Assembly (NCBI RefSeq): GCF_000246855.1
Contig: NC_016609.1
Span: 1,674,001-1,738,000 of the forward strand
Source of the DNA: Niastella koreensis GR20-10
Lineage (GTDB): Bacteria; Bacteroidota; Bacteroidia; Chitinophagales; Chitinophagaceae
DNA: 64,000 bases
Direction of reading: 5' to 3'
In this document: positions 1 through 64,000 of the stretch, one piece after another
Numbering within the stretch: the stretch's first letter is position 1
Layout of the letters: every line of letters starts with the position of its first letter
Translations under genes and position numbers: made by a program
The notes under the pieces: generated by a model
Databases searched by the model: none
What the model saw: only the letters and a program-made list of their open reading frames with translations
Told to the model about the DNA's origin: nothing

Positions 1-256
1 TAACTATTCCCCGCTTTTTCAATCCAGTTCCTTCTTTCTGCGTAATGGAAACTATATCCGCATAAAGAATGTAGATGTGGGTTACAATCTTCCTTACGCC
101 TGGATGCGAAAATTAAAACTGCGCGGCATAAAGATCTTTGCCAATGCGCAGAACCTGTTTACGCATTCTGCTTACAAGGGGGTAGATCCCGAAGTGCCGT
201 TCCCCGCGTATCCCATGCAAAAAGTTATCAATACCGGCATCACTGTAAAACTGTAA
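1..256 (+). CDS. SusC-like TonB-dependent receptor, C-terminal end (partial)
   Basis: Only the last 84 codons are in the window. They read as the final beta strands of a SusC/RagA outer-membrane receptor: the pattern YIRIKNVDVGYNLP, then KIFANAQNLFT and a terminal strand ending in VKL. This is the standard C-terminus of the family, which imports glycans across the outer membrane with a SusD lid. The stop at 254-256 is followed six bases later by a susD gene, so it is the SusC partner of that SusD and the likely upstream part of the mannan locus. The N-terminus, plug and TonB box lie outside the window. Confidence 0.9.
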   Translation, partial: NYSPLFQSSSFFLRNGNYIRIKNVDVGYNLPYAWMRKLKLRGIKIFANAQNLFTHSAYKGVDPEVPFPAYPMQKVINTGITVKL

Positions 257-261
257 ACACC

Positions 262-2010
262 ATGAAGCAACTTCTTTATATACTCATTGTATTGTGTTTG
301 GTTGGCAGCCCGTTCAGTGCTTGTCGCAAGGCGTATGAGACCGTGCCGCTGGGGCAGCAGATAACTGCTGATCTGGCGTTTGATCCCCGCGATTCGCTGG
401 GCAAACAGGCCATGACGTACCTGCTCACTACCTATCAACAAACCTTTTATAGCGGCCATAACCGCATTGGCGGCAATTACCTGGATGCGGCATCCGATGA
501 TGCCGTGGCTTCGGCTTCCGGCATTCCTGCGGTGCAGGCCATGGCCACCGGTGCTTATTCAGCCACATTGACCAATGGCGACGATATCTGGTCGCGCAGC
601 TATGCGGCCATTCGCAATGCCACCGTGTTTATCGTAAACATAAACCAGGTGCCCATGATCGAAAAGCTGCCCAACGGTCAACCGGCCCGCGCAGCCTATC
701 GCAGCGAAGCCCGCTTTTTAAGGGCCTGGACCTATTTTCAATTGATAAAACGCTATGGCGGTGTTCCGTTGATGGGTGACTCCATTCGCCAGATAACTGA
801 TAACATCCAGCTGCCCCGTGCCAGCTTTAGCGACTGTGTAAATTATATCGTGAGTGAATGCGATAACATCAAAGACAGTCTGCGTACAGCCGCCATGGTT
901 ACCCCTAATACCTATGGCCGTATTACGCAGGGCGCCGCGCTGGCGTTGAAAGCGGAAGTGTTGTTGTATGCGGCAAGTCCGTTGTTTAACGGTGGCAATA
1001 TTGAATCGGGCAATCCGCTTACCGGTTATACCAGTTATGATGCCAACCGTTGGAAACTGGCTGCCGATGCTGCCAAAGTCATCATCGATGGCGGGGCTTA
1101 CAAACTAATGCCCAATTTCAACGATGTATTTATTACCCAGGCTGCCCCGGTGGGTCCCAATACAGAAATTATCTGCTGGATGCAGGTGGGTTCGCCCGAC
1201 AACCGGGTAGAACAATCCAATGCCCCGGTTGGCTATACCTCTGCCGGGGGCAACGGCGCTACCAGTCCCACCCAAAACCTGGTAGATGCTTTTGGTTCCG
1301 ATTCAGGGTACGTCATCACCGATCCTGCTGCCCACTTTAATGCAAATGATCCTTATGCGCACCGCGACCCACGATTCAACCTCACCATCTTTCACAATGG
1401 TTCCTTATGGTTGAACCGGCAGGTGCAGACCTATAATAACGGCCTCGATAAACCAGGCGGTACCGTGCAGCAAACAAAAACTTCGTACTACCTGCGCAAG
1501 TTCATGGGTGCATTTGAAAGCGTGAGCAATAACCCTCCTTCTTACTCCGGTACTTACCACGACTGGGTGTATTACCGCTATGCCGGCGTGTTGTTGAATT
1601 ATGCCGAAGCATTGAATGAGTTTTCCGGTCCATCAACGGACGTATATAATGTAATATATGCGCTTCGTAAAAGAGCAGGCATTTTAACCGATGCCGGCAA
1701 TACGTATGGCGTACCGCAGGGCATGAACCAGCAAACGATGCGTAATTTCCTGCGCAACGAACGGCGGATGGAAATGGCGTTTGAAGAACAGCGGTACTGG
1801 GACCTCCGGCGCTGGAAAATTGCTGCACAGGTATATAACGAGGCGCCATTGCGCGGCATAGATCTGCAGCTGAGCAGCAGCGGGCAGCTTTTTTACAACC
1901 CCATCCAGGTGTTGAAAACGGTGTTCCGCGATCCGCAAATGTACCTGTATCCCATTCCATACAGCGAAGTGATCAAGAATACCCAAATGCAGCAAAATCC
2001 CATGTGGTAA
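262..2010 (+). CDS. SusD/RagB-family glycan-binding outer-membrane lipoprotein
   Basis: This is a 582-residue surface glycan-binding lipoprotein that caps the SusC channel. The N-terminus is a lipoprotein signal peptide with the lipidated Cys in SPFSACRK (about residue 21). The body has the SusD TPR-like fold signature: AYRSEARFLRAWTYFQLIKRYG near residues 145-165, YYRYAGVLLNYAEALNE near 440-455, and the C-terminal RNERRMEMAFEEQRYWDLRRW near 495-515, ending in YLYPIP and QNPMW. It follows the partial SusC by five bases and is followed by a second SusC, so it most likely pairs with the upstream one. The ligand cannot be read from the sequence; the enzymes downstream suggest mannosides. Confidence 0.95.
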   Translation: MKQLLYILIVLCLVGSPFSACRKAYETVPLGQQITADLAFDPRDSLGKQAMTYLLTTYQQTFYSGHNRIGGNYLDAASDDAVASASGIPAVQAMATGAYSATLTNGDDIWSRSYAAIRNATVFIVNINQVPMIEKLPNGQPARAAYRSEARFLRAWTYFQLIKRYGGVPLMGDSIRQITDNIQLPRASFSDCVNYIVSECDNIKDSLRTAAMVTPNTYGRITQGAALALKAEVLLYAASPLFNGGNIESGNPLTGYTSYDANRWKLAADAAKVIIDGGAYKLMPNFNDVFITQAAPVGPNTEIICWMQVGSPDNRVEQSNAPVGYTSAGGNGATSPTQNLVDAFGSDSGYVITDPAAHFNANDPYAHRDPRFNLTIFHNGSLWLNRQVQTYNNGLDKPGGTVQQTKTSYYLRKFMGAFESVSNNPPSYSGTYHDWVYYRYAGVLLNYAEALNEFSGPSTDVYNVIYALRKRAGILTDAGNTYGVPQGMNQQTMRNFLRNERRMEMAFEEQRYWDLRRWKIAAQVYNEAPLRGIDLQLSSSGQLFYNPIQVLKTVFRDPQMYLYPIPYSEVIKNTQMQQNPMW

Positions 2011-2044
2011 GCAAAAACCAATACTAACAAACTAACTTTTTTAT

Positions 2045-5000
2045 ATGAACAAGCTCATCGTTTTTTTTACAGCAGCTGTTCTCCTGCTCCCCGGTCTTTC
2101 TTTTGCCCAGGACAGAGTGGTTACGGGCGTGGTAAAAGATGCCAACGGACCCTTGGGCGGAGCAACTATTACCGAAAAGAAAGAACCGCAAAACGTGGTG
2201 GCGGCAGACAACCGTGGCCACTTCCGCATCAAATTACGCGGCACTTCCGGCGTGTTGATTATTTCTTACCTCAATTACCAGCAACAGGAAGTGAGTGTTA
2301 AAAAAGACAACGAAGTGGAAGTGGTAATGCAGCAGGCGGTGCAGGGTATGGAAGATGTGGTAGTAGTAGGTTTTGGTAAAAAGAAACGTATTACCAATAC
2401 CGGCGCCGTAAGTTCCATCAATGCCGCTGAAATTCGCGACGTACCCACTTCCAGTGTGCAGAATGCACTCGCCGGTAAACTGCCTGGCTTTTTTACCCAA
2501 CAGCGCTCAGGCCAGCCGGGTAAAGATGCCTCCGATTATTTTATCCGCGGGGTAAGCTCCTTAAATCCTGATGGTAACCAGCCGTTGATTGTGGTGGATG
2601 ATATTCAATACACCTATCAGCAACTGGCACAAATAAACGTAAATGAAATCGAAAGCATTTCTATTTTGAAAGATGCCAGCACCACTGCCATCTATGGGAT
2701 CAAAGGCGCCAATGGCGTGTTGGTGGTTACTACCCGCAGAGGCGCTTCGGGCAGACCCAAATTCAACGTGCGGTTGGAAGGCGGCGCCCAGGCGCCGGTA
2801 AGAACACCGAAGTTCCTCGATGCATATCATACCGCACAACTGGTGAACGAAGCAAATACCAACGATGGCCTGAAACCTGTTTTCGATCAGGCCGATCTCG
2901 ATGCCTTTCAAAGAGGCAACGATCCGTACGGGCATCCCAATGTGAACTGGTACAAGGCCATCAACAAGCCTTATTCCATGCAGGCAAACAGCAACCTGGA
3001 TATTTCGGGCGGCAACAATACCATCAAATATTTTATTTCCGGCGGCGCCTTTTCGCAAAACGGCAGCATCCGGAATTTCTCCTCCAATTCAGATGGGGTG
3101 AACAGCAACTATTTCTACAAACGCTATAATGTGCGTTCCAACCTGGATATACAGGCTACCAAAAACCTCAGCGTGCGGCTGGATGCTACCGTGCGCTTTG
3201 GCGACATCAACCAGCCTTATGCCATGAACGTGATCGGTAATATTTACGACTTCTCAAAAATACATCCTTACTCAGCGCCTTTCATCAATCCCAATGGCAG
3301 CTGGGCCTATGCCTATGATACGCAAAACCAGTTGCCTACCATTAATGCGCAACTGGCCTCGCAGGGGTATAGCCGCGATCGCCGTACCGATTATAACGTG
3401 TTGCTGGGTTTTACCGAAAAGCTCGATGATATTACCCGTGGCCTCTCGCTCATTGGCCGTGTAGCCTATGCCAGTGTGGAACAAAACAACCTTACCTTAT
3501 TCAGAGGTTTTCCGCCAAGCTATCATTACGATCCACGCGATGCAAGCTATCACCTGAATACCGGCGTAAGCACCGGCGGGTATACCTATGCTACCTACAG
3601 AACGCTGGGCAATACCGATCTCGACAACCAACGCACCAACGTACAGATCTACCTGAACTACGACCGCGTGTTTAACAACGATCACCATTTTTCGGGCTTG
3701 TTGTTATGGAACCAGGAAAGTTACCGGGTGGATGTAGATAACACCGGCTTTATACCGGTGGTAGGACAGGTGCCACATAAATACCGCGGTTATTCGTTGA
3801 AGGTAGGCTACGATTACAAACAAAAATACCTGATCGATTTTAACGGGGCCTATAATGGCTCAGACCGTTTTCAGGCCAGCAAACGCAACGGTTTCTTCCC
3901 GGCAGTGGGTGTGGGTTGGAACATTGCCAAGGAAGCATTTTTCGACGGCGTGTTGCCTGCGGTAAGCCTGTTCAAGTTACGCGCCACCTATGGTTTGGTG
4001 GGCTCAGATGTAGCGCCGGGCAATCAGTATCTCTATAACCAGATATATAACACCGGCGGGGGTTATAGTTTTGGACAAACCAACCAGGGCGCCGGTACTA
4101 TTTACGAAGGTGCATTGGGTAACAACAATGTTACCTGGGAAAAGGCAAGGAAGTTTGATGCCGGTTTTGATATGAACCTGTTCAATGATAAAGTAAGTCT
4201 GTCGGCAGATTACTTCCACGAGTATCGCTACGACCAGTTGGTAACACCCGGCAACACGCCGCTGATTTTGGGTATCGGCGTTTCACCTACCAACGTTGGT
4301 ATTACCGTGAACAGAGGTTGGGAAGAAACTTTTAACTACCACGACAAAATAGGTAATGTGCAATACAGCGTAGGACTGGTATGGTCCTATGCAAAAAACA
4401 AGATCCTGTATATGGCCGAAGCGTCACCGCGCTTTCCCTGGCTGGCAAAAACCGGTCATTCCATTAATCAGCCGCAAGGGTATTTGTACAATGGTTTTTA
4501 TAGCGCAGACGATGTTACCGATCCCAAGGTGGCCAAACCGGTTGGCACCGTTCAACCCGGTGATCTGAAATACAAAGACCTGAACGGTGATGGCGTTATT
4601 GACCAGAATGATATCACCAACATTGGCAAACCCAACCTGCCCAATACCACCATTGGTATGCCCATTAAGATCGGGTACAAGGGATTTGATGCCAGTGTGC
4701 TTTTCCAGGGCGCGTTTGGTTATAGCCTGGGCCTCACCGGTACAGCCATCGAACCCTTCAAAGGACAGTTTCAACCCATTCATGAAAAACGCTGGACCCA
4801 GGCCACTGCAGCTACCGCCGAATTTCCAAGGTTGACTACCAACCCCACTACCATCAATAGCCCGGGCGCCTATAACTCAGATTTCTGGGTTATCAATGCA
4901 CATTACATCCGGTTAAAAACAGTGGAGCTCAGTTATATTTTACCGCATCGCTGGCTGCCATTAAAGATCAACAACAGCCGCCTGTACCTGAGTGCGTACA

Positions 5001-5125
5001 ACCTGGTTACCTGGAGTAACGTAAGCAAAAAATACCAGGCCGACCCTGAGGTGGCCAGCAATACAGCGGGTGATGCCTACCTGGCGCAACGCGTGGTGAA
5101 TCTTGGTTTGCAGATTGGATTTTAG
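2045..5125 (+). CDS. SusC/RagA-family TonB-linked outer-membrane protein (second copy)
   Basis: This 1026-residue TonB-dependent transporter has a signal peptide ending in LSFAQ, a carboxypeptidase-regulatory-like domain (RVVTGVVKDANGPLGGATI, about 24-95), then the linker EDVVVVGFGKKKR and the plug with IESISILKDASTTAIYGIKGANGVLVVTTRRG (about 195-230). The 22-strand barrel follows, with the usual terminal ARYIRLKTVELSY-like and YNLVTWS strands. There is no STN domain, so it should not signal through a FecR anti-sigma factor. It sits between susD and the double GH92 gene with short gaps (34 and 18 bases), hence co-transcribed. It lacks a SusD of its own downstream, which is unusual. Confidence 0.95.
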   Translation: MNKLIVFFTAAVLLLPGLSFAQDRVVTGVVKDANGPLGGATITEKKEPQNVVAADNRGHFRIKLRGTSGVLIISYLNYQQQEVSVKKDNEVEVVMQQAVQGMEDVVVVGFGKKKRITNTGAVSSINAAEIRDVPTSSVQNALAGKLPGFFTQQRSGQPGKDASDYFIRGVSSLNPDGNQPLIVVDDIQYTYQQLAQINVNEIESISILKDASTTAIYGIKGANGVLVVTTRRGASGRPKFNVRLEGGAQAPVRTPKFLDAYHTAQLVNEANTNDGLKPVFDQADLDAFQRGNDPYGHPNVNWYKAINKPYSMQANSNLDISGGNNTIKYFISGGAFSQNGSIRNFSSNSDGVNSNYFYKRYNVRSNLDIQATKNLSVRLDATVRFGDINQPYAMNVIGNIYDFSKIHPYSAPFINPNGSWAYAYDTQNQLPTINAQLASQGYSRDRRTDYNVLLGFTEKLDDITRGLSLIGRVAYASVEQNNLTLFRGFPPSYHYDPRDASYHLNTGVSTGGYTYATYRTLGNTDLDNQRTNVQIYLNYDRVFNNDHHFSGLLLWNQESYRVDVDNTGFIPVVGQVPHKYRGYSLKVGYDYKQKYLIDFNGAYNGSDRFQASKRNGFFPAVGVGWNIAKEAFFDGVLPAVSLFKLRATYGLVGSDVAPGNQYLYNQIYNTGGGYSFGQTNQGAGTIYEGALGNNNVTWEKARKFDAGFDMNLFNDKVSLSADYFHEYRYDQLVTPGNTPLILGIGVSPTNVGITVNRGWEETFNYHDKIGNVQYSVGLVWSYAKNKILYMAEASPRFPWLAKTGHSINQPQGYLYNGFYSADDVTDPKVAKPVGTVQPGDLKYKDLNGDGVIDQNDITNIGKPNLPNTTIGMPIKIGYKGFDASVLFQGAFGYSLGLTGTAIEPFKGQFQPIHEKRWTQATAATAEFPRLTTNPTTINSPGAYNSDFWVINAHYIRLKTVELSYILPHRWLPLKINNSRLYLSAYNLVTWSNVSKKYQADPEVASNTAGDAYLAQRVVNLGLQIGF

Positions 5126-5143
5126 AACAGACTATGTGATCAT

Positions 5144-8100
5144 ATGACTAATAAAAAGAGAAATTATTTAATGGCGTCTCTGTTGTTGACAACCTTACAT
5201 GGTGCCGGCCAGCAAATAAAACAACTGGCCTCCTATGTGAATCCTTTTATTGGGGCCAGCACCAATATCGATAAGGCAGGTGCCAGTCATGGATTAGGCA
5301 AAACGTTTCCCGGCGCCACCACGCCTTATGGAATGGTGCAGGTTAATCCGAATACCATCACGGGTGGCGACAATGGTTCGGGGTATAGCTATGAACATAC
5401 ATCCATTGAAGGGTTTGCCTTTACCCAGCTAAGCGGTATTGGCTGGTATGGCGACCTTGGTAATTTTTTAGTGATGCCATCAACGGGCACACTAAAAACA
5501 TCGGCTGGCCGGCCCGATCATCAGGAGGAAGGGTACCGGTCAGCCTTTGACAAACAATCAGAGGCGGCAAGTCCGGGTTACTATAAAGTAGGCTTATCAA
5601 AGTATAAAGTAAAAGCAGAAATGACGGCAGCGCCGCACAGCGGTATGCTGCGTTTTACTTTTCCTGCGAATAACCAGTCGCGCATCCAGATAGATCTGGC
5701 GCGAAGAGTAGGGGGTACCTCCACCGAACAATATGTACGGGTGGTAGATGAACATACCATCGAAGGCTGGATGAAATGTACGCCCGATGGCGGGGGCTGG
5801 GGCAATGGCGAAGGCCATGCCGACTATACCGTATACTTTTATGCGCAGTTTAGCAAACCTCTGAAACAATACGGCGTATGGAGCGCTGCTATTCCCAATG
5901 ACTGGACGCGCAAAAGAGAAGACATCGAGAGCCAGCGTTATCAGCAGGTGATCGCCGCGGCGGCCACCATTGGAATTATTAAACAACCACGCGAGCAGCA
6001 GGGAAAACACCTTGGTTTTTTTACCGAGTTTGCTACCAAAGAAAACGAACCCGTGTTGATGAAAGCCGGTATTTCCTTTACCGATGTGGCGCATGCAAAA
6101 ATGAACCTTGAACACGAGATCACCGGTTGGGATTTTGACAAAGTGCATAACAGTGCCAGGGCCTTATGGAACCAGGCGCTGGAGAAAATAAAAATAGAAG
6201 GCGGCACCGAAGAAGAGAAAACTGTTTTTTATACGGCTATGTACCATACCATGATCGATCCCAGGATCGTGTCGGATGTGGATGGCGCGTACACCGGTGG
6301 CGATGGAAAGATCCACACCGCTAAAGAAAACCAAACACGCAGAACGGTATTCAGTGGCTGGGATGTGTTCCGCAGCCAGATGCCCCTGCAAACAATTATC
6401 AATCCCGCATTGGTAAACGATCTGATTGGTTCATTGACCGATCTGGCTGGTGAAACCGGCCGCGGGTATTTTGAACGCTGGGAATTATTGAACGCCTATT
6501 CGGGTTGTATGATCGGCAACCCAGCCGTATCGGTATTGGCAGATGCGTATGCAAAAGGCATCCGGAACTATGATTTGACGAAGGCGTATGAATACGCCCG
6601 TAACAGTTGTGAACGTTTTGGCAATGGCGATAAGGGCTGGTCGTTCAGCACCGAGCCGGAAGACAAGCGCCGGAACTCCTACGGCAATTCACCTTTTCCT
6701 ATTTCCAATACCCTGGAGAATGCGTATTCAGAATGGTGTTTGTCGAGCCTGGCGGCCGCCATGGGAAAAAAGGATGACGCCATGAAGTATGCAAAACGGG
6801 CATTGAGTTATAAGAATGTATTTGATGCCTCCAGGCACTGGTTCCGGCCACGGAAGGAAGATGGCAGTTGGGAAGAATGGCCGGCCGAAGGACGGCTGAA
6901 ACAATTCTACGGCACCGTAGAAAGCAATCCCTATCAACAGGGTTGGTTTGTGCCGCACGATGTGCCCGGGATGGTGCAACTGATGGGTGGTAAGGACAGC
7001 GTGATCGCCGATCTGCTGCATTTCTTTAACAACACCCCTGCCAACCTGTTGTGGAACGATTACTATAACCACGCAAATGAGCCGGTACATCATGTACCCT
7101 TTTTATTTAATCGCCTGAATGTACCCTGGCTAACGCAGGAGTGGAGCCGCAAAATTTGCGCGCGTGCGTATCACAATAAAGTAGAAGGATTGGTAGGTAA
7201 TGAAGATGTAGGGCAGATGTCGGCCTGGTATGTGCTGGCCGCTTCCGGTATTCATCCCGTTTGTCCGGGTGATACACGGTACGAGATCACCAGTCCGGTG
7301 TTTGCAAAGGTAGAAATGCAGTTAGACCCGAATTATGCAAAGGGAAAGACCTTTACGGTGATCGCCAAAAACAATAATGCAAAAAACGTCTACATTCAAC
7401 GGGCATGGTTGAATGGGAAACCTTATAACAAATGCTTCATCGATCATGCCGAGGTAGCGGCTGGCGGCGTATTGGAACTGGAGATGGGCCCCATACCCAA
7501 TACCCATTGGGGCGTTGAAGCAAACGACGACCTGGTGAAATACGCCAACACCTTACAGGGCACAGCCTCTGATTTTAGTTGCAGTTACGGCAATACGTAC
7601 CCTACCACAGCGCTGCCGTTTGGTATGAACGCCTGGACCCCGCAAACGGGGAAGAACGGCGATGGCTGGAAATACCAGTACACCGCCAACACCATTCGTG
7701 GTTTTGGTCAAACCCATCAATGCAGTCCCTGGGTAAATGACTATGCCGTGTTTACCCTGATGCCGGTGGCTGGTACGTTGGTAGTGGACGAGAACAAAAG
7801 AGCGGCTGCTTTTCATCATGAAAATGAAACCGGCCGCCCGGATTATTATAAAGTACAATTCGACAATGGCATCACTACCGAAATTACGCCGGTTGAACGC
7901 GGAGCAGCCATGCGGTTTTCATATCCCGCAACGGAGGAAGGGTTTCTGGTGTTGGATGGCTACACGCAATTAAGCGAGGTGAACATCGATGCAGCCCATC
8001 GCCGCATCAGCGGCTGGGTGAATAATTCGCGCTGGACGCCCAAAGGGTTCCGCAATTATTTTGTGCTGGAATTTGATCAGCCCTTCATGAGCTTCGGTAC

Positions 8101-9730
8101 CTGGGAGAATGAAAAAAATACCATCCTTAAAGACAGTACTCAAAAGGAAGGCAAAGGCGCAGGCGCCTGGTTGCAATTCCCCAAAGGAGCCGTGGTGCAG
8201 GTAAAGATCGCTTCTTCCTACATCAGTCCGCAACAGGCGGCAACCACGTTGCAACGGGAGTTGGGTGCATTCACCGGTTTCGACGATACACGCGCTGCGG
8301 CGCAGCAGGTTTGGAACAAACTCTTTCACCGCGTACTGGTAGAAGGTGGCACCGAAGAACAAAAAGCTACTTTCTATTCCTGTTTGTTCAGGGCCAACCT
8401 GTTTTCGCACCAGTTCTTCGAGTATAACGAACAGGGGCAGCCTGTTTATTACAGTCCGTACGACGGCGCCATCCACGATGGCTATATGTATACCGATAAT
8501 GGTTTCTGGGATACCTTTCGTTCCCAGTTTCCGCTTAATACCATTTTACATCCCACTATGGAAGGGCGGTACATGCAGGCCCTGCTGGCAGCGCAACAGC
8601 AATGCGGCTGGCTGCCTGCCTGGTCGTTCCCTTCCGAAACAGGGGGCATGTTGGGTAACCATGCCATCTCGCTGTTAACCGATGCCTGGGTAAAAGGTAT
8701 TCGCAGCTTTAGCGCCGATTCGGCGTTAAAGGCTTACTATCACGAAGCCACCAACAAAGGGCCCTGGGGCGGCGCCAATGGCCGCCAGGGTTGGAAGGAT
8801 TATTACCAGTTGGGTTATGTGGCTTATCCCGAATCACAGGGATCAACAGCGCAAACGCTGGAATACGCCTATGACGACTTTTGCGCCTGGCAGCTGGCCA
8901 CTTATACGGGTAACCGTTTTTATACAAATGTGTTTGCCCGCCAGCTCTACAATTACCGGAACGTATTTGACCCCGCTACCAATTTTATGCGTGGACGGTT
9001 AACGAATGGTCAATGGGCAACACCCTTTGATCCGCTCGACTGGGGCGGGCCCTATACCGAAGGAAATGCCTGGCATTATACCTGGTCGGTTTTTCACGAT
9101 GTGCAGGGACTGATCAACCTGATGGGAGGCGAACAACATTTCACCGCCAAACTCGACTCAGTATTTTCCATGCCCAATATCATAAAGACCGGTTCTTACG
9201 GAACTATTATCCATGAAATGAAAGAAATGCAACTGGCCAATATGGGACAGTATGCGCACGGCAACCAGCCTATACAACATATGATTTACCTGTACAATTA
9301 TGCGCGGCAACCCTGGAAGGCGCAGGCGCATGTAAGGGCGGTGATGGACAAATTGTACAATGCTACAGAAAAAGGTTTTCCCGGCGATGAAGACCAGGGC
9401 GGGATGTCGTCGTGGTATGTGCTGAGCGCATTGGGTTTGTATGCCGTGTGCCCCGGTACCGATCAGTATGTGATCGGCAGTCCCTTGTTTCCCAAAGTGA
9501 CCATTACCCTCGAAAATGGAAAGCAATTCATAATCGAAGCAAAAAACAACAACGGCAAAAACGTATATATCTCGCACGCTACCCTGAATGGAAAAGAATA
9601 TACGCATAACTGGATCACGCATACCGACATCACCAATGGTGGGGTATTACATTTTGACATGAGTAATAAACCCGCAACCAACCGGGGTATTTTAAACGCA
9701 GATAAACCGTTTTCTTTAACAACGAAATAG
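5144..9730 (+). CDS. Tandem GH92 alpha-mannosidase (two catalytic modules in one chain)
   Basis: The 1528-residue protein contains two complete GH92 modules, about 28-790 and 797-1516, after an N-terminal signal peptide. GH92 enzymes are Ca-dependent inverting exo-alpha-mannosidases. Module 1 opens with VNPFIGA and PGATTPYGMVQVNP; it has the general-acid motif NHANEPVHH (Glu646) and the base motif GNEDVGQMSAWYVL (Asp688 region). Module 2 opens with GNTYPTTALPFGMNAW and keeps GDEDQGGMSSWYVL (Asp1415/Asp1417), but its general-acid motif reads HGNQPIQH, with Gln1375 replacing Glu. As I recall, characterised GH92 enzymes with this Gln cleave mannose-1-phosphate diesters, whose phosphate leaving group needs no acid. 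Typical GH92 proteins are about 750 residues, so this is a genuine fusion. The next gene starts directly after the stop, with no gap. Confidence 0.93.
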   Translation: MTNKKRNYLMASLLLTTLHGAGQQIKQLASYVNPFIGASTNIDKAGASHGLGKTFPGATTPYGMVQVNPNTITGGDNGSGYSYEHTSIEGFAFTQLSGIGWYGDLGNFLVMPSTGTLKTSAGRPDHQEEGYRSAFDKQSEAASPGYYKVGLSKYKVKAEMTAAPHSGMLRFTFPANNQSRIQIDLARRVGGTSTEQYVRVVDEHTIEGWMKCTPDGGGWGNGEGHADYTVYFYAQFSKPLKQYGVWSAAIPNDWTRKREDIESQRYQQVIAAAATIGIIKQPREQQGKHLGFFTEFATKENEPVLMKAGISFTDVAHAKMNLEHEITGWDFDKVHNSARALWNQALEKIKIEGGTEEEKTVFYTAMYHTMIDPRIVSDVDGAYTGGDGKIHTAKENQTRRTVFSGWDVFRSQMPLQTIINPALVNDLIGSLTDLAGETGRGYFERWELLNAYSGCMIGNPAVSVLADAYAKGIRNYDLTKAYEYARNSCERFGNGDKGWSFSTEPEDKRRNSYGNSPFPISNTLENAYSEWCLSSLAAAMGKKDDAMKYAKRALSYKNVFDASRHWFRPRKEDGSWEEWPAEGRLKQFYGTVESNPYQQGWFVPHDVPGMVQLMGGKDSVIADLLHFFNNTPANLLWNDYYNHANEPVHHVPFLFNRLNVPWLTQEWSRKICARAYHNKVEGLVGNEDVGQMSAWYVLAASGIHPVCPGDTRYEITSPVFAKVEMQLDPNYAKGKTFTVIAKNNNAKNVYIQRAWLNGKPYNKCFIDHAEVAAGGVLELEMGPIPNTHWGVEANDDLVKYANTLQGTASDFSCSYGNTYPTTALPFGMNAWTPQTGKNGDGWKYQYTANTIRGFGQTHQCSPWVNDYAVFTLMPVAGTLVVDENKRAAAFHHENETGRPDYYKVQFDNGITTEITPVERGAAMRFSYPATEEGFLVLDGYTQLSEVNIDAAHRRISGWVNNSRWTPKGFRNYFVLEFDQPFMSFGTWENEKNTILKDSTQKEGKGAGAWLQFPKGAVVQVKIASSYISPQQAATTLQRELGAFTGFDDTRAAAQQVWNKLFHRVLVEGGTEEQKATFYSCLFRANLFSHQFFEYNEQGQPVYYSPYDGAIHDGYMYTDNGFWDTFRSQFPLNTILHPTMEGRYMQALLAAQQQCGWLPAWSFPSETGGMLGNHAISLLTDAWVKGIRSFSADSALKAYYHEATNKGPWGGANGRQGWKDYYQLGYVAYPESQGSTAQTLEYAYDDFCAWQLATYTGNRFYTNVFARQLYNYRNVFDPATNFMRGRLTNGQWATPFDPLDWGGPYTEGNAWHYTWSVFHDVQGLINLMGGEQHFTAKLDSVFSMPNIIKTGSYGTIIHEMKEMQLANMGQYAHGNQPIQHMIYLYNYARQPWKAQAHVRAVMDKLYNATEKGFPGDEDQGGMSSWYVLSALGLYAVCPGTDQYVIGSPLFPKVTITLENGKQFIIEAKNNNGKNVYISHATLNGKEYTHNWITHTDITNGGVLHFDMSNKPATNRGILNADKPFSLTTK

Positions 9731-12649
9731 ATGAACCAGTTTTATTCAAGGATGGCAGGCGGTCTTTTATTGCTGGCCGCTTTAACTACAACAGCACAGG
9801 AAAGGATCGATCTCAACAGTTCACAACAGGTACAATGGAGGCTTACCCCGCAGGACGAAATTGGCCGCGATAGTGTAGCGATGTATAAAGAAGGCTATGA
9901 TAGCAAACGATGGGTGACAGCCGTGGTGCCGGGTTGTGTGTTTACTTCATATGTGCAGGCCGGTTTAGAGAAAGACCCGAATTTCGGTGATAACATTTAC
10001 CAGGTAGATCAGCAAAAATACAATCGCAATTTCTGGTACCGGACTGAGTTTGCAACACCCAGGTTGGGTACAGGCAAAACATGCCGGCTGCATTTCAAAG
10101 GCATCAACCGCAAAGGGGAAGTCTTTTTAAACGGAATAAGAATCGGAATGCTGGATGGATTTATGGAAAGAGGCGATTTTGAAGTAACGAAGTTGTTATC
10201 TAAATCAGGAAAGAATGTGCTCGCTGTGCTGGTGCACTGGCCGGGCAAACCGATTGCCAACCATGCCAGCCCAACGTATATAGCCAGCGATGGCTGGGAC
10301 TGGATGCCATCAGTACCCGGGTTGTTACAGGGTATTGTAAGCGGTGTGTACCTGTCTGTTACCGGCGGGGTGGTGATTGCCGATCCCTGGGTGCGTACGG
10401 AACTGCCAGCTAAAACCAATGCGGAGATCTCATTGAGCCTGGGTTTGAACAATGTGTCCGCAAAAGAAGAAAAAGGCGAGTTATCGGCCGTCATTCAACC
10501 AGGCAATATCGTGCTTACGCAACCGGTGCATTTGCGTGCAGGAGAACATACGGAAATACAGTTTACTACCAATAAGTTTGCGCAGTTAAAGATCCAAAAC
10601 CCACTGCTGTGGTGGCCGAATGGTTATGGCGATCCCAACTTGTATACGTGTACCATCAAATATACCGCTGGTGGCCAGGTGAGTGACAGCACACGCCTGC
10701 AGTTTGGTATTCGCAAATACAGTTACGATACAACAGGCGGGGTGTTGCACCTCAGTATCAATGGCGAAAAGATCTTTGTGCGCGGGGGCAACTGGGGCAT
10801 GAGCGAGTACCTGTTGCGTTGCCGCGGCAGTGAGTACGATGTGAAAGTAAAACTGCACCGGGAGATGAACCTGAATATGATCCGCAACTGGATTGGTTCA
10901 GTAACCGATGAAGAGCTCTATGATGCCTGTGATAAATATGGCATTATGATCTGGGATGATTTCTGGCTCAATTCACATCCCAATTTACCCGATGATGTGT
11001 ACGCATTTAATAAAAATGCGGTGGAGAAGATAAAGCGTTTGCGTAATCATGCTTCTATTGCCGTTTGGTGTGGCGATAACGAAGGATATCCCTTACCTCC
11101 GTTGAACGGCTGGCTGCGCGAGGATGTAAAAACTTTTGATGGCGGCGACCGCTGGTACCAGCCCAATTCGCATTCCGATGCCTTGACCGGCAGCGGTCCC
11201 TGGACCAATTTTCATCCCAACTGGTACTTCACTAAGTATCCCGGCGGTTTTGGCGGAAATGCCGGCTGGGGTTTTCGTACCGAGATCGGAACAGCCGTGT
11301 TCACTACCTATGAGAGCTTTAAAAAGTTTATGCCCGATAGCGCGGCCTGGCCACGATCGGGTATGTGGGATAAACATTTCTTTGGCAAATCGGCCGCCAA
11401 TGCCGGACCAGATAACTACGATGCTGCAGTAAAAAGCTATGGCGCGCCAACCGGCATAGAAGATTATTGCCGTAAAGCGCAACTGGTAAATATAGAAACG
11501 AACAAGGCTTTATACGAAGGCTGGCAGCACCATATGTGGAACGATGCCTCGGGAGTAATGACCTGGATGAGCCAGAGCGCCTATCCCTCGTTTGTATGGC
11601 AGACCTACGATTATTATTACGACCTCACCGGTGCATACTGGGGTGTTAAAAAAGCCTGCGAGCCCTTGCATGTGCAATGGAGCTATGCCGATAATTCTGT
11701 GAAGGTGGTCAATACCACATTGGAGAATCAATCGGGATTAAAAGCGGAAGCCATCATCTATGATCTCAATGGCCGGGTGCAAACAAAGTATAGCAAAACA
11801 GCTACGATAAATGCGTTGCCTGATACCACAACTTCCTGTTTTGATCTTACCTTCAGCACCGAAAACCGGGCGTATAAAAAAACAGCGGTTGCTTCGTCAG
11901 GAGCCGTAGAGGCGCCGGATGCTGCAGCCATTACCGATGGCAACAGTGGCTCGCGGTGGAGCAGTAATTATTCCGATAATGAATGGGTGTATGTTGACCT
12001 GGGTGAGGAACAAATAGTGAAAACAGTAATCCTGAACTGGGAAGCAGCTTATGCGAGCGCTTATAAAATACAGGTATCAGCTGATGCGCAACACTGGACA
12101 GATGTATACAGCACAAGCGAGGGCAGGGGAGTAGTAGAAAAAATATCCCTGACACCGGTAAAGGCCCGCTATGTAAAAATGCAGGGCATTAAAAGGGCCA
12201 CCAGCTTTGGCTATTCAATGTACGACCTGGAAGTATACAGCAATAACCAGCCGGCCCTTACGGAAGTACAATTTATAAAGCTGTTACTTACTGATGCGCA
12301 GGGCAAACTGGTATCGGATAATTTTTACTGGCGCAGTAACAAGCTGGCCGATTATACCGCGCTGGGCAAACTGCCAAAAGCAAAACTGAAATTTGAGTCT
12401 AAGCTGGTGAACAAAGAGGGAAAGGCGGTCATTGACGTGATAGTAAGCAATCCATCAGCGCCGGTAGCTTTTGCCATCCGCGTGCAGGCAATCAGAACAA
12501 GCGATGGCGAACGGTTGTTGCCTGCGATCATGAATGACAACTACTTCACGCTGTTCAAAGGTGAACATAAAAAGATTGAAATAGAATTTGACGCCTCCCT
12601 TTTACAGGGCGGCGGTTATAAACTGATTGTGGAACCCTATAATAAGTAG
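9731..12649 (+). CDS. GH2 beta-mannosidase / exo-beta-glucosaminidase-like hydrolase with discoidin domain
   Basis: This 972-residue secreted GH2 retaining glycosidase has a signal peptide (LLLLAALTTTAQ), an N-terminal sugar-binding jelly roll (about 30-200), an immunoglobulin-like domain and a TIM barrel. The acid/base is in WCGDNEGYP (Glu451) and the nucleophile in GFRTEIGTA (Glu518). The motif EELYDACDKYGIMIWDDFW is shared by GH2 beta-mannosidases and exo-beta-D-glucosaminidases; I cannot separate the two by eye. Residues about 712-840 form an F5/8 type C (discoidin, CBM32-like) domain, with DGNSGSRWSS and WVYVDLGEEQIVKTVILNWE, inserted before the final beta domain. The start codon follows the GH92 stop directly, implying translational coupling. 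In this context beta-mannosidase activity on an N-glycan core is plausible. Confidence 0.88.
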   Translation: MNQFYSRMAGGLLLLAALTTTAQERIDLNSSQQVQWRLTPQDEIGRDSVAMYKEGYDSKRWVTAVVPGCVFTSYVQAGLEKDPNFGDNIYQVDQQKYNRNFWYRTEFATPRLGTGKTCRLHFKGINRKGEVFLNGIRIGMLDGFMERGDFEVTKLLSKSGKNVLAVLVHWPGKPIANHASPTYIASDGWDWMPSVPGLLQGIVSGVYLSVTGGVVIADPWVRTELPAKTNAEISLSLGLNNVSAKEEKGELSAVIQPGNIVLTQPVHLRAGEHTEIQFTTNKFAQLKIQNPLLWWPNGYGDPNLYTCTIKYTAGGQVSDSTRLQFGIRKYSYDTTGGVLHLSINGEKIFVRGGNWGMSEYLLRCRGSEYDVKVKLHREMNLNMIRNWIGSVTDEELYDACDKYGIMIWDDFWLNSHPNLPDDVYAFNKNAVEKIKRLRNHASIAVWCGDNEGYPLPPLNGWLREDVKTFDGGDRWYQPNSHSDALTGSGPWTNFHPNWYFTKYPGGFGGNAGWGFRTEIGTAVFTTYESFKKFMPDSAAWPRSGMWDKHFFGKSAANAGPDNYDAAVKSYGAPTGIEDYCRKAQLVNIETNKALYEGWQHHMWNDASGVMTWMSQSAYPSFVWQTYDYYYDLTGAYWGVKKACEPLHVQWSYADNSVKVVNTTLENQSGLKAEAIIYDLNGRVQTKYSKTATINALPDTTTSCFDLTFSTENRAYKKTAVASSGAVEAPDAAAITDGNSGSRWSSNYSDNEWVYVDLGEEQIVKTVILNWEAAYASAYKIQVSADAQHWTDVYSTSEGRGVVEKISLTPVKARYVKMQGIKRATSFGYSMYDLEVYSNNQPALTEVQFIKLLLTDAQGKLVSDNFYWRSNKLADYTALGKLPKAKLKFESKLVNKEGKAVIDVIVSNPSAPVAFAIRVQAIRTSDGERLLPAIMNDNYFTLFKGEHKKIEIEFDASLLQGGGYKLIVEPYNK

Positions 12650-12650
12650 T

Positions 12651-14147
12651 ATGAAGTTTTTTGTTGTGTTATTGTTGGTTGTTGGTTGGTGTCCGGTAAC
12701 AGGATACGCCAACAAGTACGATCCGGAGCTGCAGTTAGGCAGCGGATTGCAGGACAGTATGGTGGTGCAGCAGAACCGGCCTTTGACTATTTGGGGCAAA
12801 GCGCCCGCTGGTAAGGACGTATCCATTCATGCCGATTGGATGCAGGGATCAGTAACCATAAAGGCGGATGGCGATGGAAGTTTTACAGGCCTCATGAATG
12901 TACCCGCCGTTCAACCCGGCGATTATCGTCCGCATAGTATCGAGGTAACAACCGGAACTTCAACAATTACGCTGAACAACGTATTGATAGGCGAGTTGTG
13001 GTTATGCAGTGGACAGTCGAATATGCAATTCAGCATGAAAGAAGTAACGGATGCGAATAATGAAGTAGCGGCGGCTAATTATCCCAATTTGCGCTTGCTA
13101 AATGTTGGCTTGAACTTCAGCGCCACGCCATATGATTCGTTTTCCGGCAAATGGACAACCTGCCGGCCCAACGTGGTAAAAGACTTCAGCGCTGTGGGTT
13201 ATTATTTCGGGCGCGAACTGCAGCAAAAGCTGAATGTACCTGTGGGTATTATCTTCAGCGGAATTGGCGCTTCTGCCGCCCAGGCCTATGTACCGCAACC
13301 GGTGCTGGCGGCGGATACTATGCTGAACCGCGTATACCTGCAACCTTATTTGAACAGTCCCAGATCAAAAGAAGTAATCAACGGCGGCTTTAGCTTTGAA
13401 AAAGTAACCCGGCCGTTTTTGTTATACAATGCTATTATTTATCCCTTGCGGCATTTTAGTATCCGGGGTGTTTGCTGGTACCAGGGCGAAGCCAACCGAA
13501 AGGAGCGTGATAGTTATACAAAGTTGACGCAGACATTGATCCAAAGCTGGCGGCAGACTTTTCAGCAACCCGATCTGCCTTTCTATTATGTACAGGTAGC
13601 GCCTTACTTCCTGGAAAAAGAAGATCCTACGCTGGCGGATTATGCCTTTTTTCGCGAAGCGCAGGAAAAGGTATCAACGCTGAACAATACGGCCATGGTC
13701 ACCACCATCGATGTAGGCGAAGCAAAGAACCTGCATCCGCATAATAAAAAGCCTATTGGTATCAGATTAGCGAAAACGGCGTTGAACCGTACTTACGGAC
13801 AACTGGATGTTACAGCGCGCGGACCGCAATACCAGTACCTGAAAGTGAGCGGCAAAAAAGCCATCATTCATTTTGAAACGGGCACTACCACCGGTGGTTT
13901 ACAAACAGACAGTAGCAGCGCACCAAAGTTCTTTCTCATTGCCGGCGCCGATCAGCAGTTTTATCCGGCTTTGGCAGCCATCGATGGCGACAGGATTGTT
14001 GTGTGGAGCGATAAAGTAAAAAAGCCGGTGGCAGTACGGTATGCGTTTACCAATTACGCAGTTACCAGCCTGCATAACGGCGCCGGCTGGCCTGTAATTC
14101 CATTCCGTACCGATAACTGGGTTGAACCAACTCCAAAAACCGATTAA
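12651..14147 (+). CDS. Sialate O-acetylesterase-like carbohydrate esterase (SASA domain)
   Basis: This is a 498-residue secreted SGNH-fold esterase. I chose the ATG at 12651, one base after the GH2 stop, because the signal peptide MKFFVVLLLVVGW begins there; an in-frame start at 12627 would lie inside the upstream gene. SASA-family motifs are LWLCSGQSNMQFSM (catalytic Ser123), VCWYQGEAN, and DVGEAKNLHPHNK carrying the Asp/His pair. The family removes O-acetyl groups from sialic acids and from other sugars and plant or fungal glycans. Here it probably deacetylates the mannoside substrate before the glycosidases act. It overlaps the next gene by one base (TAATG), so the two are translationally coupled. 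Confidence 0.9.
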   Translation: MKFFVVLLLVVGWCPVTGYANKYDPELQLGSGLQDSMVVQQNRPLTIWGKAPAGKDVSIHADWMQGSVTIKADGDGSFTGLMNVPAVQPGDYRPHSIEVTTGTSTITLNNVLIGELWLCSGQSNMQFSMKEVTDANNEVAAANYPNLRLLNVGLNFSATPYDSFSGKWTTCRPNVVKDFSAVGYYFGRELQQKLNVPVGIIFSGIGASAAQAYVPQPVLAADTMLNRVYLQPYLNSPRSKEVINGGFSFEKVTRPFLLYNAIIYPLRHFSIRGVCWYQGEANRKERDSYTKLTQTLIQSWRQTFQQPDLPFYYVQVAPYFLEKEDPTLADYAFFREAQEKVSTLNNTAMVTTIDVGEAKNLHPHNKKPIGIRLAKTALNRTYGQLDVTARGPQYQYLKVSGKKAIIHFETGTTTGGLQTDSSSAPKFFLIAGADQQFYPALAAIDGDRIVVWSDKVKKPVAVRYAFTNYAVTSLHNGAGWPVIPFRTDNWVEPTPKTD

Positions 14148-16582
14148 TGAAGCGATCACTGTTTTATATCTTCCTGTTTATTGCGTTGAAGGGTACCGCG
14201 CAAACAGCCTGGTTTATCGATGGCTATCACGGCGGCATCTACGGACATCTGCCCGCCTGGCAAACCAAGTTCATGGTGGAGAAGCTGGCGCAATATCCCG
14301 ATTGGAAATTGAACCTGGAACTGGAACCTGTATCGTGGGACAGTATTGCGGTGCAGGATCCAATAAATTATAAAGCCTTTCAACAATTGATGACTGATCA
14401 ATCGGTCAATGGCCGGATTGAATATGTGAACCCGGCTTACGGCCAGGCGTATATGTACAATATTTCCGGCGAATGTATTATCAGGCAGTTGTATTACGGC
14501 ATGAAAAAACTGCGGCAGCATTTTCCAGACATACAGTTTAATACCTATTCATCGGAGGAGCCTTGTTTCACCAGTGCCTTGCCACAACTATTAAAATCCT
14601 ATGGATTTAAATATGCTTCACTCAAGAATCCAAACACCTGTTGGGGCGGGTATACCCGCGCCTTTGGCGGTGAACTGGTGAACTGGACCGGCCCCGATGG
14701 AAGCTCCATACTTACCTCGCCGAGGTATGCCATAGAAGCTTTCAAACCACATTCCATTTGGGAAACCATTGCCTCGGGCAATAGTAAGGAGTATGTACAA
14801 CAGGCATTTGCTTATGGTATTAAACATCCCGTCGGTATGTGTTTGCAGGACGCCGGCTGGAGTTTTGGTCCCTGGTTGCGGGGTGGCAATGAAACCGGCG
14901 CCAACGGCGTGTATGCCCCAACGAAGTATGTTACATGGAAAGGATACTTTCAAAATATATCAAACGGAAAGGCCGATAAAGACTGGCGCTTCACCCAGGA
15001 AGACGTCCTCGTAGGCCTTATGTGGGGCGCGCAGGTATTACAACGAATAGCACAGCGTGTACGCCATTCGGAGAACAACATCATCCAGGCAGAAAAGCTG
15101 GCCGCGATGTCGGCAGCATGGAAAGGAACCACCTGGCCGGAGAACAGCTTCTCCGCCGCCTGGAGCACCTTGCTATTGTCGCAACACCACGATTGCTGGA
15201 TTGTTCCATACAATGGAAAACCCGGCGATACGTGGGCTGATAAAGTGGTTAGGTGGACGGGTTTCACAAATCACCTCACCGACAGCATCACCCAAAGCGC
15301 TACGCAGCAATTGGCAGGCAAGGCAGGTGAATATGTGCGCGTGTTCAATACCACCGCTGTTGAGCGCGATGAGTTGGTGCGGTATGGCGATCAGTTGTTC
15401 CGCGCAAAAGTACCGGCGATGGGCTATGCAAGCTACAAGTTGAATGCATTGCCATCGGTAAAAGGCGCTTCCGTAACAAAATTGAATAATGGAATGTACC
15501 AGGTAGAAACGGATCTGTATCGACTATTGATAGACCCGGCAAAAGGCGGGGCCATCACCAGTTGGATCGCGAAACAATCTGGTAACAAAGAGTTAGTGGA
15601 AAAAGGAAAGGGCATCAACGAACTACGTGGTAACTTTTACAAAAACGGCGGCATGCAATCCAGCGCCGATAAAGCAGCTGCAATAGAAGTGCTGGAAAAC
15701 GGACCTGCCGAAGTAAAACTGGCCATCAACGGCAGCATCGCCGGTAATTCCTTTACCCAAACGTTGACTGTTCAGCAAGCCGAACCCCGGGTAGACTTCC
15801 AATTAAAAATAGACTGGAAAGATAATCCAGCGATCGGCGAATATTATGATGAACCAAAAGATACCCAGGTAAGAAAAGCATATTACGACGACCGGTTCAA
15901 ACTGCTGACCCTGTTTCCCGTAAACCTGGCAGCACAAAAGATAGTGAAGAACGCACCCTTTGATGTAACCCAAAGCAAACTCACCAATACGTTTTACAAT
16001 CGCTGGGACAGCATCAAGAACAACGTGCTGTTGAACTGGGTGGATGTACAGGATGGGAATGGGGAGTACGGCCTGGCCCTGTTCAGCGATCATACCACCA
16101 GCTATGCACATGGAGAAAACTTCCCGCTTGGTTTAACCATCCAATATTCAGGCAACGGTATCTTCTACCGCAATTATACCCTCGACGGACCTACAGAGAT
16201 CCATTACGCATTACTACCGCACAAGGGTACCTGGGAGGCAGCCGGGTTGTGGGCAGAAGCCAACAAATGGAACGAACCATTGATAGCAACTGCTGCCGCT
16301 GATGAAGGGCAACGCTCTTTGCTGCAAACAGACAGGGGAGTGGAAGTATCTTCCATTACCCATGACGGCCATGCTATGCTGGTCCGGCTCTTTAATGCAA
16401 CTGCAAAAAGCCCGGTGATAAAAGTGTTCGTAGGCTTCATTGCCAAAAGCGCTGTACAGGTAGAACTGGATGGCCGGCAAATAAAAACATTACCTATTCA
16501 TACCGATAAAACCGGGCGAAGCTGGGTGGAATTACCCATCCCGCAATTTGGAATAAGAACCATAAAATTTGAACATGTATAA
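14147..16582 (+). CDS. GH38-like alpha-mannosidase family protein
   Basis: This is an 811-residue protein with a signal peptide (SLFYIFLFIALKGTAQ). The start of the mature chain, WFIDGYHGGIYGHLPAWQT (Asp25, His28, His34), and the segment LLLSQHHDCWIVPYN resemble the metal-binding positions of GH38 N-terminal domains. The C-terminal half (about 390-811) looks like the GH38 beta-sandwich region. GH38 enzymes are zinc-dependent retaining alpha-mannosidases. The metal site reads DGYHGG rather than the usual HxDPGW pattern, so this is a divergent branch and activity is inferred. Its ATG overlaps the SASA stop, and its 3' end overlaps the SGNH gene by eight bases. A role in trimming alpha-mannosides fits the neighbours. 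Confidence 0.75.
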   Translation: MKRSLFYIFLFIALKGTAQTAWFIDGYHGGIYGHLPAWQTKFMVEKLAQYPDWKLNLELEPVSWDSIAVQDPINYKAFQQLMTDQSVNGRIEYVNPAYGQAYMYNISGECIIRQLYYGMKKLRQHFPDIQFNTYSSEEPCFTSALPQLLKSYGFKYASLKNPNTCWGGYTRAFGGELVNWTGPDGSSILTSPRYAIEAFKPHSIWETIASGNSKEYVQQAFAYGIKHPVGMCLQDAGWSFGPWLRGGNETGANGVYAPTKYVTWKGYFQNISNGKADKDWRFTQEDVLVGLMWGAQVLQRIAQRVRHSENNIIQAEKLAAMSAAWKGTTWPENSFSAAWSTLLLSQHHDCWIVPYNGKPGDTWADKVVRWTGFTNHLTDSITQSATQQLAGKAGEYVRVFNTTAVERDELVRYGDQLFRAKVPAMGYASYKLNALPSVKGASVTKLNNGMYQVETDLYRLLIDPAKGGAITSWIAKQSGNKELVEKGKGINELRGNFYKNGGMQSSADKAAAIEVLENGPAEVKLAINGSIAGNSFTQTLTVQQAEPRVDFQLKIDWKDNPAIGEYYDEPKDTQVRKAYYDDRFKLLTLFPVNLAAQKIVKNAPFDVTQSKLTNTFYNRWDSIKNNVLLNWVDVQDGNGEYGLALFSDHTTSYAHGENFPLGLTIQYSGNGIFYRNYTLDGPTEIHYALLPHKGTWEAAGLWAEANKWNEPLIATAAADEGQRSLLQTDRGVEVSSITHDGHAMLVRLFNATAKSPVIKVFVGFIAKSAVQVELDGRQIKTLPIHTDKTGRSWVELPIPQFGIRTIKFEHV

Positions 16583-17969
16583 GAAAATTGTTTCCTCATT
16601 ATTAGCTATAGTGGCCTTGTCAACTGCCAGTGTGGCGCAGGTGCAACGGATGATGCCTTTTCAGGCAGGCGAACGGGTTACTTTTGTAGGCAATAGTATT
16701 ACCGAGGCAGGTTATTACGAGTCGTACATCTGGTTGTATTACATGCTTCATTTTCCGGCACGAAAGATCACCGTATACAACTGCGGCATTGGCGGCGACA
16801 GAGCGCAAAACATTTTAGGCCGCATCGATAAAGACGTATTTGCCAAAAAGCCCACCACCATTTGTGTAACCTTTGGGATGAACGACAGCGGCTATTTTGA
16901 ATACCTGAGTGGCAATGGCGATTCAACCGGGCAACAAAAAGCAAAGGAAAGTAAACGCTTTTTTGATACCATCGAACAGAAGTTAAAAGCTTATGTTCCG
17001 GCGAAAAAGATCATGATCACCTCTTCGTTGTACGATGAGACCATGAAGAACCCCAAGAACTATTTCCCAAAGAAAAGTCTGTCGATGAATACCATTGCAG
17101 CTTTCCAGGAAAAAGCAGCGCAGGACAACCATTGGGGTTTTGTTGACTTCCTGCATCCCATGACAGAAATAACGCTGCGGGAGCAAAGAAAAGATTCGGC
17201 CTTTACCCTCACCAGTTCCGACCGCATTCATCCCGGTAATGCCGGACATTTTGTAATGGCATGGTTGTTTTTAAAACAACAGGGACTGGCAGGAAAACCC
17301 GTTGCCGACATTGCTATCGACGCCGCGGCAAAGAAAATACAGCACCAGGAAAATTGTCAGCTCTCCGCATTGTCAGTAACACCCGGTACCGTACAGGTGG
17401 ATTACCTCGCCAATTCTCTGCCTTTCCCGCAGGATACGGTTTCGCGGATGTGGGAGAACCCGCAGCGCCAGGCCGATGCCTTAAAAGTAATTCCCTTTAC
17501 CGAAGACATGAACCGCGAAATGCTCACCGTACATGGACTGGCCGCCGGTGATTATAGTGTTATGATCGATGGCAAACCCATTGGTAACTGGAGCGGCGAA
17601 CAACTGGGCGCGGGGATAAACCTGGCGCTGGTGAAAACCACCCCGCAGTACGATCAGGCCATGACGGTGTTGTTGCTGAATGAAGAGCGCATGGCGCTGG
17701 AATCGAAGCTGCGTGCTTATTACTGGTTACAGTTCAATTACCTGAAAGAGATCGGCATGCAGTTCAACGATAACAAAGTGGCGATGGATTCTGTAGCGTC
17801 AAGAGCCACACGGGATTGGGCGGTTGCCTCCAAGCGCGATAACTATCGGGCAGCAAGATATGCAGCCGTACGTGCCAGCTGGCAGCGGCAGATAGATGCA
17901 TTGGTAAATGAAATGTATACCCTCAATCAACCAAAGAAACATACTATCAAAATTGTAAAAGCCGGTTAA
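16575..17969 (+). CDS. SGNH/GDSL-family hydrolase
   Basis: This 464-residue secreted esterase begins at the ATG at 16575; the frame also allows a TTG at 16569. A signal peptide (SLLAIVALSTASVAQ) follows. SGNH blocks are VGNSITEAG (Ser41, with Asn in place of the usual GDS Asp), GIGGDRAQN (block II Gly), TFGMNDSGY (block III Asn) and SDRIHPGNAGH (Asp216-x-x-His219). An extra C-terminal region of about 200 residues follows the catalytic domain and is shared by Bacteroidota homologues of unknown substrate. It is the last gene of the mannan locus and ends 4 bases into the convergent AraC gene. Probably a second deacetylase for the same glycan. Confidence 0.87.
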   Translation: MYKKIVSSLLAIVALSTASVAQVQRMMPFQAGERVTFVGNSITEAGYYESYIWLYYMLHFPARKITVYNCGIGGDRAQNILGRIDKDVFAKKPTTICVTFGMNDSGYFEYLSGNGDSTGQQKAKESKRFFDTIEQKLKAYVPAKKIMITSSLYDETMKNPKNYFPKKSLSMNTIAAFQEKAAQDNHWGFVDFLHPMTEITLREQRKDSAFTLTSSDRIHPGNAGHFVMAWLFLKQQGLAGKPVADIAIDAAAKKIQHQENCQLSALSVTPGTVQVDYLANSLPFPQDTVSRMWENPQRQADALKVIPFTEDMNREMLTVHGLAAGDYSVMIDGKPIGNWSGEQLGAGINLALVKTTPQYDQAMTVLLLNEERMALESKLRAYYWLQFNYLKEIGMQFNDNKVAMDSVASRATRDWAVASKRDNYRAARYAAVRASWQRQIDALVNEMYTLNQPKKHTIKIVKAG

Positions 17970-18850
17970 AAGAAGATCCGTTCGCCCACATTGCCGTGTT
18001 TGTGGCGAAAGTCTTTTGGCGTTAGACCTTTTTGACGTTTAAAAGTGCGGTTGAAATTGGAGATGTTGGTAAAGCCGCAGGCGCTGGCAATTTCAGCAAT
18101 GGAATCTTTTGTATCAATCAGCAGGCGGGCGGCATGCCCCAGGCGGATATCATTTAGAAAATCAACAAAGTTCACCCCCGTTTTGGTTTTAAAGAAACGG
18201 CTGAAAGCAGTCTCGGCCATGTTTACCAGCGTGGCCGCTTCTGCCAGCCGTACCGGGCGGTTGAAGTTGGCATTCATAAACTCGATCAGCTTTTCCATGC
18301 GCACACTGTCCATATAGATATAATCCGCATTGTAGATCTTCTCCCCCGAGAGGTAACGGGAATCCGTAGCGATGGCCAGTTCGTTCAGCACGATCATCAG
18401 TCCCACGAGTGAATCAAACCCCGTTTTGTGTTCCAGTTCTTTGATCAGCGGCGCCACGCGTTTGATCGTTTCTTTGGAGAACAGGATGCCTTTGATGGAT
18501 TGTTCAAACAGTTCGCGAATGGAATTGAGCTGGGTCCGCTTCAGCATGGTTTCATGAAACAGGTCGCGGTGAAACTGGATGGTTACCTCGAAGATCTTGT
18601 CGCTTTGGCATTTGTGGGTAAACCAGGCATGCGGGATATTAGGCCCAACCAGCACCAGTTCCAGGTCATCGATCTCCTCCATACTGTCACCCACTACGCG
18701 TTTGACGCCTTTGGCGTTTTCAATAAAGTTCAATTCATATTCCTCATGAAAATGCAGGGGGAAATCGAATTCCGTTTTGAATCTGGCAAACAATGAGAAG
18801 CAGTCCGACTTGGTCAAAGGGGGCGCTTCTTTGAGAATTGATCTGGACAT
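17966..18850 (-). CDS. AraC-family transcriptional regulator
   Basis: This is a 294-residue cytosolic regulator. The N-terminal half is a cupin-like sensing domain (FPLHFHEEYELNFIENAKG, about 30-55, and LVLVGPNIPHAWFT). The C-terminal about 100 residues are the double helix-turn-helix: RLAEAATLVNMAETAFSRFFKTKTG and the signature DSIAEIASACGFTNISNFNRTFKRQKGLTPKDFR. Such regulators bind sugars or metabolites and activate nearby catabolic operons. It is convergent with, and overlaps by four bases, the end of the mannan locus, so it is a candidate controller of that locus; no operator could be tested because the operon promoter lies upstream of the window. Confidence 0.93.
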   Translation of the reverse strand: MSRSILKEAPPLTKSDCFSLFARFKTEFDFPLHFHEEYELNFIENAKGVKRVVGDSMEEIDDLELVLVGPNIPHAWFTHKCQSDKIFEVTIQFHRDLFHETMLKRTQLNSIRELFEQSIKGILFSKETIKRVAPLIKELEHKTGFDSLVGLMIVLNELAIATDSRYLSGEKIYNADYIYMDSVRMEKLIEFMNANFNRPVRLAEAATLVNMAETAFSRFFKTKTGVNFVDFLNDIRLGHAARLLIDTKDSIAEIASACGFTNISNFNRTFKRQKGLTPKDFRHKHGNVGERIFF

Positions 18851-18920
18851 ACTACTAAGTTAATCTAATCCCGGAAAATCATAAATTCCTTTATTTTTCT
18901 TTTTTTGCAGAAATTAGCCA

Positions 18921-19706
18921 ATGAAAAAGCCGGTTCTGGTTCAACTTATTGCCTTATTATTACTCCTCACTTCCTGTCACCGCCTTCCTTTTCCGGCAAG
19001 ACCGTCCGGCGCTATGACCGGGCGGGAATTTTATCGCCTGGCCGACAGTATGAAATGGGATACCCGGGAGCCTATTGCCCAACAACAGATCTTATCGGGT
19101 AATGTGCCGCCCTTCCTGCGAAAGCTTAAACGGGTGCATACATCCATTACAGATAGTACCGGCCACACAATTAAAGCTACCTTTTATGTAACGCCGGATT
19201 ACGTGAGCATTGGAAATGCGAAAGATTGGGCAAGGGTACCCTTAACACCCATAACTGCGCAAATCATTGCCGACAGCCTTCATTGCTTTTTGCCTACCCG
19301 AAAAATGGTGAATGATATTTATTCGCAAGCCAGCGTTAAGCTGGAGCCGGTGCCTTTGTATGCGTTCCGCGATAGCGCCATCACTTTCTGGCATCATCAC
19401 CTGATCATTGAAGGACAGCGAAAAGGGAAAAAAGGACTGATAGCGGGGATAAAAAAAGATGTGGTAAGCAGTGGAAAGATCACCGGCCGCAATGTTGTGA
19501 TCTATGGCTGGCACCAGTTGAACGGAAAACCTATTCAGCCATTGTACGGCGGGCACATAAACTGGTATGTAGATTACAGTCATGGGATCAGGCTGGTGAG
19601 CCGAAATATAAAAGTGGCCGGGCACTTGATGGATTATAAAGATGTATTGTTACATCCCGTTTACCGGAAATTGCTCAGTGATGAAGATTCGGTTCGCAGT
19701 TATTGA
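18921..19706 (+). CDS. Putative lipoprotein of unknown function
   Basis: The 261-residue product begins with a lipoprotein signal peptide (VLVQLIALLLLLTSCHR, Cys at about 16). The mature part is soluble, with the recognisable segments FYVTPDYVSIG, GRNVVIYGWHQLNGKPIQPLYGGHINWYVDYSHGIRLV and DVLLHPVYRKLL. I have the impression of a conserved bacterial hypothetical family carrying the YGWH...DYSHGIRL signature, but no function is known to me. The conserved His, Tyr and Asp residues would fit a hydrolase. It is divergent from the AraC gene, with 70 bases between them that must hold both promoters. Confidence 0.75.
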   Translation: MKKPVLVQLIALLLLLTSCHRLPFPARPSGAMTGREFYRLADSMKWDTREPIAQQQILSGNVPPFLRKLKRVHTSITDSTGHTIKATFYVTPDYVSIGNAKDWARVPLTPITAQIIADSLHCFLPTRKMVNDIYSQASVKLEPVPLYAFRDSAITFWHHHLIIEGQRKGKKGLIAGIKKDVVSSGKITGRNVVIYGWHQLNGKPIQPLYGGHINWYVDYSHGIRLVSRNIKVAGHLMDYKDVLLHPVYRKLLSDEDSVRSY

Positions 19707-19824
19707 TTTTTCTGCCTCATTTAAAATGAAAAAACAGCATTTCTTTCTGTAATGTACAGGAAAAACAGTTTCTAAACCAGCTCCACCAGGTTTTTTTGAT
19801 TGGTGGAAAAGTAAAAAATAAATA

Positions 19825-20250
19825 ATGAAAGGGAATAGTATTTATTTAAAAGCAAAGGCGGTACATGAAAAAATGTATGAATTATCTGGTCAAATAAAAG
19901 AGGAGGAAAGGGAAATTATTTATAACGAATATTTTACTTTGATTAAAAGAGCAGCATATTTGGGTCATCCTGATGCCCAATATGATTTGGGGCAACAGTA
20001 TGAGACAATGAGCTATTTAAGTATAGAAAATCCAAAGTATAATCCAACGAAATGTATTTTTTGGTATACAAAGGCTTGTGCACAAAATCATGCTGCGGCT
20101 TGTAATAATCTCGCAACGTTTTACGAATCTGGGATAGGCTGTGAAAAAGATTTAGAAAAAGCGTTAACGTTATATAAGAAGTCCGCCGATTTGGGTGATT
20201 CGCTTGGAAAGAAAAATTATAAGATCATGAAACAGCAATTGCGATCATAG
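19825..20250 (+). CDS. Small Sel1-repeat protein
   Basis: This 141-residue protein has two Sel1-like (TPR-related) repeats: AAYLGHPDAQYDLGQQYE and AACNNLATFYESGIGCEKDLEKALTLYKKSADLGD. Sel1 proteins act as adaptor scaffolds. There is no signal peptide, so it is probably cytosolic. Codon and base use are visibly AT-richer than in the mannan locus, hinting at recent acquisition. The gene is followed by an open but ATG-less fragment (20251-20393), so it may be the intact part of a larger, decayed accessory module. No partner is evident. Confidence 0.7.
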   Translation: MKGNSIYLKAKAVHEKMYELSGQIKEEEREIIYNEYFTLIKRAAYLGHPDAQYDLGQQYETMSYLSIENPKYNPTKCIFWYTKACAQNHAAACNNLATFYESGIGCEKDLEKALTLYKKSADLGDSLGKKNYKIMKQQLRS

Positions 20251-20394
20251 AATTGAAAACGAAAAATTATAAAAAGCCGCATGATCGCTGTGGCGAAAAA
20301 TTCACGGTAACGTATGATCCGAATTTGCTCTTAGCTGCTTTAAACGGGCTTTATTCTTCATTAAAGAAAGGAATGATATTGGTGATAAAGTAAA
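20227..20394 (+). other. ATG-less open fragment, possible gene remnant
   Basis: In the frame starting after a TAA near 20222 the sequence stays open for about 55 codons to a TAA at 20392-20394, reading ...KPHDRCGEKFTVTYDPNLLL and ending KKGMILVIK. There is no ATG at its start and the stretch overlaps the end of the Sel1 gene. A 12-base segment (GAAAAATTATAA) occurs in the Sel1 tail and again in this fragment, which could mark a duplication or junction. I do not recognise the peptide; it could be a decayed gene or chance. Confidence 0.25.
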
Positions 20395-20398
20395 ATGA

Positions 20399-20440
20399 AG
20401 AGGCCGCCTCTAATGTTTGCAAAACATGGAGGCGGCCTCT
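20399..20440 (-). terminator. Long hairpin terminator after the OmpA-like gene
   Basis: Arms AGAGGCCGCCTC (20399-20410) and GAGGCGGCCTCT (20429-20440) are perfect complements, and the loop itself pairs (ATGTTT/AAACAT). It starts 26 bases beyond the stop of the minus-strand OmpA gene. The minus-strand downstream tract is only moderately U-rich (TCATTTTAC), so it could also work for the + strand Sel1 region. Confidence 0.75.
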
Positions 20441-20465
20441 CTATACATACTTTATGGGAGCTTAC

Positions 20466-21347
20466 TTATTTAACAGCTGTCGAGTTATTTTGCAACAGCT
20501 TGTACAATTCATCCAGTTTGGGCGATAAAATGATATCCGTTCTTCTGTTTTGCGCCCGGCCTTCAGCGGTGCTGTTCGTTTGAACCGGTTCAAACTGGCT
20601 GTGACCGGAAGCCACCACTCTTTCAGGACTTACTTTATAATCGATCGTAAGAATTCTTACAATAGAAGCGGCCCGCGCTAAGCTCAGGTCCCAGTTGTCC
20701 TGGTATTTGCCGCGGATAGGAATAGAATCGGTGTGGCCTTCGATGTCAACCGTGATATCGGGGTTCACGTTCAGTACTTCGGCCAGTTTATTCAGCGCTT
20801 CTTTACCTTTTGGATTTACTACTGCGCTGCCGGAAGGGAACAACAGATTTTCCTGCAGGCTCACATACACTTTACCATTTTTAGTAGACACAGTAAGCTC
20901 GCTCGATTTGAAGCCATTGAGGGCATTGGCCATCTTCTTCCTGATCTCTTCAATTGCCTGTTTTTGCTGGTCCATTAATGCCTGTAACTGTTCCAGTTTC
21001 TTTTTCTGGCTCACCAGTTCCTGGCCGTTCTTGGCCAGCAGGGATTGTTTGCTGGAGGCGTCATTTATCAGTTTTACTTTTTCCTGGTTCAGGTCAGAGA
21101 TATCCTTTGACAATTTGTCAATTTCCGCATCCAGGTCGGTAATGCTTTTGTTTTTCGACTCCACTGATTTCTGCAGGTCCGCTACCTGGTTTTTCAGGTT
21201 GCTTACATTCTGGGCGAGTGCCGCGCTGTCGTTTCTGGCGCTTTGTAAGGCCGCCTGGGAGGCTTTAAATTTTTTGGTAGGGACACAACTACTCAAAAAG
21301 ACAAGGGTACCAATAGAGATCTTCGTTACGGTTATTAGTCTATTCAT
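20466..21347 (-). CDS. OmpA-family lipoprotein with coiled coil
   Basis: I choose the ATG at 21347, giving 293 residues, because the lipoprotein signal MNRLITVTKISIGTLVFLSSC begins there; the frame extends ten codons further upstream. The Cys of LSSC is about residue 21. Residues about 30-150 are a coiled coil (KNQVADLQKSVESKNKSITDLDAEIDKLSKDISDL). The C-terminal OmpA domain binds peptidoglycan: LLFPSGSAVVNPKGKEAL, DIEGHTDSIPIRG, LSLARAASIVRIL and GHSQFEPVQTNSTAEGRAQNRRTDI. It likely tethers the outer membrane to the cell wall. A strong hairpin follows the stop. The gene stands alone. Confidence 0.92.
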   Translation of the reverse strand: MNRLITVTKISIGTLVFLSSCVPTKKFKASQAALQSARNDSAALAQNVSNLKNQVADLQKSVESKNKSITDLDAEIDKLSKDISDLNQEKVKLINDASSKQSLLAKNGQELVSQKKKLEQLQALMDQQKQAIEEIRKKMANALNGFKSSELTVSTKNGKVYVSLQENLLFPSGSAVVNPKGKEALNKLAEVLNVNPDITVDIEGHTDSIPIRGKYQDNWDLSLARAASIVRILTIDYKVSPERVVASGHSQFEPVQTNSTAEGRAQNRRTDIILSPKLDELYKLLQNNSTAVK

Positions 21348-21481
21348 AAAATATACGGTATACAATTTATTTTTCAAGTGTACTTTGGGTCGGTCACATA
21401 CCGATAAAAATGTGCCAAATTTTAAAAGAGGGGTTATTCAGCCAGGAAGTTGCATTAAAAAGCGGTTAGAAGGAAGAAATT

Positions 21482-21516
21482 AAAAAAGCCTCCTGAAATT
21501 TAGTCAGGAGGCTTTA
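21482..21516 (-). terminator. Intrinsic terminator after the PI-PLC/GDPD-like gene
   Basis: Arms AAAGCCTCCTGA (21485-21496) and TCAGGAGGCTTT (21504-21515) pair perfectly with a 7-base loop. On the minus strand the second arm runs into a U tract. It lies 22 bases beyond the stop at 21538. Confidence 0.9.
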
Positions 21517-21537
21517 CAATATAAGTGATGAGCGTGT

Positions 21538-22317
21538 TTACGTTTTTCTTACGCCGTTCTTTTTTAAATACTCGGCGAGGGCTTTTATGCTGTCGGTATT
21601 GATGTAATCAACGCCCAGTTCGATGAGTTTAGCCCAGCCCTCGATGAAATCGGGGGTGTTCCAAAGCCTTACCTTTTTGCCCAAAGCATGGCCTTTGTCA
21701 ACCGCTTTTTTCAGCTTTTCCCAATCGTTGGTCTGTATTTCCTCATGGCCAGTCCAGGTGGAGTAATTAATAAAATTATCGTTCAGAATGGCGATGCGGG
21801 AAAGTGCGTCCTTACTGTAATTGTTGCTTAATAAGCCATCGAACCACAGGAAAGAAGGGTAGGAGCTGTAGGTATTGTGAGGCGGTTTGTCGCCGGTTAC
21901 CAGGATGGTGAGTGATTTGCAACTGGTAATGGCCGGAAATTTCATCAGCAGTTCTATCAGTCTATTGATGGAGGCGACTGCTTCTCTTTTTACATCGAGC
22001 AGTAACACCAGTTTACGGCTGGAATCCGCATATACATTACCCCCGTTTTTCCGGATCATTTCCGACAGCGGTGTCAGGTACATGCTTTCAAATGTGCGGT
22101 TTAGTTCCACATCCTTAAGGGTATGGGCCACATACAGCTCATTTTCGTTTAAATACACATCCGCTTCCATGGACCCATATTCCAGGTTATAGGCGTTGAA
22201 AAAGGGCGCCGATTGCTGGTAATCATTATGCGAATGGCAATTGGCCGTGGTATACACAGCGGGTTGCGCCAGCACATGCAGGTATGGGAAAAAGATCAGG
22301 AACAGTACGGTTTTCAT
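21538..22317 (-). CDS. PI-PLC / glycerophosphodiester phosphodiesterase-like secreted protein
   Basis: This 259-residue exported TIM-barrel phosphodiesterase has a signal peptide ending HVLAQ. The first strand carries NCHSHNDYQQ (the catalytic His and Asn of the HSHNDY subfamily), followed by LEYGSMEADVYLNENELYVAHT with Glu/Asp metal ligands, then LVLLLDVKRE and the C-terminal VDYINTDSIKALAEYL typical of GDPD barrels. Proteins of this kind are annotated as phosphatidylinositol-specific phospholipase C/GDPD family; the true substrate is unknown. A perfect terminator follows. No operon partner. Confidence 0.85.
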   Translation of the reverse strand: MKTVLFLIFFPYLHVLAQPAVYTTANCHSHNDYQQSAPFFNAYNLEYGSMEADVYLNENELYVAHTLKDVELNRTFESMYLTPLSEMIRKNGGNVYADSSRKLVLLLDVKREAVASINRLIELLMKFPAITSCKSLTILVTGDKPPHNTYSSYPSFLWFDGLLSNNYSKDALSRIAILNDNFINYSTWTGHEEIQTNDWEKLKKAVDKGHALGKKVRLWNTPDFIEGWAKLIELGVDYINTDSIKALAEYLKKNGVRKT

Positions 22318-22473
22318 ATGTATCGTTATCCGGGTTTAGTTTTAGCCGACCCAATAGTAGTGCTCTTCCAGGGAGATTAATGTTGTATCAGAGGTATAAT
22401 GGTAGATTGATAGTGTTAATATGACAAATAAAGAAAATATTAGTGAAAAATGCAAGTTTTTAGTCTACAGATA

Positions 22474-22776
22474 CTATTTAAGCAACGCATTTGCTTTTTC
22501 CGTAATAATGGAGGCGATCTGACCCTTAAACAGGGACACGGCAAACGGCAGGTCCGATTCCAGGAGCACTTCCTTATCCTTTACCTGGATGGAGCCGGCG
22601 ATATTAAACCCTTTGGCCGAAAAGCTGAAATTGCCGTTGGGGCCGTTCCAGTTCTCCTGCACATCGGTAATGGTGCCTTTTTGTTCTTCCTGCAGGCGGC
22701 CCAGCATTTGTTTAATACGGTTCAATGCTTCTTCCTGGGTTTGCGAATGCGGTATATTTAAAGATAATTTAGACAT
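22474..22776 (-). CDS. Polyhydroxyalkanoic acid system family protein
   Basis: The start at 22776 (100 residues, MSKLSLNIPHSQTQEEALNRI) is preferred over an upstream in-frame one because a consensus promoter lies 23 bases upstream of it. The sequence matches the small PHA_gran_rgn family: the N-terminal IPHSQTQEEALNRIKQML, then GNFSFSAKGFNIAGSIQVKDKEVLLESDLPFAVSLFKGQI. Members are small soluble proteins named from PHA granule loci, but they occur in bacteria without PHA, and their role is unclear. It is monocistronic here. Confidence 0.85.
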   Translation of the reverse strand: MSKLSLNIPHSQTQEEALNRIKQMLGRLQEEQKGTITDVQENWNGPNGNFSFSAKGFNIAGSIQVKDKEVLLESDLPFAVSLFKGQIASIITEKANALLK

Positions 22777-22798
22777 ATGATCTGATTGATAAAGAGTG

Positions 22799-22828
22799 CA
22801 AATATAAGGTATGCAATTACCAAACCAA
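22799..22828 (-). promoter_or_regulatory. Bacteroidota-type promoter (TTG-N19-TATATTTG)
   Basis: On the minus strand TTG (22828-22826), a 19-base spacer and TATATTTG (22806-22799) match the -33/-7 consensus TTTG/TAnnTTTG of Bacteroidota primary sigma factor. It would start transcription near 22792, about 16 bases before the ATG at 22776. Confidence 0.75.
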
Positions 22829-23095
22829 GCCGGGAAAATTGCTATTTTGTAACCCAATACCCTTTGAGTAAAAGCCAAATTAGAAAATAACGGAAAGGTT
22901 ATTTGGTCAAAGACAATTGGCGGAAATTATATAGATGATTTTAACCGCGCCAGGGATGCTTTGGGCAAAGAAATCTTCCCGGGCGTATTGATGGGAGAGG
23001 ATGGAATGGGCGTGGGCTTCGTTGAGGGAGCGGAATTGGGTGGAGAGGGTGAGGTAGGTTGGGTGCATTATTTTCTTATTCGATATTATTTGTTT
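22829..23095. other. Intergenic stretch with open G-rich fragment, no clear gene
   Basis: Between the PHA-type gene and the nuclease-like gene the + strand is open from about 22870 and reads NNGKVIWSKTIGGNYIDDFN then RARDALGKEIFPG, which looks like part of a real protein, but has no start codon in a sensible place. From about 22990 it runs into G-rich word repeats (GGGTGGAGAGGGTGAGG) that translate as low-complexity sequence. I read it as a decayed gene 3' piece overrun by short-word repeats; unproven. Confidence 0.3.
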
Positions 23096-23503
23096 TTATT
23101 GCTCCACTACATTTTTATCCGATACAAAAAATACTTTAATTCCTAATGTTTTAATTGGATTAAATACTTTTTCTACTAAGTCCCTATGGGGAGGAGTATC
23201 GGGCAATGCTATTCCTGCCTTGGTTTTAGAACCTGCTGGTTTATCATGTAATATTTTCATTGATGCAAGAATTGCTCTTGAAACATGAGATATTATCTGG
23301 CTGTTATTGAAAGGATCACCATATCGATCTGAGTCTTCTTTTGAGCTTGTCTCTCCCTTTGCTTCAATATAAAGCATGTGTTTTGTGCTTTCAGCAATGA
23401 TATCAATGCCTTGTTGATGGGTTAAAAGAGCTTGATTGATTTTATATCCATTTCTTTTTAAGTGTTCCGCCAGTAATGAAACAATATTATTTTCGTTTAA
23501 CAT
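23096..23503 (-). CDS. PD-(D/E)XK nuclease-like protein
   Basis: This is a 135-residue cytosolic protein. GIDIIAEST (Asp34) followed by MLYIEAKGETSS (Glu47-x-Lys49) gives a D-x12-E-x-K core of the restriction endonuclease-like fold, preceded by an N-terminal helix with NENNIVSLLAEHLKRNGY. Later segments (SQIISHVSRAILASMKIL and GIALPDTPPHRDLVEKV) are typical of single-domain members of this fold. It begins 12 bases after the stop of the DUF262/DUF1524 gene on the same strand, so the two form an operon. A role in defence against foreign DNA is inferred from the partner. AT-rich composition suggests transfer. Confidence 0.72.
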   Translation of the reverse strand: MLNENNIVSLLAEHLKRNGYKINQALLTHQQGIDIIAESTKHMLYIEAKGETSSKEDSDRYGDPFNNSQIISHVSRAILASMKILHDKPAGSKTKAGIALPDTPPHRDLVEKVFNPIKTLGIKVFFVSDKNVVEQ

Positions 23504-23515
23504 TCTTAATATATA

Positions 23516-25316
23516 TTATGATATGGCAGCCTCTACAATTTCTGCAGCTACCACTGAGGTGTCAAATTCTTCGAAAGTAATTCCTGAAAGTTTTTGCTTC
23601 AAATTATCCAATATCAACGTAAGCCTTTCCTCAACAAAGATATCAAGCGCATTGGTAGGCATATCGTTATTTCTTGCCCATTGCATAATTTTTGAAGGCA
23701 AAAAATGGCCTGGCATTATTGCATGAAATTCCGGGTTGTCATAATCCCTTAAATATTCGAGCGGGTTTCGGTTGGTAATATCAAGGTTAGTGATTTGCGT
23801 AAGGTAAGCGATATTCAAAAGTGAATTATTGCTGATGTTATTAAGGTGCTGATTACTTAAAATATATTCTGAATTTGTTGGAAAGATATGGTGGAGGTTT
23901 GGCTTGTCGGTAGAAAAGAAAAGGTTATGGGCCAAAACTTCCCGGTCACAATGTTCCCAATCTTTTGGCTTCATACTGGCAAACAATGATAATAAAGCGC
24001 GGCTCATTCTACCTCTTGAGCTATACGATGCTGACCGAAGAGTTTCTTTATTGATCAGGAAACGGTCAAATTTATATTCATTTTTGTATTTTTCTATATC
24101 TAAGAAACCGATATGTTGAAATAGATGTGTTGTGTTACTTAACAGTTCCTGATTATGAAAGCTATAAAACCAGAAATACTTTTTTAGGAAATCGTAATTA
24201 GGCGACTGATTTTGATAAAAATATGCTGTGATGGTGAAATAAAAATATCTAAAAGGTATTAGATGCGGTGTTTTGAGCTGCAAATGATTTTCAAAGAAGT
24301 CAAACGTTTTAAGTAATGCCTTTTTTGCATCTTCCCAAACTTCAAGTATATGCTCGGTTTTTATTTCATTCAGATATCTATCAGTAATATTTCTAACTCC
24401 ACTATTATCAACACCCAAATTTATAAGAACGGCAAGGGCATGGAGATAGTCCAGGTCGTTAATTTGCAAAAACTGGCTATTGTTTGTATTTCTAAAATCA
24501 TCGATCAATTCTCTTAAATAAAATCCAGGCTCTCCATTTGTTATTGGTTTGAATGTTTTGGCAACTACAATGTCAAAAATATTCAAAGGTTTTCCAGCCT
24601 GATTGATTCGTTCAAAAATCTGGCATACTTCAGAAATTTGTATTCCTTTTACTTCAATAAATGAGACCCGATAATTATCAAGGATCTCTTTTATTCTTCT
24701 TAATTCTATTCGAACCTGGTGATCGTAGTCTTTGAAATCAGGGTTGGAATGATCTATGAGTTTCCGCTCAACGTTACCGAAAGCATTTTTGACATCAATG
24801 AGCTTTACTATCAGCCCTTCATTAAACCTGATTTTTTTGCCGGTATTATACCGAAGTTCCCCATTTCTATCATCAATTTCATCCCAAAACAAAAAACGGT
24901 TTCTGTAACTTTCGTCATCGGTGTCACTGTCTATTGGAATAGTGAGATCAACATACAATGTTGGATCAAATCCATTTTTACCTTCAATATTTCCGCCATA
25001 AAGTGAAGTAAGTAGAGATGTTGTACGTTGTTGGCCGTCTAATATATACTGATATTCCGTTTCTTGTAAAATTTGTATCAGTGATCAAATGCCCACCGAT
25101 TTGCCTGTGGTTCTGTAGCTTTAGATCAGTTTTCCAAATGAGAATACTCCCCAGTGGGTAAAATTTATAGATGCTGTCCCATAGTTTTTTTACATTTTCT
25201 CTTTCCCAAACAACCTCCCGCTGGAACGTAGGTATTTGATAATTTTTATTTAAGAGTTCATCTAAAAATGTGGTAAGTCCCTTATTGGTAGGGAGAATCC
25301 GATCTGTATAATTCAT
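23516..25316 (-). pseudogene. GmrSD-like DUF262/DUF1524 nuclease gene, split by a frameshift
   Basis: Two minus-strand frames, 25316-24984 and 24958-23516, together encode one protein of about 600 residues. The N-terminal DUF262 (ParB-like nucleotide-hydrolysing) part has YQIPTFQREVVWERENVKKL and YPLGSILIWK. Its key motif DGQQRTTSLL is only readable in the other frame, after IQILQETEYQYIL. The frames switch between 25084 and 25079, consistent with one extra base (total 1801 bases). The C-terminal part has LHHIFPTNSEYIL then NNSLLNIAYLTQITNLDITN, the HNH-like DUF1524 signature. Intact relatives are type IV restriction enzymes acting on modified DNA. The rest of both frames is undamaged, so the shift is recent, a sequencing error, or a switch. 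The nuclease-like gene follows at once. Confidence 0.8.
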
Positions 25317-25362
25317 TGATTTAGGTTAATAGTATTGAACGATTGAAGAAGACTGCTATAAA

Positions 25363-25803
25363 TCACTGCCCCAACACCACCGCCTTCTGCGAATTAAACT
25401 CTTCGCTGGTAAGCACCCCTTCATCCAGCAATTGCTTCAACTGACGGAGATGGTCTATCTTATCCTGTTGGGTTAACAATTTAGTGCTTGATACTTCAGG
25501 CTGCATTTGTTGTTTAGGCTGGGGATGTTCTGCCTTATATTCCTGGGAGTATGACTGGCTGGTGTTATGAACAACTATAGTAGGCGCATGTTTGGAACTG
25601 GAAGCAAACGCCCAAATTAGGGCTGTAATCCAACCAATGACTGTCCAACCCAGAAAAAGGTTGAGAAGGGTTATGGCTGTAGCATTTGAATTTTTGCGGG
25701 CATTCGCGATAATTGAGGGGAGAAAGTAAAGGGAAAAGGCAATTATTATCAATATCCATTCGCTGCCTCCGGGCATGGAAATAAATAGGGTAGTGCAAAG
25801 CAT
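25363..25803 (-). CDS. Superinfection immunity-like membrane protein with SHOCT domain
   Basis: This 146-residue protein has two hydrophobic segments separated by a short loop: SEWILIIIAFSLYFLPSIIANARKN and AITLLNLFLGWTVIGWITALIWAFA. This is the Imm_superinfect (T4 Imm-like) signature LYFLPSIIA...LNLFLGWTVIGW. The tail carries a SHOCT motif (KIDHLRQLKQLLDEGVLTSEEFNSQKAVVLG, residues about 113-145), a short C-terminal domain common on membrane proteins. The start could also be the Met at 25776. Phage T4 Imm blocks DNA entry of a second phage; most bacterial homologues are untested. Its position 47 bases upstream of the GmrSD-like gene, on the same strand, supports a defence setting. Confidence 0.8.
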   Translation of the reverse strand: MLCTTLFISMPGGSEWILIIIAFSLYFLPSIIANARKNSNATAITLLNLFLGWTVIGWITALIWAFASSSKHAPTIVVHNTSQSYSQEYKAEHPQPKQQMQPEVSSTKLLTQQDKIDHLRQLKQLLDEGVLTSEEFNSQKAVVLGQ

Positions 25804-25807
25804 ATCG

Positions 25808-25859
25808 TAAGGGGTTTAATGTAAATGGGTTAGGTCTATAACGGTTAGTAAACCCCTTT
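25808..25859 (-). promoter_or_regulatory. Inverted repeat in the leader of the superinfection-immunity-like gene
   Basis: TAAGGGGTTTA (25808-25818) and TAAACCCCTTT (25849-25859) can pair around a 30-base loop just upstream of the ATG at 25803. It could be an operator or a stem affecting ribosome access. No promoter consensus is seen nearby. Confidence 0.4.
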
Positions 25860-25973
25860 ATTGCCGGTCAGAAAGCAAGTTGATTTAGATCAATATCTAA
25901 CAGAAACCAATTTGCTTAAACGATGTAGGAATTTAGTTAAATGGCACAAATTGGTAGTGTTATTTGTACCGGA
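25860..25973. other. Intergenic stretch, nothing recognised
   Basis: Upstream region of the superinfection-immunity-like gene. No ORF, terminator or consensus promoter was found before the 11-bp array begins. Confidence 0.5.
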
Positions 25974-26274
25974 ATGGTAGCAACATGGTAGGGTAATGGT
26001 GGGGATATTGCCTGGATACTGTACGCAGACTGCCTGGGGATGCTCTGGATATACTAGTGCGCCAGGCAATCCTCAGGCAATACTTAGGCAATGGTTAGGC
26101 AATACCCAGGCCATTCCACTACAGTCCGACGCCAATTCCGGTACGGTTTGACCAGACAGTACCAATACCCTGGTGGCCTTCTCTGAGAGTTCTCTGAGAC
26201 TTGTCTGAGGCCCCTCATGGAGCAGTGGAGTCCCGGAGAATACTCAGAGAATGTTCTGAGAATACCCAGAGAAT
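25974..26274. repeat. Degenerate 11-bp period word array (three successive word families)
   Basis: ATGGT occurs at 25974, 25985 and 25996; CTGG at 26012, 26034 and 26045; AGGCAAT or AGGCCAT at 26064, 26075, 26086, 26097 and 26108. After about 70 bases without a clear word, CTCTGAGA-type words occur at 26181, 26192 and 26203, then GAGAAT at 26236, 26247, 26258 and 26269. All spacings are 11 or 22. The word changes along the array while the period is held. It fills the gap downstream of the alpha/beta hydrolase. There are no spacers of CRISPR type and no coding signal. Confidence 0.85.
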
Positions 26275-26296
26275 GCCGGAAGCACATCAGTTCAGA

Positions 26297-27376
26297 CTAC
26301 AACCACTTCCCAAACCACTCCACCATCATCTGCTCATGCGCTGGTGTCACTTTATGGGGCGTATTAGGCGCTACATAAATTTTTAGCTTGTCTATTGCAT
26401 GTGCGGCCTCATAAGCGGCTGTTGCGGCTTTAAATGCGATTGTGGCCCCACCCAGCGGACAGTTCATATCCTTTTCTGAATTCAGGATCAATAACGGCCG
26501 GGGCGCAAAAAGCCGGATCATGGAGGGGCAGTCGAACTCATCGGTAATGCCGGGAACTACTTTATTCCAGAGTTGAAGAATGTTTTGTTTGTTGATAGTG
26601 GAATCGCCCAGGTCTTTGGCTGCCTGCTCATGCGCTTTCCGGATGGTGTTCACCCGGCCCTGCCATTTGTCATTCTCGAGCGACCATTTGAAGCTCTGCA
26701 CCGCAATCATCGGTACGGCTACTTTAATTCGTTTATCGACAGACGCGGCCATCCAGGTCTCGATGCCACCCATTGAAATGCCTGTCATTCCAATACGATT
26801 GGCCTGTACATCGGGCCGGGTAGTCAGGTAGTCGGTCAGCCGCCATAGATCATACACGGTATCAAAATAAAATGGATGCTCCTGGTGTTTGGTATCGGTA
26901 TTTTGCCAGGCCCGGGTGATCGCTCCCACATACCCGTTTTGGGCTTTTAAGCTTTCTGTCAGTCTTTCTCCATGGTACCGGGCATCGATTGCGATGCCCA
27001 TAATTCCCATGGTGGAGAACTTATACAAAAAGCGTTTGATGTCTCCCTGGTCTTTGCTGCCGCCGGTTCCATGCAGACATATGACAACCGGAAATGACTT
27101 CAGTTTGGTATGAACCGGTTTATAAATGAGGATGGGTATTTTTTCGTTGGCTTCTGAATAAATAAATCCTTTTTCGATTATAACTGAATCGGTGCGGGTG
27201 ATCTCAAAAGAAGGCTGGAATGGAGTTGTGGGTCTCTTTAGTAAAGTTTTGAAATCGCTGGCCACCTTGTTAACGGCAACATACTTGCCTGATTGGGCTG
27301 TGCCGGATTTATGACTTAAAAGAATTAAAACCAGGAGAAATAATTGGCAGGACTGCTTGTGAAATATTGCATTCAT
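26297..27376 (-). CDS. Secreted alpha/beta hydrolase (acetyl xylan esterase/dienelactone hydrolase-like)
   Basis: I choose the ATG at 27376 (359 residues, MNAIFHKQSCQLFLLVLILL); the frame stays open upstream into a repeat array, but the signal peptide starts here and ends near SGTAQSG. The alpha/beta hydrolase core shows FPVVICLHGTGGSKD (oxyanion region), GIAIDARYHGERL, the nucleophile elbow MTGISMGGIETWMA, FAPRPLLILNSEKDMNCP (acid Asp) and a C-terminal NTPHKVTPAHEQMMVEWF (His). It is probably an exported esterase on a sugar or lipid ester. Word arrays flank it on both sides. Confidence 0.85.
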   Translation of the reverse strand: MNAIFHKQSCQLFLLVLILLSHKSGTAQSGKYVAVNKVASDFKTLLKRPTTPFQPSFEITRTDSVIIEKGFIYSEANEKIPILIYKPVHTKLKSFPVVICLHGTGGSKDQGDIKRFLYKFSTMGIMGIAIDARYHGERLTESLKAQNGYVGAITRAWQNTDTKHQEHPFYFDTVYDLWRLTDYLTTRPDVQANRIGMTGISMGGIETWMAASVDKRIKVAVPMIAVQSFKWSLENDKWQGRVNTIRKAHEQAAKDLGDSTINKQNILQLWNKVVPGITDEFDCPSMIRLFAPRPLLILNSEKDMNCPLGGATIAFKAATAAYEAAHAIDKLKIYVAPNTPHKVTPAHEQMMVEWFGKWL

Positions 27377-27423
27377 AGACAAACGGGGTATTAACGTTAC
27401 GAATGTAAGATTATAGCAGGATA

Positions 27424-27564
27424 TTCGCAGCAGGTAACCTTCTTCGCCCCTGATCAAAGGCTCAGCCGGCCATTCTTCGCAAATCCTTCGCAAGTTCTTC
27501 GCAAATTTGCGAAGAAGCCTAAGGGCGTTCCCGAAGAAGTCTAAAAGGATTTGCGAAGAAATCC
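27424..27564. repeat. 11-bp period array containing a 22-bp perfect palindrome
   Basis: TTCGC recurs at 27443, 27476, 27487 and 27498, and its complement-oriented word CGAAGAA at 27510, 27532 and 27554; all intervals are multiples of 11. The turn point is a perfect 22-bp palindrome (half-site TTCTTCGCAAA) at 27495-27516. A smaller hairpin GGATTT/AAATCC lies at 27547-27564. The array sits upstream of the hydrolase start and overlaps its possible promoter. Confidence 0.85.
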
Positions 27565-27645
27565 GCTTGTTTTTTCACCATTTCCCCAACTGTCCTCACT
27601 GTTTATGCGCAATAAAATCCAGTTAATAGCGACTACTGCCAAAAG

Positions 27646-27720
27646 CGTACAAGTGCGAATCAAAACGAGTTCAAACGAACAGAACGAATCAAAACGAATG
27701 AATGCGAATCATCGCGAATA
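27646..27720. repeat. 10-bp period CGAAT word array
   Basis: CG of the word CGAAT (variants CGAGT, CGAAC, CGTAC) falls at 27646, 27656, 27666, 27676, 27685, 27695, 27705 and 27715: spacing 10 with a single 9. Between the words the filler is mostly A-rich (CAAAA), giving near-helical A tracts that could bend DNA. It lies in the 480-base gap between the hydrolase and the outer-membrane protein gene. Bases 27565-27645 hold nothing I recognise. Confidence 0.85.
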
Positions 27721-27855
27721 GCCTCATTTTAAACTGGTTTTTTTTGTGTCATGATAAAGCAAGTGGAATACCTGTTACTTAGATCCAGCATGGAGCGGAT
27801 ATTTATTTCCGGTTACATGGCGGAACTCCGGTTGCTGATGTGTCTTTCTGGTATC

Positions 27856-28416
27856 ATGATAATCCTGAAAAAAATAGCCATTACGTTACTGGTAGCGGTT
27901 GTTTTATGCCCTGTTGCCGGGTTCACGCAGGAGCAAAAATTTCAACCTAAACACAGTCTGGCCATTAATCTTGGTCATGAACATTCATTTCATGGCATTG
28001 AAACGGATGGCAGCTCAAAAACCATTATACTTCCTTATTGGGGATTCGATTATAATTTTCAGTTTGCCCGGAAGTTTGCCGTAGGGATGCACCTGGATTA
28101 TATAAATGAAGAATTTGAAATAGAAAAAAATCTGGAATCCGGATTCCAGGAAGTAAAACGAACCCGTCCTTTGGCGCCGGCCGTAATGGGCTTTTATAAA
28201 CCTACAGAAAGATGGAGTTTCGGATTGGGAGCAGGTATTGAGTATTCCAAAGAAGCAAGCTATTTTTTGAACAGGGTAGCGGTAGAGTACGGGGTGGAGA
28301 TCCGTAATGGCTGGGAAGTGTTTGGCGTTTTCCAGTATGACATTCGCTGGCAGGCTTACGATACCTGGACCATCGGTTTGGGCATCGGCAAAACAATTGG
28401 GAATAAAAAGCAGTGA
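27856..28416 (+). CDS. Putative outer-membrane beta-barrel protein
   Basis: The ATG at 27856 (186 residues) gives a clean signal peptide, KKIAITLLVAVVLCPVAGFTQ; the frame extends 35 codons upstream without signal features. The mature chain alternates polar and hydrophobic residues in short amphipathic strands: HSLAINLGHEHSF, WGFDYNFQFARKFAVGMHLDY, ERWSFGLGAGIEYS, GWEVFGVFQYDIRW and TWTIGLGIGKTIG. This suits an eight-stranded barrel. Function is unknown. No partner and no terminator is visible. Confidence 0.75.
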   Translation: MIILKKIAITLLVAVVLCPVAGFTQEQKFQPKHSLAINLGHEHSFHGIETDGSSKTIILPYWGFDYNFQFARKFAVGMHLDYINEEFEIEKNLESGFQEVKRTRPLAPAVMGFYKPTERWSFGLGAGIEYSKEASYFLNRVAVEYGVEIRNGWEVFGVFQYDIRWQAYDTWTIGLGIGKTIGNKKQ

Positions 28417-28670
28417 AATCATTTCCTGATACGCATCAGCCTTCTCAATGACCACCCTCATTGTATTTTTCTGAAAATCATCCGTACTTTGTAATACTCC
28501 TGGTAAAATGTCACGTCCTTAATTTTTATCCATTCCCACTGATTCATAGTCTCAACTTTTATTTTTTATGGTCCGGTTACCCAAAGGCCTGTCATCATTT
28601 TTCTTCTGAGAAAAATGAGTAGCTGTCCTATGTAACCCAATTCCATTAAACAACTCTAAAAAAATCGATT

Positions 28671-30398
28671 ATGAGGACAATGCTACGCTGCAGGGAGACC
28701 TGGATGATTGCAACATTTATTCTATTGGCCAACATGGGTTTTTCGCAATTAACCCAGCAATGGTCAGCCCGGTTCAATGGTACGGGTAATGGCGCCGACC
28801 AGGCCAGATCGCTGGTGATTGACAATGATGGTAATGTGTATATAACCGGATCGGCTACAGGACCAGGGACGGGGTTGGATTACCGGACCATCAAGTATGG
28901 CCCTAACGGCCAGATAAAGTGGAAGGCCTTATGGAATGGTTCTGCCAACGGTGATGATGAAGCTTTCTCGATAGCCCTGGATGGCATGGGCAATGTTTAC
29001 GTAACCGGAAGAAGCATAGGCACTGGAACGGCCGGTTACGATATTGTAACAGTAAAATACAATTCTTCTGGTGTGCGCCAATGGTCGGCCAGGTATAATG
29101 ATCCCAATAATGGATTCGACTGGGGTAAGTCAATTGCTGCAGACAGCAAAGGCAATGTATACATAACAGGCGTGGCCGGACTGGGTGCAAATACTACATC
29201 AGACTATGTCACCATCAAGTATAATACCAACGGAACACGCCTGTGGCTGGCTAACTACTCCGGCCCGGGAAGGAACGACGAAGCCAATGCTTTAGCCTTG
29301 GATAAAGATGGCAATGTGTATGTAACCGGCAGAAGCCCGGCCGGTATTGATCTGGATGAAATGGATATGGATTATGCCACTGTTAAATATGATAATAACG
29401 GTCATCAGATCTGGGTAAGAAGGTATAATAGCCCCTATATGTATAATGAATTTGATGAAGCGCTGGATATAAAAGTGGACCCTTATGGAAATGTATATGT
29501 TACGGGCCGCAGCGCCCCTGACAACCAGGAAAGTTCCAACGACTATGCCACCGTTAAATACGATGCCGGTGGAAATCAGAAATGGGTGGCCAGGTATAAT
29601 GGCCCCGGCAATTCTACTGATGATGCGATGGCCCTGGCTGTAGACGCTTCGTTAAACGTATACGTTACTGGTTATAGCGCTGCCGGCCCCGATGAAACAA
29701 ATTTTGACTATGCCACTGTTAAGTATAATAAGAACGGACAGCAGGTTTGGGTGCGGCGATATAATGGTCCGGCTAATGTGCACGATCAGGCGACCGCCCT
29801 GGCGCTTGATAGAAACGGGAATATCTATGTAACCGGGCATAGCATGAGTACCGGCACCGGGTACGACTTTACTACTGTTAAATACAACCCGGCAGGTGAC
29901 CAGCAATCGGTGGCGCGGTATAATGGCCCTGCCAATGGCTTCGATGGCACCGCATTCTTACCTTCACACCCCATTGCGGTTGACGAGAACTGTAACGTAT
30001 ATGTAACCGGGAGGAGCGATGGAACGGGTTCCGGTTCCGATATGATAACGATAAAATATTCCCAACCGGATGCACTCATTACCGGCAGACTGGATCAGCC
30101 TTCGGTAGCAAGCAATGCAATACCTGCCAGCCTGCATGTTTTTGTGGCGCCTAACCCGGCTTCGGTTACCACTAAGATCTCTTATGAACTGCCGGTTGAA
30201 GGCAAAGTTTCAATTGCCATCTACGATATGCTGGGCAGAAGGATACAAACATTATTGGAGGCCACCAAACCGGCGGGCTTCCATTCTATAGATTTTAATG
30301 TGGCCACTATTCAAACGGGCATGTATACCTACCAGATCATGGTGAAAACAGCCAAATCATCCTGGCGTGCAACCGGAAAGATAAATGTGATAAAATAA
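28671..30398 (+). CDS. SBBP-repeat beta-propeller protein with T9SS C-terminal domain (copy 1)
   Basis: This 575-residue secreted protein has a signal peptide ending ANMGFSQ, then eight SBBP (beta-propeller) repeats of about 55 residues, each with a core like GNVYVTGRS followed by DYATVKYN and QQWVARYNGPAN. The last about 80 residues are a type IX secretion sorting domain: VAPNPASVTTKISYELP, VSIAIYDMLGRRI, AGFHSIDFNV, GMYTYQI, ending KINVIK. The protein should cross the outer membrane through T9SS and be released or anchored at the surface. Ligand unknown. A paralogue starts 28 bases after its stop, so the pair is a tandem duplication and probable operon. Confidence 0.9.
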   Translation: MRTMLRCRETWMIATFILLANMGFSQLTQQWSARFNGTGNGADQARSLVIDNDGNVYITGSATGPGTGLDYRTIKYGPNGQIKWKALWNGSANGDDEAFSIALDGMGNVYVTGRSIGTGTAGYDIVTVKYNSSGVRQWSARYNDPNNGFDWGKSIAADSKGNVYITGVAGLGANTTSDYVTIKYNTNGTRLWLANYSGPGRNDEANALALDKDGNVYVTGRSPAGIDLDEMDMDYATVKYDNNGHQIWVRRYNSPYMYNEFDEALDIKVDPYGNVYVTGRSAPDNQESSNDYATVKYDAGGNQKWVARYNGPGNSTDDAMALAVDASLNVYVTGYSAAGPDETNFDYATVKYNKNGQQVWVRRYNGPANVHDQATALALDRNGNIYVTGHSMSTGTGYDFTTVKYNPAGDQQSVARYNGPANGFDGTAFLPSHPIAVDENCNVYVTGRSDGTGSGSDMITIKYSQPDALITGRLDQPSVASNAIPASLHVFVAPNPASVTTKISYELPVEGKVSIAIYDMLGRRIQTLLEATKPAGFHSIDFNVATIQTGMYTYQIMVKTAKSSWRATGKINVIK

Positions 30399-30426
30399 TT
30401 ACCACCACCATATAAAATATCAGATC

Positions 30427-32136
30427 ATGAAGACGATGACAGGCTTCAGAAGGGGCATATTTTTAGTTCATTTCTTATTGATTTCAATATGCAGCATGGC
30501 GCAGGTAAAACAGGATTGGGTAGCCCGGTATCGCACCTACAACGATAGTATTGGCGAAGAAGCGACCGCTCAGGCCATCGATGAAAAGGGAAATGTTTAT
30601 GTAGCCGGTGGCGCCGTAGGTACTGCGCCCAACAGGGATTATACTACCATAAAGTACAATACAGCCGGCGTATTACAATGGAAAGCCCGGTACAGCAGTC
30701 CTGCCGGGGGTGATAGTTACCCATCGGCTATAGCCGTTGATAAAAAAGGGAACGTTTACGTAACCGGGTATTCTGCAGGTGTTGGCAGCGGTGAAGATTA
30801 TGCCACGGTTAAATACAATGCTGCCGGGGTACAACAATGGGTAGCCAGGTATAATGGCCCCGCCGGATCGGATGATGGTGCAGCGGCCCTGCTGGTGGAT
30901 AATGATGGGAATGTGTACGTAACAGGAAGCAGTATGGGAAAAGGAACCCTTGAAGACTATGCCACTATCAAGTATGGACCTAACGGGGTAGCAAAATGGA
31001 TCAGCCGGTATAATGGCCCTGCCAATTCAACCGACTGGCCCGCGGCCCTGGTCCTTGACAGAAATGGCAATGTGCTGGTAACCGGGCAAAGTGTAGGCAA
31101 GAATTCCGGTCTCGATTACGCCACTATAAAGTACAATTCATCGGGTGTGCAAAAATGGGTGGCGAGGTTCAATGGCAAGGCGAATGATGAGGATTATGCT
31201 GCGTCCGTAGCAGTTGATAAAGGTGGTAATGTATACGTAACCGGAACAACTTACTCGGGTTACATTCCTGATGATCCCTTTGATCTGCCGTTACTGGATA
31301 TCGCTACTATTAAATACAACGCCGCCGGCGCCCAGCAATGGGTGGCCATCCACGACGAAACCGGTGGTACCGATGAGGCGCGATCAGTAAAGCTGGATAA
31401 AGACGGTAATGCGTATGTAATGGGCCGCCTGTTCAATTCCAATCAATACGTAGACGATCCTGATGTGGATTATGGCGTAATCAAGTATAATCCGGCAGGG
31501 GTTAAATTATGGGTGGCAAAGTATGGCCCGCCTGCTGATAAAGATTTTGAATGCCACGCTAATGACCAGGTAGTCGATGAAGATGGAAATGTATATGTAA
31601 CGGGACAAGATGGCGTGGAGGAGTTTGCTACGGTGAAATTTGATAAATACGGAAAACAGAAATGGGCAGTTACCTATAAAAAGGCTGTCAATCAGTACGC
31701 CATCGCGGTAGATGTGGACCATTGGGGCAATGTGTATGTTACAGGTAATGGCGATAGAAAAGACTGTCAGGGTTGTATGGATTTTGTCACTATTAAGTAT
31801 TCCCAATGTGATAAAGCTGTTAGCGCCAGAATGGGTGAGCCTGCCGAAAACCAGGAGGTTACAGGCAGGTTCAAGGTAACGGTTGCGCCTAATCCGGCTG
31901 CAGGTAGCACGAAGTTCTACTATGAAATGCCGGTTGACGGCCAGGTGTCTATCCAGGTGTTTGACGTGCTGGGCCGGCAAATTGCTACGTTGGTCAATGC
32001 CAACCAACAGGCAGGTTTACATAATACAGAATGGGACGTTTCACCACTTAAGAGCGGCATCTATATTTATCATATCGTGGTAAAATCGGGTAAAACAGTG
32101 TGGAATGAAACAGGCAGGATCAGTGTGATAAAATAA
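30427..32136 (+). CDS. SBBP-repeat beta-propeller protein with T9SS C-terminal domain (copy 2)
   Basis: This 569-residue paralogue of the preceding gene has a signal peptide (ICSMAQ), eight GNVYVTG-type repeats, and a matching T9SS tail (VAPNPAAGSTKFYYEMP, VSIQVFDVLGRQI, GIYIYHIVV, ISVIK). Repeats 5 and 6 are longer and more diverged (for example the insert YIPDDPFDLPLLD), so the two copies are not recent identical duplicates. An intrinsic terminator begins 31 bases after the stop. The two proteins may form a surface-exposed pair; function unknown. Confidence 0.9.
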   Translation: MKTMTGFRRGIFLVHFLLISICSMAQVKQDWVARYRTYNDSIGEEATAQAIDEKGNVYVAGGAVGTAPNRDYTTIKYNTAGVLQWKARYSSPAGGDSYPSAIAVDKKGNVYVTGYSAGVGSGEDYATVKYNAAGVQQWVARYNGPAGSDDGAAALLVDNDGNVYVTGSSMGKGTLEDYATIKYGPNGVAKWISRYNGPANSTDWPAALVLDRNGNVLVTGQSVGKNSGLDYATIKYNSSGVQKWVARFNGKANDEDYAASVAVDKGGNVYVTGTTYSGYIPDDPFDLPLLDIATIKYNAAGAQQWVAIHDETGGTDEARSVKLDKDGNAYVMGRLFNSNQYVDDPDVDYGVIKYNPAGVKLWVAKYGPPADKDFECHANDQVVDEDGNVYVTGQDGVEEFATVKFDKYGKQKWAVTYKKAVNQYAIAVDVDHWGNVYVTGNGDRKDCQGCMDFVTIKYSQCDKAVSARMGEPAENQEVTGRFKVTVAPNPAAGSTKFYYEMPVDGQVSIQVFDVLGRQIATLVNANQQAGLHNTEWDVSPLKSGIYIYHIVVKSGKTVWNETGRISVIK

Positions 32137-32167
32137 AACGTTTTTTTCAGTAGGGTTAGAACAGGCA

Positions 32168-32200
32168 AGGCTCTGCCTTTATTAAGGCGGGGCCTTTTTT
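32168..32200 (+). terminator. Intrinsic terminator after the SBBP pair
   Basis: AGGCTCTGCCTT (32168-32179) pairs with AAGGCGGGGCCT (32184-32195), including two G-T pairs, with a 4-base loop and a run of T to 32200. Confidence 0.88.
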
Positions 32201-32219
32201 AAATCATTATCCCCACTAA

Positions 32220-32250
32220 TTTGGTGGACTAAATGATTTTGTTATATTTG
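32220..32250 (+). promoter_or_regulatory. Consensus promoter of the leader ORF - susCD - sulfatase operon
   Basis: TTTG (32220-32223), a 19-base spacer, and TATATTTG (32243-32250) match TTTG-N19-TAnnTTTG exactly. The predicted start near 32257 lies about 27 bases before the ATG of the poly-cysteine leader ORF and about 367 bases before susC, so transcription would cover the whole leader. Confidence 0.85.
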
Positions 32251-32283
32251 TACTCAGGAAATGTTTAAACCAATGCTATTGTT

Positions 32284-32382
32284 ATGGGAGTAACCTCGTA
32301 CAATATAATCTCTTTACAGCCTGCCGCCCCGGCGGGATACTACAGCATAATTCTTTTGAAAGAGTGCTGCTGTTGTTGTTAG
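32284..32382 (+). CDS. Poly-cysteine leader peptide (32 codons), putative attenuator
   Basis: ATG at 32284 opens a 32-residue ORF that reads MGVTSYNIISLQ, then PAAPAGYY, and ends KECCCCC followed by TAG at 32380-32382. The five final sense codons are TGC TGC TGT TGT TGT. It begins about 27 bases after a consensus promoter and about 240 bases upstream of the susC start. The position, size and Cys run are those of an amino-acid attenuator leader. Poly-Cys short ORFs that act as cysteine-responsive attenuators are described in mycobacteria; I know of none established in Bacteroidota. The downstream operon carries a sulfatase, which ties the sensed amino acid to sulfur supply. Function is inference; the ORF and promoter are directly visible. 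Confidence 0.75.
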   Translation: MGVTSYNIISLQPAAPAGYYSIILLKECCCCC

Positions 32383-32519
32383 CATCGTCACTTCTCTGAT
32401 AATTAAATATACTACCGTACAGATTGCCTGTCAGCATCGCTGAACCCTACCGCAACGGATGAATGAATAGCTGTGCTTTATAATTAACAATTTAAATCAG
32501 TCAGATAGAGAATAAAAAA

Positions 32520-32593
32520 CCGGTAAGAAGAATTTCCTACCGGCGCTGGGATGAGATCAGTCCGTAACGCCAATCACTTACTGGTCTTCATCC
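32520..32593 (+). promoter_or_regulatory. Two hairpins in the leader between the poly-Cys ORF and susC
   Basis: Hairpin A pairs CCGGTA (32520-32525) with TACCGG (32538-32543). Hairpin B pairs GGATGAGATCAG (32549-32560) with CTGGTCTTCATCC (32581-32593), 12 pairs with one bulge. Neither is followed by a U run, so they are not plain intrinsic terminators; B ends 30 bases before the susC ATG and could affect translation or Rho access. Bases 32383-32519 show nothing else I can name beyond a repeated AGCATCG. Confidence 0.5.
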
Positions 32594-32623
32594 TGATTAC
32601 ATTAACGATAAAACATCATTAAC

Positions 32624-35600
32624 ATGAATCTGTTTCAAAGGTATAAAAAATACCTTGCGGGCAAACTATTGCTCTTTCTTTCCCTGCTCTTTTCTACGTT
32701 CTTATCCATTGCCCAAAACAACAATGTGCAGTTGATAGGCAAGGTGGTTGACGACAGAACAAAAGAACCGCTGGTGGGCGCTGTAGTGCATATTAAAGGC
32801 ACCACGCACCATGTGGTGGCCGACGAAGAAGGCGCCTTCACTTTTATTACCGGTCAAAAAGTTCCCGTTGTTTATGAGGTAAGCCATGTTGGGTACGAGA
32901 CCCGCGAAATAACGGTAAGTGATTACAAACCTATTGACATCCGGTTGAAACAGGGGAATGCACAGTTGAGCGATGTAGTGGTGGTTGGTTATGGTACACA
33001 ACGAAGAAGTGATGTGTCAGGCGCCGTAACAACCGTTCCCAAAAACCTGCTTACGCAACCTGCTACTTCTTTCGATAACCTGCTGCAGGGCGCCGTACCG
33101 GGCGTGGCGGTGACCCAGAGTTCGGCCCAGCCCGGCAGTACTGCGTCCATAAGAGTGCGAGGGGGTAATTCTATCTCTTTCGGGAACGAACCCTTGTATG
33201 TGATCGATGGGTTTATCATCTATAATAATAACAGCTTTACCAATTCAGGCGCGTCCAACGGTTCCAGTGTGAATGCGCTGGCAACCATTAACCCAAGTGA
33301 TATTGAATCGATCGAGATCCTGAAAGATGCTTCGGCTACTGCCATCTATGGGTCACGCGGCGCCAATGGGGTAGTGGTGATCACTACCCGCCGGGGTAAA
33401 AAGGGTACCGATGAATTTAACTACAGTGGATATTTTGGTAAACAACAGGTATCGAAAAAGCTCGACCTGTTAAATGCATCGCAATGGGCGGCATTGGTAA
33501 ACGATATCAATTACAGTGATGGCAAGGCTGCCACCTTCAGCGATTCGGCTATTGCTGCCTTGGGCAGTGGGAGCGACTGGCAAAGCTCGGCGCTCAGGGA
33601 TGCGCCGGTTCAAAATCATGAATTATCGCTTGCTGGTGGTGATGACAAGTCACGGTATTTGATTTCAGGTAATTACTTTAATCAGCAGGGAACGGTGTTG
33701 AATACCGGGTTCAAAAGATATTCGGCCCGCCTCAACTATGAACGAAATGTGACCGACCGGTTTAAGGTAGCTGCCAACATTTTCGGCAGCCGGTCACTGG
33801 AAGATAAATTGACCGGAAGCCCCTTTAACAGTATTAATTTCAGCGGCGCGTATCCCAGCCTGGTACAGTCATCGCCGGTAGCGCTGATAAAAAACGGGGA
33901 CGGTACGTATAATACTACCAGTCCGTATACCTCGCAGCCAACCAACCCGTTGCTGGATATAATAGCTACCACCAACCGCAGTTATCTTACCCGGGTAATG
34001 GGAAGCGCTTCGGCCGAATATAAATTATGGAAGGAACTGGTGCTGAAAGTTACCGGTGGGGTTGATCTCATAAACACCAAGCAGAATTATTATGCGCCTT
34101 CCTATACCAATTCACCGGCTGGTTCTTCCAACGGCTATACCATGGGTGGGTATGGTTCTGTAGGTACGGTTGCAGCTGTTAGCTGGTTGAATGAGAACAC
34201 GCTTACCTGGGACCATACCTGGCAGAATACGCATTTTGTAAATTTATTGGCTGGGTATACCACGCAATTCTCAAAAGATGAATCTGCCGTGGCCAGCTCG
34301 CAGAAATTTCCAAATGATCTTACAACCTATAATAATCTGTCGTATGCCGGCTCAGCGGTATTGTCGTTGTCTGATGCTCACCAGTCAACTTTAAATTCCT
34401 ATCTGGCCAGGGTGAATTATTCCTACCTGCATAAGTATAACATCACCTTGTCTGAACGCGCCGATGGTTCTTCGCGATTAGGGGCGAACAACAAATGGGG
34501 GTATTTTCCTTCTATAGGTTTATCATGGAATATTAATAAAGAAGATTTCTTTCAACGGTTCGACCGGTATGTAAGCAATCTGAAATTACGGTTAACTGCC
34601 GGCAAAACCGGTAATTCAGAAGTGCCGCCTTACAGTTCCCTGGCTGCACTGGCGCCTACCAATTATTATTTCAACAGTACGCTGGTAACAGGCATATCGC
34701 CGGTGCAACTGGCTAACCCCAACCTGAAATGGGAAACTACCACCCAATACAATGCGGGTGTTGATGTGGGTTTATTTAATGGCCGCATCAACCTCACCTT
34801 TGATGCTTATTATAAAAAGACTTCCGATCTGTTGTTGTATGTACCCTTCCCCTTGTATACAGGATATACCAGCCAGTTGGAGAATGTGGGCAGTGTGGAA
34901 AATAAAGGGGTTGAACTGGGACTGAGTACAGAAAATGTAAAAAGCAAAAACTTCAACTGGCGGTCGACCTTTTTAATAGCAGCCAACAGAAATAAAGTCT
35001 TAAGTCTGGGCGCCAGCAGCAGTTATTTCCCCGTGGCGCCAACCGGACAGGTGTCGCCGGTGATAGTACAGGTAGGGTTGCCCGTGGGTACTTTCTGGGG
35101 CTATTCAACCAATGGGCTGTTAACTGCTGAAGACCTGTCGAAGGGAGCTCCTGTATTAGCGGGTGTAGCGCAAAAGGTAGGCGATACAAAGTATGTTGAC
35201 TATACCGGCGATGGCGCCGTTACCACCGCTGATAAACACAACCTGGGAAGTGCGCAGCCGAAATTCACGGCCAGCTTTTCAAACAATATTTCCTGGAAGC
35301 ATTTTGACCTGTCATTTTTTATCCAGGGCTCTTATGGCAACAAATTGTTTAACCTGTTACAACAAAAGCTGGAGATCCCAACTATTTCATTAAACGCTTC
35401 GGCTGCCCTGTTAAACAGGTACAGTGCCACCAACCCCAATGGTACCGTTGCCCGGGCCACCAATTCACCGGTACCGCAGGTTACAGACCGCTATATCGAA
35501 GACGGGTCGTATGCAAAGCTGAAGAACATAACATTGGGATATAATTTCTCTTCGACGATCCTTTCAAAGATCCGCGCCAAACAGTTACGGGTATATGTTT

Positions 35601-35749
35601 CTGCCCAGAACCTGCTTACGCTTACACACTACACCGGGTACAATCCCGAGGTGAATTTTTACGACAATGACAATACCAAACAGGGAATAGATTATGGTAT
35701 TTATCCTGCTACCCGCACATTTCTGGCCGGGGTGAATATTACATTTTAA
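32624..35749 (+). CDS. SusC/RagA-family TonB-linked receptor (sulfatase locus)
   Basis: This 1041-residue outer-membrane transporter has a signal peptide (LLFLSLLFSTFLSIAQ), a carboxypeptidase-regulatory-like domain (VQLIGKVVDDRTKEPLVGAVV), the linker SDVVVVGYGTQRRSDVSGAV, and the plug motif IESIEILKDASATAIYGSRGANGVVVITTRRG. The barrel ends with YAKLKNITLGYNF, VYVSAQNLLTLTHYTGYNPEV and a final FLAGVNITF. No STN domain, so sigma-factor signalling is not expected; control is more likely through the leader upstream. It is followed after 20 bases by its susD. With the sulfatase behind, it probably imports a sulfated ligand. Confidence 0.95.
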   Translation: MNLFQRYKKYLAGKLLLFLSLLFSTFLSIAQNNNVQLIGKVVDDRTKEPLVGAVVHIKGTTHHVVADEEGAFTFITGQKVPVVYEVSHVGYETREITVSDYKPIDIRLKQGNAQLSDVVVVGYGTQRRSDVSGAVTTVPKNLLTQPATSFDNLLQGAVPGVAVTQSSAQPGSTASIRVRGGNSISFGNEPLYVIDGFIIYNNNSFTNSGASNGSSVNALATINPSDIESIEILKDASATAIYGSRGANGVVVITTRRGKKGTDEFNYSGYFGKQQVSKKLDLLNASQWAALVNDINYSDGKAATFSDSAIAALGSGSDWQSSALRDAPVQNHELSLAGGDDKSRYLISGNYFNQQGTVLNTGFKRYSARLNYERNVTDRFKVAANIFGSRSLEDKLTGSPFNSINFSGAYPSLVQSSPVALIKNGDGTYNTTSPYTSQPTNPLLDIIATTNRSYLTRVMGSASAEYKLWKELVLKVTGGVDLINTKQNYYAPSYTNSPAGSSNGYTMGGYGSVGTVAAVSWLNENTLTWDHTWQNTHFVNLLAGYTTQFSKDESAVASSQKFPNDLTTYNNLSYAGSAVLSLSDAHQSTLNSYLARVNYSYLHKYNITLSERADGSSRLGANNKWGYFPSIGLSWNINKEDFFQRFDRYVSNLKLRLTAGKTGNSEVPPYSSLAALAPTNYYFNSTLVTGISPVQLANPNLKWETTTQYNAGVDVGLFNGRINLTFDAYYKKTSDLLLYVPFPLYTGYTSQLENVGSVENKGVELGLSTENVKSKNFNWRSTFLIAANRNKVLSLGASSSYFPVAPTGQVSPVIVQVGLPVGTFWGYSTNGLLTAEDLSKGAPVLAGVAQKVGDTKYVDYTGDGAVTTADKHNLGSAQPKFTASFSNNISWKHFDLSFFIQGSYGNKLFNLLQQKLEIPTISLNASAALLNRYSATNPNGTVARATNSPVPQVTDRYIEDGSYAKLKNITLGYNFSSTILSKIRAKQLRVYVSAQNLLTLTHYTGYNPEVNFYDNDNTKQGIDYGIYPATRTFLAGVNITF

Positions 35750-35769
35750 GGAACAATAAAACAGCAATC

Positions 35770-37251
35770 ATGAAACGAATCATATCTATATCGGTTGTTG
35801 CGGGCATTTTGTTTTCCTGCAACAAGCTCACGGAAGACCCGGCTTCCGTAACAGTGGCTGGTCAGTTTTATAAAACATCTGCAGATGCTATTGCAGCCGT
35901 TAGTGCGGTGTACAGTACCCTGAACAGCGATCCCGCAGGCGATTTCCCGATCTATGGCCGAAATCTGAATCTGCTTATCTGCAATGGTGGTGATGAAATG
36001 GTGTTCAGTCCGTCCAATACCAATCCGGATGTGCGGGCATTGGGAACGGCTACGTATGTACCCGTGAATGACCGCATTCGTAAGATCTGGCAGCAGCATT
36101 ATTATGGCATCAGCCGGGCCAATGTGGCCATCGACAATATAGCACCAATGGCTATCGATACCACGGTGCGAGAACGCCTGGTGCGCGAAAGCAAATTTAT
36201 CAGGGCCCTCCTGTATTTTAACCTCGTGCGGTTGTTTGGCGATGTACCGCTCGTTCTGCATGATCCCACTTCTGTGGATGTAAACAGTTTGAAGACCGGC
36301 AGAACGTCGAAAGACAGTATTTATCAGCAAATCATTGCAGATCTGACAGCAGGATTCAATCTGCCCAAATCGTATTCGGGTGCAGACATCGGAAGAGCTA
36401 CCAGTGGTGCGGCGCATGCCTTACTGGCAAAAGTATATGTTACCAAAAGGGATTGGCCCAATGCCCTGGTTGAATTACAAAAAGTAGTAACTGCAGGAAC
36501 GTTTACAAACGCCACCGGTGTGTATGGATATAACCTGTTTACCAATTTTAAAGACGCGTTTCAAAAAGCTACCAAGAACGGGATAGAACACCTTTTTTCT
36601 GTACAGTTTGAAACCAACCTGGGTGCCAGAAACAGTCAGCAATTCATAAGCTCTGGCGCATTTAGTTCATTTAACCCGGCGGTTTATGCCGGTGATATTC
36701 CGGCCGACAGTTCTATTTACCAGCTCTTCGATGCCAGTGATGCACGGCGGGCGGTTACTTTTTTCACTACGTTGGTGAATTCCTCAACCGGCCAAACAGT
36801 AAATTTCGGCGCCCCCCGCTGGAACAAGTTTATCGATTACAGCATCTCGCCACTTTCGAGCCAGGCGCAAAGCGGGTTGAACTTTCCTGTGATCCGTTAT
36901 GCCGATGTGTTGCTGTTGTATGCCGAAACGTTGAACGAACTCAATGGTGGCCCAACCCCAGATGCCTACAGCGCCATTAATAAAGTGAGAACAAGAGCCG
37001 GTATTGCCAATCTTACCACCGCTCTACCGCAGGCTGCATTCCGGGATTCTGTGTTTTTAGAAAGAAGAAAAGAGTTTATGCTGGAGAGCAACCGCTGGTT
37101 CGATCTGTCGAGAAGAGGCGGCAGCTATTTGTATGATGCGCTGAAAAAGTTTCCGGCCAAAACCGGCGCGGCGCTTAGAGACACCTTGTATCCGATTCCA
37201 CAAGTGGAGATTGACCTGGCAGGTTTATCCCAGAACCCAGGCTGGCAATAA
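35770..37251 (+). CDS. SusD/RagB-family lipoprotein (sulfatase locus)
   Basis: The 493-residue lipoprotein starts MKRIISISVVAGILFSCNK (lipidated Cys at about 17). SusD hallmarks are RESKFIRALLYFNLVRLFGDVPL (about 138-160), GAAHALLAKVYVTKRDWPNAL (about 215-235), VIRYADVLLLYAETLNELNG (about 373-392), ERRKEFMLESNRWFDLSRRG (about 430-450) and the end LYPIPQVEIDLAG...NPGW. It forms the lid of the upstream SusC. The ligand is unknown; the sulfatase that follows after 38 bases suggests a sulfate ester. Confidence 0.95.
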   Translation: MKRIISISVVAGILFSCNKLTEDPASVTVAGQFYKTSADAIAAVSAVYSTLNSDPAGDFPIYGRNLNLLICNGGDEMVFSPSNTNPDVRALGTATYVPVNDRIRKIWQQHYYGISRANVAIDNIAPMAIDTTVRERLVRESKFIRALLYFNLVRLFGDVPLVLHDPTSVDVNSLKTGRTSKDSIYQQIIADLTAGFNLPKSYSGADIGRATSGAAHALLAKVYVTKRDWPNALVELQKVVTAGTFTNATGVYGYNLFTNFKDAFQKATKNGIEHLFSVQFETNLGARNSQQFISSGAFSSFNPAVYAGDIPADSSIYQLFDASDARRAVTFFTTLVNSSTGQTVNFGAPRWNKFIDYSISPLSSQAQSGLNFPVIRYADVLLLYAETLNELNGGPTPDAYSAINKVRTRAGIANLTTALPQAAFRDSVFLERRKEFMLESNRWFDLSRRGGSYLYDALKKFPAKTGAALRDTLYPIPQVEIDLAGLSQNPGWQ

Positions 37252-37289
37252 AAAAGCAATTCATTCACTCAAACATTAAATACATCAAT

Positions 37290-39152
37290 ATGCATCTTCA
37301 GAAAATCAACGGGGTAACCAAAAAGGTGTTGGCCTCCTCCATGATAGCAGGGCTTGCTGCGCTGTCGTTGGATGGTAAAGCGCAAACAACTTCCCAACCT
37401 TACCAGGGCGTAGTGGGTAAAACCTATGCCGATTCAAAAGAATGGTGGCAGCCGGCGGTGAAAGCGCCAGCCGGTGCTCCTAATATTGTCTGGATCCTGT
37501 TGGACGATGTAGGCTTTGGCGCTTCCAGCGCTTTTGGCGGCCTGATCCCCACGCCTACATTCGATAGTTTGGCCAACCAGGGTTTGCGCTATACCAATTT
37601 TCACACCGCCGCCATTTGCGCGCCAACCCGCGCCGCGTTATTAACCGGCCGCAACCAGCACTATGTACATATGGGCGGATTTGCCCACACGGCATTGTCG
37701 GCCGGATTCCCCGGCTGGGATGGACGCATACCTGCCGATAAAGGGACCGTTGCGGAAGTACTGCGCGAAAGCGGTTATAACACGTTTGCCGTTGGTAAAT
37801 GGGGCGTAACGCCCGATGACGACGCTACTGATGCCGGTCCGTTCGACCGCTGGCCAACCGGTAAAGGGTTCGATCATTTTTATGGTTTCCTGGGTTCGCA
37901 AACCGATCAGTACAAACCCGACCTGGTGGAAGATAACGCGCATATTACGCCCGATGGCAGAAACCTGAATGAGAGCATTACGGATAAAGCCATCAGTTAT
38001 ATTTCAAAACAAAAAACTGCAGCACCCAATAAACCTTTCTTCCTGTATTATGCGCCCGGCGCCACGCATGCACCGCACCAGGTGCCTGCATCCTGGGCCA
38101 ACATTTACAAAGGGAAATTTGACGAAGGCTGGGATGTATATCGTGACAAGGTGATCGCTAACCAGAAAAAGCTGGGCGTGATCCCTGCCAATGCGCAATT
38201 ACCTGCCCGCAACGAATACATAAAAGCCTGGAATACCTTAACCCCTGATCAGAAAAAAGTATATGCCCGTTTTATGGAAGTATACGCGGCGTACCTCACG
38301 TACATCGATGCGCAGGTGGGCCGTATTGTGAATCATCTGAAAGAGATAAAACAACTGGACAATACCTTGTTCTTTGTAATTATTGGCGACAATGGCGCCA
38401 GCAAGGAAGGTACCTTCCAGGGCGTGCTTAACCGGGGACCGCTGAGTGGCAAGGTATCTGATGAAGAACAGTTTAAAAGCAACCTGGAAAAAATTGGTGA
38501 AATTGGTACGCCTTCAGGTTCTAACACCAATTATCCGCTTGGCTGGGCGCAGGCCACCAATACACCATTTAAATTCTGGAAACAGGATGCCAATGCTGAA
38601 GGTGGTACGCACAATCCGTTGATCATTTTTTATCCCAGGGGCATAAAAGATAAAGGCGGCATCAGGAATCAATACGGCCATGTAGTGGACATTCTGCCCA
38701 CCACCCTGGAATTTGCAGGGCTTACCTTGCCAACACAGATCAAAGGCATTAAACAGGATACGCTGCAAGGCACTTCCTTGTATTACTCACTGGATAATGC
38801 AACCGCCGCCAGCCGCCATACCGAACAGTATTATTATATTTTCGGTTCCCGCGCTATTTATAAAGATGGCTGGAAGGCTGCTGCTGCGCATCACCCTGAT
38901 TATATCGACCTGAATCTGTTACCCGGTAAAGATTCCGTTGGCCATAATTTCGACAAAGATGTATGGGAACTGTACAACCTGAATGAAGATTTTAACGAAC
39001 GCACCGACCTGGCTAAGAAATATCCTGAGAAGTTAAAAGAGCTGCAGGGGCTTTTTGATGTAACGGCCAAGAAGTATAATATCTATCCGTTGATCGATTG
39101 GGCAGATGTGTGGGCGAGGAGGGTTCAGGGGGCGAATGCTTCGAAGAAGTAA
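37290..39152 (+). CDS. Arylsulfatase-type sulfatase (S1 family)
   Basis: This 620-residue exported sulfatase has an N-terminal signal region ending DGKAQ. It shows the metal pair LLDDVGFGASS (Asp72, Asp73) and the sulfatase signature CAPTRAALLTGR, whose Cys110 must be converted to formylglycine by a maturase not in this window. Other family marks are FAVGKWGVTPDD (Lys in GKW), FFLYYAPGATHAPHQVP (His), and VIIGDNGASKEG (Asp-Asn). The long middle, with RYMEVYAAYLTYIDAQVGRI-like helices, resembles Pseudomonas AtsA-type arylsulfatases (subfamily call is inference). It releases sulfate from sulfate esters in the periplasm. Last gene of the poly-Cys-leader operon; a bidirectional terminator lies about 96 bases on. 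Confidence 0.93.
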   Translation: MHLQKINGVTKKVLASSMIAGLAALSLDGKAQTTSQPYQGVVGKTYADSKEWWQPAVKAPAGAPNIVWILLDDVGFGASSAFGGLIPTPTFDSLANQGLRYTNFHTAAICAPTRAALLTGRNQHYVHMGGFAHTALSAGFPGWDGRIPADKGTVAEVLRESGYNTFAVGKWGVTPDDDATDAGPFDRWPTGKGFDHFYGFLGSQTDQYKPDLVEDNAHITPDGRNLNESITDKAISYISKQKTAAPNKPFFLYYAPGATHAPHQVPASWANIYKGKFDEGWDVYRDKVIANQKKLGVIPANAQLPARNEYIKAWNTLTPDQKKVYARFMEVYAAYLTYIDAQVGRIVNHLKEIKQLDNTLFFVIIGDNGASKEGTFQGVLNRGPLSGKVSDEEQFKSNLEKIGEIGTPSGSNTNYPLGWAQATNTPFKFWKQDANAEGGTHNPLIIFYPRGIKDKGGIRNQYGHVVDILPTTLEFAGLTLPTQIKGIKQDTLQGTSLYYSLDNATAASRHTEQYYYIFGSRAIYKDGWKAAAAHHPDYIDLNLLPGKDSVGHNFDKDVWELYNLNEDFNERTDLAKKYPEKLKELQGLFDVTAKKYNIYPLIDWADVWARRVQGANASKK

Positions 39153-39208
39153 TGTTGATCAGTTAACTAGTTAACCAGGAAGTTGAGAGGGTTGATAGAG
39201 GGAATACA

Positions 39209-39244
39209 GTTAACAGGTTGACAGGTTTACACGTTGACAGGTAA
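39209..39244. repeat. 8-bp period word array
   Basis: GTTAACAG, GTTGACAG, GTTTACAC, GTTGACAG and a partial GTAA follow one another at exactly 8-base spacing from 39209. Related but looser words (GTTGATCAG, GTTAACTA, GTTGAGAGG) precede it from 39163. Confidence 0.8.
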
Positions 39245-39247
39245 TAC

Positions 39248-39288
39248 AAAAAAGCGCGGCTCACCGGTATTGGGGAGCCGCGCTTTTT
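39248..39288. terminator. Bidirectional terminator between sulfatase and lipase-maturation-factor genes
   Basis: AAAAAGCGCGGCTC (39249-39262) pairs perfectly with GAGCCGCGCTTTTT (39275-39288), giving a T run on both strands. It serves the + strand sulfatase operon and the convergent minus-strand gene. Confidence 0.9.
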
Positions 39289-39298
39289 ATGATTTTCA

Positions 39299-39336
39299 CT
39301 TCGATATTCGACATTCAACATTCGATATTCGACATT
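39299..39336. repeat. Heptamer array ATTCRAY
   Basis: Units CTTCGAT, ATTCGAC, ATTCAAC, ATTCGAT, ATTCGAC and a partial ATT run head to tail at 7-base spacing from 39299. The short minus-strand frame through it reads NVEYRMLNVEYR, which is translated repeat rather than a gene. Confidence 0.85.
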
Positions 39337-39386
39337 TTGTATTGACTTCTTCATTTCTCTGTATTCCATTATCACATTATCACATT

Positions 39387-40913
39387 CTATTTAAGCCAGT
39401 TTTCACTTCTTAGATAGTTCAGTAAACGCGGATCACCAACTGAAAGCGGTGGTAACCAAACCGCGATTTGTTCGCGCGTCCACCAGTTGTGTTGTGCATT
39501 GCCGGGTTGGGCAAAGCGGTAGCGATACAGAATGGCCCGGATGTACTTAGGTGGTTGTTTGGGAAAGGGGTTCTGTTTGAACAAACTGGTTGCTATGGGA
39601 TCGTTGTGCAACAATTTATATACAAGATGTAAGGTCCAGGGATAGTCATCGGCTGAAGACATGGAGGCGAACCACATTTGCCAGTCGAGCCGTAACTGGT
39701 AAGGCGCTATCTGCGGCGGGCGCCGGTTGAGGAGCACTGGTAATCCCCGGTACAGATAAGGTTGCCAGTGTGCGTTGTTGGTGGAGTCGTTATCTGCGGT
39801 TCCTTCAAACACTACATTCATCCGTTCCTGTCCTACAGAGCCAAAGGCGCCATAGGTATTCACCAGTTCAAAGGGGTCGAAGGAGCCGTTCATGACCTGT
39901 CTGGGGGAGAAAAGATTTGCGATAGGCTGAATGCTGAGCAGGCCAACGATCACCGTTACTACCCAGGCGGTTGTTTGCATGGGTTTGGAATAGGCTGCAT
40001 TTTCGCGGGCTGCATCGGCTTTTCGCACCAGGCGTTTGGGAAGCAGTTTTGCCCAACAACCATCGTCGAAACAGGCCAGCGCCGGAATAATAGAGAGCCA
40101 GTTTAAGAAGGACAGGTTTCCACTGACAATCAACGTAACCTGCAATAAGATCATTATCACACCTGCTATGTGCCGCGCCAGGCGGGGGCCGAACGCAAAA
40201 AGCGGCGCTGCCAGTTCTGCCAGCCAGTTGAACCAAACACCGGCCCTTAAAACGGCACGAGGTAGAAAATGGAACCAGCGGCTGAGCGGACCGGGAATTG
40301 GTTGCGTTTCGAAATGATAATACAGCGCTGTGCTGTTGCGCCATACTACATCACCCCGCAGTTTTATCAGTCCGGCCCCCAGCATTAACCGGCAAATCAG
40401 CCAGCGGAACAAGATGATAATGGGAAACGGCGGCGCCCGGCGGGGAAAGGGCCGCATCTCCAGCAGGGGACAAAGAAAGATGGCCAGAAATCCTGTTTCA
40501 CACAGTTGAATCTCCCAGCCATAGCCATACCATTCCTGTCCAATATGCACCAGTGACAAATACAACACCCACAGCAAAGCCATAATAAGGGCATTGGCAT
40601 ATCCTGCCGCCACCAGGCAGGATAAGATAAACCCCACCCACGAAACGGTTACCAGGGCGCTATCAGCATGCCAGAACCAGAAAAGGGAAGGCAAACGCAT
40701 AAACGAGGAACCGGTTCCGCCCAGCATTTGATTGATGTTCTTTATATATAAACTTACCGGAGTAAGGCCATGTGAGCCAATAAGGGGCAGTACTTCATTA
40801 ATGGCCACCAGGAAGGCGACAGCATAAATGGCGCCCAGCAAACGAAGGATCATAAAGCGGGTGAGCCAGTAAGAAGGGGCAGCAGGTTGTTCAATGTCTG
40901 TTTCGTTGTTCAT
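39387..40913 (-). CDS. Lipase maturation factor family membrane protein
   Basis: The start at 40913 (508 residues, MNNETDIEQPAAPSYWLTRF) is taken rather than an upstream in-frame one because the family begins shortly before the first membrane segment. Several membrane helices lie between residues 20 and 330 (for example MILRLLGAIYAVAFLVAI, LVTVSWVGFILSCLVAAGYANALIMALLW). Characteristic motifs are SLFWFWHADSAL, LMLGAGLIKLRGDVVWRN, HFETQPIPGPLSRWFH, and the late LRLDWQMWFASMSS and RYRFAQPGNAQHNWW. The animal relative LMF1 assists lipase folding in the ER; the bacterial role is unknown. It is convergent with the sulfatase operon and shares its terminator. Confidence 0.9.
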   Translation of the reverse strand: MNNETDIEQPAAPSYWLTRFMILRLLGAIYAVAFLVAINEVLPLIGSHGLTPVSLYIKNINQMLGGTGSSFMRLPSLFWFWHADSALVTVSWVGFILSCLVAAGYANALIMALLWVLYLSLVHIGQEWYGYGWEIQLCETGFLAIFLCPLLEMRPFPRRAPPFPIIILFRWLICRLMLGAGLIKLRGDVVWRNSTALYYHFETQPIPGPLSRWFHFLPRAVLRAGVWFNWLAELAAPLFAFGPRLARHIAGVIMILLQVTLIVSGNLSFLNWLSIIPALACFDDGCWAKLLPKRLVRKADAARENAAYSKPMQTTAWVVTVIVGLLSIQPIANLFSPRQVMNGSFDPFELVNTYGAFGSVGQERMNVVFEGTADNDSTNNAHWQPYLYRGLPVLLNRRPPQIAPYQLRLDWQMWFASMSSADDYPWTLHLVYKLLHNDPIATSLFKQNPFPKQPPKYIRAILYRYRFAQPGNAQHNWWTREQIAVWLPPLSVGDPRLLNYLRSENWLK

Positions 40914-41040
40914 ATACAACAATTTGGAGGGAGCCAGGTGCTTACACCGCTGCAAACGCGGTGCCTGCTAAATTACGGGATATTATTGCTGCACAACCTT
41001 TTATCAGGCGGTATGACACCTCTTGTTTTACGCTGCGTTG

Positions 41041-41457
41041 CTATTTCTCGTGAGTCGCTCCAGCCTCATAGTCGTGATAATGACTTTTAATTACTTCGTA
41101 TGCTGTATAATTAAAAATTCTTCCTTTTTCAATACCTGCTCTATTTCTACAGGTTTTTGAATACCCGTAATTATTCTTATAAAACCTACCAGTGAATTTA
41201 ATGATATCATAGCTTTTACCTAAAGTATCGGGTAATAATTGATTCGGATTGGAAGATTCTATTACAATGAGATGTTCAAATAATCTGTCACTTACGTTGT
41301 TGAATTTTACAACATCTGATAATTTCACCCAATTACTACATTCTCCGGATCCTCCAAAGTTTTGAAGCTGAATAGTCTGAATCTCTTCCTCTAATTCATT
41401 TGAATTAGAAGAGCAGGAATACAGGAAGAAGATGCAAATAGTTATTAGTAATTTCAT
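41041..41457 (-). CDS. Small putative lipoprotein of unknown function
   Basis: The 138-residue product begins with a lipoprotein signal, MKLLITICIFFLYSCSSN (Cys at 15), and then has an acidic linker (NELEEEIQTI). The mature domain contains ECSNWVKLSDVVKFNN, FEHLIVIESSNP and FTGRFYKNNYGYSKTCRNRAG; the two Cys residues may form a disulfide. I do not recognise a family. AT-rich and isolated. Confidence 0.6.
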   Translation of the reverse strand: MKLLITICIFFLYSCSSNSNELEEEIQTIQLQNFGGSGECSNWVKLSDVVKFNNVSDRLFEHLIVIESSNPNQLLPDTLGKSYDIIKFTGRFYKNNYGYSKTCRNRAGIEKGRIFNYTAYEVIKSHYHDYEAGATHEK

Positions 41458-41884
41458 AAGGGTTATAAAAGTAGCGTATAACGATTGTATTGCCGTTATT
41501 TATGGGCTCTACTTTGGGGGGAATGGGACCGTACAATTGCCGCGCAGGGGTGTACTGCTTGCAGCTTACAGCTTGTGGCTTGCAGCTGTGTTTAGGGGGT
41601 ATAAAAGAAAAAAGTCCTCTGTAGAAACAGACGACCTCTAACGATTGCTTGCCATATGAAAAAAAGGTAAAATCTAAGTTGTGGGGAGCTACTCTCTATT
41701 CTTTCTCTTCTTTTACCGTTTCGCTCCGTTGATGATGTAAAAGTAAAGCACACCGGCTCCGGATAAAAATCAACAAAAGCCCTGTTTTATGATGCCAAAC
41801 GGCCGCTGAAAATTGTGAGCCCCCGTCCAGACTGCGTTTCATGAGATTTTGTATATAATCGCCAGGGTGAAAAGTGGTGATTTT
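41458..41884. other. 427-base gap with one heptamer array, no gene
   Basis: Apart from the GCTTRCA array at 41557-41590 I see no ORF of coding quality, no consensus promoter and no clear terminator. A 69-codon + strand frame (41432-41641) runs through the array and is not gene-like. Confidence 0.5.
41557..41590. repeat. Heptamer array GCTTRCA
   Basis: GCTTGCA, GCTTACA, GCTTGTG, GCTTGCA and a partial GCTGTG lie head to tail at 7-base spacing. Confidence 0.85.
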
Positions 41885-42163
41885 TTATTTTTTAAAACTG
41901 TTCCAGACTTTTGTAAAAATTGTAAAACCTACAATCCCCATACATGCAGCAAATAATATGTCGAATAATAGCTTCCAGTAAAAAGTCTCAGTCGGGATTG
42001 GTGGGGGAACGACAACCTCGCCATATGCAAAACGGCGAAAATAGGTTAGCGGAAAACCCATCGTGTCTTCACCATCGACTGCACCTTCAAATTTTGCAGT
42101 GCTGTAGTTCAAAATAATAAAGATCAAAAAGGTAAGTACAAGAATAATTAATAATTTCCTCAT
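41885..42163 (-). CDS. Small putative two-helix membrane protein
   Basis: This is a 92-residue protein with two hydrophobic segments, LLIILVLTFLIFIILNY near the N-terminus and LLFDILFAACMGIVGFTIF near the C-terminus. The loop between has about 45 residues (DGEDTMGFPLTYFRRFAYGEVVVPPPIP). No known family. Divergent from the next gene, separated by 100 bases. Short and isolated, so moderately certain as a gene. Confidence 0.5.
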   Translation of the reverse strand: MRKLLIILVLTFLIFIILNYSTAKFEGAVDGEDTMGFPLTYFRRFAYGEVVVPPPIPTETFYWKLLFDILFAACMGIVGFTIFTKVWNSFKK

Positions 42164-42263
42164 ATGATGGATGTCATATTCATTTGGTTAGGGAGGTTAT
42201 AGATTGTACCATAAAGATTGCTTAAAATTGGTTAATTTACAAGTACCCTTACCTGACTGAACT

Positions 42264-43067
42264 ATGAAAATGAACTACTTAATCAAATACCTCCTTTTAC
42301 TTATACCTGCCTTTTTTTATTCAAAGGCCTTTACCCAGTCAAAGGACCTGGTGGAGAAGGAAAATGAACTGATTGCGCTGAATTCAAAAATTGATTACAA
42401 GCTTAGGCTGGCACTAAGCAAAGGGTATGACAGCACCAGTTATAACAGTGTGGATCATAATGTAGCAGTGTTTGAGCAGGCGTTCACCCATCTTATTACA
42501 AGTGATCCTAATACAATTGACTATCCATTCAACAAACTACGGGACAGCAGTATTTGCGTTGTAACTACGGCTGCAGATGGTAAAATGCGGGTATATAACC
42601 TGAATTCCTGGCAATTACTGACTCAGATCTATCAATGGAAGGAAAAAGGGAAAGTGTATACGAAAGTTACTAGGAATCAAAAAGACAGCATATTGCTTTG
42701 CCGTGAGATCTATGCCATTCCGGTTAATGGAAAGCGATATTATTTACCCGTTACTTCCACTATCATTTGGCCATCGCACGCCATGCAGTCCGTGGCTGCA
42801 TGGCGTATCAATGGGAATAGCCTGGAACCGGTCACACTGTTTAAGAACAAATCGAAAAAGCAGGACCATATAGAGGTTCCATTCAGCTTTTATAATTTTG
42901 CACCGAAAATAAAGGACTCCTTACTCGCCTTCATTTCATACGACAACCTGCAGAAGAAGGTCTATATCCCTTGTGTGAACGAAAAAGGGTTGTTTACACA
43001 ACGTTATTTTATTTATGAAGTGAAAGACGGTTGCCTGGAGCTTACCCAAACAGGCCCTCATCCTTAG
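42264..43067 (+). CDS. Exported protein of unknown function
   Basis: This 267-residue protein has a signal peptide (YLLLLIPAFFYSKAFTQ) and a soluble mature part. Visible segments are HNVAVFEQAFTHLITSDPNTIDYPF, VVTTAADGKMRVYNLNSWQLL and YYLPVTSTIIWPSHAMQSVAAW; the first two give it a sense of a sensor or domain with alternating strands, but I recognise no family. Its stop abuts the stop of the convergent VOC gene (no bases between). Confidence 0.7.
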   Translation: MKMNYLIKYLLLLIPAFFYSKAFTQSKDLVEKENELIALNSKIDYKLRLALSKGYDSTSYNSVDHNVAVFEQAFTHLITSDPNTIDYPFNKLRDSSICVVTTAADGKMRVYNLNSWQLLTQIYQWKEKGKVYTKVTRNQKDSILLCREIYAIPVNGKRYYLPVTSTIIWPSHAMQSVAAWRINGNSLEPVTLFKNKSKKQDHIEVPFSFYNFAPKIKDSLLAFISYDNLQKKVYIPCVNEKGLFTQRYFIYEVKDGCLELTQTGPHP

Positions 43068-43985
43068 TTATTTCCCTGCATACGCTTCCTGTATTTGGGC
43101 TACGTTGATCTTCTTCATGGGCATAAAGGTCTTTGTTACCCGGGTTACCTGTTCCTGCGTGCCTTTGCTCATCATTTCCTGCATATCGGCGGAGGTGATC
43201 TGCCACGATACGCCATACTTGTCTTTACACCAGCCACACTGCTCGGCCTGTGGTACGGCGGAGATCTTTTCCCAGAAATAATCTATTTCAGCCTGGTCTT
43301 TACAGCTTACCAAAAACGAGATGGCCTCGTTGAAATTGAAATTATGGTTGTGGGCGCTGTCCATGGCGGCAAACCAGCTGCCTTCCAGCATAAAATCTGC
43401 AAACAGCACAGAGCCTTCCTTGTCTGGTTCCATTCCTTTTGGTCGCAGACGCAGGTTGCCCAGCTTGCTGTTTTTAAATACAGATAAATAGTAATTGATC
43501 GCTTCTTCTGCTTTGCCACAATTCTCTTTTACAAATAACATGGAAGGGATGATGGCCGGCCTTGGTTCGCCCTCCGGATTGGTAAGCATCAGTTGCCAGG
43601 ATACGCCGTATTTATCCTTTACCCAGCCAAAGCGTTTGCTGAAAGGGTATTCGTTAAGCGGCATGAGCGCTGTACCGCCGTCGATCAGTTTATTCCATAT
43701 TTCATCTAATTTCTCCCTGGCTGCCTGTTCGGAGGAACCAAATAACAATGGATCGAAATTTACGATGAATGAAATCGAAGGATTGATGGTGAAATAAGGC
43801 CCGGCGCTGATGGCCATAAATTTATAGTTCCATAATTCAAACCCAAGAATATCACAATCGCCGGAAGGTGTATTTTTCAGCACACTGGAATGTGTGATTT
43901 TTGATTCCGGAAAAACAGAAGTATAAAAATGTGCGGCTTCTTTGGCTTCTTTATTGAACCATAAATGCGGAATGATCTTTTGCAT
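43068..43985 (-). CDS. Tandem VOC-superfamily (PhnB/3-demethylubiquinone methyltransferase-like) protein
   Basis: The ATG at 43985 (305 residues, MQKIIPHLWFNKEAKEAAHFY) is chosen as the normal family start. Two PhnB-like VOC domains follow: residues about 1-150 (HLWFNKEAKEAAHFYTSVF, KRFGWVKDKYGVSWQLML) and about 150-285 (MLFVKENCGKAEEAINYYLSVF, CGWCKDKYGVSWQIT). Each has the paired DKYGVSWQ signature. Such proteins are cytosolic, of mostly unknown substrate. The C-terminal 20 residues (VTKTFMPMKKINVAQIQEAYAGK) are a common tail in the family. Confidence 0.88.
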   Translation of the reverse strand: MQKIIPHLWFNKEAKEAAHFYTSVFPESKITHSSVLKNTPSGDCDILGFELWNYKFMAISAGPYFTINPSISFIVNFDPLLFGSSEQAAREKLDEIWNKLIDGGTALMPLNEYPFSKRFGWVKDKYGVSWQLMLTNPEGEPRPAIIPSMLFVKENCGKAEEAINYYLSVFKNSKLGNLRLRPKGMEPDKEGSVLFADFMLEGSWFAAMDSAHNHNFNFNEAISFLVSCKDQAEIDYFWEKISAVPQAEQCGWCKDKYGVSWQITSADMQEMMSKGTQEQVTRVTKTFMPMKKINVAQIQEAYAGK

Positions 43986-44079
43986 GGCATTCGTTTTAGT
44001 GTTACAAATCTCGGAAACAAAACCATGCGGCCTGCGGTGTGGATGCGACATTCATGGGGTTAAAAACGACTCTTACCGG

Positions 44080-46395
44080 TCATTTCGGCCGCAATGTTAT
44101 TAATTCATTTTTTGTTGTGTTAAATGAAAGCGGGTTGCCGGAAAGCAGGGCGGGTTTTTTGCCTTTAACTATCAATTGTACCGTTTTACCCGGCCATGGG
44201 TTTTCTATAACACAGGTGCGGCCTTTTTCGCTCAGGATGGTCACCGATTCAATGCGCCCTTTTTGCAGGCTGCTGCTGACCACAAACGCGCCATAGGCGC
44301 GCAGTTTCTTAAAGCGGGCGTCCTTTTTATGGTTCCAGTTGGGAAAAATGCGGATTACTCCTTCATAACTTTGCAGCAACATTTCATTGATGGTCATAGG
44401 TACAGCCGAGAGTGTTTCTATACCGCCGCCGCCCTGGGTGATCCAGCCGTTTGGCAGCGATTGCAGCGCAATCCGGTCTTTCAATTGTTGCAAAATAGTA
44501 TCGGGGTTATAGCCAACACGAACTGCACCGGGAAAACAGGTTTCAAAACCATTGTTCAGTGTATTGCCCCATTCGCCCGGATGTTGCATGTGATCTTTCC
44601 AATGCGCCACATCATTCAGCAGGATGGCATTGAATGCCGGGTCTGTAACCGGTCCGCAAACACCGCCGGGAAGTATAAGCCCGTGAATTGATACTCTCGA
44701 CAAGCCTGTTGGCTGGCCAAGCCGCTCATTGGGACTACGCTCCACACTTTGCAGGCTTGTGCGGTCGCCATTTTTACCAACCGGGAAAGCGCTTAGATGA
44801 CTAACAATATGCTGCCATTTTTCCTGCCTGGCGCCATCCTTTTTTAAAAACGAGCTTACTTCTATGATGCCTTTGAATAACATTTTTACCAAACCCAGGG
44901 ACAGGGTAGAGTTGAAATCGCCCAACTGCTGACGCCACTGGCCTTTATTACGCAGGTTAGGCATTACTTCGCCATAATGGTCCATATAAATAACGTAACG
45001 GCCATTCTCCCACTTCAGGTAATCTGACCAAAAATCAGCACAGGCTAACAGGTAAGGATAAATACGGGCAGCATAACCGGCATCGTACGTGCTGTAAAAA
45101 CGCATCAACATATTGGCCGCTCCAAATACGGCGTTTATTTTTTGCCCCAGAAATTTATAACCGCTGTCAATCATATTTTCGGTAGTGCCGTACCGCAACA
45201 ACATTTCATCGGGCGTAAGCGGCCAGCGGGTGGTGCACAAACCCTTGGGGCCAATACCCACCGGGTAATAGATGCCTTTTACCTGCAGCAGTTCCCGGGC
45301 ATGCTGGTAGCCTTTATTCATATAATCCAGTAATGGTTGATCGTAATTATCGGTGAGATCGATATAATTTGAAGAATAGGCTGCCCAATAGGGCGCCTGG
45401 TAATTATAGTTAAGGTGGTAATCGCCACCCCAGGCGGTGGAATCTTTTGTTATAAACGGACCCCATATGCCAGGTGCGAATTTATTGCCCCGTGACGTGC
45501 AGGCGAATAGATACTGCGAAGCATAGTAATACTTTTCTATAACCGGATCATCTACCTGTACTTCCGATCTTTCCCAAAACGCCCGCCACCATTGTTCGTG
45601 GGCGTTATACATGTTTTGAACACCATCGGGCGTTAATGACGCTGCCTGCTGAATGGCGCCTTCCAGCCAGTCCTTCCGGTCATTGTTGGTATAAACAGTA
45701 ACCGTGATGATTGTTTTCCTGCCGGGGACTACGGTTATTGTTTTTTCGTTTGAACCGTTGTTACCCTGGATATGCATAGCCAATGCAACATGACAGGGCC
45801 ATTCCAGTAAGGGCGTGTTCTCAAAAGAACGGGTGACCCAAACTACACTCCCTGTTTTCCCATTACTGTTTATCGAGGTATTGCCTTCGGCTGCCCATAA
45901 CCTGGGGTGCAGGGTGAGGGATTTATTAGTGCTGATTTCAATAACAACTGTATTGTTTGTAGCGGCTACCCAGCTATTGACCGTTACCTGCAGCGCCTCT
46001 TTTTTAAAGACGGCATGAATAAGGGCTTTATCCAATAACTGTTCTGCATTATAATCCGCTCCCTTCAATGCAGGTATAGAAAGGTCCAGGCCGCCTGGTA
46101 AAGCAATTCCGCCGCCGGGATACACGGGGTAGGCCCGCCAGAAATCGTTCTTCCCAAAATATAATTGCAGGTTGCCGGGATCGCCACCAAAGGTTAATCC
46201 AAGATCTCCGTTTCCTGCAAGTGGTGCATCGGGTGTTTTGGCAGTTGGTACGTTTGCAGGCGGTTTGGTAAACACCGTTTTATAACGGCTGGCATATACT
46301 GGCTGGGCCGCCGTGTTTTGGGTGATAGATAACAGGATGATACAAAATACCGGGTAGATGCCTTTCAACGTAAATTTTATTCTAAAATAAGTCAT
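44080..46395 (-). CDS. GH95-like glycoside hydrolase
   Basis: This is a 771-residue secreted protein (signal peptide ending QNTAAQ). The N-terminal half is a beta-sandwich typical of GH95/GH65-related enzymes (APLAGNGDLGLTFGGDPGNLQLYFGKNDFWR). The (alpha/alpha)6 part contains WGGDYHLNYNYQAPYWAAYSSN, GDFNSTLSLGLVKML and, near the C-terminus, GGGGIETLSAVPMTINEMLLQSYEGVIRIFPNW, a segment shared with GH95 alpha-fucosidases. GH95 enzymes remove alpha-L-fucose or alpha-L-galactose; this member is divergent and the specificity is not readable. It stands alone, without a SusCD pair beside it, and is preceded on its own strand by a decayed SBBP gene. Confidence 0.7.
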   Translation of the reverse strand: MTYFRIKFTLKGIYPVFCIILLSITQNTAAQPVYASRYKTVFTKPPANVPTAKTPDAPLAGNGDLGLTFGGDPGNLQLYFGKNDFWRAYPVYPGGGIALPGGLDLSIPALKGADYNAEQLLDKALIHAVFKKEALQVTVNSWVAATNNTVVIEISTNKSLTLHPRLWAAEGNTSINSNGKTGSVVWVTRSFENTPLLEWPCHVALAMHIQGNNGSNEKTITVVPGRKTIITVTVYTNNDRKDWLEGAIQQAASLTPDGVQNMYNAHEQWWRAFWERSEVQVDDPVIEKYYYASQYLFACTSRGNKFAPGIWGPFITKDSTAWGGDYHLNYNYQAPYWAAYSSNYIDLTDNYDQPLLDYMNKGYQHARELLQVKGIYYPVGIGPKGLCTTRWPLTPDEMLLRYGTTENMIDSGYKFLGQKINAVFGAANMLMRFYSTYDAGYAARIYPYLLACADFWSDYLKWENGRYVIYMDHYGEVMPNLRNKGQWRQQLGDFNSTLSLGLVKMLFKGIIEVSSFLKKDGARQEKWQHIVSHLSAFPVGKNGDRTSLQSVERSPNERLGQPTGLSRVSIHGLILPGGVCGPVTDPAFNAILLNDVAHWKDHMQHPGEWGNTLNNGFETCFPGAVRVGYNPDTILQQLKDRIALQSLPNGWITQGGGGIETLSAVPMTINEMLLQSYEGVIRIFPNWNHKKDARFKKLRAYGAFVVSSSLQKGRIESVTILSEKGRTCVIENPWPGKTVQLIVKGKKPALLSGNPLSFNTTKNELITLRPK

Positions 46396-46440
46396 CGGTG
46401 CTTTGCCATCCTATTATCTATCGGCAAAAAAGTAAGCCGG

Positions 46441-46853
46441 GTTAACCTTATTACTGTGGCGCCGCCCCAGATAAAGTTACCTGACGGGTCAAGCTTTAAC
46501 AGCCAGGAGTCAAAGCCACCGCCTACAGTTGTCGCCACCGGTGCCGCCCAGTTGTATTACCCAAACATAATTACCGGCGGTATTCAGCTTGCTGATAAAT
46601 GCATCAGAATAGCCGGAAGCGGTAAGGTTCACCGTGTTTGCCCGGGATCAAAATCGGCGGTGCCCGAAAAGTAACCGGCGGCGTATACATTGCCGGCAGC
46701 ATCAGCCGTACTGCTGAGGTTCCAGATAGTACCATTGCCAAAAACAGCACGTCCCCAGGCAAATGCAGCATCCTGTGCCGGGCTCAGTAAACAGCATGAC
46801 AATGCACAGATCACCGACAGGCATCTGTGTAAACAAATAGACAATAAGTTCAT
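46441..46853 (-). pseudogene. Decayed SBBP-repeat protein gene
   Basis: The ATG at 46853 opens a signal peptide (LLSICLHRCLSVICALSCCL) and an SBBP start, WGRAVFGNGTIWNLSSTADAAGNVYAAGYFSGTADFDPG. The frame then breaks near 46640; the repeat continues in another frame as NTVNLTASGYSDAFISKLNT and AGNYVWVIQLGGTGG, and after a second break near 46530 as GGGFDSWLLKLDPSGNFIWGG. The rest of the gene is missing. Two frameshifts and truncation make it a pseudogene. It resembles but is not a copy of the intact SBBP pair at 28671-32136. Confidence 0.8.
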
Positions 46854-46922
46854 AAATGGTGGGTGAGGTGAGGAATTGATCAACGTACCTCTGTTGATTA
46901 AAAACTTATACCTTACAGGTAG

Positions 46923-46954
46923 CAAAAAAACGGAAGCCCGTAAAGGGCTTCCGC
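46923..46954 (-). terminator. Intrinsic terminator of the ECF-regulated susCD operon
   Basis: CGGAAGCCC (46931-46939) pairs with GGGCTTCCG (46945-46953), loop of five, and on the minus strand is followed by seven T (46930-46924). It lies about 110 bases beyond the TlpA stop. Confidence 0.88.
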
Positions 46955-47066
46955 CTGGACGGAATAGACAAAACTGCCGTTTGGTTGGCCGTTTGCGTTT
47001 AACAATCGAGGAACTGGTTATTGCGGTTACGGACCGGGATGGTTGTTACAAGGGTTGTTTCATAGG

Positions 47067-48332
47067 TCAATGCTGTGCATCGAGCAGCTCATGCAATTTG
47101 TTGCCCAGGTCGTTTCCACCTGTATTACCAATGAAGGTGGCTACAATGTTGCCATCGCTGTCGAGCAATATTTTGGTGGGGAAAGCGGTAACGCCAAATT
47201 CAGTAACGGCATCAAACTGCTTTCCGTTCCGGTTATTCAACACCTGGCGCCAGGCAAGCCCGTCTTCTTTCACTGCGGTTTCCCAATTCTTAACCTGCTG
47301 GGCAGTATCTTTTGCCATTTCATTGGCAATGCCAATGATCTCAAAACCTTTGTCTTTGTATTCGGTATACAACTCTTTCAAATGCGGATGGCTGGCGCGG
47401 CATGGATGGCACCAGCTGCCCCAGAAATCGAGCAGTACATATTTTGCGTGGATAGCTTTCAGATCGATCTTGTCGCCATTAATATCCTGTTTGTATTGCT
47501 GAAATTTAACCAGCCTGTTGAGGTTGCTCTTTTTTAATGAGTCCAGCACCTTGCTGGCGTAGTTCTTTTTTACCCCGCCTGAATAGGAGTTCACTATTTT
47601 AGATAACTCATCCTGGTTGTACAAACCGCCGGCCTGCATGGCGCTCAATACCTGGATGGCTCCTTTGGTATCACCGGTAAGGGACAGCGCTTTGGCGTAT
47701 TGTACGGCTAAATTGGTTTTCAGGTCATATTTATCTTTAGGGGTGCGCATTACATTTTCCCTGTCTGTTGCAAAGGAATGTTTGCTCCATTCGTAAAAAG
47801 GGGTAAGATATTTTACTACCTGTGCAGGGTGGTTTTTATTTATCAATACGGGGGTATATACCTCCATTACGACGTTATAATAAAGCCCTGGTTTTCCGGT
47901 TGCCATAAAAGCATTGTATAAACTGTCCGCCCAGGGTTGTACCTGCGAAATGCCATAGGCCGTATCGCCTTTTTCGATCATGATACTGGCTACTTCCAGT
48001 TTAATTCCTGGTTTTACCGAAAAGCGGTTCTCGGGTCCGGTCTCCTCTATCAGCGCCATCCATTTTTTTGCTTCTGCCAGATTATTGGCCTGCGCAAATT
48101 CTTTGGCTATCAGTGACCGGGCATTGTTGTAAAAAATATTTACCCTGCCGGTATCGGGCCATTGGTTCAACGAAGCATTGTAGATATTAATTCTGCGCGC
48201 AGGGTCTTTAACCATGTAAAAGCTGTCGAGAAGTTTTGTTAAGGGCGCCTGTTGTGCCTGCAGTTGGTTTCCCATTGTCAACAACAATACAACTGCCGGT
48301 AACAACCTGCAACGCCTGAGTAAATGGATCAT
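47067..48332 (-). CDS. TlpA-like thioredoxin-fold protein
   Basis: The 421-residue exported protein has a signal peptide (LLPAVVLLLTMGNQLQAQ). Residues about 30-270 form a helical region found in Bacteroidota TlpA-type proteins. The C-terminal thioredoxin-like domain has LLDFWGSWCHPCRASHPHLKEL with the redox pair Cys308-x2-Cys311, FEIIGIANE, and VTAFPTKILLDSDGNIVATF (cis-Pro region). It should act as a periplasmic thiol-disulfide reductase. It is the last gene of the sigma-FecR-SusCD operon, 16 bases after susD. Such genes often follow susCD, for reasons not settled. Confidence 0.9.
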   Translation of the reverse strand: MIHLLRRCRLLPAVVLLLTMGNQLQAQQAPLTKLLDSFYMVKDPARRINIYNASLNQWPDTGRVNIFYNNARSLIAKEFAQANNLAEAKKWMALIEETGPENRFSVKPGIKLEVASIMIEKGDTAYGISQVQPWADSLYNAFMATGKPGLYYNVVMEVYTPVLINKNHPAQVVKYLTPFYEWSKHSFATDRENVMRTPKDKYDLKTNLAVQYAKALSLTGDTKGAIQVLSAMQAGGLYNQDELSKIVNSYSGGVKKNYASKVLDSLKKSNLNRLVKFQQYKQDINGDKIDLKAIHAKYVLLDFWGSWCHPCRASHPHLKELYTEYKDKGFEIIGIANEMAKDTAQQVKNWETAVKEDGLAWRQVLNNRNGKQFDAVTEFGVTAFPTKILLDSDGNIVATFIGNTGGNDLGNKLHELLDAQH

Positions 48333-48348
48333 GGTAATTGGTTTGAGA

Positions 48349-49749
48349 TTATTGGTATCCGTGATTTTGTTCTAAATTCTTATTGTATTGAATGTCGAGT
48401 GATGGTATAGGAAATAATTGGGCATCGGTTTGCCAGTTGGGTTTATACTGCAGGGTGGAGTTGGCTTTGTCGGTCCGTTTCAGGTCCAGCCAGCGATCAC
48501 CATTCTCAGAAAACAATTCCACCCAGCGTTCATGCGCAATGGCAGCCAGTAAATTGTCCTGCGAAATACCCGGGTTGGTAGTGGCTATCAACGGAAGGCC
48601 TGCGCGCGATCTTACTTTATCGAGGTCGGTTATGGCGTCGGTTAATTGTTTCCCCTGTGCCCGGGCTTCAGCTCTGATCAAATACATTTCCCCCAGTCGC
48701 AATACCATATGCGATTCCAGCGGCGTGCCGGTACCGGTGATCACCCGGTATTTGTAAGGACTGTAATAAGTAGTGGCTACGCCACCGGTTGTAATGGTGG
48801 CGGTTCTTACCCAGCTGGTTTTGCGTTTGTCGCCGGTTTCGAACGTTTTATACAGCGTGTCGGTGATAGTATAGGGAGGCACGGTAGTAGCTGCAGTAGG
48901 AGTAAAGAAAGGGCCATCCCCGGCATAGGCATTGTTGCCGGGTTGCTCTATCCTGAGGATGGCTTCTTTACTGGTGATGAGGAAGGTTTTGGTGAGGTCT
49001 GTTTCCAGGGCATAATCGGTGGTATTGTTCAACACCAGCGTGGCCTGTTGAGCTGCATTGTCCCACTCCTGAAGGTACAGGTATACTTTGGCCAGCAGGG
49101 CCGTAGCGGCATAGCTGTTAGCTCTTATGCGGTAGGCGCCCTGGTAAGCTGGTCCCAGGTTGGCCTGTGCATATAAAAGATCGCTTTTGATCAGCTCGTA
49201 TACATCTGCCCTGGCAGTGCGGAACAAGTGGTTGTTATAATCGTAGTTAGAACTGGTGGTTAGGGGAACATCGCCCCAGGTATTTACCAGGTAAAAATAA
49301 TTCAACGCCCTTAAAAACCTGGCTTCTGCTGTATACAGGCGCTTACCTGCATCCGTCATACCGGTTGATGCGTTGATATTCTCTATGGCCGCATTGGCAG
49401 AATAAATGGCGTAATAAAAATAATTCCATAAGGTCTTATTGTTGTCATTGGCGGAAGTAATGGCATTGGTATAAAACTCCCAGTAAATGTTGGTGGACGC
49501 CTGTATTTTCAACCCATCTGCGCTTGCATCCATCAATGCCTGGAGGCCTCCGGCAAAACCAAGTCCTATGGCGCTCGTCATTTTGGAATAGATGCCCCGA
49601 ATGGCAGTAGCTGCATTGGCATCGGTACTGAATGCTTCGCTGCTGGCGACCTGGTCAATGGGGTCGCCTACCTGTACAAATTTTTTACAACCAATCAGGC
49701 AAAACACGGGTAACAATGCGGCAATGATATATGTTAAGGCAAATTTCAT
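48349..49749 (-). CDS. SusD/RagB-family lipoprotein (ECF-regulated locus)
   Basis: The ATG at 49749 (466 residues, MKFALTYIIAALLPVFCLIGC) is chosen for its lipoprotein signal; the frame continues upstream into susC. The lipidated Cys is about residue 21. SusD marks are TAEARFLRALNYFYLVNTWGDVPLT (about 130-155), YAATALLAKVYLYLQEWDNAA (about 205-225), LRLGEMYLIRAEARAQGKQL (about 350-370), HERWVELFSENGDRWLDLKR (about 410-430) and LFPIPSLDIQYNKNLEQNHGY. It is the lid partner of the STN-type SusC starting 35 bases upstream. Ligand unknown. Confidence 0.95.
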   Translation of the reverse strand: MKFALTYIIAALLPVFCLIGCKKFVQVGDPIDQVASSEAFSTDANAATAIRGIYSKMTSAIGLGFAGGLQALMDASADGLKIQASTNIYWEFYTNAITSANDNNKTLWNYFYYAIYSANAAIENINASTGMTDAGKRLYTAEARFLRALNYFYLVNTWGDVPLTTSSNYDYNNHLFRTARADVYELIKSDLLYAQANLGPAYQGAYRIRANSYAATALLAKVYLYLQEWDNAAQQATLVLNNTTDYALETDLTKTFLITSKEAILRIEQPGNNAYAGDGPFFTPTAATTVPPYTITDTLYKTFETGDKRKTSWVRTATITTGGVATTYYSPYKYRVITGTGTPLESHMVLRLGEMYLIRAEARAQGKQLTDAITDLDKVRSRAGLPLIATTNPGISQDNLLAAIAHERWVELFSENGDRWLDLKRTDKANSTLQYKPNWQTDAQLFPIPSLDIQYNKNLEQNHGYQ

Positions 49750-49783
49750 TTGCTGTTTTTTTAGTTCAGTTAATAATGATCGC

Positions 49784-52700
49784 TTACAATCCCAATTGAA
49801 TACCACCCATCACACTTTTCATTGGCGGCAATACCGTAAAGTTTTGCGTTTCCGGGTCGGCATCCCTGTATTTGGTGAAGGTGAGCAGGTTTTGCCCCTG
49901 AACAAACACCCGCAGGTTATTGAAACGCATTCTCTTCAATAATTCGGGACCAAGATCATACGAGATCGATACATTCTTCAGCCGGATATAAGAAACATCC
50001 GAATACGAGCGGTCACTGAAGAACGTTGCATAATAACCGTTAGGCAGTGTTAATGAACCCAGGGTAGTTCCAAACCTCGGGAAGTCGGCTACATCACCGG
50101 GATGCTGCCAGCTATGGTCAAACCCTGACTTAGGTATATTATAAGCCGTACCAACACCGCGCACCGTGGTATTGAAAAACCAGTTAGGGCCGGTTTGTTT
50201 GTTGAACTGGAAAAACACGGTGGCCGACAAACGCTTATAAGTAAAAGTGTTGGAGAGACCGCCGTACACGATCGGATCGGTTTTCTTATTATTGAACACA
50301 AAGTCATTGGCAGCGGTGGCTTTGTTATCGCCATTCAGATCATCTATTGATCCAATACCCGTTTGGGGATCAACGCCCGCGAAATGGTACCCAACAATCG
50401 TGTTCAATGATTTGCCGATCTGGTATTTGGATGCATAGCTCGACTTCCCGATATTGGGATATTTTTTCAACTGGTTTTTGGGTACGGTGATATTGAAACT
50501 GGTGGTCCATTTGAACGATTTGGTCTCCATATTGCGGCTGCTGAGCGAGATCTCAATGCCTTTATTTTCTACCTGTACGCCTTCCAAATTGGTAACCACA
50601 TTGGTAAAACCGGCTACCCCCGACAACGGGTAACTTACCAGCGGTGCATTGGTTAAGTTGCGGTATAAAGCGGTGGTGAGCAATATCCGGTCGCGGAATA
50701 AACCCAGTTCCAACGCTACTTCCGATTTAGTGTTACGTTCCCAGTGCAGGTACGGGTTGAATAATTTGGTAGAAATGAGGGTGGTAGAGTCGAGGTAAGT
50801 TAAGCCGGCTGCCCAGGAATCGAAGTAGCGGTAATCGCCGATCTGATCGTTGCCGGTATTACCATAGCTGCCGCGGAGTTTACCATAGCTCAGCCAGGGT
50901 ACATGTTTAAAAACGTGTTCGTTGGTGAACAACCAGGCGGCGCCAACGGCCCCGAAGTTACTGAAGCGGAAGTCGGGCCCAAAGCGGCTCGATCCATCTC
51001 TTCTGCCCGTGAAGTTTACAATGTATTTATCGCGCCAGTTATAGTTGATGCGGCCGAAAAAGGCGTCGTATGCATACTGGTTAGCGGTATTGGTGGCGCC
51101 TACATTGGAAACGGCCGTGCCCGAAAGCGAGGTCAGCAACTGGTCGCTGGTATAACCAACTGCAGTGATCAGGTTTCCCTCCATCGCCCGTTTATTAAGG
51201 GTACCACCAACCAGTACATCAAGCTTACCCTGGGAAATATTTGTTTTGTATTCAGCCTGGGGCTCCATAATCCAGGTGCGCAGGTTCCTGGTGGCATAGG
51301 CAGCCGTACCGTAGTACAGGAATGTAGCGGGATTAAGCGAAGTCATTGGCGACAGGCGCTGCTCATCGGATCGGGTAACGTTATAACCCAGACTGGTTCT
51401 CAACACCAGGCCCTTTACCAGTTTATAACTGATGAGCATATTGGTGTTAAGGTTGGTAACCCGGGCAATGTATTGTTGCCTCAGTTGTGCCAGTGGGTTA
51501 TCCCGGGCAGCGGCAGTATAACCGCCTTCGTTCCAGGCCAGTTTGCCAAGTGAATCATATAACCGGATATTGGGAGGTAAGATCAGGCCGCTGGCCAGGT
51601 CAAGCCCGGGAAAGTTATTGTTGTTGAGGGTATAGCTGCCGGTAAAACTGAAATCGAGCCGCTGGTTGGCGGTCATGCTGTGCAGGTTGAAACTGGTGGC
51701 TGCTTTTTCGGCGCTCTTATCACCTGCCCAAACCATGCCTTCTTTATGATAATTACCTGAAATACGGTATTGGGTCAATTTATCGCCGCCGCTGGCGCCC
51801 AGTTGTACATCGTAAACGGTAGCAGTATTCCCGATCAGTAATTTGGCCAGGTCGGTATACCGGGTGGTGTCCCATATCAGCAGGTCATAGGCATTGTTAT
51901 TGGCTTTTGTTATTCCATCGTTTGCGAATGCCTCGTTACGCATGGTAAGGTAATCCTGCGTGTTGAGCATTTTGGGCAGTTGGGTAACTTTATTAATGCC
52001 TATGTTCACGGTGGCGTCGATACGGGTTTTACCGCTGGCGCCGCGTTTAGTGGTAATGAGGATCACCCCATTGGCGCCCCGGCTGCCATAAATAGCGGTG
52101 GCGTCTGCATCTTTCAACACTTCGATGCTGGCAATATCATTGGGATTCAATCCTGCCAGTACGCTCAGGCCACTGCCGGTAGCGGAACCAAACACATTGG
52201 TTAATGAAGTGGTACCGTCGTTGTTGGCTGCCAATGGCACGCCATCCAGGATGAACAGGGGTTGATCGGATGAATAATCTTTATCAAAGTTGGCGCGGCC
52301 GCGGATCTGTACCGGTGTGCGGGCGCCGGCTACTCCGGTAGTTTGTGACACCGTCATGCCGGGTACGCGTCCTTCCAGCGCCTGCAATACATTGAATACC
52401 GGTTGGCGGGAAAGTTCTTCCGACGTTACGGTACCCACATTACCCGTATTCAACCGCTTGGTGGTGGTGCCATAGGCAATTACCACGCTCTGGTCCAGTT
52501 CCGCCACTTTTTTCTTTACCAGTATAAATAAAAAGGTGCGTTTGTCCAGTTTTATTTCCTGTGTTTCTATATTAAGCGCGCTGATGACCAGGGTGGCTTC
52601 AGGGTCTATTTCATTCAATTGAAAATCACCTCTGCTGTTTGAGCTAACGGAAAGTGATGAACCCTTTACCGTAATAGTGGCCAGTACAGGAGCGTTGTCT

Positions 52701-53164
52701 TCATCGAGGATGCGGCCTCTTACGTTGACGGGCATGGGAAGCGTAGGCGCAGCGGTTATTGGTATTTCCGGTGGAGCAGATTTTATCACTACTGTTTTGC
52801 CCACTACCTGAAAGGTGAGGGGTTTGTTCTTCAGCACTTCCCGGATCGCATCTTCCAGCGATACATTTTTCATGTGTACGGTTACATTGCCCTGGCGGGA
52901 CAGTAATTCATACGAGTAGAAAAATTCGTAGCCGCTTTGTTTTTGCAGCTCTTTGAACACGTTGGTGAGCGGCGCATTCTTTTGCGCAAGCGTGATCTGC
53001 GAAAAGCCGTTCGCGCTTACCGATAGCGAGGTTATCAATACCAATACAGCAGTTAGTTTCATAGTAAGAAACATTTTGTACACACCGTGGGCACGGGAAC
53101 GGCGTTTTGGTTGAAAAAAAGGGTTCCCCCATAGGATGCCCTTGCGAAGCACCTTTAAATCCAT
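49784..53164 (-). CDS. SusC-like TonB-dependent transducer with STN domain
   Basis: This 1126-residue receptor has a long signal region (MKLTAVLVLITSLSVSANGFSQ), then an STN signalling domain (about 58-130: APLTNVFKELQKQSGYEFFYSYE, ...LEDAIREVLKN). The CarboxypepD-reg-like domain (VNVRGRILDEDNAPVLATI), the plug (IASIEVLKDADATAIYGSRGANGVILITTKRG) and the barrel follow. The STN domain touches the FecR anti-sigma factor across the periplasm when substrate binds, turning on the adjacent ECF sigma factor. Thus it both imports and senses. It ends in FTVLPPMKSVMGGIQLGL. The alternative start MKLT lies within the signal region. A 151-base gap with two hairpins separates it from fecR. Confidence 0.95.
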   Translation of the reverse strand: MDLKVLRKGILWGNPFFQPKRRSRAHGVYKMFLTMKLTAVLVLITSLSVSANGFSQITLAQKNAPLTNVFKELQKQSGYEFFYSYELLSRQGNVTVHMKNVSLEDAIREVLKNKPLTFQVVGKTVVIKSAPPEIPITAAPTLPMPVNVRGRILDEDNAPVLATITVKGSSLSVSSNSRGDFQLNEIDPEATLVISALNIETQEIKLDKRTFLFILVKKKVAELDQSVVIAYGTTTKRLNTGNVGTVTSEELSRQPVFNVLQALEGRVPGMTVSQTTGVAGARTPVQIRGRANFDKDYSSDQPLFILDGVPLAANNDGTTSLTNVFGSATGSGLSVLAGLNPNDIASIEVLKDADATAIYGSRGANGVILITTKRGASGKTRIDATVNIGINKVTQLPKMLNTQDYLTMRNEAFANDGITKANNNAYDLLIWDTTRYTDLAKLLIGNTATVYDVQLGASGGDKLTQYRISGNYHKEGMVWAGDKSAEKAATSFNLHSMTANQRLDFSFTGSYTLNNNNFPGLDLASGLILPPNIRLYDSLGKLAWNEGGYTAAARDNPLAQLRQQYIARVTNLNTNMLISYKLVKGLVLRTSLGYNVTRSDEQRLSPMTSLNPATFLYYGTAAYATRNLRTWIMEPQAEYKTNISQGKLDVLVGGTLNKRAMEGNLITAVGYTSDQLLTSLSGTAVSNVGATNTANQYAYDAFFGRINYNWRDKYIVNFTGRRDGSSRFGPDFRFSNFGAVGAAWLFTNEHVFKHVPWLSYGKLRGSYGNTGNDQIGDYRYFDSWAAGLTYLDSTTLISTKLFNPYLHWERNTKSEVALELGLFRDRILLTTALYRNLTNAPLVSYPLSGVAGFTNVVTNLEGVQVENKGIEISLSSRNMETKSFKWTTSFNITVPKNQLKKYPNIGKSSYASKYQIGKSLNTIVGYHFAGVDPQTGIGSIDDLNGDNKATAANDFVFNNKKTDPIVYGGLSNTFTYKRLSATVFFQFNKQTGPNWFFNTTVRGVGTAYNIPKSGFDHSWQHPGDVADFPRFGTTLGSLTLPNGYYATFFSDRSYSDVSYIRLKNVSISYDLGPELLKRMRFNNLRVFVQGQNLLTFTKYRDADPETQNFTVLPPMKSVMGGIQLGL

Positions 53165-53197
53165 AACTTCGTTTAGTTTAGGTTAATTAATGTTTAC

Positions 53198-53294
53198 TCC
53201 CGATGTAGTCGGGAAAAGCAGTCTTTGCCGATTGTATAAAAAGATTAGCCTGAATATTTAGCCGCCCCGACTCGTACTCGGGGCGGTTTTTTTT
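53198..53294. promoter_or_regulatory. Two hairpins between fecR and susC
   Basis: Hairpin 1 is TCCCGA/TCGGGA at 53198-53214. Hairpin 2 is CCGCCCCGA/TCGGGGCGG at 53262-53286, followed on the + strand by eight T (53287-53294). As a terminator it would point the wrong way for the minus-strand operon, and no + gene precedes it. Both sit in the fecR-susC spacer and share a CCCGA...TCGGG core. Confidence 0.6.
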
Positions 53295-53315
53295 CATGGC
53301 CAACCGGGTCTCTTA

Positions 53316-54623
53316 CTATCCCTGTGTTACTATTACTTTGTGGCCTGTTACCTTACAATGCACGCCCCCCGTGGCTTCCAGCACTTTAAATACTTCTGCT
53401 GCAGTGGCTTCCCTGGAAATGGAACCGCCAAAATGCTGGGTAAAATTGCCCTGTAATTCTATATCCAGATCGTACCAGCGGGCTATCTGCCGCATAATGG
53501 TGGCTACATCTACCTTATCGCCAAACACAAACCGGCCGTTCTTCCAGGCCATGGTAACTTCCAGGTCCGGCGAGGGGTTGATGGTGAGTGGTGAGTTCCC
53601 GACTTTGTAGGGATGCCGGGAATCGGCAGGATCATTGGTGAGTGGACTCGCTACACCAACAGCCTGTTCTCCTGGTTTCAGCACCACTGATTGTTCTTTC
53701 ATCTCTGCCTTCTGCCCTTTGCCCTTTGCCTTTTCTTCATCGCCGATTGCCGATTCACGATTCACGACTTTCACGCTTCCCTCCAACAACGTAGTACGAA
53801 TACTGCTCTCGTCGTCATACGCATTTATATTAAAGTGCGTTCCCAGCACGGTCACTTCTTCTTTATTGTTCACATTTACAATGAACGGTTTTTGCGTATT
53901 GTGCGCTACTTCAAAATAGGCTTCGCCGGTGATGGTCACTTTTCTATCATTACCAATAAAATTAACCGGGTAGCTAAGGGAGGAACCGGCGTTCAGCCAC
54001 ACTTTTGTGCCATCGGTCAGTTGCATATTAATGATGCGGCTGCCCCGGGGATTAAATAAAGTATTGTACAAGGGCTCGCTGGCGCCGACGTTCTGAAGGT
54101 AGTAACGGATCTGTCCGTCGGCTGTTTTTACCAGCTGAGTTGAGCCCTGATTCGACAACAGGCCATTGGCGGTGCTGTCGAGATAAATGCGTTTACCATC
54201 GGCCAGGGTGATCATGGCCCGGTTATTCTGTGGCGCCTTTATTTCCTGTGTTGTTGCCAGCGTGTTTGTAACCGGCTTATGTTGGTTTTTATTAAACAGG
54301 TACCAGCCGGCGGTGATAATAAGTAATGCTGCTGCGGCCCAGCCCCAGTATTTCCAGGAGCGCATGGAGCGAACGGGTGTTTCTATGTTGGTTGCTGCCG
54401 GCAGGTCTTGCATAGCTGCTTTTAACGAGGTTACTGCGCGTTCGGTGAGCAATGCGTTTTCAACAGGCAGCGTGCTTTCATCCATCGCTTTTTCATCGAT
54501 GGCTGCTGCCAGCAGGGTACGGTTCTCTTCGATTTCCAGGAGCTGAAAGAATTGGTCCAGCTCGCTGCCCGTCAATTGACCGGTTTCAAAAAGCGCCAAC
54601 AATTGCGGGAATGATTTATCCAT
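53316..54623 (-). CDS. FecR-family anti-sigma factor with in-frame word-repeat inserts
   Basis: This 435-residue inner-membrane anti-sigma factor has a cytosolic N-terminus that binds the ECF sigma factor, one membrane helix (WKYWGWAAAALLIITAGWYLF, about 89-109) and a periplasmic FecR domain (MITLADGKRIYLDSTANG, GSRIINMQLTDGTKVWLNAGSSLSYP, VTITGEAYFEVAHNTQKPFIV, GTHFNINAYDDESSIRTTLLEGSVKVV). The C-terminal part receives the STN signal. Two low-complexity inserts interrupt conserved sequence: residues about 284-308 (RESAIGDEEKAKGKGQKAE) and about 322-346. The first is coded by an exact 7-bp period DNA array. Such inserts are not usual for the family. It follows the sigma gene by 85 bases. Confidence 0.93.
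   Translation of the reverse strand: MDKSFPQLLALFETGQLTGSELDQFFQLLEIEENRTLLAAAIDEKAMDESTLPVENALLTERAVTSLKAAMQDLPAATNIETPVRSMRSWKYWGWAAAALLIITAGWYLFNKNQHKPVTNTLATTQEIKAPQNNRAMITLADGKRIYLDSTANGLLSNQGSTQLVKTADGQIRYYLQNVGASEPLYNTLFNPRGSRIINMQLTDGTKVWLNAGSSLSYPVNFIGNDRKVTITGEAYFEVAHNTQKPFIVNVNNKEEVTVLGTHFNINAYDDESSIRTTLLEGSVKVVNRESAIGDEEKAKGKGQKAEMKEQSVVLKPGEQAVGVASPLTNDPADSRHPYKVGNSPLTINPSPDLEVTMAWKNGRFVFGDKVDVATIMRQIARWYDLDIELQGNFTQHFGGSISREATAAEVFKVLEATGGVHCKVTGHKVIVTQG
53702..53768. repeat. Heptamer array inside the fecR coding sequence
   Basis: On the + strand TGCC or a variant (TCTT, CGCC, TCAC) recurs at 53706, 53713, 53720, 53727, 53734, 53741, 53748, 53755 and 53762, exactly 7 apart. The units read CTCTGCC, TTCTGCC, CTTTGCC, CTTTGCC, then GATTGCC, GATTCAC, GATTCAC. 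The reading frame of fecR on the minus strand is kept open through it. Confidence 0.88.
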
Positions 54624-54708
54624 AGCAAACTTTTAATGGTATTTGAATAAGGTATAACCAATAAAGACGCGCGGCGGAAAAGCCACGCACGAAAAAAAGA
54701 CCTCTTTT

Positions 54709-55308
54709 TTAATAAAAAAATATGGTAGCGGCCAACACGGTGCCCGGCAGGTAGCCCTTTGCCCGGAGAGCCGTGCGTAAATGATTGAGGGTCAAAGAAA
54801 GCAGGTTCGAAATGGTGCGGGATGACAATTGTAATTGCAATGCTATTTCTTCGTGGTTCAAACCTTCTTCGCGGCTGAGGCGGTAAATGGTTTGTTGTTT
54901 TTCGGGTAATTGCTGTAAGGCTTCGCGGATGGCGCTGTGCAATTCCCGCGATTCTGTTAATTGTTCTGCAGTAGGCTGCCAGGCGTTTTCCCGGCTCAGA
55001 TAGGATTTGATCTTTTGCTGCCGGTCTTTTTTGCGTAGTTCGGAAATAAGCCGGTTGCGCAGTGCGGTAAAAAGATAATGCTCAAAGCGGTCGACCTTTT
55101 CGAGGGTCAACCGGATCTGCCATAATTTTAAAAAGAAATCCTGCAGCACATCTTCGGCCAGGGCAGGATCGTTCATATAAGTAAGCGCGAGTGTATACGT
55201 TCGGTTGCGGTAATGGCGGTACAAAACTTCAAAGGCTTGTTCATCGCCCTGCATTATAAGCCGGATGATCTCGTTCTCATGATATGAAGGTAAAGCAGTC
55301 AATAGCAA
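54709..55308 (-). CDS. ECF-family RNA polymerase sigma factor
   Basis: This 199-residue sigma factor has region 2 (EIIRLIMQGDEQAFEVLYRHYRNRTYTLALTYMNDPALAEDVLQDFFLKLWQ, about 13-70) and region 4 (about 125-180: LPEKQQTIYRLSREEGLNHEEIALQL followed by SSRTISNLLSLTLNHLRTAL). It is the FecI-like partner of the FecR gene downstream and, with the STN-type SusC, should switch on this locus when its substrate is bound. It starts the operon; the promoter is not obvious, and no consensus TAnnTTTG is visible in the gap upstream, 55309-55473. Confidence 0.95.
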   Translation of the reverse strand: MLLTALPSYHENEIIRLIMQGDEQAFEVLYRHYRNRTYTLALTYMNDPALAEDVLQDFFLKLWQIRLTLEKVDRFEHYLFTALRNRLISELRKKDRQQKIKSYLSRENAWQPTAEQLTESRELHSAIREALQQLPEKQQTIYRLSREEGLNHEEIALQLQLSSRTISNLLSLTLNHLRTALRAKGYLPGTVLAATIFFY

Positions 55309-55473
55309 TTTCTCAATTATTCAGCAACAGTTTCAAATAGCTGAAGGTAAGGCTATATGGGATTAATTGCAAATCTGTATCTATGAGAATACATAATTTG
55401 TCTTAGTGACAGTTTTTTCCCAACCGGAGAAATTACTATTTTCACGCTAACAACCGTTTCTCTTATGTACCCA

Positions 55474-55989
55474 ATGACCAGACCTATTTTCGTTTTAGCT
55501 TTATTGATAAGCCTGATCAGTTCCTGTGCCAACGCCCAGCAAAAAAAGTCCGAGGTGGCAGCTATTGAAGACATCCGCACGGCGTTTAAGGATATAAACA
55601 GCAATAATACCTATAAAGTAGAAAAATACACCTACGAAGCTGCTGGTTGTGCCGACGATGGACGGTTGGAATATTACCTCGACAAACAACAGATCGTAAA
55701 AATAAAAGAGTCGGGCAGTTCTAATGATGTCAGTTCAACTACGGAATATTATTACCGTGATGGCCGGGTATTCTTCATTTACCAATTAATTGCTGGCGGC
55801 GTAGCTAACGGGGAATTACAGAAAACCGAGTTCCGTATATATGTAAAAGACGGTAAGGCGATCCGCTTTATGCAGGGCCAGGAGATCATCCCTGTTTATA
55901 GTAAGACTACTAATATGATGGAAACCGCTGTCAAATTATTGAAAGCACGCACAACCAAAAATTTTAAAGAGGTACTGTGTGATAATTAA
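55474..55989 (+). CDS. Exported protein of unknown function
   Basis: The ATG at 55474 (171 residues) gives a tidy signal peptide, TRPIFVLALLISLISSCANAQ, which could also be a lipoprotein signal (SSC). The mature domain has AIEDIRTAFKDINS, TYEAAGCADDGRLEYYLDKQQIVKIKE, TTEYYYRDGRVFFIYQLI and a second acidic-basic run EFRIYVKDGKAIRFM. It looks like a small periplasmic fold of alternating strands shared among Bacteroidota hypotheticals. It overlaps the end of the convergent GyrI-like gene by four bases. Confidence 0.7.
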   Translation: MTRPIFVLALLISLISSCANAQQKKSEVAAIEDIRTAFKDINSNNTYKVEKYTYEAAGCADDGRLEYYLDKQQIVKIKESGSSNDVSSTTEYYYRDGRVFFIYQLIAGGVANGELQKTEFRIYVKDGKAIRFMQGQEIIPVYSKTTNMMETAVKLLKARTTKNFKEVLCDN

Positions 55990-56606
55990 ATAACAGGTTC
56001 CCTTAAAATAGTTTTTAATTTGCCGGGCTCGGTTTTTCTGAAGTCTGACAAATATATTTCGTGGTGCAGGCCGTTTCTTCCAAATTTATTGGCTGTTATA
56101 AACGCTCCTATTTTCTTTAGTGTTTCCAGTTCGGTTGAAAAAGGGCCTACGTGTAACATTTGAACAGATTTGCCTTCCGTCATTTCAAAGAATGTAACCT
56201 CCCTGGCCAATGGAATATTCTTTTTGGTAACTACTGTTTCAATTGCATTGGTTACATCCGGTTCGCTTACATACTCAGGCATCCTGATCAGGAGTTTGTA
56301 TTGCCATTCACTACGGGGGACATCCACTGCTGTCTTCATCGTTTTGCCGGGGTATTTGTTCTCATCATACCACCAAAGCCCTTCCAGTTTTGATACCACG
56401 AAATCCATGCCTTTTGATTTACAGGCAAACTTTATTACATACGCCGTTGAATAAAGCGCTTCTATATTTTTGGCAAATTCGGGTGCCGAAGGATCGCCTT
56501 TACCTGTTATGGAAAGGAATCGGGCGCGCTCTACTTCAATTATTTCCGGTGTAGTTTTGGCAGTAAAGTACGGCTTGTACTTTTTTGTTAAGTCTAGTTT
56601 GTCCAT
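55986..56606 (-). CDS. GyrI-like small-molecule-binding protein
   Basis: This 206-residue cytosolic protein belongs to the GyrI-like/SOUL-related fold: PEIIEVERARFLSITGKGDPSAPEF (about 20-45), ALYSTAYVIKFACKSKGMDFVVSKLEGLWWYDEN (about 49-82), WQYKLLIRMPEYV, and MLHVGPFSTELETLKKIGAFI, RNGLHHEIYLSDFRKTEPGKLKTILREP at the end. The double-layer fold binds small ligands; family members are implicated in drug or effector binding. No operon partner. The start is the first ATG and family-like. Confidence 0.88.
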   Translation of the reverse strand: MDKLDLTKKYKPYFTAKTTPEIIEVERARFLSITGKGDPSAPEFAKNIEALYSTAYVIKFACKSKGMDFVVSKLEGLWWYDENKYPGKTMKTAVDVPRSEWQYKLLIRMPEYVSEPDVTNAIETVVTKKNIPLAREVTFFEMTEGKSVQMLHVGPFSTELETLKKIGAFITANKFGRNGLHHEIYLSDFRKTEPGKLKTILREPVI

Positions 56607-56671
56607 TTGCTGGCATTTATTACTCCAAAGTAAAGTGGCGGGAGTGACAACCCTATGTCAGCAGCAAAAAA

Positions 56672-57355
56672 CTATAGTACTTCCATCAACATCCTGGTTA
56701 ATTCGGTAACCGGTATTTCAGGTGCATGAATGTTGTCAAAGGCAAAACTTATTTCCACGGTATCATTTGCGGCTGTTACTGCAAGGGTATCTTTATTTAC
56801 AAAGCTGATCTTGCTGTAACGGTCTTTCCAACTGGTACGGGCATCTTCCTCTTTAAACAACTCAATAATCGCCGCTTTGATTTTTTGAGTAGTTTTTAAT
56901 ACCCTGCTTAGTTGCAGGCCGTCTGCAGGCAATTCCATAACAGGTACGCCAACCTGTACACTGTGGGTATCAAAAATAGTGGTTGAAAATGACTGGAACT
57001 CCCTTTGTACGGCCAGCTTTCCTGTTGGCTCATAGTGATCGCCGGTAATGGCTTTTCCCAATGAAAGAATATTGAGTACATCTGCCGGTTCTATCAATTC
57101 AACTGCGGTTATTGATTGCAGGCTCAGGTGTACATAATTGTTGGTTACATCGTTTCTGTCACCGGTAATTTGCACCACCAGGATGACTTCTTCGGTTTTT
57201 AATTTTCCGATAGTACGTATTAACCCTTTATAGGTAAACCTGGAATTAGTAGCTATTCTTATTATATAATCCGGACAATGGGCCGCGATGTAAAATAAAA
57301 GTTCCTGTTTATCTGTAACCGGAACTGTTTTTAAGGCATTGGTTGGTTGTGGCAT
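56672..57355 (-). CDS. Protein of unknown function
   Basis: This is a 227-residue cytosolic protein with no signal peptide or membrane segment. Visible features are a possible alpha/beta N-terminal half (LFYIAAHCPDYIIRIATNSRFTYKGLIRTIGKLKTEEVILVVQITG) and a C-terminal helix (SVLLKTTQKIKAAIIELFKEED-like). I do not recognise a family. It is divergent from dinB and may share the 86-base control region with it. Confidence 0.6.
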   Translation of the reverse strand: MPQPTNALKTVPVTDKQELLFYIAAHCPDYIIRIATNSRFTYKGLIRTIGKLKTEEVILVVQITGDRNDVTNNYVHLSLQSITAVELIEPADVLNILSLGKAITGDHYEPTGKLAVQREFQSFSTTIFDTHSVQVGVPVMELPADGLQLSRVLKTTQKIKAAIIELFKEEDARTSWKDRYSKISFVNKDTLAVTAANDTVEISFAFDNIHAPEIPVTELTRMLMEVL

Positions 57356-57375
57356 GGTATAGTTGTAGATTTTTT

Positions 57376-57409
57376 TGAAAGCGTTCTATAAAACGGTTTA
57401 CCGTTTCCT
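57376..57409 (+). promoter_or_regulatory. Candidate promoter and operator upstream of the DNA polymerase IV gene
   Basis: TTG at 57376-57378 is followed 20 bases later by TACCGTTTC, a near match to TAnnTTTG. Overlapping it is an inverted repeat AAACGGT-TT-ACCGTTT (57391-57406). The shared gap also serves the divergent gene at 57355. It could be an SOS-type operator, but no known LexA box is recognised. Confidence 0.45.
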
Positions 57410-57441
57410 GATATTGTTACGGGCGATTGGGTATTCAGATA

Positions 57442-58542
57442 ATGGCTCGTACCTTACAGCCTGGTATGGCGCAAAGAAAGATTATTCATATCGATATGGA
57501 TGCCTTTTATGCTTCGGTTGAACAGCGGGATAACCCGGAGTTAAGGGGAAAGGCGATCGCTGTAGGCGGTTTGCCCGAAAACCGTGGGGTAGTGGCTACC
57601 GCCAGTTACGAAGCGCGTAAATTCGGCGTGCGTTCGGCCATGCCATCCAAACGGGCGGTTCAACTTTGCCCGGAACTGGTATTTGTTGCACCGCCCCGCT
57701 TTGCTGTTTATAAAGCCGTATCCAGGCAGGTAAGAGAAATTTTTCATCGCTATACCGATCTTATTGAACCTTTGTCGTTAGATGAAGCGTACCTGGATGT
57801 TACGGAAGACAAACAGCAGATCGGTTCAGCCATTGGAATAGCCAAACAAATAAAAGCAGCCATTCGCGATGAATTGCAACTGACCGCTTCGGCTGGCGTA
57901 TCCATTAATAAATTTGTAGCGAAGATCGCTTCGGATATGAACAAACCCGATGGGCTTACCTTTATTCCGCCGGATAAAGTGGAAGCGTTTATGGAAAGTT
58001 TGCCTGTGAATAAATTCCATGGAGTGGGGAAGGTAACGGCAGAAAAAATGAATACGTTGAACCTGTTCACCGGCGCCGACCTTAAAAAGCTCACCGAAGT
58101 AGAACTGGTGCGTTTGTTTGGTAAACCAGGAAGTTTCTATTATAAAATTGTACGGGGTATTGACGACCGGCCTGTTGAACCCAACCGCGAAACAAAATCG
58201 ATCAGTGCAGAAGATACATTTTTAAACGACCTCGACAACCCCGTTGAGATGAAAGAACAGTTGGACAGGTTGGCTGCTGTTGTTACCAACCGGTTGCAAC
58301 AATACGAGCTGAAAGGCAAAACCATCACCCTCAAAATACGGTACAGCGATTTCAAACAACTTACCCGAAGTCAAACCCTCCCCGCTGCAGTCTGCGACCA
58401 GGAAACCATTGCCGCTACGGTACTACAGTTGTTATTAAAGACCGACATCCAGGAGGCAAAGATCCGGCTGCTGGGTGTGGGCGTATCAAATTTTATTGAT
58501 GAAAGCGGGCCTGCAGCAACCGCACAGCTGAGATTGTTCTAA
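57442..58542 (+). CDS. dinB: DNA polymerase IV (Y-family)
   Basis: The ATG at 57442 gives 366 residues; the frame also allows TTG at 57427 and an ATG at 57466. Y-family motifs are KIIHIDMDAFYASVEQRDNPELRGKAIAVGG (metal Asp and steric gate Phe), RGVVATASYEARKFGVRSAMPSKRAVQLCPEL, SLDEAYLDVT (second metal site Asp-Glu), ASAGVSINKFVAKIASDMNKPDGL and the thumb KFHGVGKVTAEKMNTL. The C-terminal little-finger domain follows (about 240-350). It carries out error-prone translesion synthesis. No sign of damage. The UmuC-type extra domain is absent. Confidence 0.96.
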   Translation: MARTLQPGMAQRKIIHIDMDAFYASVEQRDNPELRGKAIAVGGLPENRGVVATASYEARKFGVRSAMPSKRAVQLCPELVFVAPPRFAVYKAVSRQVREIFHRYTDLIEPLSLDEAYLDVTEDKQQIGSAIGIAKQIKAAIRDELQLTASAGVSINKFVAKIASDMNKPDGLTFIPPDKVEAFMESLPVNKFHGVGKVTAEKMNTLNLFTGADLKKLTEVELVRLFGKPGSFYYKIVRGIDDRPVEPNRETKSISAEDTFLNDLDNPVEMKEQLDRLAAVVTNRLQQYELKGKTITLKIRYSDFKQLTRSQTLPAAVCDQETIAATVLQLLLKTDIQEAKIRLLGVGVSNFIDESGPAATAQLRLF

Positions 58543-58585
58543 CAGGTGTATGTGGCGTTAAATTGATGTATTTTTGCAGCACCTT

Positions 58586-59101
58586 ATGTATAAAAAATAT
58601 CATATACAAACAGTCACCGAAGAAGATATTCCCGCCATCACCAAACTGGTGAACAGCGCTTACCAGGGAGAACCAGGCAGCAAAAGCTGGACCTCGGAAG
58701 GTAATATTGTTGCGGGGCAAAGAACTACTGAGGACATTGTGCGGAGTTTAGTTCAACAACCTGATATCACCATGCTCCAGTGCATCGATGAACAACAAAC
58801 CATTGTTGGTTGTGTGCTGCTGGAAAAGAAAGAAAATACCCTTTACCTGGGCATGTTGTCGGTAGAGCCGCAATTGCAGGCATCGGGTATTGGTAAATTA
58901 TTGGTAGAAGAGGGAGAATCGTTCGCACGGGATCATGGTTATGATACGGTTACCATAACTGTTATTGATATCCGGCATGAGCTGATTGACTGGTACAAGA
59001 GAAAAGGGTACAGGCCTACTGGTAATAGGCAGCCTTTTTCAAATCATTCTTCCAAAGCACTGGCCAGTTTTTCGTTTATGGAAATGAAGAAGGAATTATA
59101 A
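58586..59101 (+). CDS. GNAT-family N-acetyltransferase
   Basis: The ATG at 58586 (171 residues, MYKKYHIQTVTEEDIPAITKLV) is preferred to an upstream TTG. The GNAT fold shows TLYLGMLSVEPQLQASGIGKLLVEEGESFARDHGYDTVTITVI (motif A, acetyl-CoA loop QxxGIG) and ELIDWYKRKGYRPTGNR (motif B). The substrate is unknown. A TATTTTTG at 58569-58576 resembles a -7 element but is very near the start codon. Its 3' end overlaps the convergent DJ-1 gene by six bases. Confidence 0.9.
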   Translation: MYKKYHIQTVTEEDIPAITKLVNSAYQGEPGSKSWTSEGNIVAGQRTTEDIVRSLVQQPDITMLQCIDEQQTIVGCVLLEKKENTLYLGMLSVEPQLQASGIGKLLVEEGESFARDHGYDTVTITVIDIRHELIDWYKRKGYRPTGNRQPFSNHSSKALASFSFMEMKKEL

Positions 59102-59815
59102 CGCCTCAGCCGGCATGGCTGCAGCCATTCTTTTAAACACTTCCATCACTGTTTCTGCAGCTAATACAGAGGAGGCCGGGTTTTGGCCGGTGATCAACCT
59201 GCCATCGCGGGTTACAAATGGAGCCCAGTCTTCTCCCTTTTGATAGTTGGCGCCTTTGCTGCGCAGTTTGTCTTCCAGCAGGAAGGGAACTATCTTATCT
59301 AATTGCGCGGTAGCTTCTTCACCATTGGTAAATGCGGTCACGCGTTTGCCTTTGATCAACAGTTCACCATTCACATCTTTGACATTTATCAATGCCACCG
59401 GGGAATGGCACATCAGGGTCATGATCTTACCGGCGCGGTTAAAACTTTCCAACAGGTGAATGGAATCTTCATTATCAGGAAGGTCCCACATGGGGCCATG
59501 TCCGCCGGGATAAAACACCGTGTCAAAATCTCTTTCGTTCACCTCACTTATCTTTTTGGTATTGCTGAGGCGTTTGATGGTTTCAGGATCGTTGAAATAA
59601 CGAATGGTAGCCTCTGTTCTGTTTTCGGGTTCATTGCTCTTGGGATCTATGGGCGCCTGGCCGCCTTTGGGAGAAGCGATGGTGATCTCTTTGCCGTTGT
59701 CGAGGAAGTAGTAATACGGCGCTGCAAACTCTTCTATCCAGATACCGGTTTTTCTGTCTGTGTTACCCATCCGGTCGTGGCTCGTAACCACAAATAGTAC
59801 TTTGTTAAATTCCAT
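59096..59815 (-). CDS. DJ-1/PfpI-family protein (HchA-like)
   Basis: This 239-residue cytosolic protein has the class I glutamine amidotransferase-like fold: KVLFVVTSHDRMG, YYFLDNGKEITIASPKGGQAPIDPKS, DFDTVFYPGGHGPMWDL (about 97-111) and IMTLMCHSPVALINV with the nucleophile Cys136. A Glu in IEEFAAPYY (about 28) can serve as its activating partner. Close relatives are Hsp31/HchA-type chaperone-glyoxalases or proteases; biochemical role not readable. A consensus promoter lies about 110 bases upstream. Confidence 0.9.
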   Translation of the reverse strand: MEFNKVLFVVTSHDRMGNTDRKTGIWIEEFAAPYYYFLDNGKEITIASPKGGQAPIDPKSNEPENRTEATIRYFNDPETIKRLSNTKKISEVNERDFDTVFYPGGHGPMWDLPDNEDSIHLLESFNRAGKIMTLMCHSPVALINVKDVNGELLIKGKRVTAFTNGEEATAQLDKIVPFLLEDKLRSKGANYQKGEDWAPFVTRDGRLITGQNPASSVLAAETVMEVFKRMAAAMPAEAL

Positions 59816-59923
59816 TTTCTATGTTTTTAAATGGTGAAAGATCTATTTGTTATTCCGTGGGGCGTGAGATTAAAATAATGAGCTGGATGTTAATTGCGTG
59901 GGATACAGATGCTAAAAAGACAA

Positions 59924-59954
59924 CAAAAATAGGGAATTCCCGTTTCCCCTACAA
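59924..59954 (-). promoter_or_regulatory. Bacteroidota-type promoter (TTG-N20-TATTTTTG) of the DJ-1-like gene
   Basis: On the minus strand TTG (59954-59952), a 20-base spacer and TATTTTTG (59931-59924) match the -33/-7 consensus. The spacer contains the perfect 10-bp palindrome GGGAATTCCC (59932-59941), a possible operator. The remaining gap to 60083 shows no gene. Confidence 0.7.
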
Positions 59955-60083
59955 TAACAATTATTGCACAAACTTTCATCCCTATGCAAACTCATCAGGA
60001 ACACTTTGATAAGTCCTGCGAACTCAGAGACAGTCATTGGAAAGCTTTATTGCACAGGGAAATCCTACCTGGTCAACTCTTTT

Positions 60084-61046
60084 CTATCGCCACAGCGTAA
60101 TACCATCCGCCGCCTCTGCAGTTTTTTGTCCTTTGGCTGTTACGATAAGCACCCGCTTGTCGGTATTTTCTTCCACATTGTATTTATTAAAATCCGCGGG
60201 AATAATGGCCTGGTCCCAATAATGGCCCAACTGGTTGGTAGGGGTATAGTTATAACCGATCAGCAGGTATTTGGAGTCTGGCGAAAATGTAGGCCATACT
60301 TCAATACCATTGCTTTCGGTGATCTGGGTAAGGTTGCTGCCATCCATATTCATCAGCCATAAATGGTTGCCACCACGCAGGGCGAGCTTGCTGCCATCGG
60401 GGCTTGGACTGAAGTTTCCCCAGGTGTCGAAGTTGAACGTCTTCACCAGCGTGGCCGAGGTGAAGGCCGTATTGGTGCGGTATAAATTGTTACCCTGGCT
60501 GAACAGGAAAGAATTGTCGGGCATCCATACTACCAGGCCATCGAGCTTTTTTCCCTGGAACGAAACAAGATTGAAAAGAATCTTCCCCTGCAGGTCAAGG
60601 ATCAACACGCCATCATCATAAGTAGGCGGCACCAGGATCATCTTTTTGTCGAAAGACAAGAGCGGATTGGTGAGATTGGCATAGCCGGACGCTTTTTTGA
60701 ATTGCGATACAATGGTGTTGTCTTTCACATTAGTGATCGTATAGATCTCACCATCATAATCGTCCGGATCATCCCGTGATTCAAGCAGCCAGGTATTGTC
60801 GCGGCTAACATCCCAGCCATTGCGCCGGGTATTGTAAGGGAGAAAAGTGGCTTTCACACCTGTTTTCAAATCCAGTTTCTTCACGCCTTCTGTAGCCCAG
60901 TCGTAATAGAGAATGCCTGTTCCCGGTTGTGTGGCGCCGGTATTGGTTCCTGTTACCGGGTCTGTAGTGCCATCATCGCCGCCTCCGGCTTTAGAGCAGG
61001 CCGAGATCAATAACACCAGTGCTATCCAGTATAAATGCTTTTTCAT
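60084..61046 (-). CDS. TolB/PD40-like beta-propeller lipoprotein
   Basis: This 320-residue lipoprotein (signal ILLISACSK, Cys about 17) has a Gly/Thr-rich linker (GGGDDGTTDPVTGTNTGATQ) and then beta-propeller strands of the TolB/PD40 type: TWLLESRDDPDDYDGEIYTI, SFDKKMILVPP, NFSPSPDGSKLALRGGNHLWLMNMDGSNLTQIT and PTFSPDSKYLLIGY. Such domains bind peptides or glycans or act as scaffolds. Function unknown. It is alone, divergent from the histidine kinase. Confidence 0.85.
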   Translation of the reverse strand: MKKHLYWIALVLLISACSKAGGGDDGTTDPVTGTNTGATQPGTGILYYDWATEGVKKLDLKTGVKATFLPYNTRRNGWDVSRDNTWLLESRDDPDDYDGEIYTITNVKDNTIVSQFKKASGYANLTNPLLSFDKKMILVPPTYDDGVLILDLQGKILFNLVSFQGKKLDGLVVWMPDNSFLFSQGNNLYRTNTAFTSATLVKTFNFDTWGNFSPSPDGSKLALRGGNHLWLMNMDGSNLTQITESNGIEVWPTFSPDSKYLLIGYNYTPTNQLGHYWDQAIIPADFNKYNVEENTDKRVLIVTAKGQKTAEAADGITLWR

Positions 61047-61143
61047 GTTAAGAAATGATTAATGGTTAAACGAGAGAATTGCTTTCACAAAATTCCGCGG
61101 CCGCGCCTCGCCAGACAATACTCCCAAAGGTGTATTTTTCATA

Positions 61144-63204
61144 GTGGAAGTGGGTATATCTCAACCGTCATTTGTTTTATCCCTATTTTTAGAACGCCTT
61201 TTAAAAATTGCACTATTGGCCCATTCATCAATAAACACCATCCGGAAAATAAAGTATTGTTTGTTGTTACTTTGTGTATACGTACAGGCAACAGCGCAAC
61301 ACGTGGTTGACGACCGCAAATTCCCCGACAGTCTGCAACAGGTGCTAAAAACGTCAAAAGCGCTGAACAAAAGGCTGGATGCCCTTTTTCTACTCTCCGA
61401 TTTTTACAGCACCAGAGATACTGCAAAAGCCCTTGACTTTGCCAGGCAGGGCATTGAGCTGAGCAAACGGGACGAGTACCTGAGTGGAGTGGCGCATTTC
61501 TATCTGGCCGGTGTATATTTTGAATGTAATGTGGATCGCAGTCAGCAGGAATATATGTATGCAGAAAAACTGTTACGGCCCTTTCTGCAAAAGGAAGCGC
61601 TGATTTACCGGTCGAGGGCCTGGAATAATTATGGCGCCCTCGAGCAGCGAAAAGACAAACCGCGGGAATTCCTCGATATCCTTATCAATAAAGTATTGCC
61701 ATTGGCGCAACAGGCTGGTGATAGTACCCGCATGGCGTTGAGTTATCACAACATCGGACTGGTGCTGCTTAACCTCAATGAAAATGCACGGTCGCTTCAA
61801 TATTTTTCACGGGCCATTGCCATTATGGAATCAGGTAAGCAGGTGTATGCCGATCTGGCCGATACGTATGTAATGTCGGCCCGCGCAACCATCTTGAGCG
61901 GACAGCCACAGCAGGCGTTGCCTTTTCTGCAAAAAGCAAAAAAGATCCTGGAGCCCAATCCCGATTCTTATTTCTGGCCGCTATATTATTCGGTGGAAGG
62001 CGCCTATTACAGGAATATGCATGGGTATACCCTGGCGCATGAAAGCCTTGAAAAAGGATTGGCTGTGGCCAACCGGATGAGTGATGTGTTTGAGAAGCGG
62101 GCGTTGTTGTACGAACAGTTCAATGTATACAAGGACGAGAAGAATTATCCGGCGGCAAGGAATATGTTGCAGCAGGGGTTGGAGATGGAGAACAGTTTCC
62201 CGCTTTCTAAAAATAAAAAGCAGCTCCTGTTCGATCTGGCCGAAACGGAAAAGCTATCGGGTAATACGGCTGCTGCTTATGGTTACCTGATGCAATATGC
62301 GGTTTTGTCGGATTCCATCTATGCAAACCAAACAAAAAACGAAGTCGATGCGCTGGAAGCGCGTTTCAGAACAGCGGAGCAAGAAAAACTGATCGGGAAC
62401 CTGGAGCATGAGAAAAAAGAAAGAAAATTTTTCATCCTGTTATTACTGGCAGCGGTGGCGGTATTGAGCCTGATTGCAATTATTACCATTATGCGTTTGC
62501 AGTATCGTAAGAAAATAACTGCCAGGCGGGAAGCCGCGCATCAGGCTGAACTGGAAAGAAAGGAAAAGGAAAAACAATTGTCGAACTATACAGCGTTGAT
62601 GGAAGGGCAGGAGCAGGAGCGTCAGCGAATGGCCCGCGACCTGCATGATGGACTGGGTTGCCAGTTGGCAGCCATTAAACTGGGCCTCACCCGCATTCCG
62701 GCTGCCAATGATCCACAGGAGTTGTCGTTACTGCAGGTAACTGACCAACTGGATGCCTCCATCCGGGAACTGCGTTGGATTTCGCGCAACATGATGCCGG
62801 AATCGTTGTTGACGCTTGGGTTACAGGACGCGTTGAAAGACCTGTGCAGTTCGGTAATGAGCCCGCAGTTGCGGTTGGTGTACAATGCATATAATATCGA
62901 TCCCGCATTGCCGCTGAACACCCAAACTATGATTTACCGCATGGTGCAGGAGATCATTACCAACGCGGTTAAACATGCCCGGGCTTCTACCATCCTGTTG
63001 CAATGCAGCCAGGAAGAAGACAGTTTTTTTATCACGGTAGAAGACAATGGCAAAGGATTCGATGTCACCAACCATCAATCGGATGGGATCGGGTTGAAGA
63101 ATATCCGTAACCGCGTGGATTATTTTCACGGGCATCTGCATATTGAATCATCGCCGGAAGGAACCATTATAAATATAGAGTTACATGTTGCCCAACCATC
63201 ATAA
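61144..63204 (+). CDS. TPR-containing sensor histidine kinase (HisKA_3 type)
   Basis: This 686-residue kinase has no ATG before its signal-like segment; I give the in-frame GTG at 61144, but a TTG near 61220 closer to the hydrophobic stretch (KIKYCLLLLCVYVQATAQ) is as likely. Several TPR units lie in the sensor part (about 60-400), then one membrane helix (ILLLLAAVAVLSLIAIITI, about 427-449), a dimerisation/phosphoacceptor domain with MARDLHDGLGCQLAAIKLG (His501), and an HATPase_c domain (EIITNAVKHARA, VEDNGKGFD, GIGLKNIRNRV). It is a NarX/DesK-type kinase. The response regulator overlaps by 20 bases. Confidence 0.92.
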   Translation: MEVGISQPSFVLSLFLERLLKIALLAHSSINTIRKIKYCLLLLCVYVQATAQHVVDDRKFPDSLQQVLKTSKALNKRLDALFLLSDFYSTRDTAKALDFARQGIELSKRDEYLSGVAHFYLAGVYFECNVDRSQQEYMYAEKLLRPFLQKEALIYRSRAWNNYGALEQRKDKPREFLDILINKVLPLAQQAGDSTRMALSYHNIGLVLLNLNENARSLQYFSRAIAIMESGKQVYADLADTYVMSARATILSGQPQQALPFLQKAKKILEPNPDSYFWPLYYSVEGAYYRNMHGYTLAHESLEKGLAVANRMSDVFEKRALLYEQFNVYKDEKNYPAARNMLQQGLEMENSFPLSKNKKQLLFDLAETEKLSGNTAAAYGYLMQYAVLSDSIYANQTKNEVDALEARFRTAEQEKLIGNLEHEKKERKFFILLLLAAVAVLSLIAIITIMRLQYRKKITARREAAHQAELERKEKEKQLSNYTALMEGQEQERQRMARDLHDGLGCQLAAIKLGLTRIPAANDPQELSLLQVTDQLDASIRELRWISRNMMPESLLTLGLQDALKDLCSSVMSPQLRLVYNAYNIDPALPLNTQTMIYRMVQEIITNAVKHARASTILLQCSQEEDSFFITVEDNGKGFDVTNHQSDGIGLKNIRNRVDYFHGHLHIESSPEGTIINIELHVAQPS

Positions 63205-63826
63205 GATCAGTGTTGCTATTGTAGACGATCACCCCATCGTGCTCCAGGGATTTAAATCGTTGCTGGAAAATAACCCGCTGTATGAAATTGCAGGCTGTTT
63301 TACAACAGGCGGTGAATGCATGACCTTTTTGCAGGCACATAAAGCAGACATCGTACTGCTGGATATTACTTTGCCCGATGGCAATGGTGTTCATTTCTGT
63401 GCCGCCATCAACGAAGCGCATCCTAATACCATCATAGTAGCTTTGAGTAATCTGAATGAGCGCAGTATTATTTTGCAAATGTTCAGGAACGGGGCCAAAG
63501 GTTACCTGCTTAAAAATATTTCAGCCAAAGAACTGCTGGATGCACTCAATTCCGTGCTGGAAGGAAAAACTGCTATGAGCCAGGAAGTAAAAGAGATCAT
63601 GCAGCAACCGGACCTGAATACCTTACAGGCAGTACCCGAGCTTACTAAAAGAGAAAAGCAGATCCTGCAATTGCTGGCCGAAGGGCGTAAATCTGCCGCT
63701 ATAGCGGAGGCGTTATTTATCAGTCCGCTTACGGTAAAAACGCATCGGGCCACATTATTGCATAAATTTCAGGTGAATAACATTGTTACATTGATAAACC
63801 GGGCAAAAGAGACAGGGTTGATATAA
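63185..63826 (+). CDS. LuxR/NarL-type response regulator
   Basis: This 213-residue regulator is cognate to the preceding kinase. The receiver domain (about 8-130) has IVDDHPIVLQGF (Asp15-16 acidic pair), IVLLDITLPDGNG with phospho-acceptor Asp60, and the switch segments IIVALSN and NGAKGYLLKN (Lys). The C-terminal GerE helix-turn-helix (about 150-205) reads LTKREKQILQLLAEGRKSAAIAEALFISPLTVKTHRATLLHKF. It should bind DNA as a dimer when phosphorylated. Targets are unknown. Confidence 0.95.
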   Translation: MLPNHHKISVAIVDDHPIVLQGFKSLLENNPLYEIAGCFTTGGECMTFLQAHKADIVLLDITLPDGNGVHFCAAINEAHPNTIIVALSNLNERSIILQMFRNGAKGYLLKNISAKELLDALNSVLEGKTAMSQEVKEIMQQPDLNTLQAVPELTKREKQILQLLAEGRKSAAIAEALFISPLTVKTHRATLLHKFQVNNIVTLINRAKETGLI

Positions 63827-63920
63827 ACAGTCTCTTCGCCTTAACATATTTCTAACACTCTCCGTTATGGAGATTTTCAAATAGTACATCTTATTGCCAG
63901 CAGGGTTAAACCAAACCTGT

Positions 63921-64000
63921 ATGGCAAACTCCAGGGTAACCACTTTACAAAAATCGGTACGCTTCTTTTTCCGGATGTTGTTCTGGACACCGGTAAAGTC
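63921..64000 (+). CDS. Possible start of a further gene (partial)
   Basis: An ATG at 63921 opens a frame that remains open to the window edge (MANSRVTTLQKSVRFFFRMLF...). It is basic then hydrophobic, as for a membrane protein N-terminus, but only 26 codons are visible. No family can be named. Confidence 0.35.
   Translation, partial: MANSRVTTLQKSVRFFFRMLFWTPVK

Follow-up and report, generated by a model that had tools for sequence, protein, structure and literature searches.

What does a short ORF that ends in an unbroken run of cysteine codons do in front of an operon for a SusCD receptor and a sulfatase? The original prediction for this locus, which lies in the 64,000-nucleotide stretch of the Niastella koreensis GR20-10 genome analysed here (the window), had described a 32-codon ORF with five Cys codons followed by a stop, just behind a TTTG-N19-TATATTTG promoter and about 240 bases ahead of a susC-susD-sulfatase operon. 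Sequence and translation confirmed the ORF, the promoter pattern was recovered at 32220-32250, the distance from the leader stop to the susC ATG was measured as 241 nt, and Pfam identified all three genes of the operon. Our best reading, drawn from comparison of sequences, is that the window leader belongs to a set found in the Chitinophagaceae before cysH, cysS and SusCD-sulfatase operons. The ORF itself is very probably a cysteine-responsive ribosome-stalling leader, the sensor of an attenuator.

The leader ORF and the operon behind it

The leader region and operon contain the following features.
32213-32232, minus strand: putative operator TTAGTCCACCAAATTAGTGG, matching the pattern TTAGTCYACYNNNTNRGTRG and overlapping the -33 element
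32220-32250, plus strand: predicted Bacteroidota-type promoter, TTTG-N19-TATATTTG (pattern match)
32284-32382, plus strand: leader ORF, 32 codons, ending in CCCCC and a stop, translated as MGVTSYNIISLQPAAPAGYYSIILLKECCCCC
32365-32379, plus strand: five Cys codons, TGC TGC TGT TGT TGT, the presumed stall site at low Cys-tRNA
32380-32382, plus strand: leader stop codon, TAG
32624-35749, plus strand: susC (TonB-dependent receptor), 1041 amino acids, 0 Cys, 3 Met (Pfam)
35770-37251, plus strand: susD, 493 amino acids, 2 Cys, 4 Met (Pfam)
37290-39152, plus strand: sulfatase, 620 amino acids, PF00884 (Pfam)

The window leader thus has its Cys codons contiguous and close to the stop of a short ORF, as poly-Cys attenuators do. 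Between this ORF and its orthologue in a second genome (G005) there are 3, 4 and 13 base changes at codon positions 1, 2 and 3, stop codon included, a coding-like pattern with 13 of the 20 changes at third positions, and a single complete Cys codon accounts for the only difference in length. Of the window's ATG ORFs of 8-70 codons that have three or more Cys among their final ten, two are intergenic and four lie inside genes; the second intergenic one (20052-20105) has three scattered Cys. The TTTG-N19-TAnnTTTG pattern, which follows the Bacteroidota-type promoter consensus, matches once in the window, and because chance would give 0.49 matches per window it weighs little by itself. Both promoter boxes are retained in the G005 orthologue. 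With 33 nt between the -7 box and the ATG, the leader does not have a leaderless start.

The only Cys of the sulfatase is that of its C-x-P-x-R motif, present in one copy as CAPTR. No glycoside hydrolase was seen among nine neighbouring proteins scanned, which would fit the scavenging of sulfur over carbon. Just upstream of the operon, 28671-30398 and 30427-32136 encode two SBBP beta-propeller proteins with Por secretion-system C-terminal sorting domains.

Cysteine-rich leaders in the same genome and across the family

The window leader is not a chance ORF. A search of the whole 9.03-Mb genome for TGYTGYTGYTGYTAR gave four matches (reversed control 0), two of them out of frame inside long genes and the others being the window leader and a leader of cysH; the only other intergenic ORF in the genome with four Cys codons before TAA or TAG precedes this same gene. 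The cysH leader, MFRSQTIHIMYISCCNKYCCCC followed by a stop, lies 81 nt before cysH, the first gene of a sulfate-assimilation and cysteine operon. In an NCBIfam scan of seven proteins of the operon, cysH, cysD, serine acetyltransferase (cysE/epsC), cysK, cobA and cysI passed the cut-off and one protein had cysJ as its best match below the model cut-off; by eye, a presumable cysN lies between cysD and cysE and the last gene is cysG-like. Several Cys-rich leaders before cysteine or sulfur genes in one genome, another trait of poly-Cys attenuators, are thus found here.

All 69 cysH genes found in 107 genomes of the family, each at least 90% complete, were searched for a leader, defined as an ORF that starts with ATG, is 6-60 codons long, includes three or more Cys among its final ten codons and ends at most 420 nt upstream. 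Leaders were present at 33 of the 69, against 1.6 (maximum 7) in dinucleotide-type shuffles and one on the reverse strand. With Leu as the control residue the count was 20 at the three-residue threshold, and at four or more residues in the last ten codons it was 28 for Cys versus 7 for Leu. The 30 most similar cysH loci include 23 with a leader, while 36 of the 69 genes, many of them operon-internal, have none inside the limits used. Later tests left out L278 and L304, two of the 33 that appear to be spurious. In the remaining 31 the last Cys is adjacent to the stop in 21, one codon off in seven and two codons off in three; the peptides are 13 to 36 residues long, some with extra Cys ahead of the final run. 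Six same-genus leaders of equal length vary at 6, 3 and 9 positions of codon positions 1, 2 and 3, with four codons varying synonymously only and six not.

The gene cysS is present in 107 of 107 family genomes. Seventeen of the 30 best cysS loci carry a leader, 11-16 residues long in 15 of the 17, a count which at the three-residue threshold is hardly above the Leu control (15; reverse strand 3). When 20 hand-picked loci are added to the 30 best, 21 of the 50 have a leader within 160 nt and 29 do not; additional to the 21, a Cys-rich ORF lies 283 nt before cysS at L346. The cysS of N. koreensis GR20-10 itself has no leader within the limits used. After L342 and L351 had been dropped from the 21, 16 of the 19 remaining cysS leaders showed a -7 box at a distance of 4-10 nt from the ATG, and none was found for the other three; at this spacing the cysS leaders are nearly leaderless. 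By eye, a second TAnnTTTG box resembling a basal promoter often lies between the Cys leader and cysS (L307-L336).

A search of 59 genomes for SusC homologues (E 1e-200) yielded 11 SusC genes in nine genomes. The six with at least 47% identity (window, G005, G015, G002, G008 and G024) all have both a sulfatase and a Cys-rich leader, again defined by three or more Cys among the final ten codons, versus none of the five at 40-42% identity in the stretches read (Fisher 0.002); the homologues are related, so the six operons are not six independent events. The original prediction had named lack of conservation of the Cys run before related operons as a result that would refute it, and the outcome was the opposite. 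A Cys run or a Cys-rich end is conserved before related susC-sulfatase operons, cysH and cysS, and the rest of the peptide changes; across SusC operons the peptides are almost wholly different, with ends such as NMADSCCC, SSFRCCC and SYRSFCCCCC directly before the stop. A seventh operon (G280), found via the poly-Cys pattern and hence not independent, consists of a leader, susC (54%), susD, a fatty-acid-hydroxylase-like gene and two sulfatase homologues, and another locus (L259) has a leader and susCD with no sulfatase. Left out of the counts for the 40-42% set were a Cys-rich short ORF inside another gene about 1 kb upstream (L190) and, by eye, a sulfatase-like fragment upstream of susC at the stretch edge (L188). 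The G005 orthologue of susC (G005:C26, L186 5813-8973) is divided between two frames that overlap, owing either to a frameshift or to an error of assembly.

Sulfur-sparing proteins made under sulfur shortage are known from other organisms. Cys and Met together account for 0.09-0.28% of SusC in six operons with leader and sulfatase, the split G005 susC being left out, versus 0.60-1.65% in eight without a detected leader. The SusC of L259, which has a leader and no sulfatase, stands at 0.68%. For SusD the values are 0.18-1.01% (n=7) versus 1.53-2.96% (n=9 others, of which L193 and L019 had the operon start outside the sequence read). The p values, 0.002 for SusC with L259 grouped with the leader genes and 0.0002 for SusD, are optimistic because the low values fall in one clade.

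The promoters of the window operon and of cysH share a 20-bp motif, identical at 14 of 20 bases. The pattern TTAGTCYACYNNNTNRGTRG was derived from these two sites, which therefore match by construction, and it has no further exact match in the 9.03-Mb genome. Six further sites appear with one mismatch, which carries little weight because a reversed control gives five at the same limit; two of the six are accompanied by a Cys-rich leader, one preceding susCD and the other a fatty-acid-hydroxylase-like gene. Half-sites of the motif, defined only after such sequences had been seen, occur before seven of eight susC leaders (letter shuffles 0.2) and 20 of 31 cysH leaders (letter shuffles 0.9), at four of 19 cysH genes without leader and at none of 19 cysS leaders, where their absence indicates that leader and promoter motif are separable. 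The cysH-like motif and the loss of Met and Cys from the operon proteins support the original reading of the locus as a response to sulfur shortage.

Other genes also follow such leaders. In 109 loci, 20 of them hand-chosen as matches ending in TAA or TAG, a search for at least four Cys codons before a stop gave 25 intergenic matches, 20 with an ATG; 15 of these 20 precede susC, cysH or cysS (six being cysH of one genus) and five precede other genes. Family scans for four-Cys and five-Cys patterns gave matches that, as read, lie mostly inside genes, and counting was for this reason done on the regions upstream of cysH and cysS. Among named Bacteroidota, 10 of the 79 cysH loci with enough upstream sequence (of 80) have a leader (reverse strand 1), including Rufibacter ruber and a Sediminibacterium MAG, and none of the 10 is among the 53 operon-internal cysH. 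A six-Cys pattern gave seven matches in 119 genomes of the class (four of Chitinophagaceae), of which four lie inside genes; of the other three, with the genes named by eye, two precede cysH in another family and one a PhyH-like gene. Also by eye, a seven-Cys leader lies after cysN and before a porin-like gene in a Mucilaginibacter MAG, and a Cys-rich leader precedes an O-acetylhomoserine-sulfhydrylase-like gene in a Chitinophagaceae MAG. Poly-Cys leaders before genes with no evident sulfur role include those of an AraC-type regulator (L029, Pfam), a glutamate-dehydrogenase-like gene (L209, by eye) and a DUF6520-like gene (L206).

Fatty-acid-hydroxylase genes (PF04116; L262 7236-8324, L184 3553-4419, L260 9379-10437) lie beside sulfatase operons in two genomes, and in the genome of the window one PF04116 gene stands alone behind its own Cys-rich leader. 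PhyH-type dioxygenase genes follow Cys-rich leaders in three genomes (L264 4459-5358, Pfam; L182 8541-9422 and L360, by eye).

From the leader to the downstream gene

We infer the following course of events. A ribosome would translate the leader ORF; with ample charged Cys-tRNA it would reach the stop and leave, and most transcripts would end, or stay unused, before susC. With scarce Cys-tRNA it would stall in the Cys run beside the stop, the SusCD receptor and the sulfatase would be made, and sulfate esters would be scavenged. The likeliest read-out would be Rho-dependent, the released ribosome exposing the C-rich tract behind the stop and the stalled one masking it, on the model of the E. 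coli tna leader. The features that bear on the read-out are these.
32383-32462, plus strand: C-rich tract behind the leader stop, candidate Rho-loading region (composition)
32549-32593, plus strand: predicted stem-loop GGATGAGATCAGT...ACTGGTCTTCATCC before susC (fold)
32519-32544, minus strand: predicted intrinsic terminator, end of a predicted antisense RNA (terminator prediction)
32636-32665, minus strand: predicted antisense promoter TTTG-N18-TACCTTTG inside susC (pattern)

Attenuation by an intrinsic terminator was rejected, no plus-strand terminator having been found between leader and susC; the only terminator-like sites on this strand within 32100-32700 are 32167-32196 and 32659-32674. 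The RNA behind the cysH leaders has few U runs of five or more and mostly weak hairpins, the strongest before cysH being -12.9 (L227) and -8.7 kcal/mol (L282). No Rfam family reached its gathering score in the window. The last 76 nt upstream of susC are identical in G005.

The 80 nt behind the window leader have a C content of 0.29 and a G content of 0.16, high for C and ordinary for G against 151 control upstream regions (C 0.192, G 0.154; leader genes not purged). Behind the 31 cysH leaders the transcript is enriched in C and depleted in G (C 0.243, G 0.115), with C minus G of 0.128 versus 0.037 in the 151 controls (p 1.9e-8), and the 19 cysH without leader have C 0.175 and G 0.175. As the Cys run abuts the stop, a stalled ribosome would be able to cover the C-rich tract. 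Run and tract together fit the pattern expected of a Rho-type leader, of which composition is not proof, and the tract could instead serve only to keep the RNA open. Rho is the favoured candidate for the read-out, which we put close to, and just short of, an even chance, an estimate lowered slightly on account of the ordinary G content of the window tract.

Translational attenuation in the mycobacterial style, with the stalled ribosome opening a fold that hides the downstream start site, seems to us less probable, at roughly one chance in three or a little under. In its favour, in 12 of the 31 leaders the modelled cysH start site was more open with a ribosome-sized block placed over the Cys codons than with one at the stop, and the reverse held in one (difference >0.05); the leader 5' UTR also pairs with its own post-stop segment to a degree reached by 5 of 300 partner swaps, in a set where at least four same-genus pairs can inflate the result. 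The effect is small, however, with a mean opening of 0.55 stalled versus 0.51 at the stop, and pairing with the cysH start shows no partner specificity, the observed value being reached in 151 of 300 swaps for the Cys codons and in 147 of 300 for the post-stop segment. For the window itself the modelled opening was 0.49 on stall and 0.50 at the stop, which gives no support for a start-site switch there. The original prediction had a stall altering either folding or Rho access; the start-codon folding switch found no support in the window, and Rho access is retained as the better fit. The last Cys codons can also form a small hairpin with the post-stop segment; it beats letter shuffles (0 of 500), is not clearly partner-specific (swaps reaching its value: 112 of 500 for cysS, 29 of 500 for cysH) and is not claimed.

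Control might instead lie mainly with a DNA-binding regulator at the promoter motif and an antisense RNA, the leader being a minor tuner, which we consider unlikely. The window has both promoter and terminator patterns for an antisense RNA that would be about 110-120 nt long and overlap the susC start, as expected of the antisense RNAs of polysaccharide utilization loci (PULs); the full antisense promoter pattern occurs in the window only, and its -7 box is kept in G005. Minus-strand terminators 101-117 nt before the susC start codon in five of eight leader-bearing susC operons, two of the five being close orthologues and the placement being given without a chance control, speak for such regulation, as does the motif in both cysH and susC promoters. 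The cysS leaders, with a half-site at none of 19, argue against it, the leader being kept there without the motif. An action of the Cys-rich peptide itself, whether in sensing thiols or metals or in arresting the ribosome upon a signal other than Cys-tRNA, appears improbable: the extra Cys ahead of the final run in some peptides would suit it, but across genera little is kept beyond the Cys-rich end, the cysH leaders range from 13 to 36 residues, and most identified targets are cysteine and sulfur genes. That the ORF is functionless is scarcely credible; a short ORF is nothing unusual and chance gives the promoter pattern about 0.5 times per window, yet cysH leaders number 33 of 69 versus 1.6 in shuffles and the changes in the leader are coding-like.

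Reading the leader as a stalling sensor, we tentatively propose, with confidence somewhat below even, a Bacteroidota operon set that would be coordinated by ribosomes and not by one protein. Poly-Cys leaders would read Cys-tRNA charging via Rho before genes for sulfate assimilation, cysS, O-acetylhomoserine-sulfhydrylase-like, SusCD-sulfatase, fatty-acid-hydroxylase-like and PhyH-type genes. The outer-membrane uptake operons, with proteins depleted of their own sulfur, would be controlled in addition through the promoter motif and antisense RNA.

Relation to known systems

If true, these leaders would form a class of cysteine-sensing translational attenuators in a phylum for which we found none reported. 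The original prediction knew of no poly-Cys leader in Bacteroidota, and our search of the openly licensed literature, which is not proof of absence, likewise found none. To our knowledge there is no earlier case of outer-membrane SusCD uptake controlled by an aminoacyl-tRNA. As the leader co-occurs here with the promoter motif and with sulfur-poor proteins, it could mark those of the many SusCD-sulfatase loci that supply sulfur instead of carbon, and the proposal predicts sulfur-regulon members including unexpected PhyH-type and fatty-acid-hydroxylase-like proteins. In tnaC-type Rho-dependent leaders, a ribosome stalled at the leader end is similarly taken to mask a Rho-loading tract; the signal here would be uncharged tRNA-Cys, whereas that of tnaC is free tryptophan.

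Within the phylum, clues to leader-peptide attenuation before amino-acid operons have been described in Flavobacterium (PMC9723704, cysteine not being named there), and short ORFs reminiscent of leader peptides in Bacteroides (PMC7366714). Antisense RNAs to susC homologues are known in Bacteroides PULs (PMC10994844); the predicted antisense RNA of the window resembles them in lying over the susC start, and differs in lying beside a leader ORF and outside Bacteroides. The cys-operon leaders predicted in Mycobacterium, Propionibacterium acnes and Bifidobacterium longum (Seliverstov et al. 2005, PMC1262725) share a Cys run near the stop, the lack of a conserved terminator hairpin and a proposed role of Rho, which its authors call a weak prediction; unlike ours, they are from Actinobacteria and lie before cys and cbs operons.

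The closest parallel is with the polycysteine leaderless short-ORF attenuators of mycobacteria (Canestrari et al. 2020, as cited in PMC9031893, PMC9094748 and PMC13236596). As described in those citing papers, they too are short ORFs with contiguous Cys codons before cysteine genes, several per genome, and act via cysteine-dependent elongation speed, the action that we propose here. In contrast to their leaderless ORFs, the window leader has its 33 nt from -7 box to ATG, the cysS leaders (4-10 nt) being nearly leaderless, and folding of the window gave no sign of start-site sequestering. The leaders described here further differ from those of mycobacteria in belonging to another phylum and in having targets that include SusCD-sulfatase uptake operons and cysS.
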